A program made the translations under genes and the position numbers. A stretch of 64,000 nucleotides of DNA from Desulfobulbus oralis (GTDB taxonomy: Bacteria > Desulfobacterota > Desulfobulbia > Desulfobulbales > Desulfobulbaceae). This document shows positions 1-64,000 of this stretch, in pieces. The stretch is from contig NZ_CP021255.1 in the NCBI RefSeq assembly GCF_002952055.1, positions 932,851 through 996,850 on the forward strand, given 5' to 3'. The first letter of the stretch is position 1. Each line of letters begins with the position of its first letter. The notes below the pieces were generated by a model. It ran no database searches, was not told the origin of the DNA, and saw only the letters and a program-made list of their open reading frames with translations.

Positions 1-333
1 GAAAAACTGCCGCGCCAGGGTTTCAAGGTCAACGCGCGCCGGGTCATAGACCACACGCACGGTTTCCGCATGACCGGTGGTGCCGGTGCTGACCTGTTCA
101 TAACTTGGATTTTTCGTGGTGCCATTCGCATAGCCCGGAATTGCCTCCAACACACCCGGAATGCGGGAATAGTATTCCTCAACACCCCAGAAACAGCCGC
201 CGGCAAACCAGATTTCCCGCGATGCGGCCAGACTTGAGTGAGCAGTCAGCATACAAAGCCCCCAAAAGAGGAGAAAAAGGACAATTCGGTCCGCGTGTCT
301 GCCGCTGACCTTTGGGATGGTAGGTATCATCAT
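1..333 (-). CDS. msrA: Peptide methionine sulfoxide reductase A, partial at the left edge
   Basis: The first 111 codons read leftward off the window. After a hydrophobic N-terminal segment (about residues 17-35, ending near SLAAS) the protein has the MsrA active-site motif FAGGCFWGVEEYY, followed by GYANG and HAETVRVVYDP, all typical of MsrA, which reduces methionine-S-sulfoxide in proteins. The leader suggests an exported, periplasmic form. The start at 333 was chosen because AAGGAG lies about 8 bases upstream and it preserves the leader. The C-terminal half lies outside the window, so a fusion to MsrB cannot be excluded. Confidence 0.9.
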   Translation of the reverse strand, partial: MMIPTIPKVSGRHADRIVLFLLFWGLCMLTAHSSLAASREIWFAGGCFWGVEEYYSRIPGVLEAIPGYANGTTKNPSYEQVSTGTTGHAETVRVVYDPARVDLETLARQFF

Positions 334-618
334 CGAAAGACTCCTTGTTGTTTTTTAGTGCATGGGAGCAAGGCGGCCAGTGTCCAGCGCTCAATCGGTA
401 GGCCGGAAAGTACAGGGCGCGCTCGTACGGACCAGATCTTATGCAGGAACCTCGAAGCCCTGTGCACAGGCTGTGCGCTGCCAAAGACTTCGCAAGCCTC
501 TGCATGGGAGGTGGCATGCGCTCGCACTTCCTGGAATTTGGTTTTGGCCGCGGCTGGATGGAGGCAGCCTGATGTTGCGGATTGCGGGCCGGAGCAAGTC
601 GTTGTGGACAAAAATGAA

Positions 619-655
619 AAAGAAAAAAGGGTTACGGTTTATGCCGTAACCCTTT
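619..655 (-). terminator. Rho-independent terminator after tRNA-Phe
   Basis: A perfect 12-bp stem (626-637 with 644-655, loop of 6) is followed on the minus strand by a run of T residues. It sits 9 bases after the 3' end of the tRNA-Phe gene, so it should end that transcript. The roughly 280 bases between it and msrA contain no gene I can support. Confidence 0.85.
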
Positions 656-664
656 GATTTTCAT

Positions 665-740
<76 letters not shown>

Positions 741-761
741 ACATTCACGAGAACGGATGCC

Positions 762-791
762 TTCATAGCAAAAAGCCGGAAACGCTGTCAA
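762..791 (-). promoter_or_regulatory. Sigma-70-type promoter of tRNA-Phe
   Basis: On the minus strand, TTGACA (791-786) and TATGAA (767-762) are separated by 18 bases and lie about 25 bases before the tRNA start. The -35 box overlaps the stop codon (788-790) of the frame-shifted reading of the zinc-ribbon gene upstream. Confidence 0.7.
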
Positions 792-1326
792 GCCTTTTTA
801 TCCGATATGAGCAACTCGTCCAGCTCGACATTGAAATCATCCAGGGCGGTGCCTGTTTTGATGGCTGGGGCAGCCGGCCTGCTGGCAGATGCCGGAGCGC
901 TTGTTTTTATGCCCAGGTTGTCATCGATATCCAGATTCTCCAGGTAAAAGACTCTTCAGCGGCAGGAAGATCCGCCGCAGGCGCCTGCAGATCGGAAATA
1001 TCCACGCCGGAAAGGTTGAGATCCATATCCATGTCTGAGTCTGCGGGGGCATCGTCGCCTTCGGTCGGCAGCGGATCACCGCCATCCAGGGCCGCAACCT
1101 GATCAACAGCGCCGGCAAGGGTCCCCACCTCCGCTGCCTGGGCGCCTGCATGGAGCGGCAGTTCTTCCTGAGTCTCTTCAGGTTCGGGGGCGAGCAGAAA
1201 CGAAGGCGAAATGGCATCGACCACGGTTCCCATCAGTGCTGTAGCGGCGGCGGCAATATTTTTCTTGCACCGTTTACAGCGTTCCAAATTGTCAAACGAG
1301 GTATAGCCACATTTGGGACAGCGCAT
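788..1326 (-). CDS. Zinc-ribbon protein with an acidic tail, apparently frameshifted
   Basis: The start at 1326 has AGGGAG about 9 bases upstream. Residues 1-24 form a zinc ribbon (CPKCGY, then CKRCKK), followed by a long Ala/Asp/Glu-rich, low-complexity region; the function is unknown. In the initial frame the protein stops at 907 after an odd tail (WRIWISMTTWA). A -1 shift at the TCTTTT run (946-951) instead opens about 50 more acidic codons (ENLDIDDNL, later DDFNVELDELLI) ending at 788, which look like the natural C-terminus. This is either a frameshift mutation, a base lost in sequencing, or programmed slippage. Confidence 0.6.
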
Positions 1327-1597
1327 GACAGGGTACTCCCTAAAAATTTGTAAAAAAGAGGCGATCGATATCCGCCTGTCCTTCATTATCCTGCTTCAGA
1401 AAAGAAAAGCAAGTGTATTCCTCAAAAACATAGTGTCAGCCCCATCTTTTTGCGGGCCATTCCGTACACAGCGGCCAGGCGCCATGCCGGCTGATTTTTA
1501 CATCAAGACGTTGCAGCCCTGGTCGCAAAAATATGCTATGGTATCTGGCACGAAGCCGCAACAAGCGGTTCTGAACATTTCAGACTCACGACCTGAC

Positions 1598-2533
1598 ATG
1601 AACATCGTCATCATTGGCGCCGGCGCCATGGGCTGTCTCTTTGGGGCGCTGCTGGCCCCTGTGGCCCGGGTAAGCCTCTACTGCCGCCGGAAAAGTCTGG
1701 CCCGGATTCTGCGCACCCGGGGCATTGTCATCAAAAGGCTGGATGGCCGGCAGGAGCAGGTGCCGGTGCAGACCCTGAGCGAGTTGGAAACCGCTCCGCG
1801 CAAAACCTTCGACTATGCCCTCATCCTGACCAAAACCCAGGCCAGCAGCGAGGCCGGCCGCATTGCCCGGGAGCTCTTGCGCGCTGACGGTCTGGCCATT
1901 ACCCTGCAGAACGGTCTTGGCAACCGGGAGCACATTGCGGCACACGTGGGGCCGGAGCGTGTGCTGGTCGGGGTCACCGCCCAGGCAGCCACCCTGATGG
2001 ATGCCGGATCGGTGCGCCATACCGGCATGGGCGAAACGGCGCTGGGGCCGGCGGACAATCCGCAGCGGCTCCACGCCTTCAATCTGGTCAGACTCTTTGG
2101 CGAAGCAGGCATCCCCACCGTCATCGCAGACGATCCGGATGCGCTGCTCTGGTCCAAGCTTGTGGTCAACGCGGCCATCAATGCGGTGGCTGCCCTGCTG
2201 CGGGTGCCGAACGGCGTTTTGGCCGAAAGTCCGGACTGTCGAGCCATTATGGCGCAGGTGGTGGCCGAAGCCAGGGCCGTGGCCGAGGCCCTGCACATCG
2301 AACTGCCCGATTCCGATCCCCTGAGGCATGCGCTGGCCATCTGCAGGCAGAGCGCGGGCAATCGCTGCTCCACCCTGCAGGACGTGCTCCGTGGTCGGGC
2401 CAGCGAAATCGAGGCCATCAACGGCGCCATTGTCCGGCTCGGCGCGGAACACCGGGTTCCCACACCGGTCAACGACACGCTGACCCGGCTCATGCACGCC
2501 CTGGAGGCCACCACGGAGACGCGCGTGGTCTGA
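1598..2533 (+). CDS. panE: 2-dehydropantoate 2-reductase (ketopantoate reductase)
   Basis: The 311-residue protein begins with the NAD(P)-binding motif GAGAMG (residues 7-12) of the PanE/ApbA family. It also has the family C-terminal features SKLVVNAAINAVAALL (catalytic Lys) and EIEAINGAIV (Glu). It reduces ketopantoate to pantoate with NADPH. The methionine directly before the Rossmann strand was taken as the start; an open frame extends about 95 codons further upstream but does not look coding. Directly followed by panB, the preceding step in the same pathway. Confidence 0.93.
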   Translation: MNIVIIGAGAMGCLFGALLAPVARVSLYCRRKSLARILRTRGIVIKRLDGRQEQVPVQTLSELETAPRKTFDYALILTKTQASSEAGRIARELLRADGLAITLQNGLGNREHIAAHVGPERVLVGVTAQAATLMDAGSVRHTGMGETALGPADNPQRLHAFNLVRLFGEAGIPTVIADDPDALLWSKLVVNAAINAVAALLRVPNGVLAESPDCRAIMAQVVAEARAVAEALHIELPDSDPLRHALAICRQSAGNRCSTLQDVLRGRASEIEAINGAIVRLGAEHRVPTPVNDTLTRLMHALEATTETRVV

Positions 2534-2548
2534 ACACAAGAGGTCATC

Positions 2549-3391
2549 ATGCAAACCAGGAAACTCACCATCCCCGATATTTCCGCGCGCAAGCAGGGTC
2601 CGCCCCTGGCCATGCTGACCGCTTACGACTACTCCTGGGCCCGGATCGTGGATCGGGCCGGGGTGGACATGGTTCTGGTCGGCGACAGCCTGGGCATGGT
2701 GATGCTGGGCCACACCAGCACCGTGCCCGTCACCATGGACGACATGGTCCATCACTGCCGGGCCGTGGCGCGCGGCATAGAGCATGCCCTGCTGGTGGCG
2801 GACATGCCTTTTGGCTCGGTGCGCAGCAAGCGCCAGGCCCTGGCCAACGCCATCCGGCTTGTGCAGGAGGGCGGCGCGGATGCGGTCAAGGTGGAGGGCG
2901 GCGCGGAAACGGCCAACATTGCGGCCGCCATCGTGCGGGCCGGAGTGCCGGTGCAGGGCCACGTGGGCCTGACGCCGCAGACTGCGGTCAGTCTGGGGGG
3001 CTTCAAGGTGCAGGGCAAGGACGCCACCGCGGCGCGCAAGGTCTTTGACGACGCCCGCGCGCTGGCAGATGCGGGTTGCTTTTCGGTGTTGATGGAGGCC
3101 GTGCCCGCTCCGCTGGCCGCGGAAATTACCAAAAGCCTGGCCGTGCCAACCATTGGCATCGGCGCCGGCAACCAGTGCGACGGGCAGGTTTTGGTCATGC
3201 ACGATCTTTTGGGACTCTACGACCGTTTTGTGCCGAAATTCGTGAAGCAGTACGCGAAACTCGGCGAAACCGCCACCGCAGCCATTCAGGACTATGTCAG
3301 GGACGTGGCCAACCGCAGCTTTCCCGCGCCGGAACACAGCTTTCACATGAAGGATGAAGAACTGGCACTCCTGCTGAAGAGCCTCAGGTGA
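2549..3391 (+). CDS. panB: 3-methyl-2-oxobutanoate hydroxymethyltransferase
   Basis: The 280-residue protein has the PanB landmarks MLTAYDYSWARI, VGDSLGMVMLGH (metal-binding Asp), VKVEGG, GHVGLTPQ and TIGIGAG. It transfers a hydroxymethyl group from methylene-tetrahydrofolate to alpha-ketoisovalerate, giving ketopantoate. The start has AGAGG just upstream and lies 15 bases after panE, so the two are probably one operon. Length and motifs are normal for the family. Confidence 0.96.
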   Translation: MQTRKLTIPDISARKQGPPLAMLTAYDYSWARIVDRAGVDMVLVGDSLGMVMLGHTSTVPVTMDDMVHHCRAVARGIEHALLVADMPFGSVRSKRQALANAIRLVQEGGADAVKVEGGAETANIAAAIVRAGVPVQGHVGLTPQTAVSLGGFKVQGKDATAARKVFDDARALADAGCFSVLMEAVPAPLAAEITKSLAVPTIGIGAGNQCDGQVLVMHDLLGLYDRFVPKFVKQYAKLGETATAAIQDYVRDVANRSFPAPEHSFHMKDEELALLLKSLR

Positions 3392-4101
3392 GGCGCTGCA
3401 GCGCGTGTGGCAGATGCTGCGGCCCCCTGCGCCCTGGCTGCCCTTTGCACAGCCGCTCGCACCGCTGATGGCAAGCGGTTGATGGAGGATGAGCCGGTCC
3501 TTTTCGTCCATCTGCACGGACCTGTGCCAACAGGGCGAGTACCGGTAGCCGGCCTGGCTGCCGTCCGGCGTGCGGATGAGGCCGCCGGAATGGACAAATG
3601 ACAGGCATCGGCGCGCCACCACGCAGCCGGTTGGCCACTCTTTGTTCGTCTGCGGTCGCCTGCGCCCACACCCTGCCCCCGCGCAGGGAAAAGGGCCTGG
3701 CCACTGCCCGCTGACCGGAAGGATTCGGGGCTGGCCCGCGCAGGCGGCCGAGGAGCGGGATGACCTGCAGGCCGGACAGGCAGGGATCAGACTGAAAGCA
3801 GGAGTTTTTGTCTTTCAGCTTCGCAGATCCCCGAAAAAAGGGTGGCCCGAGAGCGGCCGCAGCATGGCAGAAAAGAGTTTGTCTGAACCGTCCCGGAAAC
3901 CGCCTGGCCTGCGCTTTGGGCCGGGCAGGCTGCTTGCCGGGCCGGGCAGGCCGGTTTTTGCGGCGCCGGCGGGCCGCTGCGGGCGGGGGCCTGTATCTTC
4001 TCTTGAAAGAATGGCCATTTCGGTTTATGCACGGGCCTTATCCGGTGGGGGCCGCTGTTCCTCCCGGTTTTGTGCCTTACTTCAACTGAAACTTGTGTTG
4101 C
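3392..4101 (+). other. 710-bp gap without a recognised gene
   Basis: No open frame here has a credible start, ribosome site and composition. On the minus strand around 3450-3600 one frame reads GGLIRTPDGSQAGYRY and then MDEKDRLILHQPL, which looks protein-like and may be a remnant, but I cannot assign it. A small inverted repeat (CTGAAAG / CTTTCAG, 3792-3818) is the only clear structure. The last 100 bases should hold the promoter of the S1-domain gene. Confidence 0.4.
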
Positions 4102-5334
4102 ATGACTATGGAAGCGGAACGTTTCGATCAACTGCTTGAGGAAAAGAAGAGCAAGCCTGTCCGGATGCAGCCCGGCGACCGGGTGGACGCGCTTATCGTC
4201 GGCGTGAGCGGCGAGCACGTCTTTCTGGACGTGGGCGGCAAGAGTGAAGGCGTCATGGCCGCAGCCGAACTCCGCAACGAGGCCGGCGAACTGAGTGCTG
4301 CCGAAGGCGACCGGGTGCAGGTGTATCTCCTGTCGAACCGGAACGGCGAGCTGATCTTCACCGCCCGGCTCGGCGGCCATGGCTCCCGGGAGCTGGAAGA
4401 GGCCTTTCAGGCCGGCATTCCGGTGCAGGGCACCGTGAGCGCCGAAGTCAAGGGTGGCTTTTCGGTGATGGTGGCGGGCCAGCGCTGTTTCTGCCCCTAT
4501 TCGCAGATGGACATTCGCCGGGTGGAGTCTGCGGACGAGTATCTGAACAAAACCTTGAGCTTTCGGGTCATGGAGTACAGCAACCGGGGCCGTAATATCC
4601 TGGTGTCGGCCCGGGCCGTCCTGGAGGAAGAGCGTCAGCGGCAGCGCGAAAAGCTGGTGCAGGAACTGCAGGTCGGGATGCAGGTAGCGGGTGTGGTCAG
4701 CTCCATCCGGGATTTCGGGGCCTTTGTCGATCTGGGCGGGGTGGATGGCCTCATTCCCATCGGCGAGCTGGCCTGGGGCCAGACCGAGCGGGTGAGCGAC
4801 GTGTTGAGCCGGGGCGACAAGGTCCAGGTGGTCATCAAGGCGCTGGACTGGGAGCGTGACCGCATATCCCTCAGCCTGCGCGATACCCTGCCCAATCCCT
4901 GGGATGCGGTACAGAGCGCCTACCCGGTCGGTTCGCGGCATCAGGGCCGGGTGGTCAGGCTCGCCCCTTTCGGCGCCTTTGTGAGCCTGGAACCGGGGGT
5001 GGACGGTCTCGTCCATATTTCCAGGCTGGGCGCGGGCCGCAAGCTGCACCATCCCCGTGAGGCCTTGGAACTCGGGCAGGAACTGAGCGTTCAGGTGGAG
5101 GGCGTGGATCTGGCGCAGAGACGCATCTCCCTGGCCCCGGCAGACTGGGAGCCTGCAGGGCAGGAGCCGGGCGACAAGGCATCCCGTTCCCCCCGCGAAG
5201 GTGGCGGGCACGGCGGTCATGAGCGGCAGGGCGAGCGGCGGGAAGCCTTCAAAATGCCAGCCGGCAAACCGCTTTCCATGGGCACCCTGGGCGATGTGTT
5301 CGCCAAGGCAGAGGAGCAGCGGAAGAAACGGTGA
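4102..5334 (+). CDS. S1 RNA-binding domain protein (ribosomal protein S1-like)
   Basis: The protein of about 410 residues carries four S1-type OB folds. The first starts at GDRVDALIVGV, the second is divergent (IPVQGTVSAEVKGGFSV), the third is the most canonical (VGMQVAGVVSSIRDFGAFVD), and the fourth begins SRHQGRVVRLAPFGAFV. A charged tail follows. It resembles four-domain S1 paralogues that bind RNA, rather than the six-domain ribosomal S1. The start is 4102 or 4108; an in-frame TTG at 4093 is less likely and no strong ribosome site is visible. gatC follows after 55 bases. Confidence 0.85.
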   Translation: MTMEAERFDQLLEEKKSKPVRMQPGDRVDALIVGVSGEHVFLDVGGKSEGVMAAAELRNEAGELSAAEGDRVQVYLLSNRNGELIFTARLGGHGSRELEEAFQAGIPVQGTVSAEVKGGFSVMVAGQRCFCPYSQMDIRRVESADEYLNKTLSFRVMEYSNRGRNILVSARAVLEEERQRQREKLVQELQVGMQVAGVVSSIRDFGAFVDLGGVDGLIPIGELAWGQTERVSDVLSRGDKVQVVIKALDWERDRISLSLRDTLPNPWDAVQSAYPVGSRHQGRVVRLAPFGAFVSLEPGVDGLVHISRLGAGRKLHHPREALELGQELSVQVEGVDLAQRRISLAPADWEPAGQEPGDKASRSPREGGGHGGHERQGERREAFKMPAGKPLSMGTLGDVFAKAEEQRKKR

Positions 5335-5389
5335 AAGCCGGCCTTGCAAACGGCTTCGTTTCCCCTTTCATTTTTCCGAATGGAACACC

Positions 5390-5674
5390 ATGCTGGAACA
5401 GGAAGAACTTGCGCATGTGGCCAGGCTGGCCAGACTGGATATGGATGCGGCGGAACTGGCGCGAATGACCGGCCAGTTGGACGCCATTCTGCGCTATGCC
5501 GCCAAACTGGATGAGGTGGACATCAGCGGCGTGGCTCCGACCACCCATACGCTGAATGCGGTCAATGCCCTGCGCGACGATGAGGCGCGGCCCTCCCTGC
5601 CTCGCGACGAGGCGCTGAACAATGCGCCGGAGCGGAATGATCGGGCCTTCATCGTTCCCAAGGTCATTGCCTGA
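5390..5674 (+). CDS. gatC: Asp-tRNA(Asn)/Glu-tRNA(Gln) amidotransferase subunit C
   Basis: A 94-residue protein with the GatC pattern: helical HVARLARLDM near the start, then the long linker segment ending LRDDEARPSL, and ERNDRAFIVPKVI at the end. GatC stabilises the GatA-GatB amidotransferase that converts mischarged Glu-tRNA(Gln) or Asp-tRNA(Asn). The start is fixed by the family's short N-terminus. gatA follows 12 bases later; gatB is not in the window. Confidence 0.95.
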   Translation: MLEQEELAHVARLARLDMDAAELARMTGQLDAILRYAAKLDEVDISGVAPTTHTLNAVNALRDDEARPSLPRDEALNNAPERNDRAFIVPKVIA

Positions 5675-5686
5675 AATCCTGACGCC

Positions 5687-7144
5687 ATGAATGCACTGCA
5701 CACGCTGGGCCTGAGCGAGGCCCTGAATTTATTGGCAAAGGGTGAAATCTCGGCCCTCGAGCTGACCAGGGCGCATCTGGCGCGCATCGAGGCCGTGGAC
5801 GGCCGTGTCAGGGCCTTTCTGGCGGTCGGCGCAGAACAGGCGCTGGACGCAGCCAAGAGGGCGGACGCAGACCGCAGGGCGGGGCGGGCCGGACTGCTCT
5901 GCGGCGCGCCTTTGGGCTTGAAAGACCTGCTCTGCACCAGGGACCTGCCTACGACCTGCGGCTCGAGAATGCTGGAAAACTTTGTCGCCCCCTACAATGC
6001 CACGGTGGTGGAAAAGCTTCTGCAGGCCGGGGCAGTCATCCTGGGCAAACAGGCCATGGATGAGTTCGCGATGGGTTCCAGCTCCGAGCACTGCGCCTTC
6101 GGGATCCCGGAAAATCCGTGGCAGGCGGGCCGCATCTGCGGCGGCTCCAGCGGCGGTTCGGCGGCGGCGGTGGCGGCGGACGAATGTCTGGCCTCGCTTG
6201 GCTCCGATACCGGCGGTTCCGTGCGCCAGCCCGCCTCGCTTTGCGGCGTGGTGGGGCTCAAGCCCACCTATGGCCGCGTATCCCGCTATGGTCTGGTGGC
6301 CTTTGCCTCGTCCCTGGATCAAATCGGGCCCCTGACGAAAAACGTGGCTGACTGTGCGCTGCTTCTGGAAGCCATAGCGGGCTTCGACCCCAGGGATGCC
6401 ACCTCTGTGAACCGGCCCGTACCGCGTTATCGCGACGCGCTCCAGGCGGGCCTTGCGGGCAGGACCATTGGCGTGCCAACGGAGTATTTCAGCGCTGCCC
6501 TGGACAGCGACGTGGAAAAGGCGGTGCGGCAGGGCATTGCCGTGCTGCAGGACTTGGGCGCCCGGGTGGTGGACATCAGCCTGCCGCACACCGAGTACTG
6601 TGTGGCGGTCTACTATCTGATCGCGCCGGCCGAGGCCAGCTCCAACCTGGCCCGCTTCGATGGCGTGCGTTACGGCTACCGTGACCCGGAGACGGCGGAA
6701 CTGCCCGAGCTCTACAGCCGCAGCCGGGCCCGCGCTTTTGGCGACGAGGTCAAGCGCCGTATCCTGATTGGCACCTATGCGCTTTCCGCCGGCTACTATG
6801 ACGCCTACTACAAAAAGGCCTCGCAGGTGCGCACCCTCATTCGTGAGGATTTCACCCACGCCTTTCAGCACTGTGACCTCATTGCCTCGCCCGTGTGCCC
6901 ACGGCCTGCCTGGCCCATCGGCGCGACCCAGGATGATCCCCTTGCCGTCTATCTCTCGGATATCCTGACCGTCTCGGCCAATCTGGCCGGCATCCCCGCC
7001 CTGTCTGTGCCCTGCGGCTTTTCCGCGGAAGGTCTGCCCATCGGCCTGCAGCTCCAGGCCGCGCATTTTGGCGAGGAGATCCTGCTCAGCGCCGGGCAGG
7101 CCCTGGAGAGCGCCCTGGGCATTACACGCAGGCCGGCATTGTGA
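5687..7144 (+). CDS. gatA: Asp-tRNA(Asn)/Glu-tRNA(Gln) amidotransferase subunit A
   Basis: A 485-residue amidase-signature protein of normal GatA length. The Ser-cisSer-Lys catalytic elements are visible: GLKDLL (Lys), CGGSSGGSAAAVAA and GSDTGGSVRQPAS. It hydrolyses glutamine and passes ammonia to GatB for transamidation of mischarged tRNA. It is translated right behind gatC and is followed 106 bases later by hisC. Confidence 0.97.
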   Translation: MNALHTLGLSEALNLLAKGEISALELTRAHLARIEAVDGRVRAFLAVGAEQALDAAKRADADRRAGRAGLLCGAPLGLKDLLCTRDLPTTCGSRMLENFVAPYNATVVEKLLQAGAVILGKQAMDEFAMGSSSEHCAFGIPENPWQAGRICGGSSGGSAAAVAADECLASLGSDTGGSVRQPASLCGVVGLKPTYGRVSRYGLVAFASSLDQIGPLTKNVADCALLLEAIAGFDPRDATSVNRPVPRYRDALQAGLAGRTIGVPTEYFSAALDSDVEKAVRQGIAVLQDLGARVVDISLPHTEYCVAVYYLIAPAEASSNLARFDGVRYGYRDPETAELPELYSRSRARAFGDEVKRRILIGTYALSAGYYDAYYKKASQVRTLIREDFTHAFQHCDLIASPVCPRPAWPIGATQDDPLAVYLSDILTVSANLAGIPALSVPCGFSAEGLPIGLQLQAAHFGEEILLSAGQALESALGITRRPAL

Positions 7145-7250
7145 GGCAGTCGGTCCGGACTGCAGCGTGTCCATACGGGCTGTTCCCTGGTGCAGCCGGA
7201 CAGGAGACCAGGGCTGCCGTGCACTGTCCCCAACCAGCCATGATTTCCCG

Positions 7251-8363
7251 ATGAAGCTGCCCATTCCCGAACACATCAGAAGCATCGTTCCCTATCCGCC
7301 CGGCAAACCGCTGGACGAGCTGGAACGGCAGTACGGCGTCAAAAACGCCATCAAGCTGGCCTCCAACGAAAACCCCTGGGGCCCTTCGCCCCGGGCGATC
7401 GCCGCGATTACTGCCGCTCTGCCCACTCTGCACCGCTATCCGGACGGCTCCTCCTATGCGCTGACCCAGGCGCTGGCCAGGCATCTGCACTGCGCGCCGG
7501 AGATGCTGGTTCTGGGCAACGGTTCCGACGAGATGCTGGGGCTTTTGGTGAGCGCCTGCATGGAACCGGGCGATGAAGCCATTTCCAGCTTTCCCTCCTT
7601 TTTGATGTACCAGAAGTGTGTGCAGGTACAGGGCTGCAGGAATATCGTCCTGCCCCTGAAGGATATGCGGCACGATCTGGAGGCCATTGCCCGGGCTGCC
7701 ACCAGCCGTACCCGGCTCGTGTTTCTGGACAACCCCAACAATCCGACCGGATCCCTTTTTCCCGAGGCCGCCCTGCTCGAGCTCTGCCGGGCCCTGCCCG
7801 ACACCGCCCTGGTGGTGCTGGACGAGGCCTACCGGGATTTTGCCGATCCCGCCCTCCAGCTGGATTCGGTACGCCTGGCTGGCGAGCAGCGCCAGGGTGC
7901 ACAGATTGTGGCGCTCCGCACTTTTTCCAAGGCCTATGGGCTCGCCGGCCTGCGGCTGGGTTACGGCCTGATGCGCCCGGAACTGGCCGCCATGCTGCAC
8001 CGGGTGCGCCATCCCTTCAACGTGAACAGTCTGGCCCAGGTGGGCGTGGTCGCGGCGCTTGCAGACCAGGAGCACTATGCGCGCACCATCAGCGGCACCC
8101 GTGCGGGTCTGGCCTGCTTGCAGGAGGCGGTGAACGGACTCGGCTGCAGGTGCTTTCCATCCCAGAGCAATTTCTTTCTGGTTGACGTGCAGGGCGATGC
8201 GAACCGGCTTTACGAGGCCATGCTCCACCGGGGCGTGATCACCCGCTCCATGAGCGCCTACGGCTTTCCGAACTATCTCAGGATCACGGTCGGCACGGAG
8301 GCGGAAAACCGGCGTTTTCTGACAGCCCTGGCCGAATGCCTGCACGAGTTGCACTATGGCTGA
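7251..8363 (+). CDS. hisC: Histidinol-phosphate aminotransferase
   Basis: A 370-residue fold-type I PLP aminotransferase. It has the HisC signatures LASNENPWGPSP, LGNGSDEML and FLDNPNNPTG, and the PLP lysine in TFSKAYGLAGLRLGY. It converts imidazole-acetol phosphate and glutamate to histidinol phosphate in histidine synthesis; some homologues also accept aromatic substrates. The start was placed at MKLPIPEHI, where homology begins. It overlaps cmk by 8 bases, so the two should be translationally coupled. Confidence 0.94.
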   Translation: MKLPIPEHIRSIVPYPPGKPLDELERQYGVKNAIKLASNENPWGPSPRAIAAITAALPTLHRYPDGSSYALTQALARHLHCAPEMLVLGNGSDEMLGLLVSACMEPGDEAISSFPSFLMYQKCVQVQGCRNIVLPLKDMRHDLEAIARAATSRTRLVFLDNPNNPTGSLFPEAALLELCRALPDTALVVLDEAYRDFADPALQLDSVRLAGEQRQGAQIVALRTFSKAYGLAGLRLGYGLMRPELAAMLHRVRHPFNVNSLAQVGVVAALADQEHYARTISGTRAGLACLQEAVNGLGCRCFPSQSNFFLVDVQGDANRLYEAMLHRGVITRSMSAYGFPNYLRITVGTEAENRRFLTALAECLHELHYG

Positions 8364-9054
8364 AAAACTTGCGATCGTCACCATCGACGGCCCGGCCGGA
8401 GTGGGCAAAACCACCATTTCCCGCATGGTGGCGGCCCATCTGGGCTACACCTGCCTGGACACCGGTGCGATGTACCGCTCCTTTGCCTGGATGCTCACGC
8501 GCACAGGCCATGATGGCGAGGATCTGAAAAAAGATCCGAGCCTGTTGGCCATGCTGGGCAATGTGGAGATGGTATTGCTGCCGCCTTTGCCGGGGGAGGA
8601 AAACGGCCGGGTGCGCCTGGGCGGGCAGGTCCTGGGTCCGGAACTGCGCACCGAGGCCATCAGCTTTCTGGCCTCCGAGATCGCCTCGCTGCCGGAACTG
8701 CGCCGGGTGCTGACCCTCATGCAGCAGCGCCTGGGCGCCAAAGGCCGGGTGGTGATCGAGGGCCGGGACACGGGCACCGTGGTTTTTCCGCAGGCAGCCT
8801 GGAAATTCTTCCTGGACGCCACCCCGGAAGAGCGTACCACAAGGCGACTCAGGCAATTGCGCGCCAGGGGCGATATGGCCACCAGTGAAGCGGCGCTGCT
8901 GGAAAGCATCGTGGCCCGTGATCTGGCCGACCGGAACCGGAGTATCGCCCCGCTGGTCGCCGCCGCCGATGCCTACACCATCGATACCACCAATCTGGAC
9001 ATCAGGGCGGTGGTGGGCGAAATGCTCGCACACATCGGGAGCAAGCCGCTGTAA
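8356..9054 (+). CDS. cmk: Cytidylate kinase
   Basis: A 232-residue NMP kinase. The P-loop DGPAGVGKTT lies at residues 11-20, followed by LDTGAMYRSFAW (CMP binding), EGRDTGTVVFP and the lid segment RTTRRLRQLRARG. It phosphorylates CMP and dCMP with ATP. It overlaps the end of hisC. Family length is normal. Confidence 0.96.
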   Translation: MAEKLAIVTIDGPAGVGKTTISRMVAAHLGYTCLDTGAMYRSFAWMLTRTGHDGEDLKKDPSLLAMLGNVEMVLLPPLPGEENGRVRLGGQVLGPELRTEAISFLASEIASLPELRRVLTLMQQRLGAKGRVVIEGRDTGTVVFPQAAWKFFLDATPEERTTRRLRQLRARGDMATSEAALLESIVARDLADRNRSIAPLVAAADAYTIDTTNLDIRAVVGEMLAHIGSKPL

Positions 9055-9118
9055 GCCCGGTGTCGGCGCGGGCATGGGGGCCTGGTGCTCTTCGCCCGCC
9101 GCTCCCGGAAAAAGCCAC

Positions 9119-9150
9119 AAAAAAACCGCCCTCCTTTCCGGATTGGGCGG
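9119..9150 (-). terminator. Rho-independent terminator after tRNA-Ser
   Basis: On the minus strand CCGCCC (9150-9145) pairs with GGGCGG (9131-9126) and is followed by seven T residues. It lies 13 bases past the tRNA 3' end. It may also help end cmk transcription in the other direction, but there is no T run on that side. Confidence 0.75.
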
Positions 9151-9162
9151 CCTGCGGCATTC

Positions 9163-9252
9163 TGGCGGAGGGACAGGGATTCGAACCCTGGGTGGAGTCA
9201 CCCCCACAACGGTTTTCGAGACCGTCCCGTTCAACCGCTCCGGCATCCCTCC
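9163..9252 (-). tRNA. tRNA-Ser (CGA)
   Basis: A 90-nt class II tRNA. The acceptor stem GGAGGGA pairs with TCCCTCC and CCA is encoded. The anticodon loop CTCGAAA gives anticodon CGA, the variable arm is long and paired (TGGGGGTGACTCCA), and the T loop is GGTTCGAATCC. It stands alone between its own promoter and terminator. Confidence 0.97.
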
Positions 9253-9268
9253 GCAACACAGCCTTGCC

Positions 9269-9297
9269 TTTGTACCTTGCCTCCTGCGAAAAAGCAA
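9269..9297 (-). promoter_or_regulatory. Sigma-70-type promoter of tRNA-Ser
   Basis: On the minus strand TTGCTT (9297-9292) and TACAAA (9274-9269) are separated by 17 bases and lie 16 bases before the tRNA start. Confidence 0.55.
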
Positions 9298-9374
9298 GAA
9301 AACGCTCGTCTGTCAGGCGCCTGTCCGTTTTCTTTGCGGCAGGCGGTTTTCGTTTTCCTTCCTGTGGAGGTCTC

Positions 9375-9878
9375 ATGTTCATCCAGAGAAGGCATGCGCT
9401 TCGCCTCATCGCCGCGTGCATACTTTTCCCCGTTTTGGGCGCCTGTGCCATGCTGCACGGTCTGCGGGAAAGCCCGCAGGTCGCTCTGGCCGATATCCAG
9501 CTTGCGAAGGCGGGGCTCATGGAAAGCGAGTTTCTGCTGCATCTGAGGGTGACGAACCCAAACGACGTGGCCTTCGAAGTCAGCGCCCTGTCCTGCGTCC
9601 TGAAGCTGGACGGCAGGCCCTTTGCCCGAGGCCTGGCCTCCAGCCGAACCCGGGTGGGCCCCTATGACAGCGCGCTGGTGCCGGTCAGCGTGTATGCCTC
9701 GGTGACGGATATGGCCGGCGCTCTGGCCCGCCTGATGCGGGCCGGCGTGGGGGGCGCCGCTCCTGCCCGGTATGAACTGGAGGGGACGGTGCTGCTGGAC
9801 GTGCACGGTTCCCGGCTGAAGCGGCCCTTTGTCAGCAGGGGCCAGTTGTCGCTGGACAGGCTGGGAGAAGGGAAGTGA
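9375..9878 (+). CDS. Lipoprotein with an LEA14/WHy-type domain
   Basis: A 167-residue protein. Its leader ends in the lipobox LGAC at about residues 21-24, so it should be a lipid-anchored envelope protein. The mature part (VTNPNDVAFEVSALSCVLKLDG, here cited only as the NPND core) matches the water-stress WHy/LEA14 beta-sandwich. The start at 9375 has GGAGG four bases upstream; the longer open frame runs through the tRNA and is not coding. The cellular role is unknown. It is transcribed toward the metallopeptidase gene. Confidence 0.8.
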   Translation: MFIQRRHALRLIAACILFPVLGACAMLHGLRESPQVALADIQLAKAGLMESEFLLHLRVTNPNDVAFEVSALSCVLKLDGRPFARGLASSRTRVGPYDSALVPVSVYASVTDMAGALARLMRAGVGGAAPARYELEGTVLLDVHGSRLKRPFVSRGQLSLDRLGEGK

Positions 9879-9930
9879 GTTCGGGCGACCCGGGGCCCTT
9901 GCCGGCTCTCCGGCGGACGCCCAATGCAGG

Positions 9931-10788
9931 TCAGAGCTGCCGGGCCTTGAAGGTGTCGCACTGGTCGGGATTGCCGCTTGCATAGCCCCGCCGGAACCAG
10001 CGGACCCGCTGCTCCGAGCTGCCGTGGGTGAAGGACTCGGGCGTGATATAACCACGCTGGCTTTTTTGCAGCCGGTCGTCGCCGATCTGGCTGGCCGCGT
10101 GCAGCGCCTCCTCTATGTCGCCCGGTTCGACCAGATTTTTGCTGCGGTCCGCATGGTGGGCCCAGATGCCGGCAAAGCAGTCGGCCTGCAGTTCCACCCG
10201 TACGGAGAGCTGGTTGTACTCCGTCTGGGACAGGCGCTGGCGCTGACGCTGCACCTGATTGCTGATGCCCAGAAGGTTCTGCACGTGGTGCCCGATCTCG
10301 TGGGCCACGACGTAGGCCTGGGCGAAATCGCCCGGTGCGTTCAGCTTCTGCTGCAAATCGTCGTAGAAGGCCAGATCAATGTAGACTTTCTGATCGGCTG
10401 GGCAGTAGAAGGGCCCCATGGCCGACTGGGCATAGCCGCAGGCCGAATTGACGGCGCCGCGGAACAGTACCAGTTTCGGCTCCTTGTAGGTCTTGCCGTG
10501 GGCGCGGAAGATGCGGTGCCAGTTGTCTTCGGTGTCGGCCAGCACCACAGCGACCAGTTCGCGGGCCTGCCGTTCCCTGTCGCTTTCCTGCACCGGGCCG
10601 GCTTCCTGCGGTTGACGGCCCTGCAGCACGCTGCCGATCTGCATGGTGGTTGAGGGATCTATGCCGAAATACATGCCCACCAGCGCCAGCAGCAAAAGTC
10701 CGATGCCGCCGCCCTTCATGGGGCCGGAGCTGCGGGAGCCGCGCCTGTCTTCCAGATTGCCGGATTGCCGTTGACCCTGCCAGCGCAT
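9931..10788 (-). CDS. Neutral zinc metallopeptidase, YpfJ family
   Basis: A 285-residue protein with one N-terminal membrane segment (about residues 28-43). The zincin motif HEIGHH is at about residues 163-168, followed by the third-ligand region ELQADCFAGIW. The conserved SACGYAQSAMGPFYCP segment and the end GNPDQCDTF fit the YpfJ (putative neutral zinc metallopeptidase) family. The active domain is predicted to lie outside the cytoplasmic membrane. AGGAGG lies just before the start at 10788. Substrates are unknown. It is divergent from the AMMECR1 gene. Confidence 0.88.
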   Translation of the reverse strand: MRWQGQRQSGNLEDRRGSRSSGPMKGGGIGLLLLALVGMYFGIDPSTTMQIGSVLQGRQPQEAGPVQESDRERQARELVAVVLADTEDNWHRIFRAHGKTYKEPKLVLFRGAVNSACGYAQSAMGPFYCPADQKVYIDLAFYDDLQQKLNAPGDFAQAYVVAHEIGHHVQNLLGISNQVQRQRQRLSQTEYNQLSVRVELQADCFAGIWAHHADRSKNLVEPGDIEEALHAASQIGDDRLQKSQRGYITPESFTHGSSEQRVRWFRRGYASGNPDQCDTFKARQL

Positions 10789-10917
10789 GGGAACCTCCTG
10801 ATATGCGAATGGGGAGCAGGTTCTGCCTGCAAACATCTGCCCAGGGTACTGTCCGTTTTTGCAAAAGGCAAGAGCAAGCCCTTGATTTCCTGAAAGGATC
10901 GCGCCCGGTCCGGATGC

Positions 10918-10945
10918 TTGACAGTCTTGACCGCTGCGGTACACT
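10918..10945 (+). promoter_or_regulatory. Sigma-70-type promoter of the AMMECR1-bio operon
   Basis: TTGACA (10918-10923) and TACACT (10940-10945) are separated by 16 bases and lie 45 bases before the AMMECR1 start. The following genes through bioA are spaced by at most 41 bases, so this could drive them all. Confidence 0.5.
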
Positions 10946-10989
10946 GCAGTGCCTGACCGATAAAAAAAAACGGCAAAGAGGCGAGCGGC

Positions 10990-11574
10990 ATGCGCACACA
11001 GGGAGCGTATCTGGATGGGCGGCAACAGCAGGCACTGCTGGCCTGGGCCAGGCAGGCGATTGCCCGGGCCGTGCACGCGGGAGATGGGGCAGCGGGCGGC
11101 TCTTTGCCGGATGAGCCGGTGTTTCGGGAAAAGCGGGCGGCTTTTGTCACCCTGACCAGAAATGGCCGCCTGCGGGGCTGCATCGGCACGCTGCTTGCCG
11201 TGGAAAGTCTTGGGGACAGCGTGCGGCATAACGCCTTGAATGCGGCCCTCCGCGATCCGCGCTTTGCCCCGCTTGCGGCGGCGGAGCTGCCGGAAATACG
11301 GATCGAGATTTCCGTACTGGATGCACCTGCGCCCCTGGTCTATCGGGACAGTGAGGATCTGCTGAGCCAACTGCAGGCGGAGCGGCCCGGCCTCATTCTG
11401 GAGGCGGACGGCCATCGCGCCACCTTTCTGCCCCAGGTCTGGGCGCAACTGCCAGAGGCCCGGGATTTTCTCTCGGCCCTCTGCCGCAAGGCCGGCCTGC
11501 CCATGGATGCGTGGCAGGACTCGGGTCTTTGCTATCGGCGTTACGCCGTGCAGTGTTTTCGGGAGAAACAATGA
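10990..11574 (+). CDS. amrA: AmmeMemoRadiSam system protein A (AMMECR1 domain)
   Basis: A 194-residue single-domain AMMECR1 protein. It has the family motif LRGCIGTL (residues about 58-65), then the segment RFAPLAAAELPEIRIEISVL and a C-terminal LPQVWAQLP. In many bacteria this protein belongs to a three-part AMMECR1/Memo/radical-SAM set of unknown function; the Memo and radical-SAM partners are not next to it here. AGAGG precedes the start. It overlaps the next gene by 4 bases (ATGA). Confidence 0.88.
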   Translation: MRTQGAYLDGRQQQALLAWARQAIARAVHAGDGAAGGSLPDEPVFREKRAAFVTLTRNGRLRGCIGTLLAVESLGDSVRHNALNAALRDPRFAPLAAAELPEIRIEISVLDAPAPLVYRDSEDLLSQLQAERPGLILEADGHRATFLPQVWAQLPEARDFLSALCRKAGLPMDAWQDSGLCYRRYAVQCFREKQ

Positions 11575-12179
11575 GCGAGTTGCTGTTGCCGCCCGAGCTG
11601 GAGCGGGAGATGGCTGCCGTGTACGCGGAACTGGCCCGGGCCTACGAAGTCGTGGCCAGTGCCCTGGGTCTGAGCTGCAGCGGCTGTCCGGACAACTGCT
11701 GCGATTCCTGGTTCTTTCACTACACCTACTGTGAATGGGCCTATCTGTGGCAGGGCCTGAAACAGCTTGACGGAGCGACCCTTGCCGCCATCCACGCGCG
11801 GGCCGAAGCCTACCTGGGCGCTGCCCACAAGGCAGAGGCCGCCGGGCAGAGGCCGCGGCTGCTGTGTCCCCTGAACGAGGGGGGGCTGTGCCGGCTCTAC
11901 CGGCACCGGCTTCTCATCTGCCGGAGCCACGGCGTGCCGGCCACGCTCGCCGGCCCGGACGGCCGGATGCGGCGCTTTCCCGGCTGCTTTCGCTGTCAGG
12001 AGCTGGTGGCAGGCAGTTTCGGCGAGCCGGCGCAGGCCCCGGCCATGGAGCGCACCGTGCTGTTCCGGCGTCTGGCCCTGGTGGAACAGCGCCTTTTGGG
12101 GCCGGACCGGCGCAGCTATCCGAGGCTGCGGCTCACCATTGCCGACATGATCGTGCAGGGGCCGCCGCAGCGGCAGTGA
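11571..12179 (+). CDS. YkgJ-type cysteine-cluster protein (UPF0153 family)
   Basis: A 202-residue cytoplasmic protein. A cysteine cluster CSGCPDNCC lies at about residues 35-43, and a second set CPLNEGGLC ... LLICRSHG follows near residues 97-120, as in the YkgJ family of predicted metal (Zn or Fe) chelating proteins. The start overlaps the amrA stop (ATGA), which argues for coupling. The function is not known; the company of bioB, an iron-sulfur enzyme, is suggestive only. Confidence 0.75.
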   Translation: MSELLLPPELEREMAAVYAELARAYEVVASALGLSCSGCPDNCCDSWFFHYTYCEWAYLWQGLKQLDGATLAAIHARAEAYLGAAHKAEAAGQRPRLLCPLNEGGLCRLYRHRLLICRSHGVPATLAGPDGRMRRFPGCFRCQELVAGSFGEPAQAPAMERTVLFRRLALVEQRLLGPDRRSYPRLRLTIADMIVQGPPQRQ

Positions 12180-12220
12180 AAACCAGGGCGGCACCCGGGT
12201 CACAGAACAGGACAGAGGCC

Positions 12221-13198
12221 ATGAACGAACTTTTGCAAAAAACAGGGGCAGTCCTGTTTTCCGGCGGTCAGATCGACCGCGACACCGCGCTGGCGCTGGC
12301 CGGAGCGGGAGAGGCGCTGTACCGGCTGGCCGATGAGGTGCGCCGCCACTTCATGGGCAACCGCTTTGACCTTTGCGCCATCATCAATGCCAAAAGTGGC
12401 GGCTGCACGGAAGATTGCCGTTTCTGCGCCCAGTCGGCGCGACACCATACCGGTGCGGCCCAGTACGCCATCGTTGACAGGAACGAGGCCTTGGACATGG
12501 CCAAGGCAAGCGACCGCCACGGTGTGGAGCGACTGGGCCTGGTCACGAGCGGCCGCAGTCTGAGCGCCAGGACCGTGGAGCAGCTCTCCGGCCTGCTCAA
12601 GGCGCTGCGCGCGGAAACCGGCCTGTATTTCTGCAGCTCTGTCGGTCTGATGGATGAGCGCATCGCAGGCGCCCTGGTCAGCTCGGGCGTGCGGCGTTGC
12701 CACTGCAATCTAGAGGCCTGTCGCAGCTATTTCCCCAGGGTCTGCAGCACCCACACCTGGGAGGAAAAGGTGGCGACCCTGCAACTCGCCCGCGCCCACG
12801 GTATGACGCTCTGCTCCGGCGGCATCATCGGCATGGGCGAGAGCCTGGCGGAGCGGGTGGATCTGGCGCTGGAACTGCGGGCGCTGGGCGTCAAATCCAT
12901 TCCGGTGAACGTGCTGACCCCGATACCCGGCACTCCCCTGGGCGATGTGACGCCGCTGACCCTGGATGAGGTGCTGACCGCCATTGCCCTGTTCAGACTC
13001 ATCAACCCGGATGCCGTGGTGCGTATGTGCGGCGGTCGTCAGCAACTGGGCAAGGCCCAGTACCGCTGCTTCAGTGCCGGCGCCAATGGGGCGATTGTGG
13101 GCAACTACCTCACCACGAACGGCAACGAGCTGGCAGAGGATCTGGCGCAGATTCGTGCCCTGGGCTTCAGCTTCGCCAGGGAGGCGGCCCATGCTTGA
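12221..13198 (+). CDS. bioB: Biotin synthase
   Basis: A 325-residue radical-SAM enzyme. The cluster motif CTEDCRFC (CxxxCxxC, about residues 60-67) binds the 4Fe-4S cluster. The strictly conserved cysteines and arginine of the auxiliary 2Fe-2S site fall in RRCHCNLE and VRMCGGRQQ. It inserts sulfur into dethiobiotin, the last step of biotin synthesis. The start was chosen at MNELLQKTG after AGGACAGAGG, giving family length. It overlaps bioA by 8 bases. Confidence 0.96.
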
Positions 13199-14489
13199 CG
13201 AAAACGCGCTGGCCTTCGATCGCGAGCATCTCTGGCATCCTTACACCTCCATGACCAGGCCCCTGCCGGTTTATCCGGTGGCCAGGGCCCAGGGCGTGCG
13301 GCTCTTTCTGGCCGACGGGCGCGATCTGATCGACGGCATGTCGTCCTGGTGGTGCGCCATTCACGGGTACAACCATCCGGCCCTGAACGCTGCGCTCGAG
13401 GCGCAGATAGGGGAGATGTCGCATGTGATGTTCGGCGGCCTCACCCACGAGGCGGCCATTGCACTGGGCCGGCGCCTGTTGCGCATGGCGCCTGCGCCTT
13501 TGCAGCACCTCTTCCTTTGTGATTCCGGCTCGGTCAGCGTGGAAGTGGCGCTCAAGATGGCGCTGCAGTACTGGCAGGCCCTGGACCGGCCGGAAAAACA
13601 CCGGCTCCTGACCATCCGCGGCGGCTATCATGGCGACACCTTTCATGCCATGTCGGTCTGCGACCCGGTCACCGGGATGCACGGGCTTTTCGCCGCCGCA
13701 CTGCCGCGGCAGCTTTTTGCCCCGAGGCCCTGCTGCCGTTTTGGCGCGGACTGGGACGCCCATGATCTGGATGCAATGGCCTCGCTGCTCATGGCGCACA
13801 GCGAGGAACTCGCGGCGCTCATTCTGGAGCCCATCGTGCAGGGCGCGGGCGGGATGTGGTTCTACCACCCCGAATATTTGCGCGAACTGCGGGCGCTCTG
13901 CGACCGGTACGGCGTCCTGCTGATTTTCGACGAAATCGCCACCGGCTTTGGCCGTACCGGCAGGCTCTTTGCCGCCGGGCACGCGGGCGTGGCTCCGGAC
14001 ATCATGTGCGTGGGCAAGGCCCTGACCGGCGGCACGATGACGCTTGCGGCCACCCTGACCACAGCAGCGGTGGCCAGGGCGCTTTCCAGGGTGGACAGGG
14101 GCAAGCCGGGCGTGTTCATGCACGGGCCGACCTTTATGGCCAATCCACTGGCCTGCCGGGTGGCCTGCGCCTCCCTGGATGAGCTGGAGCGCTGCGGCTG
14201 GCAGGAGAAGGTGGCGCGGATTGAGGCGCAGCTGCGACGCGAGCTGGAGCCGGCCCGCAACATGCCGGGTGTGGCTGATGTGCGTGTCCTGGGGGCCATT
14301 GGCGTTATCGAAACCGAGAAACCGGTGGACATGGCCCGCCTGCAGCGCTTCTTTGTGGACAACGGCGTCTGGATCCGGCCCTTTGGCCGCCTGATTTACG
14401 TGATGCCGCCTTACATCATCGAGCCTGCCGATCTGTCCAAACTGACTGCCGCCCAGAGAGAGGCGGCGGCCATCACTGCCAGACATTGA
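13191..14489 (+). CDS. bioA: Adenosylmethionine-8-amino-7-oxononanoate aminotransferase
   Basis: A 432-residue class III PLP aminotransferase. HLWHPYTSM near the N-terminus and [16 protein letters not shown] are BioA signatures, the PLP lysine is in VGKALTGG, and the Asp of [10 protein letters not shown] binds the ring nitrogen. It converts KAPA to DAPA using SAM as amino donor. It overlaps the bioB end. bioD and bioC lie 35 kb away on the other strand. Confidence 0.96.
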
Positions 14490-14496
14490 GCTGCTT

Positions 14497-15723
14497 ATGC
14501 ATCAGGATCGTGTCAACAAAGTCGTTCTGCTGGTGCTGGTACTGGCCGTTTCCCTGCTTTTTCTGGGGATGATCCGGCAGTACCTGATGCCCCTTTTCAT
14601 GGCGGCCCTGTTTTCGGCCCTGCTCTCGCCCGCCTACAGGCGCCTGCGCGACCGCCTGGGGGGGCGTTCGGTTCTTGCCTCGGTGTTGATCGTCGTGGCG
14701 GTTTTTACGCTGATTCTGGTGCCCCTGACCATCCTGACCGGCATCGTGGTCGGGCAGGCGGTGAGTGTCAGCCAGTCGGCCACGCCCTGGATTCAGGACC
14801 TTGTCAAGCAGCCGCTGCCCCTGCAGCAGTATCTGGAAAAAATCCCCTTTCACAAGCAGTTGATGCCCTACCGGGAGCAGATCCTGGGCACCCTGGGCGA
14901 GGCGGTGGGCGCGGTGTCCGGCTTTTTCATCAACAGCCTTTCCTCTGTGGCCAAGATGACGCTGAACGCCCTTCTGGGCATCGTCATCATGCTCTACTCC
15001 ATGTTTTTCCTGCTGATCTCCGGCTCGGTGCTGCTGCGCAAGATCCTGTTCTTCCTGCCGCTCTGCGATGCGGACGAGCAATTGCTGCTGCACCGCTTCA
15101 CCTCGGTCACCGCAGCCACCCTGAAGGGCACAATGATCATTGGCCTCCTGCAGGGCACGATTTGCGGCGTGGGCTTTGCAATCGCAGGCATCGAGGGCGC
15201 GGTCTTCTGGGCTACGGTCATGGCGGTGCTCTCCTTGATCCCCGTCCTGGGCACGGCCCTGGTCTGGGGGCCGGCGCTCGTCGTGCTGCTGGCGCAGGGG
15301 CATTACGGGGGCGCGCTTGTGCTGCTGGGCGTCTGCGGCGGCATTGCGGGCAACATCGACAATGTGCTCAGGCCGCAGTTGGTGGGCAAGGACACCCAGA
15401 TGCACCACCTGTTCGTGCTCTTCAGCACCCTGGGCGGCATCGGCATGTTCGGCATCTTGGGCATCATCGTGGGGCCGATCATCGCGGCGCTCTTCATCAC
15501 GCTCTGGGAACTCTACGGCCGGGCCTTTGGCGCCTATCTGCCCGTGGTCAATCTGCTTGCCGGTGGGGAGCGGCAGCCGGAGCGCCCCAGCCCGCAAGCC
15601 GTGGCAGTCACGCCCGCAGCCCCGGCCGGCAAGCCGGAACAGGCGGCCACAGCGCCGGCTGCCGACCGCCGCTCCAAAACCAGAAAGCCCGGCACGCGGG
15701 GCAGGAAGCTCCGTCGCCGGTGA
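14497..15723 (+). CDS. AI-2E/PerM family membrane permease
   Basis: A 408-residue protein with about eight membrane segments in the AI-2E exporter/PerM arrangement: two at the N-terminus, a soluble helical region (residues 90-150), then paired helices with LSLIPVLGTALVWGPA and GNIDNVLRPQLVGKDTQMH, the family core. A basic, Ala/Pro-rich cytoplasmic tail ends it. Members export small molecules or Na+/H+; the substrate here is unknown. It starts 7 bases after bioA, so it is probably co-transcribed with the biotin genes. Confidence 0.85.
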   Translation: MHQDRVNKVVLLVLVLAVSLLFLGMIRQYLMPLFMAALFSALLSPAYRRLRDRLGGRSVLASVLIVVAVFTLILVPLTILTGIVVGQAVSVSQSATPWIQDLVKQPLPLQQYLEKIPFHKQLMPYREQILGTLGEAVGAVSGFFINSLSSVAKMTLNALLGIVIMLYSMFFLLISGSVLLRKILFFLPLCDADEQLLLHRFTSVTAATLKGTMIIGLLQGTICGVGFAIAGIEGAVFWATVMAVLSLIPVLGTALVWGPALVVLLAQGHYGGALVLLGVCGGIAGNIDNVLRPQLVGKDTQMHHLFVLFSTLGGIGMFGILGIIVGPIIAALFITLWELYGRAFGAYLPVVNLLAGGERQPERPSPQAVAVTPAAPAGKPEQAATAPAADRRSKTRKPGTRGRKLRRR

Positions 15724-15832
15724 ACGCCGTTGTTTCAGCCTCTTTTATGAGGAGCCATAAAAGAACCGGAGCCGCTCCATGCAGCCCGGCCTTTGCTCTG
15801 TCAATCAATTCTTGGGCTCACAGGGAGCAACC

Positions 15833-16525
15833 ATGAATGACAAACCAGCAATGACCTGCACCTGGCTGCACCGGCGACGGGCTTCGGTATGTGTTGTGTT
15901 TTTTGCGGGCTGGGGCATGGATGCCAGGCCTTTTGCACCACTTTCTGCAGGTGGAGTGGACGTATGCATGCTCTCGGGCTACCAAAAGGTTGAAGCCCCT
16001 AACATGATGCAATTACATGAATATGAAGAAGTGGTGCTGCTCGCCTGGTCCTTTGGCGTGTGGATGGCGGCGCAGGTCTGCACCTGGCAGCTTCGGGCCG
16101 GCTGCAGCGACATGATTGCCCTGGCTGGCACCCTGAAGCCTGTGGATGCACAGCTTGGCCTGGCGCCAGAGCAGTTCGAGGCAGTGCTTGCAAATTTTGA
16201 CGAAACCGTGCTGGTCAAATTCTACGGCTCCATGTTTGACGAGGAGGCCCATAGCGCCCTGTTTTTAAAAAACCGTCCCCGCCGCGAGCTTGCCGACCTG
16301 AATCGCGAGCTGGCCTTTTTACATCGGGAAAGCCTGGCGGCGCCGGTGGCGCTGGACATGTTTACCCAACATATTGTCACCAGCCGCGACCGTATCTTTT
16401 CCGGCCGCAATCAGACGCGCAGTTGGGGCAGAGAAAATGTCCGGGTGCTGCAGTGGCCGCATTTTCCTTTCTATCACTTTGCCACCTGGGGCGAGCTGCT
16501 AGCCGCTTTACGGGCAGATGTGTGA
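15833..16525 (+). CDS. bioG: Pimeloyl-ACP methyl ester esterase, BioG type
   Basis: A 230-residue alpha/beta hydrolase of the BioG (DUF452) family. It has VVFFAGWGMDARPF near the N-terminus, the nucleophile elbow AWSFGVWMA, and a late histidine in QWPHFPFYHFATW. BioG cleaves the methyl ester after BioC-primed chain elongation, freeing pimeloyl-ACP for BioF. GGGAG precedes the start. Base composition is slightly less GC-rich than bioB-bioA. The pairing with BioC elsewhere in the window supports the call. Confidence 0.85.
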   Translation: MNDKPAMTCTWLHRRRASVCVVFFAGWGMDARPFAPLSAGGVDVCMLSGYQKVEAPNMMQLHEYEEVVLLAWSFGVWMAAQVCTWQLRAGCSDMIALAGTLKPVDAQLGLAPEQFEAVLANFDETVLVKFYGSMFDEEAHSALFLKNRPRRELADLNRELAFLHRESLAAPVALDMFTQHIVTSRDRIFSGRNQTRSWGRENVRVLQWPHFPFYHFATWGELLAALRADV

Positions 16526-16716
16526 CAGACCGTGCCCTTCATGAACCGTATGGGTTTTTTTCCGCCAAAAGGCAGGCTACGCGATGGCTGCTAGTTCTCA
16601 TGGCCAATGCGCCGCTCGCTCAGGGTGAGAAAAGGTGCAAAGGGCAGGGCAGGATTCTGGCCGAGGTGAAAGCGTCAAGCACCAGGCAGCCAGCAGGAGC
16701 CCGCCATGTTCCATAG

Positions 16717-18214
16717 CAGTCCGTTGAAGAAATGTTGATTTTTCGAAGGGGACACAAAGTTGGCGATTGTGCCCCTGCCTGTCAGTTGTGCCATCTCGAA
16801 ATGACCATCATGACACAATCTGGAGTATCAGCCGTATTCGGCAGCCAAATGACCAATATGAGCAGGTTCAGCTCATCAATTCGGACAAAAAGCAGCCGGC
16901 TCCAGCATCGGCCCAGCCCCTGGGGGTGCCAAAACCAAACAGGGCCCGCAGCAGGATCCCCAAATTGAACCCCGCAACATGAATAATGTAACGCTTCTCC
17001 ACATTGGCCAGTCCGCGAAGATGCACCCGCCGCATGCCGCCCCGGTCAAGGCAGTGGGCAAAGCTGCGTTCCACCCGCTCGCCCCGCGCCCGCAAAAGCG
17101 CCTTGCCCGTACCGGAACCGATCCGCTTCCTGTTCCCGTACACCGCTTCCCGGGCATCCATGTCGCCTTTCCAGCGCAATCGCCCCTTGTGCGCCGGCTC
17201 GCTGATCCGGCTGGTACAGGCATCCGGCAAATCCTTCAGCACCTTCCGGCTGTGACAGCCCTTGTCCGCCACCAGAGCAAAGGGCTCGTCAATGCCGGGC
17301 GCGTCTTCCTTGTCCCTGATCGCGCACAGCTTGGCCTGGGCGTCGTCAAGTGTGGTGGCAAGCGTTGTGGTGTCGCCCCGATCCGCAGGGTGTATCACCG
17401 CAGAAACTACCGCCCCGGATTCCAGATCAACCACATGCTCAGGTCTGTACGCCATATGCGTACGGCCATCCCTGAGTTTGGCTATGCGCGCATCCTCATC
17501 GGTGCCCGATTGCCAGTCCCTGTTGGCAGTCGTTTTCTCCTGGCGCTTGCGGTCAAAGGCGATCAACTCCGCCCTGGTCGGCGTCCTGATGCCGCTCTCT
17601 TCAGCCAGGCGTTCAAGCATTTCCTGGTAGGTCTCGCCTGTATCGCGGCGTACAATGCTCTTCATGGCCGCATTCGCCTCCATGCTAGAGGCGTCGATGC
17701 CCAGATATTTCCCGTTCAGCAGCTTGGCTTGCTCCAAAATCCGCAGCACAAAGACAAACATTTCGTGATGAACTTCCAGCGGCAGACGCCCCGGATACGG
17801 CACAGGGAGGAGTGATCAGGCACGGATTCGGTGGGGCCGAGCTGGAGAAATTCGCGCAGAGAAAGGGAGTCGGCACAGCGCCAGCAGATGCCGCGCTCAG
17901 AGTCGATGCCCTCGAAGTAGCCGATCAAAAGCATGCGAAAATAGCGGCCCGGCGGGATGGACCTGCGGCCAAGTCTTTCGGCGTAGCAGGGAGCGCACAG
18001 AGCTTTTCGAGGAAGGCGTCAAATGCTTTCTGGCGCAGGAGCTTTTGCAGCCGCTCGTAAAAGACATGCCCCTGACTCTGGGGCAGCTGATCATAGATCA
18101 GCCACATGCTCTTCTGCTCTGCCTGCCTCCGACCAGGACTCATATTGCCTCCTCAACACAATTTGATCGCCTGTGCACCATTATGTCTTGCCAGAAGACT
18201 TTTTCAACGGGCTG
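16717..18214. mobile_element. IS1182-like insertion sequence, 1498 bp
   Basis: The ends are imperfect inverted repeats: CAGTCCGTTGAAGAAA at 16717 and, reading inward from 18214, CAGCCCGTTGAAAAAG. The direct repeat ATAG flanks both sides (16713-16716 and 18215-18218), which fits a 4-bp target duplication. It carries one transposase gene on the minus strand that is broken by two frameshifts, so this copy should be immobile by itself. A deleted relative lies at 55950-56255. The family name rests on the transposase style (N-terminal DUF772-like region plus DDE domain). Confidence 0.8.
16868..18143 (-). pseudogene. Frameshifted DDE transposase of the IS1182-like element
   Basis: Read in three frames it gives one transposase of about 420 residues. 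The first starts MSPGRRQAEQKSMWLIYDQL (18143), the second continues from CYAERLGRR through MLLIGYFEG to DHSSLCRIRG, and the third from GRLPLEVHHEMF to the stop at 16868. The shifts fall near 17990 and near 17800. Catalytic-domain landmarks are LGIDASSMEAN, LVADKGCHS and ERSFAHCLDRGGMRRVHLRG. The breaks mean no full-length enzyme is made. Confidence 0.88.
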
Positions 18215-18343
18215 ATAGCGGCCATTTGGCTCATGTGGCCGGGTAAAAATCTACCCTCAAGATTCAGAAAACGCGGATAACTGCATTCTGAAAGGTATCC
18301 ATTAAAAATATCCAGAAAAACAAAGCGTTCAGGAGCGGCAGTC

Positions 18344-19105
18344 TTGTTCAGGAAAACAGTACAGAGAATTCTAGATATCCTTGCAATCCCATTGGCATAC
18401 CTGCTCAGAAACAGGAGGGTGCAGGAAGAGTTGTGGAAGATAAACCACTTTCGTCCGGAAAGTGGTCTGTGTCACTGGTGTCACAGGCCAAACGACATAG
18501 AAGAGGAAGTATACAACATTGCAACCAGACAATCCGCACAGTATGTTGTCGATCATTTCAGCCACATATCCGGGACGATTGATCGCTACCACATGCTGCG
18601 ATACTGCGTGCAACGGGCAAGTATCGACGGTCTTTTCCTGGAATTTGGCGTGTACAACGGCGATTCCATCAACTGCATTGCTGAAACCGTGCAAAAAACT
18701 GTCCACGGTTTTGACTCGTTCGACGGACTTCCGGAAGACTGGGAGGCCTGCAAGAGTGGCCAGTTTTCCCGCAATGGTGTTGCTCCCAAAGTCCATGACT
18801 CCGTACAGTTGCATGTTGGCTGGTTTGAAGACACCCTGCCGCAATTCGTGCAGAAACACAAGGAACCGGCCGCCTTTATCCACATAGATTCAGATCTGTA
18901 CTCTTCGGCAAAAACAGTGCTGACTCTCTTGCAAAAGCAGATCGTTTCCGGAACAGTGATCGTTTTTGATGAATATTTCAACTATCCAAACTGGCAGCAA
19001 CACGAATTCAGAGCCTTCCAGGAGTTTGTCCGTGATTGTGATATCCATTACGAATACATAGCCTACTGCAGCAGGGGATATTCCGTCGGCGTTCTGATAA
19101 AGTAG
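18344..19105 (+). CDS. TylF/MycF-type SAM-dependent O-methyltransferase
   Basis: A 253-residue protein. The core LEFGVYNGDSI, HGFDSFDGLPEDW, FIHIDSDLYSSAKTVL and VIFDEYFNYPNW matches the TylF (macrocin O-methyltransferase) family, which methylates sugar hydroxyls; homologues also occur in surface-polysaccharide loci. The start is taken as TTG because AGGAG lies 8 bases upstream. It is clearly richer in A+T than its neighbours and sits directly beside an insertion sequence with no biosynthetic partners, which points to horizontal acquisition. The acceptor cannot be told. Confidence 0.8.
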   Translation: MFRKTVQRILDILAIPLAYLLRNRRVQEELWKINHFRPESGLCHWCHRPNDIEEEVYNIATRQSAQYVVDHFSHISGTIDRYHMLRYCVQRASIDGLFLEFGVYNGDSINCIAETVQKTVHGFDSFDGLPEDWEACKSGQFSRNGVAPKVHDSVQLHVGWFEDTLPQFVQKHKEPAAFIHIDSDLYSSAKTVLTLLQKQIVSGTVIVFDEYFNYPNWQQHEFRAFQEFVRDCDIHYEYIAYCSRGYSVGVLIK

Positions 19106-19174
19106 AAAATCTGCCCAGGCCCCGGCGGTTCAGGGCACCGGCGAACCGGCGGGGCTGGGGCGCCATTACCGCGT

Positions 19175-19420
19175 TTACCTTGGGGCCTTTGGGCCAGCCT
19201 GCGTCGTGCGCCCGAAAAACATGCCCGGCGCGAGCATGGCCCCATGCAAAGCACCGCACAGGCGCCCGGCTCCGATCGACATGGCGGAAGACATGGCGTT
19301 CACCGATTCCGCTACGTCCACCTGAAAATTGCTCCCGATAACGTCCTTGACAGCCTCGCAGCACAAGAATCCGTTGGCGTACGACGCCTCCGCGTGCTTC
19401 TGAAGGGCCTTCGGCCTCAC
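19175..19420 (-). pseudogene. Fragment of a C_GCAxxG_C_C family redox protein
   Basis: About 80 codons read LQKHAEASYANGFLCCEAV and later GAGRLCGALHGAMLAPGMFFGR, which matches the N-terminal part of the putative redox-active C_GCAxxG_C_C family. A normal ATG is lacking: the only usable start is a GTG (19420), a stop lies 10 codons upstream, and the C-terminal cysteines are missing after the stop at 19175. It is best read as a decayed remnant between the methyltransferase and the TehA-like gene. Confidence 0.55.
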
Positions 19421-19529
19421 TGCCGTTACGGGATACGTGACGATCGATTATTCGTGTCTCCCTCTGCAATTTGACAGCGGCTTCAGGAACTCGCCGCCCT
19501 GTTTTGCACGCGGCCGCCGCCTAACCGCT

Positions 19530-20435
19530 TTACTTCGGGAACAAAAGCTTCAGGTAGCCTCCCAGCACCCAAAGGACGACAAGGACGGCAATGGCCGTCT
19601 GCACGTGCCCCAACACCGCCATCCAGGCCAGCCCCGTGTACCCGGCCGCCATCTGCACCGCGAGGGCACTGATCACCAGGGGGAAGGTAAACGCCGCATG
19701 GCCGGGGGTAAAGAAGGTCCGGCAGAGCCTCAGCAGATACGACACACCCACCCCGTAGAAGAAGAGGGACAAGACAAGAAGCAGCCACACGAGGAGGGGC
19801 TCTTTCACCTCGAACGAGACCATGTAGCCCACCAGCAGCATGGATGCGGGCGCGGCAAGGATGACCGCCGTGGGCCTCGCGGCGTCCGGAACCTGCCCGA
19901 CCTTCCAGAGACGCCAGCAGACGAAGGGCAGAAGGCAGAAGTAGGAGACAAAGGCAAACCAGAAGGCCATACGTCCGATATCCAGGCGCCCCGTCACCGG
20001 AGCGGAGGCGCTGGCCACAGCAATGCCCATGTAGACGATGAACCATGAAGGGAACACCTTCTCCAGGGCGAACCCCTTCAAAAACATCCAGCTGAACCAC
20101 AGGATCAAAAGGGCATGACCGACGAGCCCGGCGTACCAGACGGCCGTCCCCGCCTCCGGTGCATAGGGTTTGACGTATCCGGCCAGCAACAGGGTCGCCA
20201 TCGTGAAGGTCGGCAGGACGCTCGCCGCGACCGGGTTCTCGAGGGGCTCCTTCAACCTGGCGTTCAGGACCAGCAACTTGAGCAGATAGGGCAGATAGAG
20301 AAGAAAGGCCACTCCCCCGAGAAGCAGCCGTGCCCCGTGACTGTAGTCCTGCACGAGGTTGCCCAGCGCGAACAGAGAGAGGCTCAGCCCCGCGGTCGGA
20401 ATAGGATATTGCCGCAGAAAATTCAGAACCAACAT
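19530..20435 (-). CDS. TehA/SLAC1 (TDT) family membrane transporter
   Basis: A 301-residue integral membrane protein with about ten helices and the family start FLRQYPIPTAGLSLSLFALGN, followed by regularly spaced helices (WFSWMFLKGF, FPSWFIVYMGIAVASASAP). TDT members include the anion channels TehA and SLAC1 and fungal malate and sulfite transporters; the ion moved here is not known. The ATG at 20435 is preceded by GGGGGAAGAG. No other gene is close in the same direction. Confidence 0.85.
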   Translation of the reverse strand: MLVLNFLRQYPIPTAGLSLSLFALGNLVQDYSHGARLLLGGVAFLLYLPYLLKLLVLNARLKEPLENPVAASVLPTFTMATLLLAGYVKPYAPEAGTAVWYAGLVGHALLILWFSWMFLKGFALEKVFPSWFIVYMGIAVASASAPVTGRLDIGRMAFWFAFVSYFCLLPFVCWRLWKVGQVPDAARPTAVILAAPASMLLVGYMVSFEVKEPLLVWLLLVLSLFFYGVGVSYLLRLCRTFFTPGHAAFTFPLVISALAVQMAAGYTGLAWMAVLGHVQTAIAVLVVLWVLGGYLKLLFPK

Positions 20436-20699
20436 AGCTCTTCCCCCTTTCACGGCAGGCAAGTCTTTTGTTCACACTCGGGTATGGAGCAGGCGCGAGT
20501 GGCATGGTCACAAAAGAGATCAAGCGCCTCTGGGCCATGGCTTATAACCGAGGTGCAAGCAAGTCAAGGCTTGTTTGCAAAATCCTGGCAATCAGCGCCT
20601 TGACCATAACGAAGATGACGGCGCGGGCATCATGCCTGCCTCTGCCGCCAGGTAGCCCCAAGGCGACCCACGGCGGGCCGCCTGGCAAGCGAAGTTGGC

Positions 20700-21917
20700 T
20701 CAGCGGGAGAGGGCCCTGTTCAGGTTTTCGTCCAGCTTGGCAAGGAAATCCTGGGTGCTCAGAAACTTCTGGTCGCTGCCCACCAACAGGGCCAGGTCTT
20801 TTGTCATAAAGCCGTTCTCCACCGTGTCCACGCACACCCGCTCCAGGGTCCTGGCAAAGCCCATCAGGGCCTCGTTACCGTCGAACTTGCCGCGATACCA
20901 GAGGCCGCGCGTCCAGGCGAAGATGGAGGCAATCGGGTTCGTGGAAGTCTGCTTGCCCCTCTGGTGCTCGCGGAAATGCCGCGTCACCGTGCCATGGGCC
21001 GCTTCGGCCTCCACGGTCCTGCCGTCCGGGGTGAGGAGCACGGAGGTCATCAGGCCGAGAGAGCCGAAGCCCTGGGCCACGCTGTCGGACTGCACGTCGC
21101 CGTCGTAGTTCTTGCAGGCCCAGACAAAGCCGCCGTGCCACTTCATGGCGCTGGCCACCATGTCGTCGATCAGCCGGTGCTCGTAGGTGATGCCCGCCTG
21201 CCTGAACGCTGATGCGAATTCCTGGTCAAACACCTCCTGGAACAGATCCTTGAAGCGGCCGTCGTACTGCTTCAGGATGGTGTTCTTGGTGGACAGGTAC
21301 AGGGGCCAGCCCAGGTTCAGCGCGTAGTGCATGCAGGAGCGGGCAAAGCCCCGGATGGAATCGTCCAGGTTGTACATGCCCAGGGCGCAGCCGCTGCTTT
21401 TGAACCTGTACACCTCGTGGCCGATCGGCTCGCCGCCGCCTTCCGGTTCAAAGATTATCTTCAGCGTGCCCGGGCCGGGCACCAGAAAATCCGTGGCCTT
21501 GTACTGGTCGCCAAAGGCATGGCGGCCAATGACAATGGGCCGGTTCCAGCCGGACACCAGGCGGGGGATGTTCCTGCAGATGATGGGCTGGCGGAAGATG
21601 GTGCCGCCAATGATGTTGCGGATGGTGCCGTTGGGCGACTTCCACATCTTTTTCAGGCCGAATTCCTGCACCCTGGCCTCGTCCGGCGTGATGGTGGCGC
21701 ACTTCACGCCCACGCCGTATTTTTTGATGGCTTCAGCCGCCTCCACCGTGACCTGGTCTTCGGTTTCGTCCCGGTGCATGATGCCCAGATCGTAATATTT
21801 CAGATCAATGTCCAGATAGGGCAGGATGAGTTTTTCCTTGATGAATTTCCAGATGATCCGGGTCATCTCATCACCGTCCAGCTCCACGAGGGGGCTCGTT
21901 ACCCTGATCTTGTCCAT
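20700..21917 (-). CDS. icd: NADP-dependent isocitrate dehydrogenase, eukaryote-type homodimer
   Basis: A 405-residue enzyme starting [20 protein letters not shown], which marks the subfamily II (eukaryote-like) NADP-IDH rather than the E. coli form. [17 protein letters not shown] carries the isocitrate-binding Ser and Arg residues, and [10 protein letters not shown] and [10 protein letters not shown] the metal-binding aspartates. It oxidises isocitrate to 2-oxoglutarate. It lies 60 bases after acnB in the same direction, giving two consecutive steps of the citrate cycle in one likely operon. Confidence 0.95.
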
Positions 21918-21977
21918 GGCTCGCCTGTTTACCTCCGCTGCGTGTTTGAATGGGGGCAAGGCCCCTTGTTCCCTCTT

Positions 21978-24461
21978 TCAGGCCGTCAAGCTGCCAACGG
22001 CCTCCATGTATTCGGCCACCGTGGGCAGCCTGCCCAAAAGGCCGCTGACCGCGGCCAGCTCGGACGAGCCCAGGAAGACCCTGGTGCCGTCGCCCATGCG
22101 GTTGTCAAAGTTGCGGGTCGAGGTGGAGATGACCGTGGCGTTCGGCATCACCCGGGCCTGGTTGCCCATGCACAGGCTGCAACCGGGAACCTCCATGCGG
22201 CAGCCCACCTGGGCGAAGGCGCTCAGGCAGCCCTCATCCTGGAGGGTCTGGCGCACCAGGCGGGTGGACGGGGCGATCCAGATCCGGCTCCTGGCGTAGG
22301 GCGCTCCATTAAGGAGCCTGGCCACGCGCAGCAGATGGGAGAGATGGGTCATGCAGGAGCCGATGAAGACCTCGTCGATCTGGGTGCCCGCCACCTCGGA
22401 GAGCAGCTTCACATCGTCCGGATCGTTCGGGCAGGCCAGAATCGGCTCCGTGATTCCGGCCAGATCGATTTCCAACACCGCCCTGTATTCCGGGTTCGGG
22501 TCCCGCCTGAGCAGTTCCGGCCTGGCCAGCCAGGCCTCCATGCTCGCGATGCGACGCTTCAGCGCCTCCGCGTCCTCGTAGCCCTCGGCCACCAGCGCCT
22601 TCAGCTCCCGGATGTTGGACTCCATATGCTTCTGCACCGTCTCGGGCGGCAGGGCCAGGGCACAGGCCGCTGCGCTGCGTTCCGCACTGGCATCGCTCAG
22701 CTCGAAGGCCTCCTCCACGCTCAGATCGTCCACCCCCTCGATTTCCAGAATCGTCCCGGCGAAGATGTTGATCTTGCCCTTCTTGGGCACGGTCAGCAGG
22801 TCCTTTTTGATGGCGAAGTAGGGGATGGCGTTCACCATGTCGCGCACCGTGATGCCAGGGTTTCTCCTGCCCGTAAAGCGCACCAGAACGGAAGGCGGCA
22901 CTTCGAGCGGCATGAAGCCCAGGGCCGCGGCGAAGGCCACCAGGCCGCTGCCCGCCGGGAAGGAAATGCCCACGGGGAAGCGGGTGTGGGAGTCGCCGCC
23001 CGTGCCCACGGTGTCCGGCAGGAGCATCTTGTTGACCCAGGAATGGCACACGCCGTCGCCGGGCCTGAGGGATACGCCGCCACGCTCGATTGCGGCCTGG
23101 CGCATCAGCTCCCACCGGCCCAGATCGACCTTTTTCGGGTAGGCCGCGGTGTGGCAGAAGGACTGCATATACAGATCGGCCTTGAAGCGCAGGCAGGCCA
23201 GTTCCTCCAGTTCCTGCACGGTCATGGGGCCGGTGGTGTCCTGGGAAAGCACGGTGGTCATCTCGGGCTCGCAAAGCATTCCCGGCACCACGCCCGGCAG
23301 CCCGCAGGCACGACCCAGCATCTTCTGCGCCTGGGTGAACTGCTGGCCCGGTCTGGGCCGGGGACTTTCGGCCACGGCAAAACAGGTGGGCTCGGCCACC
23401 TTCAGCGCCGCGCAGGCCGCCTTGGTCAGGCTCTTGCCGATGACCAGATTGAGGCGGCCCCCCGCACGGTACTCGTCCAGCAGGGTCGCGGGCGGAGGCG
23501 TCACCCTGATTGCCGTGCCATCGGCTTTTGTGAGCGTCATCGCGGGCAGGGAGAGGGTGATCCTGTCGCCGCTTTTGATCGCGTCAACCTCGCATTCCAG
23601 GGGCAGTACGCCCGCGTCGCGGGAGGTGGCGTAGAAGATGGGGGCGAAGGTGCCCGCCAGCACCAGGCCGCCGCGCCGCTTGTTCGGGCTGCCCGGAATG
23701 TCTCTGCCAATATGCCAGGCCAGGGAGTTGACCGCGGACTTGCGGGAGGAACCGGTGCCCACCACGTCGCCGGCAAAGGCCACGAGCGTGCCGCTTCGCC
23801 GCATCTTGTCCAGTTGCTCCACGCCGCCCGGAAAACGTCTGATGCCAAAGAAGGTGGCGTGCAGGGGGATGTCGGCACGGCTCTGGGCCTGATTGCCCGG
23901 CGAGAAGTCGTCGGTGTTGATCTCGCCGTCCACCTTGTACACCTGGAAGTCCACCTGCTCCGGCAGGGCCGGGGACCTGGTGAACCACTCGGCCCTGGCC
24001 CAGGATTCCAGCACCGCCCTGGCGTGGATATTGCTGGCGGAGAGGGCCAGCACCCGGTCAAAGGCCTCGTAGATCTTGACCAGGGGCTTCAGAGCCTGGG
24101 CCGCCTGGGCCGCCACCTGGTCTTGCTCCAAGAGCCGGATGAGTGCGGCCACGTTGTAGCCGCCCCCCATATTGCCCAACATGGCGATGGCCGCTTCCGG
24201 GCTCACGGTCCTGGTCGTGACGCTTCCGGACGCCACTTTTTCCAGCCACGCGGCCTTGACCCTGGCCGCCGCCGCCACGCCCGGCTCCACGCGGTTTGCC
24301 AGCAGCTCAACCAGCTCCGGGCTTTCCTGACACCTGACCTCCCTGTCCTTGCCCAGAAAATCGGTCAGTTCCTGCACCTGCCCGGCGGAAAGGGGCAGGG
24401 CCGGAATGCCCTGCGCCTGGCGGGCGCCTGCATCCTCTTTGTACTTGCTCAACATTTGCAT
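21978..24461 (-). CDS. acnB: Aconitate hydratase B
   Basis: An 827-residue AcnB. The N-terminal HEAT-like region is followed by the swivel domain (FQVYKVDGEINTDDFSPG, GTGSSRKSAVNSLAWHIG) and the catalytic domains. The 4Fe-4S ligands are in FIGSCMTH and GCSLCMGNQ, and VGTGGDSHTRFP is an active-site signature. It isomerises citrate to isocitrate. The start at 24461 has GGAG six bases upstream. Family length is slightly shorter than E. coli AcnB (865), within the normal range. It precedes icd. Confidence 0.96.
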   Translation of the reverse strand: MQMLSKYKEDAGARQAQGIPALPLSAGQVQELTDFLGKDREVRCQESPELVELLANRVEPGVAAAARVKAAWLEKVASGSVTTRTVSPEAAIAMLGNMGGGYNVAALIRLLEQDQVAAQAAQALKPLVKIYEAFDRVLALSASNIHARAVLESWARAEWFTRSPALPEQVDFQVYKVDGEINTDDFSPGNQAQSRADIPLHATFFGIRRFPGGVEQLDKMRRSGTLVAFAGDVVGTGSSRKSAVNSLAWHIGRDIPGSPNKRRGGLVLAGTFAPIFYATSRDAGVLPLECEVDAIKSGDRITLSLPAMTLTKADGTAIRVTPPPATLLDEYRAGGRLNLVIGKSLTKAACAALKVAEPTCFAVAESPRPRPGQQFTQAQKMLGRACGLPGVVPGMLCEPEMTTVLSQDTTGPMTVQELEELACLRFKADLYMQSFCHTAAYPKKVDLGRWELMRQAAIERGGVSLRPGDGVCHSWVNKMLLPDTVGTGGDSHTRFPVGISFPAGSGLVAFAAALGFMPLEVPPSVLVRFTGRRNPGITVRDMVNAIPYFAIKKDLLTVPKKGKINIFAGTILEIEGVDDLSVEEAFELSDASAERSAAACALALPPETVQKHMESNIRELKALVAEGYEDAEALKRRIASMEAWLARPELLRRDPNPEYRAVLEIDLAGITEPILACPNDPDDVKLLSEVAGTQIDEVFIGSCMTHLSHLLRVARLLNGAPYARSRIWIAPSTRLVRQTLQDEGCLSAFAQVGCRMEVPGCSLCMGNQARVMPNATVISTSTRNFDNRMGDGTRVFLGSSELAAVSGLLGRLPTVAEYMEAVGSLTA

Positions 24462-24664
24462 GATGTTCTCCAAAAAAGTTTGGGGTATGCGGGCCTGGCA
24501 ACCAGGTGGATCGTCAGCAGGGGCCCAGGGCATGGCTGCTCCGGAAGGAGTGCGGCATGAGGCCGCTCAGGCTGACCAGGAACACCAAGGCGATGCGGCC
24601 CGATCGCCCCGGGCATCGCTTTTTGGGACTGTGCCTTGGTTGTCGTTCCGACCGGAGCCGGGAG

Positions 24665-25600
24665 CTAAGGCAAAAGCAGCAGCCGGCCGCTGGCGGCGTC
24701 CATCCGGCAGTGCATGCCGATGGGCAGGGGCATGTTTTGGCCCTGATGGCCAAAGGGCAGGCCCGCCCAGATGGGAAAACCCGGCGGCGCCAGTTCCAGC
24801 ACGCGACGCCACAGGCCTTCCTGCAGCCGAAGCCTGGTCGTGCGGTTGTCGGCGCCACTATCGAAATCGCCCAGCAGAAGCCCGGCCAGACGGTCGAGCC
24901 GGCCTGCCTGGGCAAGCTGGGTCAGCATCCGGTCCAGCCGGTAGAGATATTCGCCGGTGTCTTCCAGAAAGAGCACGCAGCCGTCAAAGGGCCTGTCCCA
25001 GGGGGTGGCCAGCGCATGCACCAGGGTGGCCAGATTGCCGCCCACGAGCCGGCCCTGCCCTGAGGCAGCGGGGCCGCCGTCGCGCAGGATTTCCATGCCG
25101 GGCAGCGGCACGCTTTCGGGTATGCGGCCCGCCAGCCAGGCGAAGAGCTGCTCCCGGTCTTCCGGCCGGCAGCGGCTGAGCGAGGCGGCCATGGGGCCGT
25201 GCAGGCAGACGCAGCCGGCCGTGCCTGATACGTGGTTCAAAAGCAGGCTCAGATCGCTGAAGCCGATCAGCCACTTGCAGTGGCGCGCGAGCAGACCTGC
25301 ATCCAGCAGCGGCATGAGCCGCAGACAACCGTAGCCGCCGCGTACCGCCATCACGGCCCGGATTTCCTCGTTTTCCCAGAGCCGGTGCAGGGCTGCCGCC
25401 CGGGCTGCATCGGTGTCGGCCAGATACTCGCCGGGTCTTGGCCCGATATGGCCCTCCTCATGCACCCGGAACCCGGCATCCCTGAGCAGGCCTATGCCTC
25501 GATACAGCAGCTCCGGATCCTTCGGCGGGCCGGCCGGGCAGAAGAGGCCAAGGGCATCGCCCCGGTGCAGGGGCGGGGGCAGGCGGCATGTGTCGGTCAT
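24665..25600 (-). CDS. ldcA: LD-carboxypeptidase (muramoyltetrapeptide carboxypeptidase)
   Basis: A 311-residue S66 peptidase. The nucleophile elbow GFSD places the catalytic Ser at residue 115, as in characterised LdcA. VRGGYG, LEDTGEYLYRLDR (Glu) and PFGHQGQN (His) supply the rest of the Ser-Glu-His triad. It removes the terminal D-Ala from murein tetrapeptides during recycling in the cytoplasm. The start overlaps the coaX end by 4 bases. Confidence 0.92.
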   Translation of the reverse strand: MTDTCRLPPPLHRGDALGLFCPAGPPKDPELLYRGIGLLRDAGFRVHEEGHIGPRPGEYLADTDAARAAALHRLWENEEIRAVMAVRGGYGCLRLMPLLDAGLLARHCKWLIGFSDLSLLLNHVSGTAGCVCLHGPMAASLSRCRPEDREQLFAWLAGRIPESVPLPGMEILRDGGPAASGQGRLVGGNLATLVHALATPWDRPFDGCVLFLEDTGEYLYRLDRMLTQLAQAGRLDRLAGLLLGDFDSGADNRTTRLRLQEGLWRRVLELAPPGFPIWAGLPFGHQGQNMPLPIGMHCRMDAASGRLLLLP

Positions 25601-26391
25601 GGCCTGCCCCCGGTATTGCGGGCAAAGAGCAGGGCCAGTCCCTTCAGGGTCAGCTCTTCGTCGACGCGCTCGACGCTGCGCATATAGGGTTTGACGAGGG
25701 CGGCCATGCCGCCGGTGGCGATGGTGGCCACCGGGCCCTCCGGCACCATCTGCCGGCCCAGCACCTCGACCATGCGGTCCACCAGTCCGCCAAAGCCGTA
25801 GAGCATGCCCGAGTGGATGGCCTTGACCGTGCTGGTGCCGATGGCCTGCTCCGGTATGGCATTGATGTCCAGCCGGGGCAGTTTGGCGGTGCGGCTTGCC
25901 AGCGCGTCCAGGGAAATGCCGATGCCTGGATGGATGGTGCCGCCCAGATAGGCCGGCCCAGCGCCCACGCAGTCGAAGGTGATGGCCGTGCCGAAATCGA
26001 TCACGATGAGCGGCGCATGGATCTGCTCCCAGGCCGCCACCGCGTTGACAATCCGGTCAGCGCCCAGTTCTTCGGGCTGCTCGACCCGGATCTCCATGTC
26101 AAAGCGCATGCCGGCATGTACGGCCAGGGGCGGCCGGCGGAGAGCGCTGAGGGCCGTGCGGGCAAAGCCCAGCCAGCTCGTTTCCAGGGCGGGCACCACC
26201 GAGGCCACGATAAAGCCTTGGATGGCCGTAAAATCCAGCCCCAGCATGTGCAACAGGCCGTGATAGCGCAGGGCCAGCTCGTCCGCCGTCCGGTCCTGGT
26301 GCGACTGCATGCGCCAACTGCGCAGCAGGCGCCGGCCATCGTACAGGCCGCTTACGGTATGCGCATTGCCCACATCGACCACGAAAAGCAT
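25597..26391 (-). CDS. coaX: Type III pantothenate kinase
   Basis: A 264-residue ASKHA-fold kinase with the phosphate-binding DVGNAHT at the N-terminus, GADRIVNAVAAW (pantothenate site) and IDFGTAITFD. It phosphorylates pantothenate, the first committed step to CoA, complementing panB and panE 23 kb away. The start at 26391 follows GGGAGAAAGC; the longer open frame upstream is non-coding. Coupled to ldcA. cutA diverges from it. Confidence 0.94.
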   Translation of the reverse strand: MLFVVDVGNAHTVSGLYDGRRLLRSWRMQSHQDRTADELALRYHGLLHMLGLDFTAIQGFIVASVVPALETSWLGFARTALSALRRPPLAVHAGMRFDMEIRVEQPEELGADRIVNAVAAWEQIHAPLIVIDFGTAITFDCVGAGPAYLGGTIHPGIGISLDALASRTAKLPRLDINAIPEQAIGTSTVKAIHSGMLYGFGGLVDRMVEVLGRQMVPEGPVATIATGGMAALVKPYMRSVERVDEELTLKGLALLFARNTGGRP

Positions 26392-26517
26392 GCTTTCTCC
26401 CGAACTCTTACTGAAAGGTGGCGGCTCTGTCTTGAAGCGGCCGCCAGAGTAGTCTATTTTGCAGCATCCTGCCAGATCTGTCCGGGGCAGGAGCCTTTCT
26501 TTTTGGAGGGATTGCCC

Positions 26518-26850
26518 ATGAAAGACTATATTCAGGTCACGACCACCATCGACACCAATGCCCGGGCCGAGCGGCTGGCCCAGGCGCTTCTGGAAAAACG
26601 CCTCGCCGCCAGCGTCCAGGTGGTGCCCTGCTGGTCGGCGTACCGCTGGCAGGGGCGGATCGAACGAGGCCGGGAGTTTCGCTGCGCCATCAAGACGCGC
26701 GCCGACCTGTGGCCGGAGCTTGTCGCCCTGATCCGTTCCCTGCATCCCTACGAGGTGCCGGAGATTTTCGCCACCGCCATTCTGGATGTTACGCAGGCGT
26801 ATGGCGCCTGGCTGGACGAGGAGCTCGCGGAGGCGCACGATGGCCGCTGA
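26518..26850 (+). CDS. cutA: Divalent-cation tolerance protein CutA
   Basis: A 110-residue CutA1 protein: TTTIDTNARAERLAQALLEKRLAA at the N-terminus, VVPCWSAYRWQGRIERG in the middle and LHPYEVPEIFATAI near the end, the signature of this trimeric PII-like fold. Its link to copper tolerance is known from E. coli but its mechanism is unsettled. TTGGAGGG precedes the start. It overlaps the next gene by 11 bases. Confidence 0.93.
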   Translation: MKDYIQVTTTIDTNARAERLAQALLEKRLAASVQVVPCWSAYRWQGRIERGREFRCAIKTRADLWPELVALIRSLHPYEVPEIFATAILDVTQAYGAWLDEELAEAHDGR

Positions 26851-27049
26851 CGCCAAAGGGCGGGACACGCCGAAACGCCGCCGGAAAACATTTCGCTGCC
26901 ACTGCTGCGGCCAGGAAAAGCCCTTCTGCTGGAACTGTGTGTGCGGTTTTCAGATCTGCCCGGAATGCTTCGAGGAAAACAGGTGGGGCATGAGCAATGG
27001 CCCGACCTGGATCTGCCCGGACTGCGAGCGGATCCACATGATGGAGTAG
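26840..27049 (+). CDS. Small cysteine-rich zinc-binding protein
   Basis: A 69-residue protein with paired cysteines CHCCGQ, CWNC-V-CGFQIC, CPEC and CPDCERIH, arranged as two zinc-ribbon-like knuckles after a basic N-terminus. GGAGG precedes the start inside the cutA end, so it should be translated with cutA. I do not recognise the family and no function can be given; a cytoplasmic nucleic-acid or metal role is possible. Confidence 0.7.
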   Translation: MAADAKGRDTPKRRRKTFRCHCCGQEKPFCWNCVCGFQICPECFEENRWGMSNGPTWICPDCERIHMME

Positions 27050-27058
27050 GCTGCATAC

Positions 27059-27086
27059 AAAAAGGGCAGCGCCTGCCGCGCTGCCC
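27059..27086 (-). terminator. Rho-independent terminator of the chemosensory locus
   Basis: On the minus strand GGGCAGCGC (27086-27078) pairs perfectly with GCGCTGCCC (27072-27064), then five T residues follow. It lies 21 bases after the last CheW-like gene of the minus-strand signalling locus. Confidence 0.85.
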
Positions 27087-27107
27087 CTGTGCAGAGGTGG
27101 GCCGGCC

Positions 27108-27635
27108 CTATTCGTAGCTCCGGCCAAGCAGACGGCCCGTGTCCACGATGGGAATGGCCTCGTCCCTGTAGCTGAAGCAGGAAAGGCTGATGGCCGGCCA
27201 GAGCGGACTGTCGTTTGGCAGTTCGCAGGCCATGCTGTCATCCACAAACACGGTTTCCGGCAGCGCCGGCAGCACCAAGGCGCCGTATTCCAGCGGCTGC
27301 CCGGGAACGCGCTGAAAGGCCAGCACCAGGATGTATTTGGGGGGCTCCGCCGCGGGCGCGGTCTGTGGCAGGAGCAGCCGGGCCAGATCAATGACCGGTA
27401 TCCACTTGTCCTGCCAGAGCAGCAGGCCCCGTGCATGGGGGGCAGCGCCGGGCACAGGGAAGATGTCCGGATTTTCGACGATTTCAAGGGTCGTGTGCAG
27501 CGGCAGGGCCAGATGGTGGCCGCTGGCGAATGCCACGATACGGGCCGGGGCCGTTTTCCTGTGCTCCGTTCCATTCCGGCTCTCTCCAAGGGCCAGAGTG
27601 CTCGTCATTTCCTGAAGCGCTTCCTGATCACTCAT
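27108..27635 (-). CDS. CheW-domain protein, distal gene of the Pil-Chp-like locus
   Basis: A 175-residue protein with a CheW-type beta barrel: IVAFASGHHLALPLHTTLEIVE, then HARGLLLWQDKWIPVIDLARLL and the closing SYRDEAIPIVDTGRLL. CheW domains couple receptors to CheA-type kinases in the cytoplasm. It starts one base after the stop of the gene before it, so the two are coupled. In Pil-Chp systems an extra CheW protein (ChpC) occurs at this end of the operon, which is a possible equivalent. Confidence 0.75.
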   Translation of the reverse strand: MSDQEALQEMTSTLALGESRNGTEHRKTAPARIVAFASGHHLALPLHTTLEIVENPDIFPVPGAAPHARGLLLWQDKWIPVIDLARLLLPQTAPAAEPPKYILVLAFQRVPGQPLEYGALVLPALPETVFVDDSMACELPNDSPLWPAISLSCFSYRDEAIPIVDTGRLLGRSYE

Positions 27636-27636
27636 C

Positions 27637-28074
27637 TTATGCCCCCAAGAGCAGATGTTGCAGGGTCTTTGCAGAGCAGACAAAAACCGGCTGCCCGTCC
27701 ATGAGCGTATACTGCCGGACCGGCGAAGCCGCGTTGAGCAGCACGTCGGGCAGCTCATGGATTTCCGGAGCGAAGTCGGGCAGCGTCCTGGCCTCCGACC
27801 AGCACCACTGGGTGGTTATGCCCTCGGCGGTCACGATCTTCGTGGTGATGAAGCGATCTTCAGGACAAGTGTCGAGCAGGGTGAAATCCTGGGCAAGCAC
27901 AATGTAGCAGACATCGTCCTGGCCCGGAACGGTCAGAAAGCCCGGCAGACCGCTCTGCGTGGGCAGGGTGTCCAGGTGCTCGATCTCCCCGATCTCGGCC
28001 TGCGGAACAAGCAGCCGCAGCTTGTCGGCGCGGAGGAGCACAGCGCCATGTTCTGTTGATGTCGTTTGAGCCAT
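27637..28074 (-). CDS. CheW-like protein between the hybrid kinase and the last CheW gene
   Basis: A 145-residue soluble protein. Its N-terminus (LLRADKLRLLVPQAEIGEIE) and C-terminus (YTLMDGQPVFVCSAKTLQHL) resemble the strands of a CheW/PilI-like barrel, but the match is weak and the central part is unusual. Position and orientation between the ChpA-like kinase (40 bases upstream) and the CheW gene make an adaptor role likely, though this is inference. Confidence 0.5.
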   Translation of the reverse strand: MAQTTSTEHGAVLLRADKLRLLVPQAEIGEIEHLDTLPTQSGLPGFLTVPGQDDVCYIVLAQDFTLLDTCPEDRFITTKIVTAEGITTQWCWSEARTLPDFAPEIHELPDVLLNAASPVRQYTLMDGQPVFVCSAKTLQHLLLGA

Positions 28075-28114
28075 TTCGAGTCCCTCTATGGGTGCAGGCC
28101 GCCTGTCCCCGGCC

Positions 28115-30985
28115 TCAGGCGGCAGTGGCCAGCGCCCTGTTGATGACCTTGAGCAGATCGTTGTCGTTGTAGGGCTTGGTGATATACTGGTTCACGCCGG
28201 CACTGTCGGCCAGAGCCCGGTGTTTTTCCAGGGAACGCGAGGTGATCATGATGACCGGCAGGTTTTTGGTTTCCTCTTTGTTCCGTATGTAGCTGGTCAG
28301 TTCGATGCCGTTCATGTTGGGCATCTCCAGATCGGTAAGGACTATATCCGGCTTGAGCGTGTCCAGCATGGAGACGGCCTCCATGCCGTCCTTGGCCGTG
28401 CCGGTGTCGAAGCCGGCGTCCGTCAGCAGCTCCTGCAGGGAGTTGCGCACGGTCAGGGCATCGTCGACCACGAGCACGCTTTTGCGGCCCTGCCGCTGGG
28501 CGGCCTGTTCGGCGCCGGCATCCTGCCGGACCGGGGCCTGGGTCTTTCTGACGGCGCCGGCCAGGAGCTGGGGCACATCGATGTCCACCGCCACGCTGCC
28601 GTCGCCCAGGATGGACAGACCGGCCACGCCGCGGGCATGGCGACCGAAGCGGCCGGGATAGACGACGAGCAGTTCCCGGGCATCGACGAGGCTGTCCACC
28701 AGAAGGGCACGGGTCTTGTCCGCCAGATGGACGATGATGACATCATAGTCGTTCAGAGGCTTCTCCGGATCCAGCGGCAGACCGACCAGATCCGCCATGA
28801 ACAGAGCGACCATGGCCTTTTCGCCCTGGCGGTAGAAGAGCTGGCCGCCCAGGCGGTCAAAGCTGCCGGCGCCCCGCGGCACCGCCTGCGACACGCTGAT
28901 GGAGGGCAGGGCATAGCGGTGCTCGCCAAGGCCGACGATGATGGAGTAGACGGTGGAGAGACTCGCGGCAAAATGCAGTTCAAAGGTGCAGCCTTCGCCA
29001 GGCCTGGAGAAGACCTGCATCGTCCCGTGCCTGTCGCTGACCCATTCATGCACCACATCGAGGCCAACGCCGCGCCCGGAAATTTCGGTGACTTCCGTGT
29101 TGGTCGAGAAGCCCGGCGCCAGGATGAGCCGGGCCAGTTCCTCTTCACTGATGTCCGTGTGCCTGGCCGGGATCAGGCCCTTTTCGACGCCCCGTTTGGC
29201 AATGGCGTCATAGTCGAGGCCCCGGCCGTCATCCGAGCAGCGCAGGGCGATCTGCTGGCCCTGCAGGGCAAAGGACAGGGTGATGTGGCCTGCCGGCGGC
29301 TTGCCGCAGGCAATGCGGTCCTCAGGCGATTCCAGCCCGTGGTCGACCGCGTTGCGCAGGAGGTGCAGGAGCGGTTCGGCCAGCTTGTTCAACACGTCGC
29401 TGTCGATCAGGGTGTCGCCGCCTTTGAGTTCGAGCACAGCCTCCTTGCCGGTGGCCTTGGCGGTGGTGCGCACATTGCGTTGCAGGCGGGTCTCCAGAAC
29501 GCCCACTTCGGTCATGCGGGTGCCGTTGACCAGATGCTGGAGGTCTCGGGAAAAAATCTGCTGGCGCGACTGGATGGCGGAAACCGAGGAGATCGTCCCC
29601 TCGAGCGCGTGGGTCAGCACGCGGAGGTCGCCCGTCTCTTCGGCCAGGGCATGGGTGGTGCTGTGCAACTCGCTGTACTGGTCCATTTCCAGCGGGTCGA
29701 ATTCCGTATCCTCCGCACGCCGGTTCCGGGCGCGCATCATGGTGAGCGCGCGAATGTCCACCAGGTTCTCCAGTTCCATCAGGCGGCGCTGGACGCGCAG
29801 ATTCTGGCGCACCAACTCTCTGGCCTGCAAGCCCAGCTTCTTCAGGCTGGCCTCCATGGCGGCGCTGGTCACCGAAACCTCGCCCGAGATCCGGAACAGT
29901 TCCTCGATGAGTTTGAGATTGACGCGCAGGGTGGCGGCGGTGCCCTGATCGACACCCCCGACCGCCTTGATGCCCGGGACCGGACTGGTCGATACGGCAG
30001 GGACCGGCATCTGTGCTCCGCCGCCTGCCGGAGCCCGGCGTACGAGCTGGCTCAGGTCGTCGCCGCGGTCAATCAGGTTGGCCAGATCCAGAATGCCCTG
30101 CAGCACGCTTTGTGCCTGCTGCGGATATTCGTCGCTGCCGTTGACGTAGTTGACCATCTGCTCCAGACAGTAGGCCCCGTCCAGCAGGATATCGCCCACC
30201 GTCTTGCCGACCTTGTTGTCCTCCTGGTGCAGTTCGAAGTATTCGAGAATGTCTTCCAGGTTGTGCCCCAGGGAGACCAGCCCCTTCAGGCCGATGATCG
30301 CGCCGGAGCCTTTCAGGGTATGGGCCACCCGCTTGGCAGCCGTCAGGTCGGAGCCGTCGCCCGAGCCAGCCACGATGCTGCGGATCAGCCTGATGAGATG
30401 GGCGGCCTGCCCGGGCGCCTCCTGCAGGAAGCCCTCGATAACCTTGGGATCCACATCCTCGGGCAACACCAGGGCCACATCCTCGGGATGCGCCAGCAGG
30501 GGCCGCAGGTTTTCCGCTCCGCCTGCGGCCGGCCCCTTGAGCTGGGCCGGCATCACGCCGAGCTGGTAGGTGACTTTGAGGGCCTGCTCCTCCTCCATCG
30601 GGCTGGGGGCGCGGCAGAGCATGTCCACCAGTCCGGCGGCGGCGGATGGATCCTCGGTGTGGCGCAGGTAGTAAACCATGCGATCCGGCCAATTGTGCAG
30701 AAATTCGACCGTCTCCTTCCGTTCCTCCGCCGTTTGGGAGGCCAGCAGCAGGGTATTGTCAAGAACATGGGTGCATACTGCCTGCAGGCCGGGAAATCCC
30801 GCCATTTCAGCGGCTTCGCCCATACGCTGTACCTGTCCGCTATACTGATCCATAGCGTCTATGAAGGCGTTGTCTTCGAAACCAAGCGTGGCAAGCTGTT
30901 CCAGACTTTCGTCCAGATGCGGCTTCATCAGTTCGATTTCTCCGGCCAGTGCCTCGATCAGGTCGTTCAGTTTCACGGTATGCAC
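28115..30985 (-). CDS. ChpA/CheA-type hybrid histidine kinase with CheW and receiver domains
   Basis: A 956-residue protein. An N-terminal helical region (1-170) is followed by an HPt domain with phospho-accepting H222 (KRVAHTLKGSG). The P3/P4 kinase core is at about 340-670: N box LLRNAVDHG at 542-550, G1 SDDGRGLD near 585, and G2 GRGVGLDVV at 637. A CheW-like domain spans about 670-810 and a receiver about 836-950, with the phospho-acceptor in LTDLEMPN (D885). This order matches ChpA of type IV pilus systems, with one HPt instead of many. Start GTG after GAGGGG. It is the central kinase of the locus. Confidence 0.9.
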   Translation of the reverse strand: MHTVKLNDLIEALAGEIELMKPHLDESLEQLATLGFEDNAFIDAMDQYSGQVQRMGEAAEMAGFPGLQAVCTHVLDNTLLLASQTAEERKETVEFLHNWPDRMVYYLRHTEDPSAAAGLVDMLCRAPSPMEEEQALKVTYQLGVMPAQLKGPAAGGAENLRPLLAHPEDVALVLPEDVDPKVIEGFLQEAPGQAAHLIRLIRSIVAGSGDGSDLTAAKRVAHTLKGSGAIIGLKGLVSLGHNLEDILEYFELHQEDNKVGKTVGDILLDGAYCLEQMVNYVNGSDEYPQQAQSVLQGILDLANLIDRGDDLSQLVRRAPAGGGAQMPVPAVSTSPVPGIKAVGGVDQGTAATLRVNLKLIEELFRISGEVSVTSAAMEASLKKLGLQARELVRQNLRVQRRLMELENLVDIRALTMMRARNRRAEDTEFDPLEMDQYSELHSTTHALAEETGDLRVLTHALEGTISSVSAIQSRQQIFSRDLQHLVNGTRMTEVGVLETRLQRNVRTTAKATGKEAVLELKGGDTLIDSDVLNKLAEPLLHLLRNAVDHGLESPEDRIACGKPPAGHITLSFALQGQQIALRCSDDGRGLDYDAIAKRGVEKGLIPARHTDISEEELARLILAPGFSTNTEVTEISGRGVGLDVVHEWVSDRHGTMQVFSRPGEGCTFELHFAASLSTVYSIIVGLGEHRYALPSISVSQAVPRGAGSFDRLGGQLFYRQGEKAMVALFMADLVGLPLDPEKPLNDYDVIIVHLADKTRALLVDSLVDARELLVVYPGRFGRHARGVAGLSILGDGSVAVDIDVPQLLAGAVRKTQAPVRQDAGAEQAAQRQGRKSVLVVDDALTVRNSLQELLTDAGFDTGTAKDGMEAVSMLDTLKPDIVLTDLEMPNMNGIELTSYIRNKEETKNLPVIMITSRSLEKHRALADSAGVNQYITKPYNDNDLLKVINRALATAA

Positions 30986-31011
30986 CCCCCTCTTGGGTTT
31001 GCGGCTCCAAC

Positions 31012-32817
31012 TCAGGCTGCCTGCGGCAGCTTGAAGACGCTGACGGAATCAACGAGCTGGCGGGCAGTGTCGAGCAGGGAGTCGGTCTCCCGGTTCTGCG
31101 CCTGAATCTGCTCGGCGGTGTTCTCGGTACTGCTACCAATCTTCTGGACAGCTTCCAGCAGCTGGGCGCTCATGGCCTTCTGCTGTTCGGAAGCGCCGGC
31201 AATGTGGCGAACCTGCTCGACGAGCTGGGCGGTAATTTCCTGCGTGCGCCGCATCTGCTCGCCAGCCTTCTGGGCCTGCTCGGAACCGGCGACAACCTGT
31301 TCGATGGTCTTGTTCACGGTGTTGATGGTTTCGTTTGTTTCCACCTGGATGTTGTTCACCAGGGTGGCGATCTGCTCGGTAGCGTTACGCGAGCTTTCCG
31401 CCAGCCGCTGCACCTCTTCGGCAACGACCGCGAAGCCGCGCCCGGCCTCACCGGCGACGGCGGCCTGCATGGAGGCGTTCAGGGCCAGGACGTGCGTGCG
31501 TTCGGCGATGGTGTTGATCAGATTGACGATGCCGCTGATTTCCTGGGAACGCTCGCCCAGGCGCTTGATGCGTTTTTCGGTTTCGGCAATGGTCTCGCGG
31601 ATGGATTCCATGTCGCGGACCGTGTCGGTAACGGTGCCCAGAGCGTTATGGGTAACCTCGGTGGCCTCACCGGCGGAAATGTTGCTCTGTTCGGCCAGGG
31701 CCGCCACCTGGTTCATGGTCTGGGTCGCTTCAAACAGCGATTCCATCATCTGGTTGACGTTTGTCCGTTCCTCTTCCGCGGTCCTGGTAACCTGCTCGGC
31801 TCTTGATTTCACGTTGCCGGACGCCTGGGCCACATGGCCGGCGATATCGGTGACGCCCATCAGCACGCGGGCGGTTTCCTCGGCCAGGGCGTTGATGGAG
31901 TCGGAAATCGTGCCGATAACATCTTCGGTCACAGGCGCTCTGACTGTTAAGTCTCTTTGCGAGAGCTGGTTCACTGCCTGCAGAATGTTGATGACCGAGT
32001 CGTTCAGCTGTTCGTTTTCACGCTCGGTTCTTTTCTTTTCGCTTTCCGTCCTTTCCAGGTCTCTTTTGGATTGGGCCAGCATCAGGAAGGAGACGAGGCC
32101 AATGAGGATCAGGGCGGCAAGGAAGAGGCTGATGAAGAGTGTCTGCGCCTGCCTCTGCGCGGATTCCGCGGCTTCGATTTCGCCCTTGGTACGCTCCTCC
32201 ATGTGGTGGAAGAAGTCTTCCAGCGGCAGCATGGTCTGCGCTTTGGCCTGCAGGTATTCAGTGCCGTTGAGCAGGCGGATGGCGAAATCGCGGTCCGGCT
32301 TGCCCAGGCGGCCAAAGGTGTTGGAAGCGTCCAGATAGCGGCCTTTGACCGCATAGATGGCCTGATTCTCCAGGCGCACCAGATCGCGGGCGCTGCTTTC
32401 CACCTGTTCCAGAGCAGCGAACTCTTCCTTACTGAAACCGGCTTCACGCATCAGGTCCAGGAGCGATTTGGTCACGCCCGAACCTTCGCGGGCGGGTTGG
32501 CCGCCCGAGACCAGATCCCAGTAGACGTGATGATAGTGGAGCGGCCGCTCCAGCTTGCCGTTCCGGATATCGATGACCGCGTTGTAATCGCGTTCGAACT
32601 TGGCGTCGCCGGTAACGGCGTAGTTCATGGCCAGTCGGGTCTGGTCGTCGATGCTCTGCCACAACTCGGAGGCCAGCCGGTAGGACTGAATCTGGCTGGC
32701 CTGGGCTTTGGTCAGTTGAGCAGACGCGTTACGCAGCCGGTTGAACTGGAAGGCCAACAAGCCCAGAACCACGACAAGGGCAATGGTGAATAGAGTGATG
32801 TATCGTTTTAAATTCAT
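31012..32817 (-). CDS. PilJ-like methyl-accepting chemoreceptor
   Basis: A 601-residue receptor. TM1 lies at about residues 7-26 and TM2 at about 227-250, enclosing a helical periplasmic domain of about 200 residues. The signalling tip reads [15 protein letters not shown] and [17 protein letters not shown], the variant seen in PilJ rather than in standard chemoreceptors. It should signal to the ChpA-like kinase encoded 26 bases downstream. Directly upstream on the same strand lie five binding-protein genes, the nearest 36 bases away, which may supply its ligands. No CheR or CheB gene is in the locus. Confidence 0.88.
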
Positions 32818-32853
32818 GAGAGTCTCTCCTTGTTGGGCTTTTCAGCCGCTGTT

Positions 32854-33624
32854 TTATTTGTAATCCTTTTTGGCGGCGCCAAACCATTTCTTCGTGATGC
32901 GGTCCAGGGTGCCATCGGCTTTGATTGCCGCAAGTGCCTTGTCGAACTGGGCCAGCAGTTCGGCATCTGTTTTGCGCAGGCCGAAGGCTATCTCGTTTTC
33001 ACCAAAGTTTTCAGCCAGAATATGGAATACCCCAGGCGAGTTGGCGACATAATAGGAAGCCGGCAGGGAATCCTGCACCGAGGCATCGGCAGAACCGTCA
33101 AGCAGCGCCTTCAGGCAGCCGTCCGCCCCGGGAAGCTGCTCTAATTTAGCGATGCCCTTGCCGGATGCGTCTTTGAATTTTTCGACTGCCGGCACGGAAA
33201 AAGTGCCCGCTTCCATGCAGACCGTTTTGCCTGCCAGATCGCTTTTGGAGCGGATGGAAGAATCCGCGGCCACCACGATCGCCTGGGCATTTTTTATGAA
33301 AGGCATGGTGAACGCGTAAATTTTTCGCCGCTCGGGCGTGACATTCAGGCCGGAGGCGAGCAGATCGACGCTGCGACTGTCGAGCAGCTCGTCTTTTCTG
33401 CTCCAATCAATGACCTGAAGTTCTATGGTTTTGTTGATTCTTTTGCCTATTTCCTGCAGGAGATCCACTTCATAACCGACGAGCTTGCCCTGGTCGTTGC
33501 GAATGCACATGGGGGCGAACACGTCCGTCACGCCGACTTTAAGCGCAGTCTCCTGCGCTTCTGATGAAAGTGGCAGCAGTAAACTGAGACAAATGAATGC
33601 GCTGAAAAAGAATAATTGTTTCAT
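32854..33624 (-). CDS. Periplasmic amino-acid-binding protein, array member 1 (family 3 SBP)
   Basis: A 256-residue exported protein with a signal peptide (cleavage after SSEA near residue 23). The two-lobed family 3 fold shows LVGYEVDLLQEIGKRI, SGLNVTPERRKIYAF (Arg for the ligand carboxylate) and SVQDSLPASYY (Asp for the amino group). Two cysteines (GKTVCMEAG and DGCLKALL) probably form a disulfide, as in all array members. GGGGAGG precedes the start. It lies closest to the receptor gene. A 195-bp gap upstream with TATAAA on the minus strand might hold its own promoter. Confidence 0.85.
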   Translation of the reverse strand: MKQLFFFSAFICLSLLLPLSSEAQETALKVGVTDVFAPMCIRNDQGKLVGYEVDLLQEIGKRINKTIELQVIDWSRKDELLDSRSVDLLASGLNVTPERRKIYAFTMPFIKNAQAIVVAADSSIRSKSDLAGKTVCMEAGTFSVPAVEKFKDASGKGIAKLEQLPGADGCLKALLDGSADASVQDSLPASYYVANSPGVFHILAENFGENEIAFGLRKTDAELLAQFDKALAAIKADGTLDRITKKWFGAAKKDYK

Positions 33625-33819
33625 TGTAAACCTCCCCAGGAGAAAAATGAACGTAACAACCCGTTGAAAGGCTGATATCACGTTGTACATTCCACAGATG
33701 CAGAGCATACGGTTAAAGCCATAGATTTATAATTTGTTGTATGCAGCCAGAATAGTTTTCTACAGGCTGGTTAAAAACATCGTGGTGGTGCAACGCCGCT
33801 GCCCCGTTCACACCTGAGC

Positions 33820-34584
33820 CTAGTTTATGTCGCCCAGCCAGCGCTCACGAAGTCTTTTCATGGTGCCGTCAGCCTCCATGGCTTTAAGCGCGTCGTTGAA
33901 TGTGCCGAGCAGGGCTCTGTCTTCAAGACGCAGGGCAAAGGCAGTTTGGCGTTTGCTCAGAGCTCCGGGCACGATACGAAACTGTCCGGGGTTGTGTTTG
34001 ATATAATATTCACAGGTCACCCCATCCATCACGGCACTGTCCGTCTCGCCCGCCGTCAGCTGTATCAGGCAGCCTTCCATGGTGGGCGCTGTCTGAACTT
34101 TGGCTGTCTGGCCGCTGGCGCTCCGGAAGTCCTGCACCAGTTCGCCAGCTGAAGCGCCTTCCATGACACAAACCGTTTTACCGCCCAGGTCGTCCCGCGC
34201 TTTGATGGGCGAGGCAGTGTTCACGATAAGCATTTGAGTATACTTCTGAACCACCGGGTCGGTAAAGGCATAGATCTTTTTGCGTTCTTCCGTGATACTG
34301 AGACCGGAAGCGATGACGTCGATCTGCTTGCCGTTCAGCTCTTCTGTTTTCTGATCCCAGTTGATGACCTTGAATTGCATGGTTTTGCCGATTCGCCTGC
34401 CGACTTCCTGTAAAACATCCACGTCATAACCGACAAATTTCGTGTCGGCATCGCGAAAGACCATGGGCGGATTGTCGGCAAGTACCCCCACCATCAGGGT
34501 TTCCTCGGCATGCCCGCTCCCTGCCCACAGGATCGTAAGCAATGCGGGAACGACGGATAGTTTTCTCCAGAAAAAACCTTTCAT
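33820..34584 (-). CDS. Periplasmic amino-acid-binding protein, array member 2
   Basis: A 254-residue family 3 binding protein. The signal peptide ends at GSGHA. Ligand-site residues lie in SGLSITEERKKIYAFTD and SAVMDGVTCEYYIKHNPG, and the paired cysteines in GKTVCVMEG and EGCLIQL. It is most similar in sequence to member 5 (both share VMDGVTC and a YDVDVLQE segment), which suggests duplication. GGGGGA lies before the start. The ligand is not predictable beyond an amino acid or similar polar compound. Confidence 0.85.
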   Translation of the reverse strand: MKGFFWRKLSVVPALLTILWAGSGHAEETLMVGVLADNPPMVFRDADTKFVGYDVDVLQEVGRRIGKTMQFKVINWDQKTEELNGKQIDVIASGLSITEERKKIYAFTDPVVQKYTQMLIVNTASPIKARDDLGGKTVCVMEGASAGELVQDFRSASGQTAKVQTAPTMEGCLIQLTAGETDSAVMDGVTCEYYIKHNPGQFRIVPGALSKRQTAFALRLEDRALLGTFNDALKAMEADGTMKRLRERWLGDIN

Positions 34585-34638
34585 TGCATCCCCCGATAGA
34601 TTTGTTGTCTCCCCATCCGTCCCGGCGTGTTGCCGTTT

Positions 34639-35406
34639 CTATTTGCCTTTGCCAAGCCAGCGTTCACGAATGGCCTGCATTGTGCCGTCGGCTTTGATTG
34701 CCGCAAGCGCCCTGTTGAATTCCTCTGCCAGCGTGGCATCGGATATGCGCATGCCATACGCATATTCATCCTTGCCAATATCCTCGGGCAGAATGCGAAA
34801 GGCACCCGGGTTGTGGTTGGAGTAATAGATGCCGGGCACTCCGTCCAGAACGCTCGCATCCACCTCGCCGGCGAGCAGCTTGACGAGGCATTGTTCATTG
34901 CCGTCAGCCGTTTCCACCTGAATTTTTTGCCCGGGCAGTTTGCGAATTTCGTCGATAATATAGGCTCCAGTCAGCGCGCATACCGTTTTTCCCTCTAAAT
35001 CCTTCTTGTTTTGAATTGGGGAAGCGGCCGCTACAATGATTGCCTGAAAATTCTGCATGACCGGCTGGGTATAACGGAGGATTTTTTTACGTTCTTCGGT
35101 AATACTCAACTGGGAGGCAATCACATCAATGCTTTTGTTCGCCAGTTCCTGTTCTTTTTGATCCCAGGAAATGACCTTGAATTCGATTTTTTTGTTAATG
35201 CGCCTGCCGATCTCATGCAAAAGATCCACATCGTAACCAATCAGCTCCGCGCCCCGATCGCGAAAGACCATGGGCGGAATATCGTCGCTCACGCCAACAA
35301 CCAGTGTGTCTGCGGCAGTTGCTGTCTGAGCTCCTGGCCCGAACAGCAGCAAAGAGGCAAACAGGACCATACCCATTTTAAAGGAAAAGAAATTTTTCAT
35401 ATCCAT
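34639..35406 (-). CDS. Periplasmic amino-acid-binding protein, array member 3
   Basis: A 255-residue family 3 binding protein with a signal peptide (cleavage near TATAADT). IGYDVDLLHEIGRRINKK, SQLSITEERKKILRYTQ and SVLDGVPGIYYSNHNPG mark the ligand cleft; the cysteine pair is in GKTVCALTG and EQCLVKLLAG. The start could be either of two methionines two codons apart (35406 or 35400). It is 54 bases upstream of member 2 in the same direction. Confidence 0.85.
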   Translation of the reverse strand: MDMKNFFSFKMGMVLFASLLLFGPGAQTATAADTLVVGVSDDIPPMVFRDRGAELIGYDVDLLHEIGRRINKKIEFKVISWDQKEQELANKSIDVIASQLSITEERKKILRYTQPVMQNFQAIIVAAASPIQNKKDLEGKTVCALTGAYIIDEIRKLPGQKIQVETADGNEQCLVKLLAGEVDASVLDGVPGIYYSNHNPGAFRILPEDIGKDEYAYGMRISDATLAEEFNRALAAIKADGTMQAIRERWLGKGK

Positions 35407-35486
35407 CTTATGGCAATCCTGATAGAGTAGTAAAAATACTGATATTTGTTGGTGATGCAGTTTCAGGCTTTAAGCTGATCAAATGC

Positions 35487-36269
35487 TTATTTGACGCTGC
35501 CAAACCAACGCTCGTGAATGCTTTTCATTGTGCCATCCAACTGCATGGCACGAATTGTCTCGTTCAACTGTGTAAGCAGGGCCCTGTCACTGAGACGCAG
35601 GCCGTAGGCAAGATCGTCCTCGCCAAAGTGATCTGCCAGAATGCGGAATTGCCCAGGATTTTGATTTGAATAGTAGGTCAGTGGCGTCAAATCCAGCACT
35701 GCGGCTTCCACCTCTTCTGATATAAGAGAGATCAGGCAATCATGCAAAGAAGAAAAACTGAATTTTATTGTTGATCCTGATTTTACATTAAATCGTTCAA
35801 CAATAGGTATGGAGTTACTGTCTTGAAGAAGACAAACTTTTTTCCCGATAATATCATTTTTTGTATGTATTGGAGATGTTGCATTAACTATAATGGCCTG
35901 GGCGTTTTGAATTAATGGCTCGGTGTAGGCAATGACTTTTTTTCTCTCCTCAGTAATACTGAGATTTGAGGCTATGAGATCAATATTCTTGCTGTTGAGT
36001 TCCTCGATTTTTTTATCCCACTCAATAACCTTGAACACTATGGGTCTGGAGAGACGTTTCCCTATTTCCTGCAGGAGATCCACGTCGAAACCGACCAGTT
36101 TCGATTCGTTGTCTCTAAAGCATATGGGTGGCACATCATCCGAGATGCCAACTGTTAGCGTGTCCTCCGCTTGTGCAGTGCCAGGACCTGTTCCGTCTGC
36201 CAGGATGCCCAAAAGACATGCGCCGGCAATGAGCATTTTGGAAAAACAAGATGGTTTCATACGCGCCAT
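35487..36269 (-). CDS. Periplasmic amino-acid-binding protein, array member 4
   Basis: About 260 residues, signal peptide ending AQA before EDTL. The cleft motifs are SNLSITEERKKVIAYTE and AVLDLTPLTYYSNQNPG; the cysteine pair is GKKVCLLQD and HDCLISLIS. It is the most divergent and most AT-rich member of the array, with several long A/T stretches, which hints at a separate history or relaxed composition. The start at 36269 is favoured over 36260 and over an upstream methionine, but no good ribosome site is visible. Confidence 0.82.
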   Translation of the reverse strand: MARMKPSCFSKMLIAGACLLGILADGTGPGTAQAEDTLTVGISDDVPPICFRDNESKLVGFDVDLLQEIGKRLSRPIVFKVIEWDKKIEELNSKNIDLIASNLSITEERKKVIAYTEPLIQNAQAIIVNATSPIHTKNDIIGKKVCLLQDSNSIPIVERFNVKSGSTIKFSFSSLHDCLISLISEEVEAAVLDLTPLTYYSNQNPGQFRILADHFGEDDLAYGLRLSDRALLTQLNETIRAMQLDGTMKSIHERWFGSVK

Positions 36270-36306
36270 GTTGCAAAAAGAATGGGGGATTGATTTAGTC
36301 TGTATT

Positions 36307-37071
36307 TTACTCGTGACTGCCAAACCAGCGTTCGCCAAGGGTTTTCATGGTGCCGTCCGCCTCCATGTCCGCAATGGCTCTGTCAAATTCAGCCGCCAGC
36401 TGGGTTTCGTTTTTCCGCAGTCCAAAGGCGGTTTGGCCAACAGACAGCTCGCCTGACAGAATGCGGAACTGTCCGGGATTGTGTCTTACATAGTAGGCGC
36501 AGGTCACACCGTCCATCACCGCGCTTTCCACTTCACCGGAGGCCACCTGCACCAGACAAGCCTCCAGGGTCGGCGCCTGACTCTGCTTCGCTACCGGGCC
36601 CCCTGGCCCCCGGAACCCGGCCACTGTTGCGTTTGAGGAGGAACCCGCCATTGTACAGACGGTCCTGCCGCTCAGATCATTGGTGGTCTTCATGGGAGAG
36701 CTGTCAGCCACAATGGCCGTTTCCGTGAACTTTTTCACCACAGGGGCGGTCAGGGCATACAGCCCTTTGCGTTCTTCGGTAACCATGAGGGCAGCGGCGA
36801 TAACATCAATTTTCCCCGAGTTGAGGTACTCTGTCTTTTCATCCCAGGGGATCACCATGAACTGCATGCTTTTGCCGATTCTCCGGCCAATTTCCTGCAG
36901 CACGTCCACGTCATAGCCAACGATCTCCGCCTCGGCGTTGCGAAATACCATGGGTGGAGAATCGTCAAGCACGCCGACTTTCAAGGTGCCCTCGGCCATG
37001 GCACTGCCGGTCCACAGGCCCAGCAGCAGTGCCGGGACGACGAAAAAGACATGATGGAACAGTCTGTTCAT
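36307..37071 (-). CDS. Periplasmic amino-acid-binding protein, array member 5
   Basis: A 254-residue family 3 binding protein with a signal peptide ending SAMA. The cleft shows AALMVTEERKGLYALTA and SAVMDGVTCAYYVRHNPG; the cysteine pair is GRTVCTMAG and EACLVQVAS. GAGGGC precedes the start. It is the nearest paralogue of member 2 in the array by eye. Immediately upstream, on the same strand, lie the remains of a sixth copy. Confidence 0.85.
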   Translation of the reverse strand: MNRLFHHVFFVVPALLLGLWTGSAMAEGTLKVGVLDDSPPMVFRNAEAEIVGYDVDVLQEIGRRIGKSMQFMVIPWDEKTEYLNSGKIDVIAAALMVTEERKGLYALTAPVVKKFTETAIVADSSPMKTTNDLSGRTVCTMAGSSSNATVAGFRGPGGPVAKQSQAPTLEACLVQVASGEVESAVMDGVTCAYYVRHNPGQFRILSGELSVGQTAFGLRKNETQLAAEFDRAIADMEADGTMKTLGERWFGSHE

Positions 37072-37084
37072 TGCATTTGCCCTC

Positions 37085-37490
37085 TATGATACAATGGTGT
37101 TTAACAGTATCTTGCTGCATTGAACGCGCGATTTTTCTCTTGGTTCTGGCCACCCCAAGCAGCGTACACGGGTGGGCTGCATTGTGCCAGCGCACTGCAG
37201 CCCCTCAAGGCTTTGATTGATGCGCTGAACCGCTGCCCTGTCTTTCAGACGCAGACAGAACGCTCCTGCTTCACTTTTCGAAAATGATCCGGGAGTATGC
37301 GCGACCATTGCTAATGATTACGTGGACAACAAGCTGCAATCAGGCAGTCCGCTGCCGCCTTGCCGGCCATCAGTTCCCGTAAACATGCATCAATTGAGCT
37401 GCTGGTACTGATTTACCTCCTTACTGCTTCTCCTTGTTTCTGAAGACTAGGGACGGATAGGTATCCTGTATTTCCATGGCCAAGCCTGTC
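37085..37490 (-). pseudogene. Decayed sixth amino-acid-binding protein gene
   Basis: Pieces of the same family are legible in several frames on the minus strand. TYPSLVFRNKE (about 37440-37490) matches the N-terminal PPMVFRN segment. SIDACLRELMAGK (about 37370-37410) matches the second-cysteine region. HTPGSFSK ... AFCLRLKDRAAVQRINQ ... AGTMQ (37100-37310) matches the C-terminal lobe. Stops, frameshifts and a missing middle show it is dead. The hydrophobic RLVLLLLAPIL just upstream may be the old signal peptide. Confidence 0.8.
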
Positions 37491-37642
37491 GCTACTCTTT
37501 TCTTTGTAAAATGGGAGCCAACAGGAGCAGAACAAGACGCAGCGAATAATAAGGGTGCTTGTCATCACTATCCTGAATCATCGGTTGATGCACAGGTTGG
37601 CCACAGGGTGCACTCTTGCGCATCAACCGCTTCCCCTATGCT

Positions 37643-38245
37643 TTAATTCGCTTCCAGTGTGCGCTCCAATGCATTCAGCAGCGAATCACTGTCCAGGTCA
37701 AACCATATCTGCTCTTCAATCATACAGCAGGCCCGGACATGGGGTTCGAGGAGCTGCGGGGCCAGATCCGCATCGCTCTGCTTTTCGTTCGTCCATTTGA
37801 GGCGATAGGGCAGGTTGTCGATGAGAATGCCTGCCGCGTCGGCATCGTGCCCCAGGATCAGCAGTCGCTGGGTGCTTTGGTCCGGCGAGCTGTCCAGGTG
37901 CAAAAAGCGGAGCAGGTCAAAGACCGGGATGAGGCGGCCATGCAGGTTGACGACCCCAAGAAGCCAGTGGGGTGTATTGGGAAGGTGGTATATTTGGGGT
38001 ATGTCGGTGAGTTCGCTGCTGTCATCGAAATTGATCATCAGACCCAGCTCCCCGACACGGATGCCCTGTCTGTTCTGCTCCCCCTCATAGGTGGCAGACT
38101 TCCGATTGTTGACCCTGAGCGCCATGACGCCCGTTTCGCCGCGCGCCAGGACAAAGTCCCGTTCCAGAGCCGCTACGGGCATCAGAGCGGGATAGACGAG
38201 CTCTGCCGCCATGGCGATGGCCTGTTCTGCTGAATCCGTACCCAT
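37643..38245 (-). CDS. PilI/CheW-like coupling protein
   Basis: A 200-residue protein with a C-terminal CheW domain: GLMINFDDSSELTDIP, then the hallmark HWLLGVVNLHGRLIPVFDL, and WFDLDSDSLLNAL at the end. It should link the PilJ-like receptor to the ChpA-like kinase. GGAGAGG lies 5 bases before the ATG at 38245. In known Pil-Chp operons pilI is directly followed by pilJ; here the binding-protein array is inserted between them. Confidence 0.82.
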   Translation of the reverse strand: MGTDSAEQAIAMAAELVYPALMPVAALERDFVLARGETGVMALRVNNRKSATYEGEQNRQGIRVGELGLMINFDDSSELTDIPQIYHLPNTPHWLLGVVNLHGRLIPVFDLLRFLHLDSSPDQSTQRLLILGHDADAAGILIDNLPYRLKWTNEKQSDADLAPQLLEPHVRACCMIEEQIWFDLDSDSLLNALERTLEAN

Positions 38246-38285
38246 ATCCACCTCTCCGGGCTAAAAAGACTCGTGCTGGCTGCAC

Positions 38286-38645
38286 TTACAGGTTGCGCAG
38301 AACGTCCAGCACATCCGCATCCGTGTAGGGCTTGGTGATATAGCCTTTGGCGCCCAGCATCTGCCCCCAGGCCTTGTCGGCCTTCTGATTCTTGGCGGTC
38401 ACCAGCACCACGGGGAGATCCTTGGTGTTGGGATCGTTGCGCAGCGCGCGGGTGGCGGCGAAACCATCCATCACCGGCATGTTGACATCCATGACCACGC
38501 AATCCGGTTTGGCCTGTTTGACGGCATCCAGGGCAGCCTGACCGTTGACCGCGGTTGTCACCTGGTAACCGGCGTTGGAAAGCAGCTTTTCGATACGGCT
38601 GAGATCGGCTGGATTGTCATCTACAGCCAGAATTGTACGAGCCAT
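38286..38645 (-). CDS. PilH-like single-domain response regulator
   Basis: A 119-residue receiver domain. The acidic pocket is AVDDNPAD, the phospho-acceptor Asp is in VVMDVNMPVMDG (about residue 52), and the conserved Thr and Lys are in LVTAKN and YITKPY. With no output domain it should act by binding partners or as a phosphate sink, as PilH does for twitching motility. It lies between the PilG-like and PilI-like genes, matching the pilG-pilH-pilI order. Confidence 0.88.
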   Translation of the reverse strand: MARTILAVDDNPADLSRIEKLLSNAGYQVTTAVNGQAALDAVKQAKPDCVVMDVNMPVMDGFAATRALRNDPNTKDLPVVLVTAKNQKADKAWGQMLGAKGYITKPYTDADVLDVLRNL

Positions 38646-38670
38646 TTTCTCTCTCCTTGACTATTTGGGA

Positions 38671-38701
38671 AAAAAGGAGCGCAGGCAGCAGAGCTGCCGC
38701 G
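38671..38701 (-). terminator. Hairpin with T run between the pilG-like and pilH-like genes
   Basis: On the minus strand GCGGCAGC pairs with GCTGCC(T)GC, then six T residues follow after GCTCC. It lies directly after the pilG-like stop. It could be a partial terminator that lowers expression of the following genes. Confidence 0.4.
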
Positions 38702-38703
38702 TG

Positions 38704-39546
38704 TTACGCTGACAGATATTCATTCAGGGTTGTATACAGCGTTTGCGCCTGCACCGGCTTGGTCAGATAGGCGTCGCACCCGGCCATTTTGCCGCGGATC
38801 CGGTCAAAGGGCGAGGTGCGGCTGGTGAGCATGATGACCTTGACCCGCTTCAGCATGTGGGGCAGGGCCTTGATACGGCGGCAGGTCTCGTAGCCGTCCA
38901 TGCCGGGCATGAGCACATCCAGCAGAATGCAGACATAGGGGACGTTCTGGCAGCGGGCGATGGCCTCGTCACCGCTGTCGGCAAAGTCGGCGTTCATGCC
39001 CCGCTTGGCGAGAAAGGATTGCAGCTGTTGCCGCACGGCCAGACTGTCATCCACCACCAGGACCCGCTTCGCCTCTTTGGGCGCGGCAGCGGCCGGGCCG
39101 GCGCTGGCGGTTTCAAGCTTTGGCGGGCCGGGTTTCGCTGTCGCCTGCGGCTGGAACTGAGAAACGGGTTGGGCTGTTGCTGTCTGGGCGGGGGCTTTGC
39201 CGCTGTTTTTGAACATGATCCGGGAAAGGAGCATGGGCAGAATGGGCCACTGTACCGGCCGCTTGAGGGCCGTGTGGTTGGCCGGAATTTCACCCCTGCA
39301 ATCGACCCAGCCCACGGCCTTTTTGGCGAGCCAGGCTTGTGCGGCTGCCCATTGCATGGCTTCCGGACTTTGACCATCCACCAGAATGACGTCGGCCGCC
39401 GGCCCCTCGTCTGCCTCAAGCAGGTGCAGAGCGGGCGTGCGGCGTTGGGACAGTTTCACGATGGCCTGCAAAAGGCGCCGTTCAGTTTCATTGAAACCCA
39501 GAACCAGCAGCTTGAGCGAAGCGCTCTCCGGATTGGCTGTTTGCAT
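38704..39546 (-). CDS. PilG-like response regulator with an N-terminal extension
   Basis: A 280-residue protein. The N-terminal part (residues 1-120) has the alternating strand-helix pattern of a degenerate receiver-like fold (VLGFNETERRLLQAIV, ADVILVDGQSPEAM) without the full acidic pocket. A Pro/Ala/Gln-rich linker follows, then a complete receiver from about residue 160 (VLVVDDSLAVRQQL, LLDVLMPGMDG, MLTSRTSP, YLTKPV). It is the first gene of the minus-strand locus. The N-terminal domain resembles FimX/PilG-type accessory modules only loosely. Confidence 0.8.
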   Translation of the reverse strand: MQTANPESASLKLLVLGFNETERRLLQAIVKLSQRRTPALHLLEADEGPAADVILVDGQSPEAMQWAAAQAWLAKKAVGWVDCRGEIPANHTALKRPVQWPILPMLLSRIMFKNSGKAPAQTATAQPVSQFQPQATAKPGPPKLETASAGPAAAAPKEAKRVLVVDDSLAVRQQLQSFLAKRGMNADFADSGDEAIARCQNVPYVCILLDVLMPGMDGYETCRRIKALPHMLKRVKVIMLTSRTSPFDRIRGKMAGCDAYLTKPVQAQTLYTTLNEYLSA

Positions 39547-40240
39547 AACTCACCTTTTAGATTGCAGGAAGGCTGCCTTCCTGCTTTTCAGGCGGCTGCA
39601 CTGCCGCCACACAGCGCATTTGTGCCGGACCCAGAGTTTTGGCAAAGCACTCGGCATGCGGCATGAAGGTCTTTGCCTGAGTCAGACTGACCAAATTTTT
39701 CGATTTATGGCGCCTATGCGGCGCCTTGTCCCCCCGCCGGGGCTCTGCTCGCCTTGCAGGCTTGAAGGCCAACAGTCTATGGGACAGCGGCACGCGGGAA
39801 CAATTTTCCGTATTCTCCGAAAATCGGGAACTGAAGTCAAGGGATGCGTGCAATATTTCCCGGGGTGCAAATCCGGGACTGCCGTGCGCCTGCAGGGTGG
39901 CCAGGAAGATTCGGGTGTGGAAATCGGACCAGGGGAAGCGCCCGGCCTGCACAGGCTGCGCATGCTCATGAGCTTCGTTCCACCAGAGCATGCACTGGAC
40001 TGTAAGCCTTGACCAGAGGGGCAGCGACAAGAGCAGGGCATTTATCATTTGCCTTACTGCTGTCCTACAAGGTGCATTGAAGGTACAGGTGCGACGCCTG
40101 GGCTCTGGTCAAACACTGCAGCGGGGCTCGGCAGGTCGCACGGTCACCTGGTCGCTCGCTCTCCACCCTTCCGGCAGCGGAAGGGGGCGCTTGAACTCGT
40201 TGCAGGCGAGCGGGGCCCTCTTGCCCCCTGCGGCCGGCAT
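39547..40240 (-). other. 694-bp gap, no recognised gene
   Basis: No open frame here looks coding; the longest (minus strand, 163 codons) is Arg/His-rich without a ribosome site. On the plus strand, 39860-39895 carries GGGGTGCAAATCCGGGACTG, which recalls a conserved core piece of cobalamin riboswitches, but the other conserved parts are absent. The part next to 39546 should hold the promoter of the signalling locus. Confidence 0.4.
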
Positions 40241-41047
40241 TCAGCCTTCAGCGTGCAGCAGGTATTCTCCCAGCGGTGCGGCGGCGGCAAAAAAGGCGGT
40301 ATTGTCCAATCGGCGCGCCTCATACAGCAGCAGGGCCGAACCAGTGGCGGCCGTGAACTGCACCTCGGCAATGCCCCCTGCAAGCAGGGCCTTGCGCAGT
40401 GCTTCGTAAGAAGTCGTTATGCGGAGAGCTGCATGGCGAATGCGTGCCCTGCCGGGCAGAAAGCTGACCAGGGAACGCCTGAGCATCTCGATGGCCAGAG
40501 GATTGATGCTCTGCTTTAGAGGCGCTGCCGTGTCTGCTGGAGGCGCCATTGGCTGGGCCCTGGGTTCCGTTTTATGGCTCTGCCCGGGTTGCACCGGCGG
40601 CCTGCCGATACAAGGCTCCGCCGCCGGCTGCCGCTGGCCCCTGCCATGCAGGCCGTGCCCCGATCCGCCCCCGTGTCCCGGGCCCCGTCCGCTGCCACGG
40701 GACGGCCCGGTTCCGCTTGCACTTTGTCCTGGGCCAGAGCCTCTGCCCTGGCGGCGGGCAGCCCCGGAATAGGCGACATTGCCGCCTGCAATCACCAGGC
40801 TGCTCCCTGTGGTGAGGGCCAGGGCCGTCTGGTGGCGCCCCTGGGCGAGAATGCGGCAGAGCGTTGGCGTCGAAATGCCCATGCTGCTGGCCGCGTCTTC
40901 CTGGGACAGTCCCTCGGCATCCACCAGACGCATGGCCTCAAGCATGTCCAGCGCGAGCACGGTCTGTCCGTTGGCAGCATCTCCCTGGGCCTGATAGACG
41001 GTGATCCTCGGCACAAAACCGATCCGGCGTACTTTGTGTGGCCTCAT
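40241..41047 (-). CDS. DUF134 helix-turn-helix protein fused to a heavy-metal-associated-like domain
   Basis: A 268-residue protein in three parts. Residues 1-95 are a DUF134 DNA-binding domain (VRRIGFVPRITVY, LDMLEAMRLVDAEGLSQEDAA, MGISTPTLCRIL). Residues 96-180 are a Gly/Ser/Pro/His-rich linker. Residues 195-268 (LPGRARIRHAAL, TGSALLLYEARRLD) match the ferredoxin-like HMA_2 type domain also present in the next gene. DUF134 proteins usually sit near metal or iron-molybdenum cofactor genes. The fusion is unusual. A weak GAGG lies before the start. Confidence 0.7.
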   Translation of the reverse strand: MRPHKVRRIGFVPRITVYQAQGDAANGQTVLALDMLEAMRLVDAEGLSQEDAASSMGISTPTLCRILAQGRHQTALALTTGSSLVIAGGNVAYSGAARRQGRGSGPGQSASGTGPSRGSGRGPGHGGGSGHGLHGRGQRQPAAEPCIGRPPVQPGQSHKTEPRAQPMAPPADTAAPLKQSINPLAIEMLRRSLVSFLPGRARIRHAALRITTSYEALRKALLAGGIAEVQFTAATGSALLLYEARRLDNTAFFAAAAPLGEYLLHAEG

Positions 41048-41161
41048 GGCAGGGCCTCTGCAATGACCGTATTGTCCGTGCAGGGGGCCGGAGCACCGGG
41101 ATTGGCGCGACCGCGCCGGATCCCGCAGCCCGGCTCTGCCGCATGCGCCTGACCGCTGTTT

Positions 41162-41857
41162 TTACTCTGCATGTCCTGCCGCCTGGAGGGCCTGTTCGCA
41201 GTCGAGCAGAAAGGAGGCCAGCGGCAGAACCGCAAGCAGAAAACCCGGAGAGTCCAGGCGGCCCGCATCGTAGCTGAGCAGGGCCGAACCGGTGCGAGCG
41301 GAAAATTTGACGGCGTCAATACCCTTGGCCAAGAGCAGTTTTTCCAGCGGCGCAAAGGCGTCCGCCACGGTCAAACCCGGATGCCGTACACGAACGCGCC
41401 CCGGTATGTTGGAGACGATGCAGCGCTCAAGCAGGGCCAGCGCTTCAGCCTCATGCCGGTTGGCCTCAACAGTCTTCCCCGTCTCCGGCGCCTGCTCTGC
41501 CGGCAGCGCCCTTTCCTGGATACCCCCCCGATCTTCGTCGTGGCTGGCCCTTTGCGTTTTGCTATCGGCCAGACTCTGCAGCGCCTTGAGAATGTTCTGG
41601 CTGAGATCGCCGTCCCCGGAACGGCCCGCGGAGGAGCCGCGTCCTGAACCTGAAGCGCCGCCCCGGCCGCCTTGGCCTTTGCCCATGCCCCCGCCGCCTT
41701 GGCCTTTGCCCGTGCCCCCGCGGCCGCCACCCGCTTTGCCGCCGCTCAGCAGCCCGGAAAGCAGGGAAGTGGCTGCGCCGCTTTTCCCCAGTGTTTTGGC
41801 CGCTGCCAGTGCCAAACCGGCCAAGCCGCCTGCGCCTGCCAAAGTGCTCCCTTTCAT
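41162..41857 (-). CDS. Glycine-rich protein with a heavy-metal-associated-like domain
   Basis: A 231-residue protein. A hydrophobic, Ala/Gly-rich start (residues 1-42) leads into a repeat-like Gly-rich tract built on GKGQGG and GRGG units (43-80), an acidic linker, and a C-terminal HMA_2 type domain (IPGRVRVRHPGL, TGSALLSYDAGRLD) closely similar to that of the DUF134 fusion downstream. GGAGG precedes the start. Similar domains in bacteria are associated with membrane or metal-related functions, but the role here is unknown. Confidence 0.65.
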   Translation of the reverse strand: MKGSTLAGAGGLAGLALAAAKTLGKSGAATSLLSGLLSGGKAGGGRGGTGKGQGGGGMGKGQGGRGGASGSGRGSSAGRSGDGDLSQNILKALQSLADSKTQRASHDEDRGGIQERALPAEQAPETGKTVEANRHEAEALALLERCIVSNIPGRVRVRHPGLTVADAFAPLEKLLLAKGIDAVKFSARTGSALLSYDAGRLDSPGFLLAVLPLASFLLDCEQALQAAGHAE

Positions 41858-42043
41858 TGTTGCCTCCTCTGTGCGCTTGCTGTCTGCGCACGGAAAATGT
41901 TACATATTTTTTACCTGCAAAGCTGCCGGAAAGGACAGTCCATGTCCATGCCGGAAACTTTGGGGAGGAAGGCGCGGACGCTTCCTCCCCCGGCGTCATG
42001 CCGCAATCTGCACCAGAGCCTTGCCCCTGCCACAGGCCGGGAC

Positions 42044-42373
42044 TTACACTATGGGCTTTTCCTCCTCATTGGAAACGGGGGCCGCTTCCTGCGGCAGTGC
42101 CCCATGTTGACAGGACCTGGCGCCCTGTCCCTGATGCCTGTCCCTCTTCTGGTCGTGGTGCTCGCACTGACCCCGTCCCTGTCCGTGCCGGCGGCACCCC
42201 GGGCCTTTCCCCCGGGCGCCTTCTGTCCCGGCACCCTGAGTCTGATCCTGAGCCGCAGTCTGCCCAGACGGACGCCGGCAGTGGCGACCACGTTGGCCAT
42301 GCCTGTGCATTGAGCCCCGGCTTTTGTCGTTTTCCATGTTCGTTGTCGTTTCGTGTCCTGTGTTCATGTCCAT
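42044..42373 (-). CDS. Small Gly/Gln/His-rich protein
   Basis: A 109-residue reading frame starting MDMNTGHETTTNMEND with AGGAG 7 bases upstream. The middle is a low-complexity tract of GQG, RHG and HH pieces with several cysteines, which would suit metal binding. No family is recognised. It is the first gene downstream of a strong palindrome and heads the DUF134 cluster. Because of its composition another frame could be the real one, so the call is tentative. Confidence 0.45.
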   Translation of the reverse strand: MDMNTGHETTTNMENDKSRGSMHRHGQRGRHCRRPSGQTAAQDQTQGAGTEGARGKGPGCRRHGQGRGQCEHHDQKRDRHQGQGARSCQHGALPQEAAPVSNEEEKPIV

Positions 42374-42439
42374 GGTGATGCTCCTGTATTTTGGGGGCTC
42401 TCCCAGTCCATGAAACCCGGTGTCATTGCCTGGGAATTG

Positions 42440-42469
42440 CCCTGTTATGAAATTAAACTCATAATAGGG
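42440..42469. promoter_or_regulatory. Palindromic operator candidate
   Basis: CCCTGTTATGA (42440-42450) and TCATAATAGGG (42459-42469) are inverted repeats with one mismatch and an 8-bp AT-only-but-one spacer. It lies 67 bases upstream of the small Gly/His-rich gene, in the only gap that could hold the promoter of the DUF134 cluster. A further half-site, TCATAATAACCC, lies at about 42509-42520. Confidence 0.6.
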
Positions 42470-42582
42470 CAGGGGGCGGAGAATGTCAACGAGTTAAAGA
42501 ATTATTTTTCATAATAACCCTGCTTCGCCCTGCAGGCGGTGCCCGCATTGCGGCGAATCTTCTGTTGGGAGGCCGGTCGGGA

Positions 42583-43248
42583 TCAGCGCTCGGCCAGGGC
42601 TTCCGGATCCAGGAGCAGAATGCGCTTGCCTTCCACCTGAATAAGCCCTTCCTCGCTCATTTTCTGGAAGATGCGGGAAAGCGTTTCCGGGCTGGTGCCC
42701 AAAAGACTGGCCAACTGGCCCTTGGGAATATCCAGGGCCACCTGCTGCATGTTCTTCTGCTCCCTGGCCATGTAGAGCAGGTACATGGCCAGACGGCCGG
42801 GCACTTCCCTGAGCGTCAGATGCTCGATCTGCGTGGCAAAACGGCGCAGCCGCATGGCCAGCACGGCCAGCATGTTGAGGGCAAGCGAAGAGTTTTTTTC
42901 CAGCAGGGCGACAAAGCGCTGTCTGGGGAAAAAGTACAGTTCTGCCTCGCTTAGGGCCGCAGCATTGGCCGGATAGGGCTGGCCATGGAAAACAGGCACC
43001 TCGCCAATGGGCTCGCCAGGGCCGAAAATATGCAGAATCTGCTCCTTGCCTTCAGGAGATGTTTTGAACACTTTCACCTTGCCTGAGGCAATGATATAAA
43101 AACCAATGCCTGCCTCGGCCTCGCGGAAGATGACCGCGCCCCTGCGGCAACAGCGTTTGCTGGTAATGCCGTAAAGTTCCGCAAGCTGCTCCTCGGAGAG
43201 GCCGCTGAAGAGCATGCACTGGCTGAGCAGGCGCATGGAATCGAGCAT
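42583..43248 (-). CDS. Crp/Fnr family transcriptional regulator
   Basis: A 221-residue regulator. The cyclic-nucleotide-like sensor domain (residues 1-125) has GAVIFREAEAGIGFYIIASGKVKVF and GEPIGEVPVF. The C-terminal winged helix has LASLLGTSPETLSRIFQKM as the recognition motif (E..SR as in Fnr). The four N-terminal cysteines of classical Fnr are absent, so it is not an iron-sulfur oxygen sensor of that kind. It diverges from the sulfite reductase gene (180 bases apart), a likely target; it may also act on the DUF134 cluster. Confidence 0.87.
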   Translation of the reverse strand: MLDSMRLLSQCMLFSGLSEEQLAELYGITSKRCCRRGAVIFREAEAGIGFYIIASGKVKVFKTSPEGKEQILHIFGPGEPIGEVPVFHGQPYPANAAALSEAELYFFPRQRFVALLEKNSSLALNMLAVLAMRLRRFATQIEHLTLREVPGRLAMYLLYMAREQKNMQQVALDIPKGQLASLLGTSPETLSRIFQKMSEEGLIQVEGKRILLLDPEALAER

Positions 43249-43429
43249 GGGTGCAAAAAACGTAGAATTGATTCATAGCAAAGACAGGGACTGCGCACAG
43301 CTATACTGTACCACCCGGCCGAAAGTAAACAGTATTGCTGCATTTCCCCCAGGCACAGGGGCGCCCGACCGTTTTGCCGCCGCTGCGGACAGGGCGCCAA
43401 GGTTGCAGATTTTTTCATGCGGATATTTT

Positions 43430-44140
43430 ATGGATCGACGCTGCAAAACCTACATGACCCTGCCTGACCTGCATGCGGGCCTCCTCACGCCGGCGCAACT
43501 GGAGCGTCTGCTCAAGCTGGTCAGGGACTATGACATTCCCGGCGTCAAAATCACCAGCGCCCAGCGCATTGCCCTCCTGGGCATGGATCCGGATGGCCTG
43601 AGCGCACTGCAGCGGGATCTGCATCTTGACTCCGGCCCGGCTCACAGGCGCGGACGTGCCCACTATGTGCAGGCCTGTCCCGGCAAGGCCTGGTGCAGGT
43701 ACGGCATGGCCGGGACCCTTGGCATTGCCGGCAAGCTCGAGCGGCTCGAACTGGACGGCCCTCTGCCCAACAAGGTCAAGATCGGTATTTCCGGCTGCCG
43801 CATGTGCTGCTCTGAATCCTGGCTGCGTGATATTGGCCTTATCGGCGAGAGCAGGGGTTGGCGGGTGATTTTTGGCGGCAATGCCGCTGGCAGGCCGCAC
43901 ATTGGGGAGGAGCTGGCCAGCGGTCTTTCGGAAGACGAGGCCCTGGAGCTGATTCGCAAGGCCTTGCATTTTTATATCCTGGCGGCCCGGGGCAAGGAGC
44001 GCACGGCCCGGCTGCTCGAGCGCATTGGCATTGCAGCCCTGCGACAGGCGGTGTCGGGATCACAGGGGCCAGAGCTGCAGCGGGTCGTTGGCGCCAAGGC
44101 ATCACAGCACAATGGGGATGCAATCTCCACGAAAGATTAG
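43430..44140 (+). CDS. Small siroheme sulfite reductase (assimilatory type, asrC/P590-like)
   Basis: A 236-residue single-subunit nitrite/sulfite reductase fold. The siroheme-4Fe4S ligands are visible as CPGKAWC (C-x5-C) and GCRMCC (C-x3-C). Size and motifs match the low-molecular-weight assimilatory-type sulfite reductase of Desulfovibrio. Start at MDRRCKTYMTL is by homology; no clear ribosome site. The stop codon TAG (44138-44140) is formed by the junction with an IS5-type element, so the last residues may not be the original ones. Confidence 0.75.
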   Translation: MDRRCKTYMTLPDLHAGLLTPAQLERLLKLVRDYDIPGVKITSAQRIALLGMDPDGLSALQRDLHLDSGPAHRRGRAHYVQACPGKAWCRYGMAGTLGIAGKLERLELDGPLPNKVKIGISGCRMCCSESWLRDIGLIGESRGWRVIFGGNAAGRPHIGEELASGLSEDEALELIRKALHFYILAARGKERTARLLERIGIAALRQAVSGSQGPELQRVVGAKASQHNGDAISTKD

Positions 44141-44595
44141 GCTCAGGCCTCATTAATCGAGATAGCATATGACGGAAGCCGCAAGGCACAGAGCTGAAAA
44201 GAAGGTATGTGCGCAGCGGTCATAACGCATGGCTATTCTCCGCCAGTCTTTGATCCTGCCAAACATGGCCAAAGATCTTGTGTCGCTGTTTATACAGATC
44301 TTTATCGTACGAGCAGGGTCTCTTCCGGCTTCAGCGCAAAAAGCGATTGTAGAGCGTCTTGTGCGGGCCATACTCACGCGGCGCGTCTTTCCACTGCAGG
44401 CCATGCTTGATGACATAAATGATGCCACTGATGACTTTCCGATCATCGACCCGCGGAATACCATGAGAACGTGGAAAGAAGGGCTTGATACGTTCGAGTT
44501 GTTCGGCAGAAAGGGAGAAAACTTGGCTCATGGCATCCTCCTTGAGCGCAACTAACCAGATTTTCTGCTTTTTGGCAATTAATGAGGCCTGAGCC
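44140..44595. mobile_element. Internally deleted IS5-type element, 456 bp
   Basis: Perfect terminal inverted repeats GGCTCAGGCCTCATTAAT (from 44140) and its complement (ending 44595), flanked by the dinucleotide TA on both sides, which fits a 2-bp target duplication. Inside are the first ~66 codons and the last ~37 codons of an IS5-family transposase joined together, so most of the gene is deleted. It could move only with help from an intact relative, like a MITE. Confidence 0.88.
44153..44531 (-). pseudogene. Deleted IS5-family transposase
   Basis: The N-terminal piece (44531-44331) starts MSQVFSLSAEQLERIKPFFP and runs through KHGLQWKDAPREYGPHKTLYN, the usual IS5 beginning. The C-terminal piece, in another frame, reads FGRIKDWRRIAMRYDRCAHT to ICYLD (stop 44153). 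The DDE-bearing middle, roughly 450 bp, is gone. Confidence 0.88.
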
Positions 44596-44597
44596 TA

Positions 44598-44700
44598 GCT
44601 CATTGGCTACGGTGCGGAATTCGTGGGTGGCAGTGGATGCCGTACGCAGGATGCCCAGCTTATGACGCACAAGAGGATGATCGACCGCACGGACAGCCAG
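44598..44700 (-). pseudogene. upp: 5' fragment of uracil phosphoribosyltransferase
   Basis: The minus strand reads AVDHPLVRHKLGILR and then HEFRTVANELG, the N-terminal 34 or so residues of Upp, and stops abruptly at the IS5-type element. The expected start codon is CTG (44700) preceded by GGAGG, so the ATG has probably mutated too. The other 170 residues of Upp are not found on the far side of the element. The gene is therefore lost from this site. Confidence 0.75.
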
Positions 44701-44768
44701 ACGCCCTCCGGGAAAAGGATGCAGAGAATATAATGGCTTGTTTTTACTGAAATTATTGATTTATTAAC

Positions 44769-44916
44769 CTATCAGCCCGTTGCAAGACTATATTTCAGAT
44801 CCATGCTCCAGGAATTTCAACGTCCAGGTCACGCAGAAGCAGTGAGTTGCTCCTCTGCCTTACAAAGTTTTTTACTCGCAATGCGCATTGCCGTGGCTGT
44901 TGCAACGGGCTCATAG
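44769..44916. repeat. MITE-like sequence bounded by 17-bp inverted repeats
   Basis: CTATCAGCCCGTTGCAA at 44769 and TTGCAACGGGCTCATAG ending 44916 are inverted copies with one mismatch. The CAGCCCGTTG core equals the end of the IS1182-like elements at 16717-18214 and 55950. The 114 bases between hold no gene. It may be a miniature derivative of that element. Confidence 0.5.
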
Positions 44917-44950
44917 ACCTCAGCATCCCAAAACCTGCCCGCCCCTGCCT

Positions 44951-46201
44951 TCATCTCGTCGACTCCTGATGCTTCGCTGCGGCGGGTGCAGGCAGGCCCA
45001 CCTGACGCCTTTTTTTGACAATGCCCAGCCGCAGCATCGCCAGCCAGCACAGCAGGGACAGGCCGGAGATCAGGACAGTCACGCTGCCCGCCGCATACAC
45101 CAGACCGCTCCAGAAGGGCAGGGCGCAGAGGAACATGGACAGGCTGCCGCAGAGCAGGCCGCCAGCGTTGATGAGCGAGGTCACCGCGCCGTTGTCGCCC
45201 TGCACGCTCTCCATCATCAGCACCGTTCCCGGCGGCCGCAGGGCCGAGCCGCAAAAGGTGATGGGGGCGTAGAGCGCCGCAAAAACGACTGGACCGGCGC
45301 CGCCGAACAGGCAGAGCAGAATGCCGCAGACCCCGGACAGGCCCAGATGCACGGCAATCGTCAGCCGCCGCTGCCAGTGCCGGAAAAAACGCATGTGCGC
45401 GAGCGGCCCCAGCATGCTCACCACCGCATTGCCAGCAAAAAACAGGCTGTAGTGCTGGGGTGAAAGGCCGAACAGGGTCTGAAACACGTAGGACGAGACT
45501 GCCAGATAGGCCATGAAGGGCATGTTCATGGCGGAAAACAGCAGCAGCGGCCAGCGGAATTCCGGATGACCCAGCACCACGAAGAGCCGGCCCAGCGCGC
45601 TGAAGACCGAGCCCCTGTTCCGGTGCGCAGGCAGACAGGTTTCCCGAAAACCGAGCGCGCCCAGAAAAGACAGCAGTCCGCAAAAGGCCAGCATCCAGAA
45701 GATGCCCCGCCAGTCCACAGCCAGAAGAATCCAGCCGCCCAGAACCGGGGCCAGAATCGGCGCCAGCACCATCACGGTCTGCATCCAGGCAACCACCTGC
45801 TCAAGCGCCTGACCACGCAGCATGTCCTTCACTATGGCCAGCGCCATGGCACTGACCGCGCCGCTGCCCAGGGCCTGCAGGGCGCGCCAGCACAAGAGCG
45901 GGACAATGGAGCTGGCCAACGCAATCGCCACACTGGCAAACACGTAGACCAGGCTGCCGCCCAGCAGCACGGGCCGCCGGCCGTACTTGTCGCTGAGCGG
46001 CCCCCAGATCAGCATGGACAGGGCAAAGATGAGCAGAAAACCGCTCACGCTCAGGCTGGCTTTGGCGTAATCGGTTGCAAGCGAGGTCACCATGTGCGGC
46101 AGCGCCGGCAAATACATGTCGGTGGAGAGCGGAGCAAAGGCGCTGATAAAGGTGAGATAGCCTATCAGCCACTTGTTGCTGAAAATGAAGAGGCGTTTCA
46201 T
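44951..46201 (-). CDS. Bcr/CflA-type MFS drug efflux transporter
   Basis: A 416-residue transporter with twelve predicted membrane segments. FAPLSTDMYLPALP in TM1 and GPLSDKYGRRPVLLGG between TM2 and TM3 are Bcr/CflA signatures; WRALQALGSGAVSAMALAIVKD follows in TM4. It belongs to the drug:H+ antiporter-1 group; the substrate cannot be told. The C-terminus is short and basic. It is not in an obvious operon. Confidence 0.88.
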   Translation of the reverse strand: MKRLFIFSNKWLIGYLTFISAFAPLSTDMYLPALPHMVTSLATDYAKASLSVSGFLLIFALSMLIWGPLSDKYGRRPVLLGGSLVYVFASVAIALASSIVPLLCWRALQALGSGAVSAMALAIVKDMLRGQALEQVVAWMQTVMVLAPILAPVLGGWILLAVDWRGIFWMLAFCGLLSFLGALGFRETCLPAHRNRGSVFSALGRLFVVLGHPEFRWPLLLFSAMNMPFMAYLAVSSYVFQTLFGLSPQHYSLFFAGNAVVSMLGPLAHMRFFRHWQRRLTIAVHLGLSGVCGILLCLFGGAGPVVFAALYAPITFCGSALRPPGTVLMMESVQGDNGAVTSLINAGGLLCGSLSMFLCALPFWSGLVYAAGSVTVLISGLSLLCWLAMLRLGIVKKRRQVGLPAPAAAKHQESTR

Positions 46202-46289
46202 GCTGAAAACCGGGGCCGGAAAAAAGCTGGAGGCCTGAAAAGGCGGAACGTGAACGCCAGTATAGCACAGCGTGGGGCAATGTGCTGCA

Positions 46290-46929
46290 TTGGCGAGGCG
46301 GACATGGCCCGGGAGCTGCCTGACCTTGAGTCCATCAATCCCCGTTGGACGGCATGCTGGTGCAGGCCACCGGCATGGCCGATACCCGGGACGTGGTCAC
46401 TTAGTCCATGTTCGGCGTGGGTGCACGGGGCATCGGCTTAAGCGCCGGGTGGCCTTCTACCGGTGAGCGAAAAGCGCCGGAAAATGGGCGGTGGCGGGGA
46501 AACGGTCACCACCTACAGCATCCACAAAAGAACTGGGTGGGCAGCCCCGTTGATGCGAGCGGTTCAGCGCTCCCAAGGCGCGCAGCCGCAAGAGCAAGCA
46601 CTGCGTTCTGAAGTGGACAATGCCCTCTGCTCGGCAGCCAGGTCAGCCTTGACGCCACAGCCTGCCCCGCTTGCGGTGCTGGCCAGTCTTGTTCCGCTGC
46701 CGGGCCGTATCGTGGGGGCGGCACGGGCCCTGTGGGCACCGTGCCGGGGCTAGCCTGGACCTGCACCGTGGCGGCCATTGCCTGGCTGTGCCTCCGACCG
46801 CTGGCTGCCGCTTCCCCGCTGACCCTGGCCGCGGCTCCGCTGGCTTTTCTCATGCTGCGGAACCGGGGCCAAAAGGCGGCAGTACCTCCAGTGAAACCCG
46901 GCAACCGGAGCCCGATTGGCAGGTTCTGA
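46290..46929 (+). pseudogene. Decayed TMEM43/DUF1625-family membrane protein
   Basis: Fragments in successive frames align in family order: ARELPDLESINPRW, DGMLVQATG, a stop, FGVGARGIGL, LKRRVAFYRW, SEKRRKMGGGGETVTTYSIHKRTGW, then LAVLASLVPLPGRIVG, and the C-terminal helices VAAIAWLCLRPLAAASPLTL ending in a basic tail at 46929. At least two frameshifts and one stop interrupt it, and the N-terminal membrane helix is missing. The rest of the 46202-47074 gap holds nothing else I can name. Confidence 0.65.
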
Positions 46930-47074
46930 CCCGCGGAAGGCCGGTCCAGAGAAGAACTGGTCGGCGCATTTTGGCAGGAGCCGAAAGAGAGGCCGGGCCG
47001 GAAGCGGGCCTTGTATCCCCGCTGGTTCCCCGGCTCTGGCAGGCTGCCTGCAGGGCATTGCGGACAAACGAAGA

Positions 47075-47110
47075 GGCCCCGCCTGGCCATGTGCAAAGCG
47101 GGGCCTTTTT
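47075..47110 (+). terminator. Rho-independent terminator
   Basis: GGCCCCGC (47075-47082) pairs with GCGGGGCC (47098-47105), followed by five T residues on the plus strand. It would end transcription coming from the TMEM43-family pseudogene, just before the convergent paaK stop. Confidence 0.75.
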
Positions 47111-47130
47111 GTGCCGCCTTGTTTCCTCCT

Positions 47131-48435
47131 TCAGCGCTTCGGCCGCCTGTCGATGATGCGTTGGGCCTTGCCCTCCGAGCGGACAATGGAGTGCGGCTGC
47201 AGGAGGCGCACCCTGGCGGTCACGCCCAGAAATTCCTTGATGCTCTTCCTGAGGCCGCTCTCCAGGGCCTGCAGCTTCCTGATTTCGTCGGCCAGCAGCT
47301 CTTCGCCCATCTCCACACAAACCTCCAGCGTATCCAGGTTGTCCTCCCGGTCCACAATGATCTGGTAGTTCGGGGTCAGCTCGTGGCAGGCCATCAGAAG
47401 CGCCTCTATCTGCTGCGGGAAGACGTTGACGCCGCGGATGATGAGCATGTCGTCGCAGCGGCCGGCAAGACGGGTGATGCGCACATGGGTGCGGCCGCAC
47501 CTGCAGGGCGTGTAATCCAGGCTGGTGAGGTCGTGGGTGCGGTAGCGGATGAGGGGGATGCCCTCCTTGGTCAGGGTGGTGATGACCAGCTCGCCCTCCT
47601 CGCCCTCCGGCAGCGGCTCGCCGTTCTGCGGGTTCACGATTTCCGGGAGAAAATGGTCTTCCCAGAGATGCAGGCCTTTTTTCTCTTCCACGCATTCCAT
47701 GGCCACGCCCGGCCCCATGACCTCGGAGAGGCCGTAGATGTTCAGGGCGTCAATGCCCATTTTCGCTTCCATGTCCTGGCGCATGCTCTCGGTCCACGGT
47801 TCAGCGCCAAAGCAGCCCACGCGCAGGGGCAGGTCCAGGAAATCAATACCTTCCGCCATGCCGGCCTCCCAGAGATGCAGGGCATAGGAGGGCGTACAGC
47901 AAAGCACGGTGGCGCCGAAATCCCGCATCAAATAGGCCTGGCGCTTGGTCGCGCCGCCGGAGGCGGGCACCACGGTTGCGCCAAGGCGCTCCGCTCCGCC
48001 GTGCGCACCCAGCCCGCCGGTGAAGAGGCCGTAGCCATAGGCCACATGCACCACGTCATGCCGGGTCACGCCGGCCGCAGCCATGCCGCGCGCGGTCAGC
48101 TCGGCCCAGTTTTCCAGATCGCGGGCGGTGTAGCCCACCACCACGGCCTTGCCGGTGGTGCCACTGGAGGCGTGGAGCCGCACGATATTGTCCCGGGGCA
48201 CGGCAAAGAGGGCGTAGGGGTAGTTGTCGCGCAGGTCCTGCTTTTCGGTAAAGGGCAAAAGCCGCAGGTCTTCCAGCGATCTGATGTCTGCCGGTGTGAT
48301 GCCCAGGGTGTCGAAGCGTTTGCGGTAAAAGGGCACGGTGGCATAGACACGGTTGCAGACGTTCTGCAGGCGGCGCAGTTGCAGCGCCTCCAGTTCTTCA
48401 CGGGGCAGGGTTTCCTGTTTGATATTGAACAGCAC
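47131..48435 (-). CDS. paaK: Phenylacetate-CoA ligase family protein
   Basis: A 434-residue adenylate-forming enzyme. The ATP-binding motif is [16 protein letters not shown], and [11 protein letters not shown] and [11 protein letters not shown] are PaaK signatures. It activates phenylacetate or a related aryl acid with CoA; in anaerobes homologues often serve aromatic amino-acid breakdown. The start is taken as GTG at 48435 because AAGGAG lies upstream and the product then begins like other PaaK proteins. The gene stands alone, so the actual acid is uncertain. Confidence 0.88.
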
Positions 48436-48531
48436 GGGTTTTTCTCCTTGTATGGGGTTGGCCGGCTGCACCCGCCTCCGGGCAACAGTGGCGCGATCAG
48501 GCAGCAGGTTTCGCCTGGCAATTTGTGGGCT

Positions 48532-49227
48532 TCAGGAGTCTGTCAGCGAATCCACGAGCGGCTCCCAGCCGATGGCGTCGCTCTCGCGCACATCCGGCAC
48601 CAGGACGATGTTTTCCGGAAAGCCGTAGTCATGGAGGGACCGGCGGCATGCTCTCAGGGTGTCGCGCACCATGACAGGCTCATAGTTGCCGTACAGGTTG
48701 TAGGCCAGACCCAAAAGCCGCATGCCGCGGTGCTGCACCGCCTCCAGACTCAGGCGGGTGTGGTTGATCGAACCCAGCCGCGGGCTGGTGACCAGCAAAA
48801 GCGGCCACTTGTGGCGGGCAAAATAGTCCAGCATGATGAGGTTGTCGTTCAGCGGCACCAGGAGGCCGCCTGCCGCCTCGGCAAGCAGCCACCGATAGCG
48901 GGCCTGCATGGCCGCAACCGCCTGGTCCAGCCCGGCCTCCTCGATGTGCTGCTTTTCCTGCGCTGCCGCCAGCGCAGGCGAGGCCGGCAGCTTGAAGACA
49001 TAGGGATTGCTCAGATGCGCCTGATCTGCTTCGCTGAGGGCGATGCCCATCAGCTTGCGGTGCAGGGTGATGTCTTCGGCGATGCCGCTGCAACCGGTCT
49101 GCACCAGCTTGATGGTGCTGGCGCTGCCGAAGCGGGTCAGCAGATAGCGGGCCAGCAGTCCTGTGCAGTAGGACTTGCCCACGCCGGTGTCGATGCCGCC
49201 CACAGCAATGGTCTGTTGTGCATTCAT
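48532..49227 (-). CDS. bioD: Dethiobiotin synthetase
   Basis: A 231-residue P-loop enzyme with GGIDTGVGKSYCTG at the N-terminus, VQTGC (substrate-binding Lys-Thr region is variant: KLVQTG) and EAAGGLLVPL. It closes the ureido ring from DAPA, CO2 and ATP, the step between BioA and BioB. Its start overlaps the bioC end by four bases (ATGA), so the two are coupled. Confidence 0.9.
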   Translation of the reverse strand: MNAQQTIAVGGIDTGVGKSYCTGLLARYLLTRFGSASTIKLVQTGCSGIAEDITLHRKLMGIALSEADQAHLSNPYVFKLPASPALAAAQEKQHIEEAGLDQAVAAMQARYRWLLAEAAGGLLVPLNDNLIMLDYFARHKWPLLLVTSPRLGSINHTRLSLEAVQHRGMRLLGLAYNLYGNYEPVMVRDTLRACRRSLHDYGFPENIVLVPDVRESDAIGWEPLVDSLTDS

Positions 49228-50009
49228 GGCGCTGTCTGCCCGTTCTTTTGGGCCACGAGGTAGAGAGGATGCGCGGTCAGGCGCACGCCGCCGTTTTCGG
49301 CAAAATGTGCCTGGTAGGCCTCGGCAAAACGGGCGAGCCGGCCTTTGGTCCAGCCCGCCGGACTGCGGAGGGCGTTGACGCCGGTGTCCCGGAGATGCCG
49401 GAGCAGGTCCAGGGGGCTGGCAAAGTGGAGCTGGCTCCGCTGTTCCCGGGCCAGAAGAATCTGGAAGTGCCGGGCCAGAATGTCCTGCAGCTCGGCCAGA
49501 CTCAGGTAGGAGAGGCCGCTCCCGGTCAGCTCACGGATCTCGTAAAAATTGTCCGGTCCGTAGAGGGCAATGGCCAGAATGCCTCCAGGGTTCAGGTGGC
49601 GGGCCAGTTTGGCCGCAAGTGCCGGAAAATCATGCACCCATTGCAGGGTGGATGAGGAAAGGATGCAATCAAACTGGCCGGGGATGGGCAGCTCTTCGAT
49701 GTCTCCGCTCAGAAAGGCAGGCACGAGGGGCCAGTTTGGGCTTTTGGCCGCGATGCAGGCCGCAAAGCCGGGAACCAGATCGCAGACGACGAGCCGTGCG
49801 AGCCCGGGCCAGCGGGCCACGATCTTTTCCGTCAGGATGCCGGTCGCACAGCCAATTTCCAGGGCGGTGCCCGGTTTCAGCCGGGGCAGGGTTGCGGCCA
49901 CGCCGGCCAGCAGGGTCTCGGCCACCTCCGCCTGCATCCGCGCTGCGGCCTCGTAGCTGCTCAAGGCATGGGTAAAGCGCCTTTGAATGAGGCTTTTGTC
50001 GGCATTCAT
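49224..50009 (-). CDS. bioC: Malonyl-ACP O-methyltransferase
   Basis: A 261-residue class I methyltransferase. The SAM-binding motif is ALEIGCATGILTEKI, with SSSTLQWVHD and GILAIALYGPDNFYE characteristic of BioC. It methylates malonyl-ACP to start pimelate synthesis; BioG in this window would remove the methyl group later. RRFTHALSSYEAAARMQ at the N-terminus is the family start, which sets 50009 as the first codon although no ribosome site is visible. Operon with bioD. Confidence 0.9.
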   Translation of the reverse strand: MNADKSLIQRRFTHALSSYEAAARMQAEVAETLLAGVAATLPRLKPGTALEIGCATGILTEKIVARWPGLARLVVCDLVPGFAACIAAKSPNWPLVPAFLSGDIEELPIPGQFDCILSSSTLQWVHDFPALAAKLARHLNPGGILAIALYGPDNFYEIRELTGSGLSYLSLAELQDILARHFQILLAREQRSQLHFASPLDLLRHLRDTGVNALRSPAGWTKGRLARFAEAYQAHFAENGGVRLTAHPLYLVAQKNGQTAP

Positions 50010-50077
50010 GATGCGGAGGGAGGCGATGGGGGGCTGCTGTCGCCCTGTGTGGATGAAAACAAAGCATGTGAAAACGA

Positions 50078-50116
50078 AAAAAATGGGAAGGAGCAGCCGT
50101 CCCCCTCCCATTTTCC
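50078..50116 (-). terminator. Rho-independent terminator after the SH3 protein gene
   Basis: On the minus strand ATGGGA ... TCCCAT form a stem with further G-C pairs inside, followed by seven T residues. It separates the SH3-domain gene from bioC, so bioC needs its own promoter in the next 70 bases. Confidence 0.7.
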
Positions 50117-50135
50117 GCCAGCCTGATGAAAACGC

Positions 50136-50600
50136 TCAGATGCCCCAGAGCAGATCCTGCCTGATCCAGCCTTTCACGCCGTTTTCGTGCTGAATCTGCA
50201 CCCAGCCGTCTTTCTTGGCAAGCACCCGGAACACCACCCCGTAAATGGCTGTGGCCACTACCTGGCTTTTAGTGTTGGGCTCCTTGCGGATGTTGACATT
50301 GCGGTCGCTGCCCTTGTTGGCCTTGACAACCGCATGGGCATCCTTGGAAATCACGCTCTTGTTGACCCAACCCTCGCTGCCTTCAAAATCCCTGACCCTG
50401 AGCCAGTCGCCGGATCTCTTGATGACCTGCAGGGGGAAACCGTCACCCATCTTCCACAGTACCTCGTGCTTGTGGCCAGGGCCTGAGCGCATGTTGACAT
50501 TGTTGCCCTTTATGGCGACCATCTCGGCAAAAGCGGTGCTCTGGAACAGGAAGCAAAACGCACAAAACGCTGCGCAGAACAGTGAGGGTTTCAGGTTCAT
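50136..50600 (-). CDS. Exported protein with two bacterial SH3 domains
   Basis: A 154-residue protein with a signal peptide (cleavage after STAFA, residue 25). Two SH3b repeats follow: GNNVNMRSGPGHKHEVLW to EGWVNKSVI, and RNVNIRKEPNTKSQVVAT to KGWIRQDLL. Such domains bind cell-wall peptides or proteins in the periplasm. No catalytic domain is attached, so a binding or scaffolding role is likely. No gene nearby suggests a partner. Confidence 0.85.
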   Translation of the reverse strand: MNLKPSLFCAAFCAFCFLFQSTAFAEMVAIKGNNVNMRSGPGHKHEVLWKMGDGFPLQVIKRSGDWLRVRDFEGSEGWVNKSVISKDAHAVVKANKGSDRNVNIRKEPNTKSQVVATAIYGVVFRVLAKKDGWVQIQHENGVKGWIRQDLLWGI

Positions 50601-50784
50601 GGCGACACATCTCTTTGTCTGTGTTTAAGTGAAGCCCGGCAGAAATTTGCCTGGACAGCCAAAAACGGCACGCAGGCAGAAAGCCCGCGTGGGCCATGCC
50701 GGGGCGCTCCAGTGCTCCGGACAGAGCACTTTATCTTCTACTGGCCATGGCATAAAATTGCAAGCCTTTGCCTCATCCGAAACC

Positions 50785-51840
50785 ATGCATTTTTCACCCA
50801 GCGAGCTGGAAAGGCGCCTGAATTTTTTTCTGCCCGAAGGCAGACTGACAGCGGCCCACGCAGACCCGGGCGGCAATATCAACCAGACCTGGATCCTGCG
50901 GCTCGCCCGGGGGCAGCGCGCGGTCCTCCAGCGGCTCAGCCCGGTGGTATTTCCCGATCTGCGGGCGCTCATGGCAAACTTCCGCACCGTGACCGCGCAT
51001 CTGGCGGCCTGCCGACAGCGCGATCCGGTCATACCGGAATTCCCGCAGGCCTACCGCAACCCGGCAGGCCTCGATGCGCTCGATGAGGCGGACGGCAGCA
51101 CCTGGCGGCTGATCAGCTACATCGGCCCCTCGCGCACGCTCATGCAGGTCAATGCCCGGCAGGCCACGGCGGCAGGCCGCATGCTGGCCCGCTTTCACAA
51201 GCTGCTCCTGCCGCTTGGCAGGCAAAAACTTGCCGACCCGCTGCCCGGCTTTCATGATACGGCAGCCTACCTCGCCCGCTTCGATGCGGTGAGCAGAGGC
51301 AAAACGCCGGCCAGTCAGGAAGAGGAATGCTGTTTTGCGGGCATCGACCGCCTGCGGCCCTTGGCCGGGCTGCTGGAAAGCGGCGCCCACGCTAGGCACC
51401 TGGTGCATGGGGATCCCAAGTGCGGCAATTTCCTCTTTGCGCAAAATGCCGATGCCGTGCTCAGCCTCATCGATCTGGACACGGTGCGCCTGGACTATGT
51501 GCTCCACGATCTGGGCGACTGCCTGCGCTCCTGCTGCAACGTGGGCGGTGAAGATGCCGAAACTCCATGCTTTGATGCTGAAAATTTCGCCGCCCTGGTG
51601 CAGGCCTATGGGGCAGGCGGCCGTGAAATCCTCACCCAGGACGACCGGGCACTCCTTGTCGATGCAACCCGGCTCCTTATTTTTGAGCTGGGCCTGCGTT
51701 TTTTCACTGACCATCTGGACGGCAACCGGTATTTTCAGTGCCGTTTCCCGGGTCACAATCTGAAGCGGGCCGTGACGCAGTTCAAACTGCATGCTGCCCT
51801 GATGCAGGACGAAAGCCGCCTGCGCACTCTTGCCATCTAG
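50785..51840 (+). CDS. Aminoglycoside phosphotransferase-family kinase
   Basis: A 351-residue protein of the APH/choline-kinase fold. The catalytic loop is HGDPKCGNFLF and the metal-binding Asp is in IDLDTVRLDYVLHDLGD. The N-lobe begins GGNINQTWIL. Homologues include N-acetylhexosamine kinases and hydroxylysine kinases; resistance to antibiotics should not be inferred. The start at 50785 is where homology begins. tgt follows after 12 bases. Confidence 0.8.
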   Translation: MHFSPSELERRLNFFLPEGRLTAAHADPGGNINQTWILRLARGQRAVLQRLSPVVFPDLRALMANFRTVTAHLAACRQRDPVIPEFPQAYRNPAGLDALDEADGSTWRLISYIGPSRTLMQVNARQATAAGRMLARFHKLLLPLGRQKLADPLPGFHDTAAYLARFDAVSRGKTPASQEEECCFAGIDRLRPLAGLLESGAHARHLVHGDPKCGNFLFAQNADAVLSLIDLDTVRLDYVLHDLGDCLRSCCNVGGEDAETPCFDAENFAALVQAYGAGGREILTQDDRALLVDATRLLIFELGLRFFTDHLDGNRYFQCRFPGHNLKRAVTQFKLHAALMQDESRLRTLAI

Positions 51841-52974
<1,134 letters not shown>

Positions 52975-52985
52975 TGGAGGATTTC

Positions 52986-53345
52986 ATGTCAGGAATTGCA
53001 TTTGCCGCCGGAGGCGCGGCTGGTTCTGCGCCTGCAGCGGGCGGCGTGGCCATGCTGGGCCAGTTTTTGCCGATCATTCTCATCTTTGCCGTGTTCTATT
53101 TTCTCCTGATCCGGCCCCAGCAGAAAAAGGCCAAGGAGCATCAGGCCTATCTGGCCAATCTGAAACGGGGCGACAAGGTGATCACCAGTGGCGGCATTTA
53201 TGGCCAGATCACCGGCCTGACCGAAAGTGCCGTGACCCTGGAAGTGGCTGAAAACGTGCGCATCAAGGTCAGCCGTTCCTCTATCCTGGGCTCAGCCCTT
53301 GAGGCTGAAAAGGCCGCTGCCGCCCCCGAGGAGAAGAAGGGCTGA
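52986..53345 (+). CDS. yajC: Preprotein translocase subunit YajC
   Basis: A 119-residue protein with one membrane helix (QFLPIILIFAVFYFLLI, about residues 23-39) followed by RPQQKKAKEH and the soluble domain LKRGDKVITSGGIYGQI. YajC joins SecDF at the Sec translocon. The ATG at 52986 has GGAGG 6 bases upstream and was preferred over 52974, which overlaps the tgt stop. A terminator follows, so secD-secF are not in this operon. Confidence 0.95.
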   Translation: MSGIAFAAGGAAGSAPAAGGVAMLGQFLPIILIFAVFYFLLIRPQQKKAKEHQAYLANLKRGDKVITSGGIYGQITGLTESAVTLEVAENVRIKVSRSSILGSALEAEKAAAAPEEKKG

Positions 53346-53407
53346 GGCATTGGCGGCTGCTGAGCAGCCGCAGGCCATCGTGCATGGCAGCCTCAGCAAA
53401 TAAAAAG

Positions 53408-53439
53408 GCCGCACCCGCATACAAAGGTGCGGCTTTTTT
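53408..53439 (+). terminator. Rho-independent terminator after yajC
   Basis: GCCGCACC (53408-53415) pairs with GGTGCGGC (53426-53433) and is followed by six T residues. It closes the tgt-yajC unit. Confidence 0.85.
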
Positions 53440-54090
53440 GTTGACATCGGAGGGAAAAGTGGGCGGCACCCCTGTTTTTAGAGACTCCTGTTCGGAAGGC
53501 ATCTGATATTTGGCGCTGACCCCCTGGCACCGGGCTCCCCTGCCCTGTACCGTGTAAGCACGAAATTTCCCGGGGTAGATTCGGCGCACTGGCAAGTTGA
53601 ACGCATCTCGGAAAAAATACAGCTTGCCAAAGTACTGCAGCGGGCGGCTGCGCTGACCGGATTTGTCGTATCAGGGCTACGATCATTTCAGTCCTGGAAA
53701 ACGAACATGACAGGGTTGTAGCTTCCGGACCTTGAGCGCCACGTGAGGGGGAGGATTGGTTGCGTGCACCTTTTCCCGGATTGGTGCAGCCTGTGTCCGT
53801 TTCAGGCAGGAAATGCAGGACAGGGGGAGAAAGGGCCAACTTGTGCTTGCAGCAGTGCCTGCGGGCATCTATGATGTCGGAGGGCAGCCCGGCCGTACCT
53901 GACCGGTATCCGTACAGGTACGGTATAAGCTGGATACATGGGAGGATACACGGGACAAGGCCTGGAGGAGTCTGCCTTTTACAGGTATCCGCTTGAGAAG
54001 GCGTGTCGTCGTGGCAGGGAGGAATAGCCGGCAGTGGCGGTTACGCGCTCCCTTGCCATGTTTTCACTTCAAAACGTAACGAGGTTGCAG
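53440..54090 (+). other. 650-bp gap with a long-armed hairpin
   Basis: I see no gene here. CCGTACCTG (53893-53901) and CAGGTACGG (53915-53923) form a perfect 9-bp hairpin about 170 bases before the TauE/SafE-type gene, and could be an operator or leader structure. No coding remnant is recognisable in the first 400 bases. Confidence 0.4.
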
Positions 54091-55338
54091 ATGAACAGAA
54101 AGAGGTTGGGAAAGGGCTGGATCATGGCCCTTGCCATGCTGCTGGTGTGGTGTGGACCGGTGAGAGCCGCGGAGGACGTGCCTGCAGGCGAAGGGACGGT
54201 TTCGATGCAGGCCGCGGCCGATCAGGCCGGGCCGGTCACGCTCCGGATAGAGGGAGACAGCACCCTCAACAACGGTGGCACCATTCGGGTGCAGGGGCAG
54301 GCGCCTGCCGGAAAGCCTGTTTTTCTGGAGGTTTGGGCAGATGCCCACCAGGTGCGGGCCAGCCGCTTTGACGGCGAGCCGGACCCCAAGACCGGTGTGC
54401 GGCCCTATATCTTTTATCTGACCGAGCGCATGCCGGCCTATTTCAAGATCTTTGTTCCCATCACCATGCAGGACAAGATCGACGCTGAGAAAAAAAAGGG
54501 CCGCAAGTGGAGCATGTCGAACATCATCAAGGAGTTGGGAGCCGAATCGGCCTTCAATGTGCCTGCCGCAGCCCCTGTCCGGGCCTACCAAAGTTCCTTC
54601 ATGGCCAGCGTCATCGGCAGCCGTGGCCAGCTGATCTCCGATAAGCCGAACCGGAAGGTGGCCATGCAGCTGACCAAGGCCCGCTTCCGCGACCTGGACA
54701 AGGTGGTTGCCGCCCAGGTCGATCTGAAACCGAATGGCAGCTTCACCGCCGACATCGTGCTGCGCTCCGGCATTGCCCCGGGTGCATACAAGATCGTGGC
54801 CCATGTGGACAAGGACAGTGCAAGCGCACCGGCAACCTTTACCAACACCATCGCCTTTCCCACCGTGTACCTGAACAATGCGGGCACGAGCATGAATCTG
54901 GTCTATCCCTTTCTGTTGAGCCTGGCGGTCACCATCTTTGGCGTGCTCATGGGGGCTGGCGGCGGTTTCATCCTCAATCCCCTGCTGGTCACCCTCTTTC
55001 CATTGCTCCCCCACACCGTCGTGGCCGGTACTGTGACACCCACGGTCCTCTTTTCACAGGGGAGCGGTATCTACAACTACTCCAGGATCAACTTCATCAG
55101 CTGGAAGCTCGGCGTCGGCATAGGTCTGGCCATGCTGGCCGGCGGCTTCATCGGCCCGAAACTGACGGAAATGATCAGCCTGACCCAGTTCACCTTTGCC
55201 TTTGGCTGGATCCTTTTGGTCCTGGCCGCCCTCATGCTCTGGCAGACCACGCCCGGGTATCTGGCAAAGAACAAGAAGGAGCAGGCCATTCTGAAGGAGT
55301 ACAAGAAGCGCGCCCAGGAAGCGGCGACCAAGAAATGA
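54091..55338 (+). CDS. First half of a split TauE/SafE permease with a large extracytoplasmic domain
   Basis: A 415-residue protein. A signal-like helix (residues 10-26) is followed by about 240 residues of predicted extracytoplasmic beta-rich sequence (GQAPAGKPVFLEVWADAHQVR). A four-helix half-domain begins at about residue 270 with VTIFGVLMGAGGGFILNPLLVTLFP, the TauE/SafE repeat motif. The second repeat is encoded by the next gene, 28 bases on. Family members export sulfite, sulfoacetate and similar anions. A basic cytoplasmic tail ends it. Confidence 0.8.
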   Translation: MNRKRLGKGWIMALAMLLVWCGPVRAAEDVPAGEGTVSMQAAADQAGPVTLRIEGDSTLNNGGTIRVQGQAPAGKPVFLEVWADAHQVRASRFDGEPDPKTGVRPYIFYLTERMPAYFKIFVPITMQDKIDAEKKKGRKWSMSNIIKELGAESAFNVPAAAPVRAYQSSFMASVIGSRGQLISDKPNRKVAMQLTKARFRDLDKVVAAQVDLKPNGSFTADIVLRSGIAPGAYKIVAHVDKDSASAPATFTNTIAFPTVYLNNAGTSMNLVYPFLLSLAVTIFGVLMGAGGGFILNPLLVTLFPLLPHTVVAGTVTPTVLFSQGSGIYNYSRINFISWKLGVGIGLAMLAGGFIGPKLTEMISLTQFTFAFGWILLVLAALMLWQTTPGYLAKNKKEQAILKEYKKRAQEAATKK

Positions 55339-55366
55339 GCATTTCCCACCGAGGAGGAGAACGATA

Positions 55367-55756
55367 ATGAAAGTAGAATTCTGGGGACAGGAATTTCAAG
55401 TCAACATGTTCGTAGGCTGCCTGGGCGGCTTTCTCATTGCCGTGTTGGCGTCCATGTTCGGTTTTGGCGGCGGCCCCTTCATGGTACCGCTGATGACCGT
55501 CTTTCTCCGTCTGCCCATGTACCTGGTGGTGGGCAGTTCGCTGCTGGCCATCTTCTTCAACACCACCATGAGCACCATGCGGCACTATCAGTTCGGCAAC
55601 TTCGACTGGATACTTTTCTGCGCCATGTTCCCGGCGGCGATCCTGGCAGGCTTCATCGGCCCGAGAATCGCCAAAAGACTCAGCCCCATCGTGGTCAAGC
55701 GTGTTGCCTGCGTGGGCCTCACCATCTTGGCCCTGCGGCTGCTGGGCGTTTTTTAA
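55367..55756 (+). CDS. Second half of a split TauE/SafE permease
   Basis: A 129-residue membrane protein with four helices, equal to one TauE/SafE repeat: FGFGGGPFMVPLMTVFLRLP near the start, VVGSSLLAIFFNTT in the middle. It cannot make a complete eight-helix permease alone and should pair with the preceding protein. GGAGGAGAA before the ATG gives a strong start. The gene ends normally with ALRLLGVF, so the split looks like a stable gene pair rather than a broken gene. Confidence 0.8.
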   Translation: MKVEFWGQEFQVNMFVGCLGGFLIAVLASMFGFGGGPFMVPLMTVFLRLPMYLVVGSSLLAIFFNTTMSTMRHYQFGNFDWILFCAMFPAAILAGFIGPRIAKRLSPIVVKRVACVGLTILALRLLGVF

Positions 55757-55849
55757 CACTTATGGAAAACCCTGAGGAAACCGCCTTTCCGACTTCCTTC
55801 CGCCCCGGGCGGCACCGGAATTTTCCGTTGCCGCCCCGATCCTGTCTCT

Positions 55850-55949
55850 CTACAGCCCGCCAATGCCCTCCCAGGCGAGCAGCAGCCAGCCCAGCATGAG
55901 TACCAGGCCACCAGGGGTGCCAGCATGCCCCACGCGCCCATGGGTATAA
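55850..55949 (-). pseudogene. 3' fragment of a DUF423 membrane protein gene
   Basis: The last 31 or so codons read TPGGLVLMLGWLLLAWEGIGGL and a stop (here 22 residues shown as separate parts: TPGGLVLML and GWLLLAWEGIGGL), which matches the C-terminus of the YgdD/DUF423 family. The remainder upstream is replaced by the end of a deleted IS1182-like element. Confidence 0.55.
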
Positions 55950-56255
55950 CAGCCCGTTGAAGAAAGATTGATTTTCCGAAGGGGCTGCAAAGGGCCATTG
56001 TGCCCGCGCGTATCAGTCGTGCCATCCCGAAATGACAATCATGGGGGCATAAAACGGAGCGCACAGCTTTTCGGGGAAGCTGTCAAATTCTTCCTCATGC
56101 AGGAACTGTTGCAGCAGCTTGTAAAAGACTGCCCCCCGACTCTGGGGCAGTTGATCGTACGAAAGCCACATGCTCTTCTGCTGTTCCTGCCTCCGGCCAG
56201 GACTCATGGACGCCTCCCTCGACACAATTTGATCGCCTGGGCACCACTATGCCTT
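55950..56255. mobile_element. Deleted IS1182-like element
   Basis: It begins with the same end as the full copy (CAGCCCGTTGAAGAAAG) and follows that copy's left side for about 95 bases, then jumps to the part encoding the transposase N-terminus (minus strand, start MSPGRRQEQQKSMWLSYDQL at 56207). The right end is missing: similarity stops near 56255 inside a neighbouring gene. About 1.2 kb relative to the full copy has been lost. Both flanking genes are truncated at its borders. Confidence 0.85.
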
Positions 56256-56524
56256 GTCTGGTCAGCGCGGGACAGCATTGCCTGCAGGGGTTCCCGCTCC
56301 TTGAGCCGCAGCGCCAGAATGGAGGCGCCCCAGCGCAGATTGGGCAGCAGCAGGACGAGGGCCAGCAACAGCGCCGGCACTCTTCTGCGCAGGCGAAGCA
56401 TGCGCAAAAACAGGCCGAGCAGGACGAGGAAGCCAACCGCAAGCCACAGGGCAACGGGTGTTGCAATCATAAAAATGGTGCATGCAGCGGCGGCGAACAG
56501 AGCCCAGACAATTTTTGTGGCCAT
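56204..56524 (-). CDS. Small membrane protein with its tail replaced by IS sequence
   Basis: A 106-codon frame. Residues 1-60 form two or three hydrophobic helices (VWALFAAAACTIFMIATPVAL, then LAVGFLVLLGLFLRML in part), followed by a basic stretch and LRWGASILALRLKEREPLQ. From about residue 90 the sequence comes from the IS1182-like element (QAIKLCRGRRP). It starts 6 bases after the recR stop, so it is the last gene of the dnaX operon. Function unknown; the protein is probably truncated. Confidence 0.5.
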   Translation of the reverse strand: MATKIVWALFAAAACTIFMIATPVALWLAVGFLVLLGLFLRMLRLRRRVPALLLALVLLLPNLRWGASILALRLKEREPLQAMLSRADQTRHSGAQAIKLCRGRRP

Positions 56525-56530
56525 GTTTGC

Positions 56531-57142
56531 TCAGCCCTGCCGCCGCATGCTCTGCCGGGCGCGGATGGCCTGGGCCAGGGTGTATTCGTCGGTGTACTTG
56601 AGATCCATGCCCATGGGAATACCGCAGGCCAGGCGGCTGGCGGTCACGCCCAGCCTTTCCAGCTCGCCGGCCAGATAGGCGGCCGTGGCCTCGCCGGGCA
56701 CGGTGGAGCTGGTGGCGATCAGCACCTCGTCCACCACGCCGTTTTGCACCCGGGCGAGCAGTTCCCGCACCTTCAGTTCCTCCGGCCCGATGCCGTCCAT
56801 GGGCGAGAGGACGCCGTGAAGAATGTGGTAGAGCCCGCCGAAGGCCCCGGTTTTTTCGATGAGCATCTGGTCGCCAGGCTCTTCCACCACACAGACGAGC
56901 CGCCGGTTGCGGCCGGGGTCGGCGCAGATGGCGCAGGGGTCGCTTTCCGAAAAGGTGAAGCAGTGGCGGCAGAGATGAATGGCCCTGTGCAGTCCTGCCA
57001 GGTCCTCGGCCAGGTTTCGGGCCTCGCTGGCCGGCTGGCGCAGCAGGTAAAGGGCCAGGCGCGTGGCACTTTTCCGGCCGATGCCGGGGAGCTGAGACAG
57101 GCTTTGAATCAGCCGTTCGAGTGCCGGGGGCGTGATCTGCAT
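56531..57142 (-). CDS. recR: Recombination protein RecR
   Basis: A 203-residue RecR. An N-terminal helix-hairpin-helix (LSQLPGIGRKSATRLALYLL) precedes the zinc finger CRHCFTFSESDPCAIC and the Toprim domain (LVCVVEEPGDQMLIE). RecR works with RecO and RecF to load RecA on gapped DNA. It starts right after ybaB, in the common dnaX-ybaB-recR order. Confidence 0.97.
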   Translation of the reverse strand: MQITPPALERLIQSLSQLPGIGRKSATRLALYLLRQPASEARNLAEDLAGLHRAIHLCRHCFTFSESDPCAICADPGRNRRLVCVVEEPGDQMLIEKTGAFGGLYHILHGVLSPMDGIGPEELKVRELLARVQNGVVDEVLIATSSTVPGEATAAYLAGELERLGVTASRLACGIPMGMDLKYTDEYTLAQAIRARQSMRRQG

Positions 57143-57451
57143 TCAGAACAGACCAGGGATATTGATGCCGCCGGTCAGCCGGCCCATTTCGCTCTTGGCC
57201 ATGTCCTTGGCCTTGCCCAGCCCGTCGTTGACCGCAGCGCTCAGCAGGTCGCCCAGCATCCGGGCATTGGCGGGCGTAATCAGCTCGGGGTCGATGTGCA
57301 GGCCCACCAGCTCGATCCGGCCGTTGAAGGTGGCGGTGACCATGCCAGCGCCCGCCGTGCCGGTCACCTCCCGGTCTGCCAGTTCCTCCTGCATGGACTT
57401 CAGATTTTGCTGGAGCTGCTGCGCCTGTTTCATCAGATTCATCATGTCCAT
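57143..57451 (-). CDS. ybaB: YbaB/EbfC nucleoid-associated protein
   Basis: A 102-residue protein: MNLMKQAQQLQQNLKSMQEEL is the coiled N-terminal helix and VTGTAGAGMVTATFNG the beta-sheet core of the dimeric YbaB/EbfC DNA-binding family. GAGGACC precedes the start at 57451. It lies 19 bases after dnaX and abuts recR. Confidence 0.95.
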   Translation of the reverse strand: MDMMNLMKQAQQLQQNLKSMQEELADREVTGTAGAGMVTATFNGRIELVGLHIDPELITPANARMLGDLLSAAVNDGLGKAKDMAKSEMGRLTGGINIPGLF

Positions 57452-57470
57452 GATAGGTCCTCTTTTGGGA

Positions 57471-59423
57471 TTATTCGTCGTCTTCCTGCGGCAAGTCGCT
57501 GTCGAAGCCGTCCATGGCGGAGGCATCCGGCCCTGCCGCCGTTTTGCCGGCAGAGCCGGTGCTGATTCGGATATCGCCCAACTGGCCGGCCATGACTTCC
57601 AGGGTGGTCAGCACAACGGGCTCTGCCGCCAGCGCCTTGCGTTCCTGGGTACTGGTGCGCCCGGTCAGCGGATTGACCTCCTCCGTTCCTGCCCTCTCCT
57701 CTTCGATCTGCACGCTGAGCGGGGCCTGAAAATATGCCTGCACGAATGTCGTCAGTTCTTCGGTATGGGCAGCCTGTTTCAGCATGATACAGTCGTTCAG
57801 GTCCGCAAACAGCACGGTGAGCGTGGTCCCATGCACCTTTTTCGACAGCGCCCTTTGCAGGCTGAGCCCCATCCAGGGCATTTTTTTCCGTACCTGTTCG
57901 GTAAAGTCCTGCCACTCGGCTTCGAGGCGGCGGGCCAGCGCATTCGAGTCGACCGGGCTGTCGGGCGCAGCCGCCGACGAGGCTTGTGGCATGTCCGCTG
58001 CGGCGGGCAGCCCGGCCGGCGGCGGGACTGCATCAAAGGCAGGCGGTGGGTCGGGGGCGCAATCGGGCGGCGCTTCGTCAAAGGGCGGCGCGTTTGGCAG
58101 AGGCGGCATATCGGGGCTATTTGCCCGGGCCTGTTCCCCGTCCGGGCGCCTGGCTGCGGCTTCTGTGGGCGGCACCTCCGGCAGGGGCCCTGCTTTTGCC
58201 GGTAACGGTTTTGCGGGCGCCGCGGCCGTCCGTGCCGGTGCCGTCCTTTTTGCCGCAGTGCCTGGCTCTGCCGGCAGGGGCGCATCGCCCAGAAGCTCGT
58301 TGAAACGGGAAATCAGTTCGGCGGTTGGCGTGACCTCCGCCACCTGCACGGCCCGGATGAAGGCCATTTCCAAAGCCAGGCGGGGATCGCGGCCTGCGTT
58401 GGGCTGCGCCATCGCATCCATCAGCAGGTTGAAGATCGCCGACAGCCGGTCTTGATCGTAAGGTGCGACCAAGGCGCGCAGGGCGGCAAGTTCGTCTTCG
58501 GTCAATGCCAGCAGGGCCTCGGTTTTCGGGCCCAGGCTGCAGAGCAAAAGCTCGCGGAACCAGTGCAGGAGATCGCTGGCCAGGCGTTTGAGATCGAGCC
58601 CCTGATCCTGCAGCGCCCCCAGCAGCGTGAAGGCCCGGCCCAGATCGGCCTCCAGCAGCGCGGCGCCCAGTTCCGCCACCGCCTGCCGGCTGACCAGACC
58701 CAGAACATCCTGGACATCCGCCTCGCTGACCTCCTGGCCGCAGTAGGAAAAGACCTGATCCAGAAGGCTCAGGCCGTCGCGCACGCTGCCCGCCGCTTCC
58801 CTGGCCACCATGTCCAGGGCTTTCGGGCTGATGCGTATGCCTTCCCGATCCGCAAGTTGGGCAAAATGATCGCGCAGTTCGGCAAGCGGCAGGCGCTTCA
58901 GCTCAAAACGCTGGCAGCGGGAGAGAATGGTCAGCGGCACCTTGTGCAGCTCGGTGGTGGCGAACATGAAATACACGTGCTCCGGCGGTTCTTCCAGGGT
59001 CTTCAGCAGGGCGTTGAAGGCCTCTGTGGTGAGCATGTGCACTTCGTCGATGATAAAGATCTTGTAGCGGGAGCTGCTGGGCTGGAAGCGGATGCCCTCC
59101 TTCAGCTCGCGGATTTCCTGAATGCCGCGGTTGGAGGCGCCGTCCACTTCCTTCAGGTCAACGCTCGTGCCGGCTGCGATTTCCCGGCAGGATTGGCATT
59201 CGTTGCAGGGCTCCACCCCCTGACGCCCGCTGCAGTTGAGGGCCTTGGCCATGATGCGGGCCAGGGTGGTTTTGCCGGTGCCGCGCACGCCACTGAAGAT
59301 GAGGGCGTGGGGGACTCTGTCCTGGGCCAGGGCGTTTTTCAGGGTGCGTACCACCGCGCGCTGGCCGATGACCTCGGCAAAACGTTGGGGACGGGCTTTC
59401 CGGGCAAGAACAAGGTAGGACAC
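57471..59423 (-). CDS. dnaX: DNA polymerase III subunits gamma/tau
   Basis: A 650-residue clamp-loader ATPase. Walker A is GVRGTGKTT (45-53), the zinc module is C64, C73, C76 and C79, Walker B is IIDEVHML and the sensor FATTELHKVPLTILSRCQRF. A Pro/Ala-rich region (about 400-530) leads to the tau-specific C-terminal domain. The start is GTG at 59423, where products of this family begin SYLVLARK. No obvious slippery site for gamma was searched for in detail. The SRP RNA gene lies 40 bases upstream. Confidence 0.95.
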   Translation of the reverse strand: MSYLVLARKARPQRFAEVIGQRAVVRTLKNALAQDRVPHALIFSGVRGTGKTTLARIMAKALNCSGRQGVEPCNECQSCREIAAGTSVDLKEVDGASNRGIQEIRELKEGIRFQPSSSRYKIFIIDEVHMLTTEAFNALLKTLEEPPEHVYFMFATTELHKVPLTILSRCQRFELKRLPLAELRDHFAQLADREGIRISPKALDMVAREAAGSVRDGLSLLDQVFSYCGQEVSEADVQDVLGLVSRQAVAELGAALLEADLGRAFTLLGALQDQGLDLKRLASDLLHWFRELLLCSLGPKTEALLALTEDELAALRALVAPYDQDRLSAIFNLLMDAMAQPNAGRDPRLALEMAFIRAVQVAEVTPTAELISRFNELLGDAPLPAEPGTAAKRTAPARTAAAPAKPLPAKAGPLPEVPPTEAAARRPDGEQARANSPDMPPLPNAPPFDEAPPDCAPDPPPAFDAVPPPAGLPAAADMPQASSAAAPDSPVDSNALARRLEAEWQDFTEQVRKKMPWMGLSLQRALSKKVHGTTLTVLFADLNDCIMLKQAAHTEELTTFVQAYFQAPLSVQIEEERAGTEEVNPLTGRTSTQERKALAAEPVVLTTLEVMAGQLGDIRISTGSAGKTAAGPDASAMDGFDSDLPQEDDE

Positions 59424-59462
59424 GGCATTGTAAAAAAGCGGGGAAGAACCGGATAAAAAGAT

Positions 59463-59560
59463 AGCCGGGCAACCCTGCGCACATAAAGAGGAATTCGCTA
59501 CCGCTGCTTCCTTCCGGACCTGACGGGGTTTGCGTGTCTTTATTGCACAGGACCCGGCTA
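59463..59560 (-). ncRNA. ffs: Signal recognition particle RNA (4.5S type)
   Basis: The conserved SRP apical domain is present on the minus strand as GTCAGGTCCGGAAGGAAGCA, including the GGAA tetraloop and internal loops that bind Ffh. The outer ends pair (AGCCGGGTCCTG with CAGGGTTGCCCGGCT), giving a hairpin of about 98 nt. A T run follows (ATCTTTTTAT). The position directly before dnaX is the usual one in many bacteria. Confidence 0.93.
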
Positions 59561-59834
59561 TCACACTTGGGACCTTTGTAGCCTGAACGCTCATGGGGCA
59601 GCATTCAGAGAGTGCCTTTATAGCGTTTTCGCCCGGCAGGGTCAAGCAAATTTATCGGCTTCGGCCTGCATATTGTTGTGGCCCGGACATGCCGGGACCG
59701 GCACTTTCGCATCCGGGGCGGGCATGGCTTTCTTCCGCTTTGCCCGATGAGGGCTGGATAATCTCTGAACGGCGTTGTATGATGCGGCCCAGACAGGCAA
59801 AAGCGTCACAGAAACTTTTTCCATCGGGGCAAGC

Positions 59835-61019
59835 ATGCGGGTGCAGGGATTTACTGCGGCGGCCACTGCGGCGGGCATCAAATATGCAAACCGGGCCGAT
59901 CTGGGCCTGATTTTCTCCAGGGTGCCGGCAGCGGCTGCCGGCGTGTTCACCACCAACCGGGTCAAGGCCGCTCCGGTCCTGCTGGACCGGGAGCGGATGC
60001 GGGCAGGGCGGGCCCAGGCCATTCTGGTCAACAGCGGCAATGCCAATGCCTGCACGGGCGAGGCGGGCATGCGGGCGGCCCAGGCCTGCAGCACGCTGAC
60101 AGCCCAGACCCTGGGCATTGACGAGCAACTGGTGCAGGTGGCCTCGACCGGGGTCATCGGCCAGCCGCTGCCGCTCCAGCCTTTTGAAAAGGCTGTGCCG
60201 GAGCTGGTGAACAATCTGGGAGCGGACAGGCTGTGCGAGGTGGCCCGCGCCATGATGACCACCGATCTGGTGGAAAAGACCGTAAGCACGCAGGTCAGCA
60301 TCAAGGGCGTGCCGGTCACGCTCGCGGCCATGGCGAAAGGCTCCGGCATGATCCGGCCGGACATGGCCACCATGCTCTGCTTTATCCTGAGCGACGCGAA
60401 GATCACGGCTCCGGTGCTTAGCCGGCTTCTGCACAGGGCAGTGGATGAGAGCTTCAACACCATCACCGTGGACGGCGATACCTCGACGAACGATACGGCC
60501 ATGGTGCTGGCAAACGGTCTGGCCGGCAACCCGTGCATCGACGAGCACAATCCGGAGGGCCTCCAGCTTTTCGGCGAGGCTCTGACCGGTCTGTGCCGGG
60601 AACTGGCGCTCCGGATCGTGGCGGATGGCGAAGGTGCGACCCGGCTTGTGCACGTTCGTGTCACGGGCGCGCGGACCAAAACCGAGGCCCGTAGTGCTGC
60701 CCAGACCATTGCCGAATCGCCCCTCGTGAAAACCGCCTTTTTCGGCAAAGACGCCAACTGGGGCCGGATCATCGCGGCGCTGGGCCGCTCGGACTGCGGC
60801 TTTCGGCAGGACGAGGTCAGCATCGCCTTTGACGATGTCCTCCTGGTCGAGCGCGGCATGGGCCTGGGGGCGGCGGCCGAGGCCAGGGCAACGGCCGTTC
60901 TGGGACAAAAGGAATACACCGTGACCGTGGGACTTGCCGAAGGGACATGCGAAGCCGAGGTGCATACCTGCGACTTTTCTTTTGACTATGTCAGGATCAA
61001 CGCGGATTACCGGAGCTGA
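59835..61019 (+). CDS. argJ: Bifunctional ornithine acetyltransferase/N-acetylglutamate synthase
   Basis: A 394-residue ArgJ. The self-cleavage site is in AKGSGMIRPDMATML, with the new N-terminal nucleophile at T179. VNSGNANACTGEAG and the C-terminal FFGKDANWGRI are family signatures. It recycles the acetyl group from acetylornithine to glutamate in arginine synthesis. The methionine at 59835 follows GGGG and matches the family start; an upstream in-frame ATG (59775) is less likely. The CHAD gene follows 5 bases later. Confidence 0.95.
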   Translation: MRVQGFTAAATAAGIKYANRADLGLIFSRVPAAAAGVFTTNRVKAAPVLLDRERMRAGRAQAILVNSGNANACTGEAGMRAAQACSTLTAQTLGIDEQLVQVASTGVIGQPLPLQPFEKAVPELVNNLGADRLCEVARAMMTTDLVEKTVSTQVSIKGVPVTLAAMAKGSGMIRPDMATMLCFILSDAKITAPVLSRLLHRAVDESFNTITVDGDTSTNDTAMVLANGLAGNPCIDEHNPEGLQLFGEALTGLCRELALRIVADGEGATRLVHVRVTGARTKTEARSAAQTIAESPLVKTAFFGKDANWGRIIAALGRSDCGFRQDEVSIAFDDVLLVERGMGLGAAAEARATAVLGQKEYTVTVGLAEGTCEAEVHTCDFSFDYVRINADYRS

Positions 61020-61024
61020 GGCTT

Positions 61025-62593
61025 GTGACCGGTCCGCCTGAAGATACCTGGCTTGTCCCGGATCCGCTCAGCCCCGAGCGGCTTCAGGCAGCGCTGGCTG
61101 CGGCCTTCCGGGTGCAGGCGCTGCCCGAATACGGCGCAGAGGTGACTTATGTGGACAGTTTTGACTGGCGGCTTTATCAGGCCGGCATGCTGCTGCATAC
61201 CCATGGCCATTCCTGGACACTCTACGAAAGCTCGGGCAAACTCACTCTGCTGCGGGGCGGGCCGCTTTGCCGCAGGAGCTGTACGCTGGAGGCTTTTCCC
61301 GAGGGCGCCATGCGGAGCGCCCTGGCGCCGGTTTTGGGCCTGCGTGCGCTTCTGCCCCTGACCAGGGTGGACCTGCGCGGCCGGCAACTGCACCTCTGCA
61401 ATGAGGCGGGCGACATCATGCTGCGGCTGGTGTGGGAGGAGCAGCGTCTGCTTGAAAGCGCCCAGAGCTTTCGCATGGTGCGCCTTTTTCCCCTCAGGGG
61501 ACACAGGCAGGCCCTGGATGCGGCCCGGAGCATCCTGCGGCATACCGGCATCGTGCAGCCGGTTTCACCGCTGGCAGGCTTTGAAGCCGGCTGCCGTGCC
61601 GCGGGGCGCATTCCCCTGGATTACAGTTCGAAATTTCCGCAGGCCATTGCGCGCGACATGCAGAATCTGCGCGCCCTGGATGCGCTCCGGCTCATCTGCC
61701 TGCATCTGCTGACCGGCATTCGCCGCAATGTGCCAGGCGTGCTTGGGGATTGGGACACGGTATTCCTGCATGATCTCCGGGTGGCCCTGCGTCGCACCCG
61801 CACGGCCCTGGCCATGGGGCGGGACTTGTTTCCCGCGGGTACACTCGATGTTTTTCGATCCGGCTTTGCCGAGCTGGGGCGCGCTACCGGAGCGACCAGG
61901 GATCTGGACAGCTTTTTGCTCGGCGAGGCGAAGTACGCGGACCGCCTGCCTGCCGAGCTGCGACCAGGCCTGCACATGGCCTTTGCGGGCATTGCCCGGG
62001 AACGCGCCAGGGTGCGCCGCATCCTGGTGCGCCGTCTGCAAAGTGAAAAGACCGTGGGCCTGCTGCAGGACTGGGAGGATTTCTGGCGACAGGCCGGGCA
62101 GGGCGACGAAGCCGCGGCTGCCGGCGGGCCGGTCAGGGCCCTGTCCGACCGGATGCTCCGCAGGCACGGCCGCAGGGTGCTCGCTGCGGGGAGCGGCATT
62201 ACCGAAAGCTCTTTGGATGCCGAACTGCACCAACTGCGGGTGGCCTGCAAAAAACTGCGCTACACCCTGGAATTTTTTCGCGCGCTTTACCCCGAAGAGG
62301 AGGCCCGCAGCGTCATCCACACGCTGAAGGAGGTGCAGGGCATTTTGGGCCGGCTGCACGACGGGGCCGTGGCGCGACAACTGGCTCTGGACTGGCTGGG
62401 CAGCATGCAGGCGGCAGGGGAAAACAGCGGCAGTGGGCAGAACAGTGCCCTGGCCGGAGCGGCCATGACCCGGATTGCCGAAGAGCTGCGGTTGCTGCGG
62501 CCGGCTCTGCTGGCACGCTTTAAAGAAGCCTTTGCGCCCCTGGCCGGGCGCTTCGGTGCTCTGGCGCCCTTCCTGGAACCGGAGCGGTTCTAG
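61025..62593 (+). CDS. CHAD-domain protein with a CYTH-like N-terminal region
   Basis: A 522-residue protein. Residues 1-190 resemble a CYTH/triphosphate-tunnel domain in layout (YVDSFDWRLYQAGMLL, then LLRG) but the ExExK metal motif is not evident. Residues 220-520 form a CHAD domain, with the helical, Arg/His-rich motifs LHDLRVALRRTRTAL and LHQLRVACKKLRYTLEFF. CHAD domains bind polyphosphate. The start GTG at 61025 has GAGG just upstream, inside the argJ stop region, so it is coupled to argJ. Confidence 0.8.
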   Translation: MTGPPEDTWLVPDPLSPERLQAALAAAFRVQALPEYGAEVTYVDSFDWRLYQAGMLLHTHGHSWTLYESSGKLTLLRGGPLCRRSCTLEAFPEGAMRSALAPVLGLRALLPLTRVDLRGRQLHLCNEAGDIMLRLVWEEQRLLESAQSFRMVRLFPLRGHRQALDAARSILRHTGIVQPVSPLAGFEAGCRAAGRIPLDYSSKFPQAIARDMQNLRALDALRLICLHLLTGIRRNVPGVLGDWDTVFLHDLRVALRRTRTALAMGRDLFPAGTLDVFRSGFAELGRATGATRDLDSFLLGEAKYADRLPAELRPGLHMAFAGIARERARVRRILVRRLQSEKTVGLLQDWEDFWRQAGQGDEAAAAGGPVRALSDRMLRRHGRRVLAAGSGITESSLDAELHQLRVACKKLRYTLEFFRALYPEEEARSVIHTLKEVQGILGRLHDGAVARQLALDWLGSMQAAGENSGSGQNSALAGAAMTRIAEELRLLRPALLARFKEAFAPLAGRFGALAPFLEPERF

Positions 62594-62619
62594 GCTCAGG
62601 CCTCTGCCCTCTACCGCTT

Positions 62620-63558
62620 TTACCTGCCGGTCAGCCGCAGGAACAGCCGCCTGATGCTGCCCTTGAGGAAGCGGCCCGGGTTGAAGCGTACGGACATGAG
62701 TTCGTCCGGCACCTGAAAGCCGTCCGCCTGCAGGGCCTGCAGCATGGCCTGGTCCAGCTCGAACCCGTTCAGGCTGGTGCCGCTTATGCCCAGCTTCCGC
62801 TCAGCCAGCCAGAGCGGGCTCCGGCTGGGCGGCAGACGCAGAATCCGGAGCAGAGCCGTATCCAGGGCAAAGGGATTGCGGCTGCCGGCCACACAGCCCA
62901 GCGGGAACGGCCGGCCGAACACCGGGCCGATGATGTGCATGGCCACGATGCCGTCCACCAGGTGCACGGCTGGCGGCAGCACGCCGGGAATGGAGGCGAT
63001 CAGCTCGAAGAAGATGTGGTGTCTGCCGCCGTGGATCATGTGACGCAGCGGCTTCTGAAAGCCGGACACGCAGCCGAAGCAGTTTTTGACCGCAAGCGTT
63101 ACCCGTGCCTGGGCATGGGCCTTGACCTTGGGCAGATTCACCAGCAGGTCGCAGTCCAGAGCCGCTTCCGCAAGGCCCACTGTCACGCCGTGGGTCAGGC
63201 TGATGGGTCGGCGCCTGCGGAAATTGCGCACCCTTACGCCAAGGGCTCCGAGTTTTTGGAGTGCGCCCATGGCATCCAGCACCCCTGCGGCCGAACCAAA
63301 GGCAGGGGAATCGCCGATGCTGACCCGGCTGCCCTGATCGAGGAACCAGCGGCTCACGGCCAGAATGAAGCGGGTATCCGTGCAGGCGAGGCGGCAGTTT
63401 TTTGCGGTCAGGAGGTTGGGCTTCAAAAGCACGTGCAATCCGTGCAGATTGGCGCCGTCCGTGAGCTTTCCGAGCATGGGCGCCAGCGTTTCGCCCAGGC
63501 CGGGTTCCTGATAATCCTTTTGCGGAGCCAGATAGATTTTTCGATCTTCGGGGAGCAT
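62620..63558 (-). CDS. DUF362 domain protein
   Basis: A 312-residue protein of the DUF362 family (HVLLKPNLL, GDSPAFGSAAGVLDAMG, NLPKVKAHAQARVTLAVKNCFGCV). Homologues are often attached to ferredoxin domains, but none is present here. VDGIVAMHIIGP is also typical. Function unknown; a redox or metal role has been suggested for the family. The start is uncertain because the ATG at 63558 lies only 3 bases after a terminator-like T run, with no ribosome site. Confidence 0.75.
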   Translation of the reverse strand: MLPEDRKIYLAPQKDYQEPGLGETLAPMLGKLTDGANLHGLHVLLKPNLLTAKNCRLACTDTRFILAVSRWFLDQGSRVSIGDSPAFGSAAGVLDAMGALQKLGALGVRVRNFRRRRPISLTHGVTVGLAEAALDCDLLVNLPKVKAHAQARVTLAVKNCFGCVSGFQKPLRHMIHGGRHHIFFELIASIPGVLPPAVHLVDGIVAMHIIGPVFGRPFPLGCVAGSRNPFALDTALLRILRLPPSRSPLWLAERKLGISGTSLNGFELDQAMLQALQADGFQVPDELMSVRFNPGRFLKGSIRRLFLRLTGR

Positions 63559-63561
63559 GAC

Positions 63562-63598
63562 AAAAAAACCGGCTTGATCTCCGAAAAGACCAAGCCGG
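63562..63598 (-). terminator. Terminator-like hairpin at the start of the DUF362 gene
   Basis: On the minus strand CCGGCTTG (63598-63591) pairs perfectly with CAAGCCGG (63576-63569), followed by seven T residues, 3 bases before the DUF362 start codon. It could end an upstream transcript, or act as an attenuator for the DUF362 gene. Confidence 0.7.
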
Positions 63599-64000
63599 AA
63601 AAGGAGAGAAGAGATGAAGAATTACCTAGCTTATAGCACAGGCCGTGCCAGTTTTTGAAATTTTTCAGGCGTGTTCATTTTATTGCGTTTTTTCAAGCAG
63701 ATATGATTTTGCTGGTACAGCCGGGCTCAGGCAGGGCGGCACGGGAAAATTTAATTAACTGAACCCGGGCGGGCGCCACCTGAGGCAGTTTTTGGTAAAA
63801 GAACGTTTATTCAATGAAATAAAACGTTCATATTTTTTAACCCACGCATTTTGGGGCCTGCAGCCCCCCGGCACCCAGGGCCTTGTCTTCCCTGCCGGCT
63901 GCGCTGCTGCCTGGAAGACAAACGGGCCCTTCGTTTGGCCCCCTGACGAAGACTTTGCCATGCCTCTGACCATGCAGAGAGTGATTGAGCAGCGCAGGCT
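63599..64000 (+). other. 400-bp right-edge region with an inverted repeat and a possible gene start
   Basis: GAACGTTT (63801-63808) and AAACGTTC (63822-63829) form a perfect 8-bp inverted repeat followed by a T run on the plus strand, a possible weak terminator or operator. At the edge, from ATG 63960, an open plus-strand frame reads MPLTMQRVIEQRR and runs off the window; it is too short to identify, and no ribosome site stands out. Confidence 0.35.

Follow-up and report, generated by a model that had tools for sequence, protein, structure and literature searches.

A Pil-Chp-type chemosensory locus of the sulfate reducer Desulfobulbus oralis carries an array of five intact family 3 binding-protein (SBP) genes directly ahead of its receptor gene, and the products of these genes are probably exchangeable ligand adaptors of that single adjacent receptor. 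This agrees with the original prediction of SBPs handing ligands to the receptor, a view backed by the gene order in four of five related clusters, the drift of the periplasmic receptor domain in the one cluster devoid of SBPs, natural fusions of SBP3 domains to the receptor domain, the diversity of the ligand pockets and the finding that the amino-acid permeases of the genome are already served.

Organization of the locus and its genomic setting

The locus occupies the minus strand from position 39546 to 27108 of the window, i.e. the whole 64,000-nucleotide stretch of DNA under analysis. In the direction of transcription it comprises pilG-, pilH- and pilI-like genes, an SBP remnant, SBP1 to SBP5, and genes for the receptor, the kinase, a small protein and a CheW protein:

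38704..39546, minus strand: PilG-like response regulator (Pfam REC at residues 162-274, E 4e-26)
38286..38645, minus strand: PilH-like single-domain response regulator (REC, E 3e-28)
37643..38251, minus strand: PilI-like CheW coupling protein (CheW, E 1e-17)
37072..37642, minus strand: remnant of a sixth SBP gene with stops and frameshifts (tblastn and profile match)
36307..37071, minus strand: SBP1, family 3 SBP (SBP_bac_3, E 1e-32)
35487..36338, minus strand: SBP2, family 3 SBP (SBP_bac_3, E 6e-36; start probably internal)
34639..35406, minus strand: SBP3, family 3 SBP (SBP_bac_3, E 2e-34)
33820..34584, minus strand: SBP4, family 3 SBP (SBP_bac_3, E 2e-35)
32854..33708, minus strand: SBP5, family 3 SBP, adjoining the receptor gene (SBP_bac_3, E 5e-35; start probably internal)
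31012..32817, minus strand: chemoreceptor (MCPsignal, E 1e-33; two TM helices flank a periplasmic domain)
28115..30985, minus strand: ChpA/CheA-like kinase (Pfam: one Hpt, HATPase, CheW, C-terminal REC)
27637..28074, minus strand: small conserved protein (no Pfam or NCBIfam match)
27108..27758, minus strand: CheW-like coupling protein (CheW, E 7e-13; start probably internal to a long ORF)
27062..27088, minus strand: terminator-like hairpin beyond the final gene (stem of 11 pairs, then a run of T)

The order, strand and coordinates of the genes were as first described, and the locus indeed lacks an ABC permease or ATPase. The intergenic gaps measure 26-111 bases and there are two ORF overlaps; the true starts of SBP2 and SBP5 probably lie 3' of the starts of the longest ORFs. 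The hairpin is a consensus match only, and such hairpins do not exceed the chance number in the region. Ahead of its C-terminal receiver the PilG-like protein bears about 120 conserved N-terminal residues that find no match in Pfam.

Some of the names initially given to the components hold in part. The receptor, called PilJ-like, has the MCPsignal domain but not the Pfam PilJ periplasmic domain (PF13675), and the kinase, called ChpA-like, combines Hpt, HATPase, CheW and REC domains with a single detectable Hpt. Several Hpt-type domains are expected of ChpA; the window kinase has one, and the kinase of another locus in the same genome has four. Two CheW-like genes had been placed at the end of the locus; the one at 27108-27758 is a CheW protein, whereas for the small protein at 27637-28074 such an identity finds no support, with an hhalign probability below 1%, an AF2 pLDDT of 40 and both Pfam and NCBIfam silent. 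This small protein is nonetheless kept between the kinase and CheW in all three related clusters for which the downstream part is available (G005, L060 and G176, introduced below).

The genome, a single contig of 2.77 Mb, encodes two chemoreceptors and two ChpA-type kinases. A Pil-Chp-type system is also present at about 1.78-1.79 Mb, where a receptor adjoins a 1533-aa kinase with the four Hpt domains mentioned above; the window locus is thus not the only system of this type in the genome but a divergent second one. Searches across the whole genome found neither CheR (PF01739) nor CheB (PF01339), and methylation adaptation is apparently missing from both chemosensory arrays. Two PilT-family ATPases score over the cut-off and no flagellar rod protein was found in the genome, which makes pili the likeliest motility output, as far as gene content can tell.

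The SBP family and its ligand pockets

All five SBPs match PF00497 well above its cut-off of 26.4 bits (112.8-123.5 bits), share 39-58% pairwise identity and retain intact frames. The sequence marks by which they had been recognized are invariant among the five: TEER in four of them with TPER in SBP5, the Asp that precedes YY, and a single pair of Cys residues (C139/C172, SBP4 numbering). Their signal peptides, judged by eye, are of the ordinary cleavable kind, likewise as predicted. The remnant at 37072-37642 is also real, being matched in tblastn by the C-terminus of SBP4 (E 3e-9), by SBP3 (E 4e-7) and by SBP2 (E 1e-6), and independently by a profile of the five SBPs; pieces of the N-terminal, middle and C-terminal parts of an SBP are spread over different frames.

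Two further relatives of the array SBPs are dispersed in the genome, at about 0.89 Mb (L133:6171-6983) and 1.73 Mb (L134:6860-7798). No amino-acid permease was found adjoining either paralog, and in one of them the site Asp is replaced by Lys. In a tree with the transport SBPs of the family, in which long branches were flagged and from which the G176 SBP was left out, the seven members of the window genome form one clade with the SBPs that are linked to receptors in G005 and L060 (support 90/85), while the transport SBPs are placed elsewhere on much shorter branches. The best match of the array profile outside this genome, among 74 genomes of the family, is the receptor-linked SBP of G005. The G+C content of the SBP genes is 44-58% as against 58-64% for the chemosensory genes, and it likewise falls below that of the neighboring genes in G005 and G176. 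A plasmid search with SBP1 recovered only distant SBPs of less than 60% identity.

The best match of the array SBPs in the PDB is AncQR (4zv1), which served as the alignment reference. By this alignment all five retain the Arg/Asp pair that marks an alpha-amino-acid site, a Trp occupies the aromatic position, and SBP1 has Met at the T70 pocket position. At the other eight pocket positions, which we take from glutamine-binding protein as ligand-contacting, the mean pairwise identity of the five is 20% as opposed to 48% overall, and only 0.6% of random sets of eight columns show an identity that low. The same eight positions are 100% identical in 14 transport SBPs of one clade, as against 81% overall. 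This pattern is a strong hint from sequence that the five bind different ligands; it stops short of proof because the contact positions are presumed ones and because the five array SBPs are paralogs, whereas the 14 transport SBPs are mostly orthologs.

Recurrence of the cluster and the receptor domain

The most specific marker of the cluster is the PilI-like protein. In 258 genomes of the order, its profile found matches at E <= 1e-20 in just four: the window genome, G005, G015 and G176. A fifth cluster, L060, comes from a 'Pseudomonadota' MAG and was recognized on scanning named genomes with the receptor domain. The PilG-PilH-PilI-receptor-ChpA gene set recurs in all five, with identities across the clusters of 42-72% for the PilG-like protein, 61-84% for the PilH-like protein and 49-80% for the kinase. 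That the cluster is both rare and scattered suggests spread by horizontal transfer. In G015 pilH is duplicated in tandem (L079:1188-2028), and the PilI of G176 (L146:6878-8938) is a 686-aa protein with a long N-terminal extension ahead of its CheW domain.

In four of the five clusters, representing three lineages, SBP genes lie exactly between pilI and the receptor gene. The window has five at this position besides the remnant, G005, L060 and G176 have one each, and G015 has none. Thus, the search of relatives for the pilI/SBP/pilJ-like order, which had been proposed as a check, returned that order in three of them, and its recurrence in four clusters rules out a chance adjacency of SBPs and receptor. 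The linked SBPs of the relatives differ in form, those of G005 and L060 being lipoproteins by eye (LLSGC-DRQ and LLGGC-NPT) and that of G176 having an N-terminal membrane anchor, likewise by eye. The site Asp is missing from all three, and in G005 the Arg as well, which leaves room for ligands other than amino acids; going by these residues, the assignment of amino-acid ligands may not extend beyond the window array.

The closest relative of the window cluster is the SBP-less G015, which belongs to the same genus, with identities of 72% for PilG, 84% for PilH, 74% for PilI and 80% for the kinase. The cytoplasmic domain of its receptor is 82% identical to that of the window, about equal to the other clusters, and the periplasmic domain is 29% identical, compared with 45% in G005, 44% in L060 and 37% in G176. 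Such a drift of the periplasmic domain is as predicted from the loss of an SBP partner, as seen in one lineage and in a MAG that is 74% complete.

The periplasmic domain of the window receptor (about residues 25-230) was modeled by AF2, with 25 relatives in the input, as a four-helix bundle with a pLDDT of 93.9, and it matches no Pfam model or PDB sequence. Its nearest fold is that of MCP2201, which superposes over 143 residues with an rmsd of 2.4 (Z 13.5). LytS, as complexed with XylFII, is also similar (Z 9.6), as is TorS complexed with TorT (Z 8.9); the structural match to Pseudomonas aeruginosa PilJ is a middling one (Z 8.8, 130 of 268 residues). As middling Z scores are common for helical bundles, the predicted fold is to be taken as compatible with SBP docking and not as docking itself. 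By its signalling domain the receptor is closest to the family's other Pil-Chp-type receptors (37-40% over that domain).

The same periplasmic domain also occurs fused to SBP3 domains: to three of them in a 2371-aa hybrid kinase of a genome from the same genus, G004 (L055:4001-11116, minus strand), whereas a kinase from Spongiibacteraceae (L074) has a single one. The G004 kinase displays three SBP3 domains in series, the four-helix bundle, HAMP, PAS, the kinase, two receivers and Hpt. The association is not an obligate one in either direction. Many receptors and kinases that carry the domain are encoded more than about 10 kb from any SBP3 gene, as is the case at most of 26 named loci, and the domain can therefore work without an SBP; equally, 12 other regions have SBP3-containing sensor-like ORFs lacking the domain.

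Proposed mechanism, alternatives and known systems

These observations lead to the proposal that the five SBPs, perhaps together with the two dispersed paralogs, are dedicated signalling adaptors and not transport proteins. Each would bind a different periplasmic small molecule, most probably an alpha-amino acid or something closely related, and in its liganded form would dock on the four-helix-bundle domain of the lone adjacent receptor. Docking would shift the signalling state of the receptor and alter phosphorylation of the ChpA-like kinase, and thereby of the PilG- and PilH-like receivers. Since the genome has no detected CheR or CheB, the readout would be the presence or level of the ligands and not adaptation to a gradient. 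The contact between SBP and receptor, the identity of the ligands, the direction of signalling and type IV pili as the output are what we infer from the above comparisons.

An unlikely alternative is that the array consists of ordinary transport SBPs feeding distant amino-acid ABC permeases, its placement in the operon reflecting co-expression of uptake and sensing. The array members do, after all, belong to SBP_bac_3 and have the Arg/Asp pair of amino-acid sites, the genome has amino-acid permeases, and several SBPs can share one permease, as ArgT and HisJ do in E. coli. A dedicated ABC permease elsewhere would have spoken against a sensory role; the amino-acid permease loci (about 0.75, 1.41 and 2.13 Mb) have an SBP of their own in every case, and no unserved amino-acid permease was found in the genome; array SBPs engaged in transport might still share one that is already served. 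Yet the SBPs of the permease loci branch elsewhere in the tree, the single SBPs between pilI and the receptor in G005, L060 and G176 are unaccompanied by a transporter, and the pockets of the family transport SBPs are fixed while those of the array are not.

We give little probability to another view, in which the SBP genes arrived recently, or are drifting, and ride along in the locus while contributing little or nothing to sensing. The lower G+C of the SBP genes, the decayed sixth copy, and the dispersed copies, without amino-acid transporters and in one case with Asp changed to Lys, would all fit such a history. It sits poorly with five intact frames, none of which has lost Arg, Asp or the Cys pair even though pairwise identity is down to 39-58%, with a divergence that, unlike neutral decay, is concentrated in the pocket, and with the recurrence of an SBP at the same position in other clusters. 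Lower still do we place the chance that the SBPs signal to another sensor, e.g. the second Pil-Chp-type receptor, with the adjacent receptor sensing directly in the manner of MCP2201, even though that nearest fold does bind its ligands directly and most proteins with the receptor domain have no nearby SBP3: whether a cluster has SBPs goes with the state of its adjacent receptor domain, and it is this very domain that is found in fusions with SBP3. Against the adaptor proposal itself counts the precedent that adjacent SBP and sensor genes are sometimes not partners (PMC11113362).

Activation of receptors by SBPs is established in many families (PMC11113362, PMC9602780), and sensing through SBPs by PilJ-type receptors is stated only as an open possibility in recent work on Pil-Chp (PMC10896506, PMC12632253). 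We found no report of an SBP array within a Pil-Chp-type locus in open-access full texts, which does not prove that none exists. The locus renders this mode of sensing testable, as the receptor, the candidate SBPs and the kinase are co-directional, and clusters with one SBP or none offer natural comparisons.

Among known systems, the Pil-Chp system of P. aeruginosa (PilG, PilH, PilI, PilJ, ChpA) shares with the window locus its receivers, coupling protein, receptor and multidomain kinase as well as the order of their genes. The window locus differs from it in the missing PilJ periplasmic Pfam domain, in having one detectable Hpt, in the lack of PilK (CheR) and ChpB (CheB) from the genome, and in the SBP array between pilI and the receptor. 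In XylFII-LytS and TorT-TorS the sensor on which a periplasmic SBP acts is a four-helix bundle, with a fold matched by the window domain, but those SBPs are of other families, there is one per sensor, and the sensors are histidine kinases and not a chemoreceptor. GlnH-GlnX of Corynebacterium and Mycobacterium, where a family 3 SBP has been proposed to act on four-helix-bundle periplasmic domains (PMC9769921), is likewise comparable; it differs in having one lipoprotein SBP and output via the protein kinase PknG, with no chemosensory array. Tar of E. coli, which works with maltose-binding protein, and CtpL of P. aeruginosa, which works with PstS, are chemoreceptors switched on indirectly by a liganded SBP (PMC11113362, PMC12632253), but these SBPs are shared with an ABC importer, and no dedicated multi-SBP array stands beside the receptor. 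BvgS/EvgS-like hybrid kinases use SBP3 (Venus flytrap) domains for sensing, as is proposed here, in fused form, whereas the window SBPs are separate proteins and would therefore be exchangeable.

The array is best read as a novel variation on SBP-dependent chemoreception and not as a separate type of system. Its fullest description, one receptor that is read through at least five, perhaps seven, exchangeable SBPs with diversified pockets, in a pilus-type array that lacks methylation adaptation, is offered tentatively. On such a reading as a modular amino-acid sensor, inputs would evolve through gene duplication with the receptor and signalling core held fixed and, if this is true, a bacterium with two chemoreceptors would widen its sensory range by duplicating adaptors in place of receptors.
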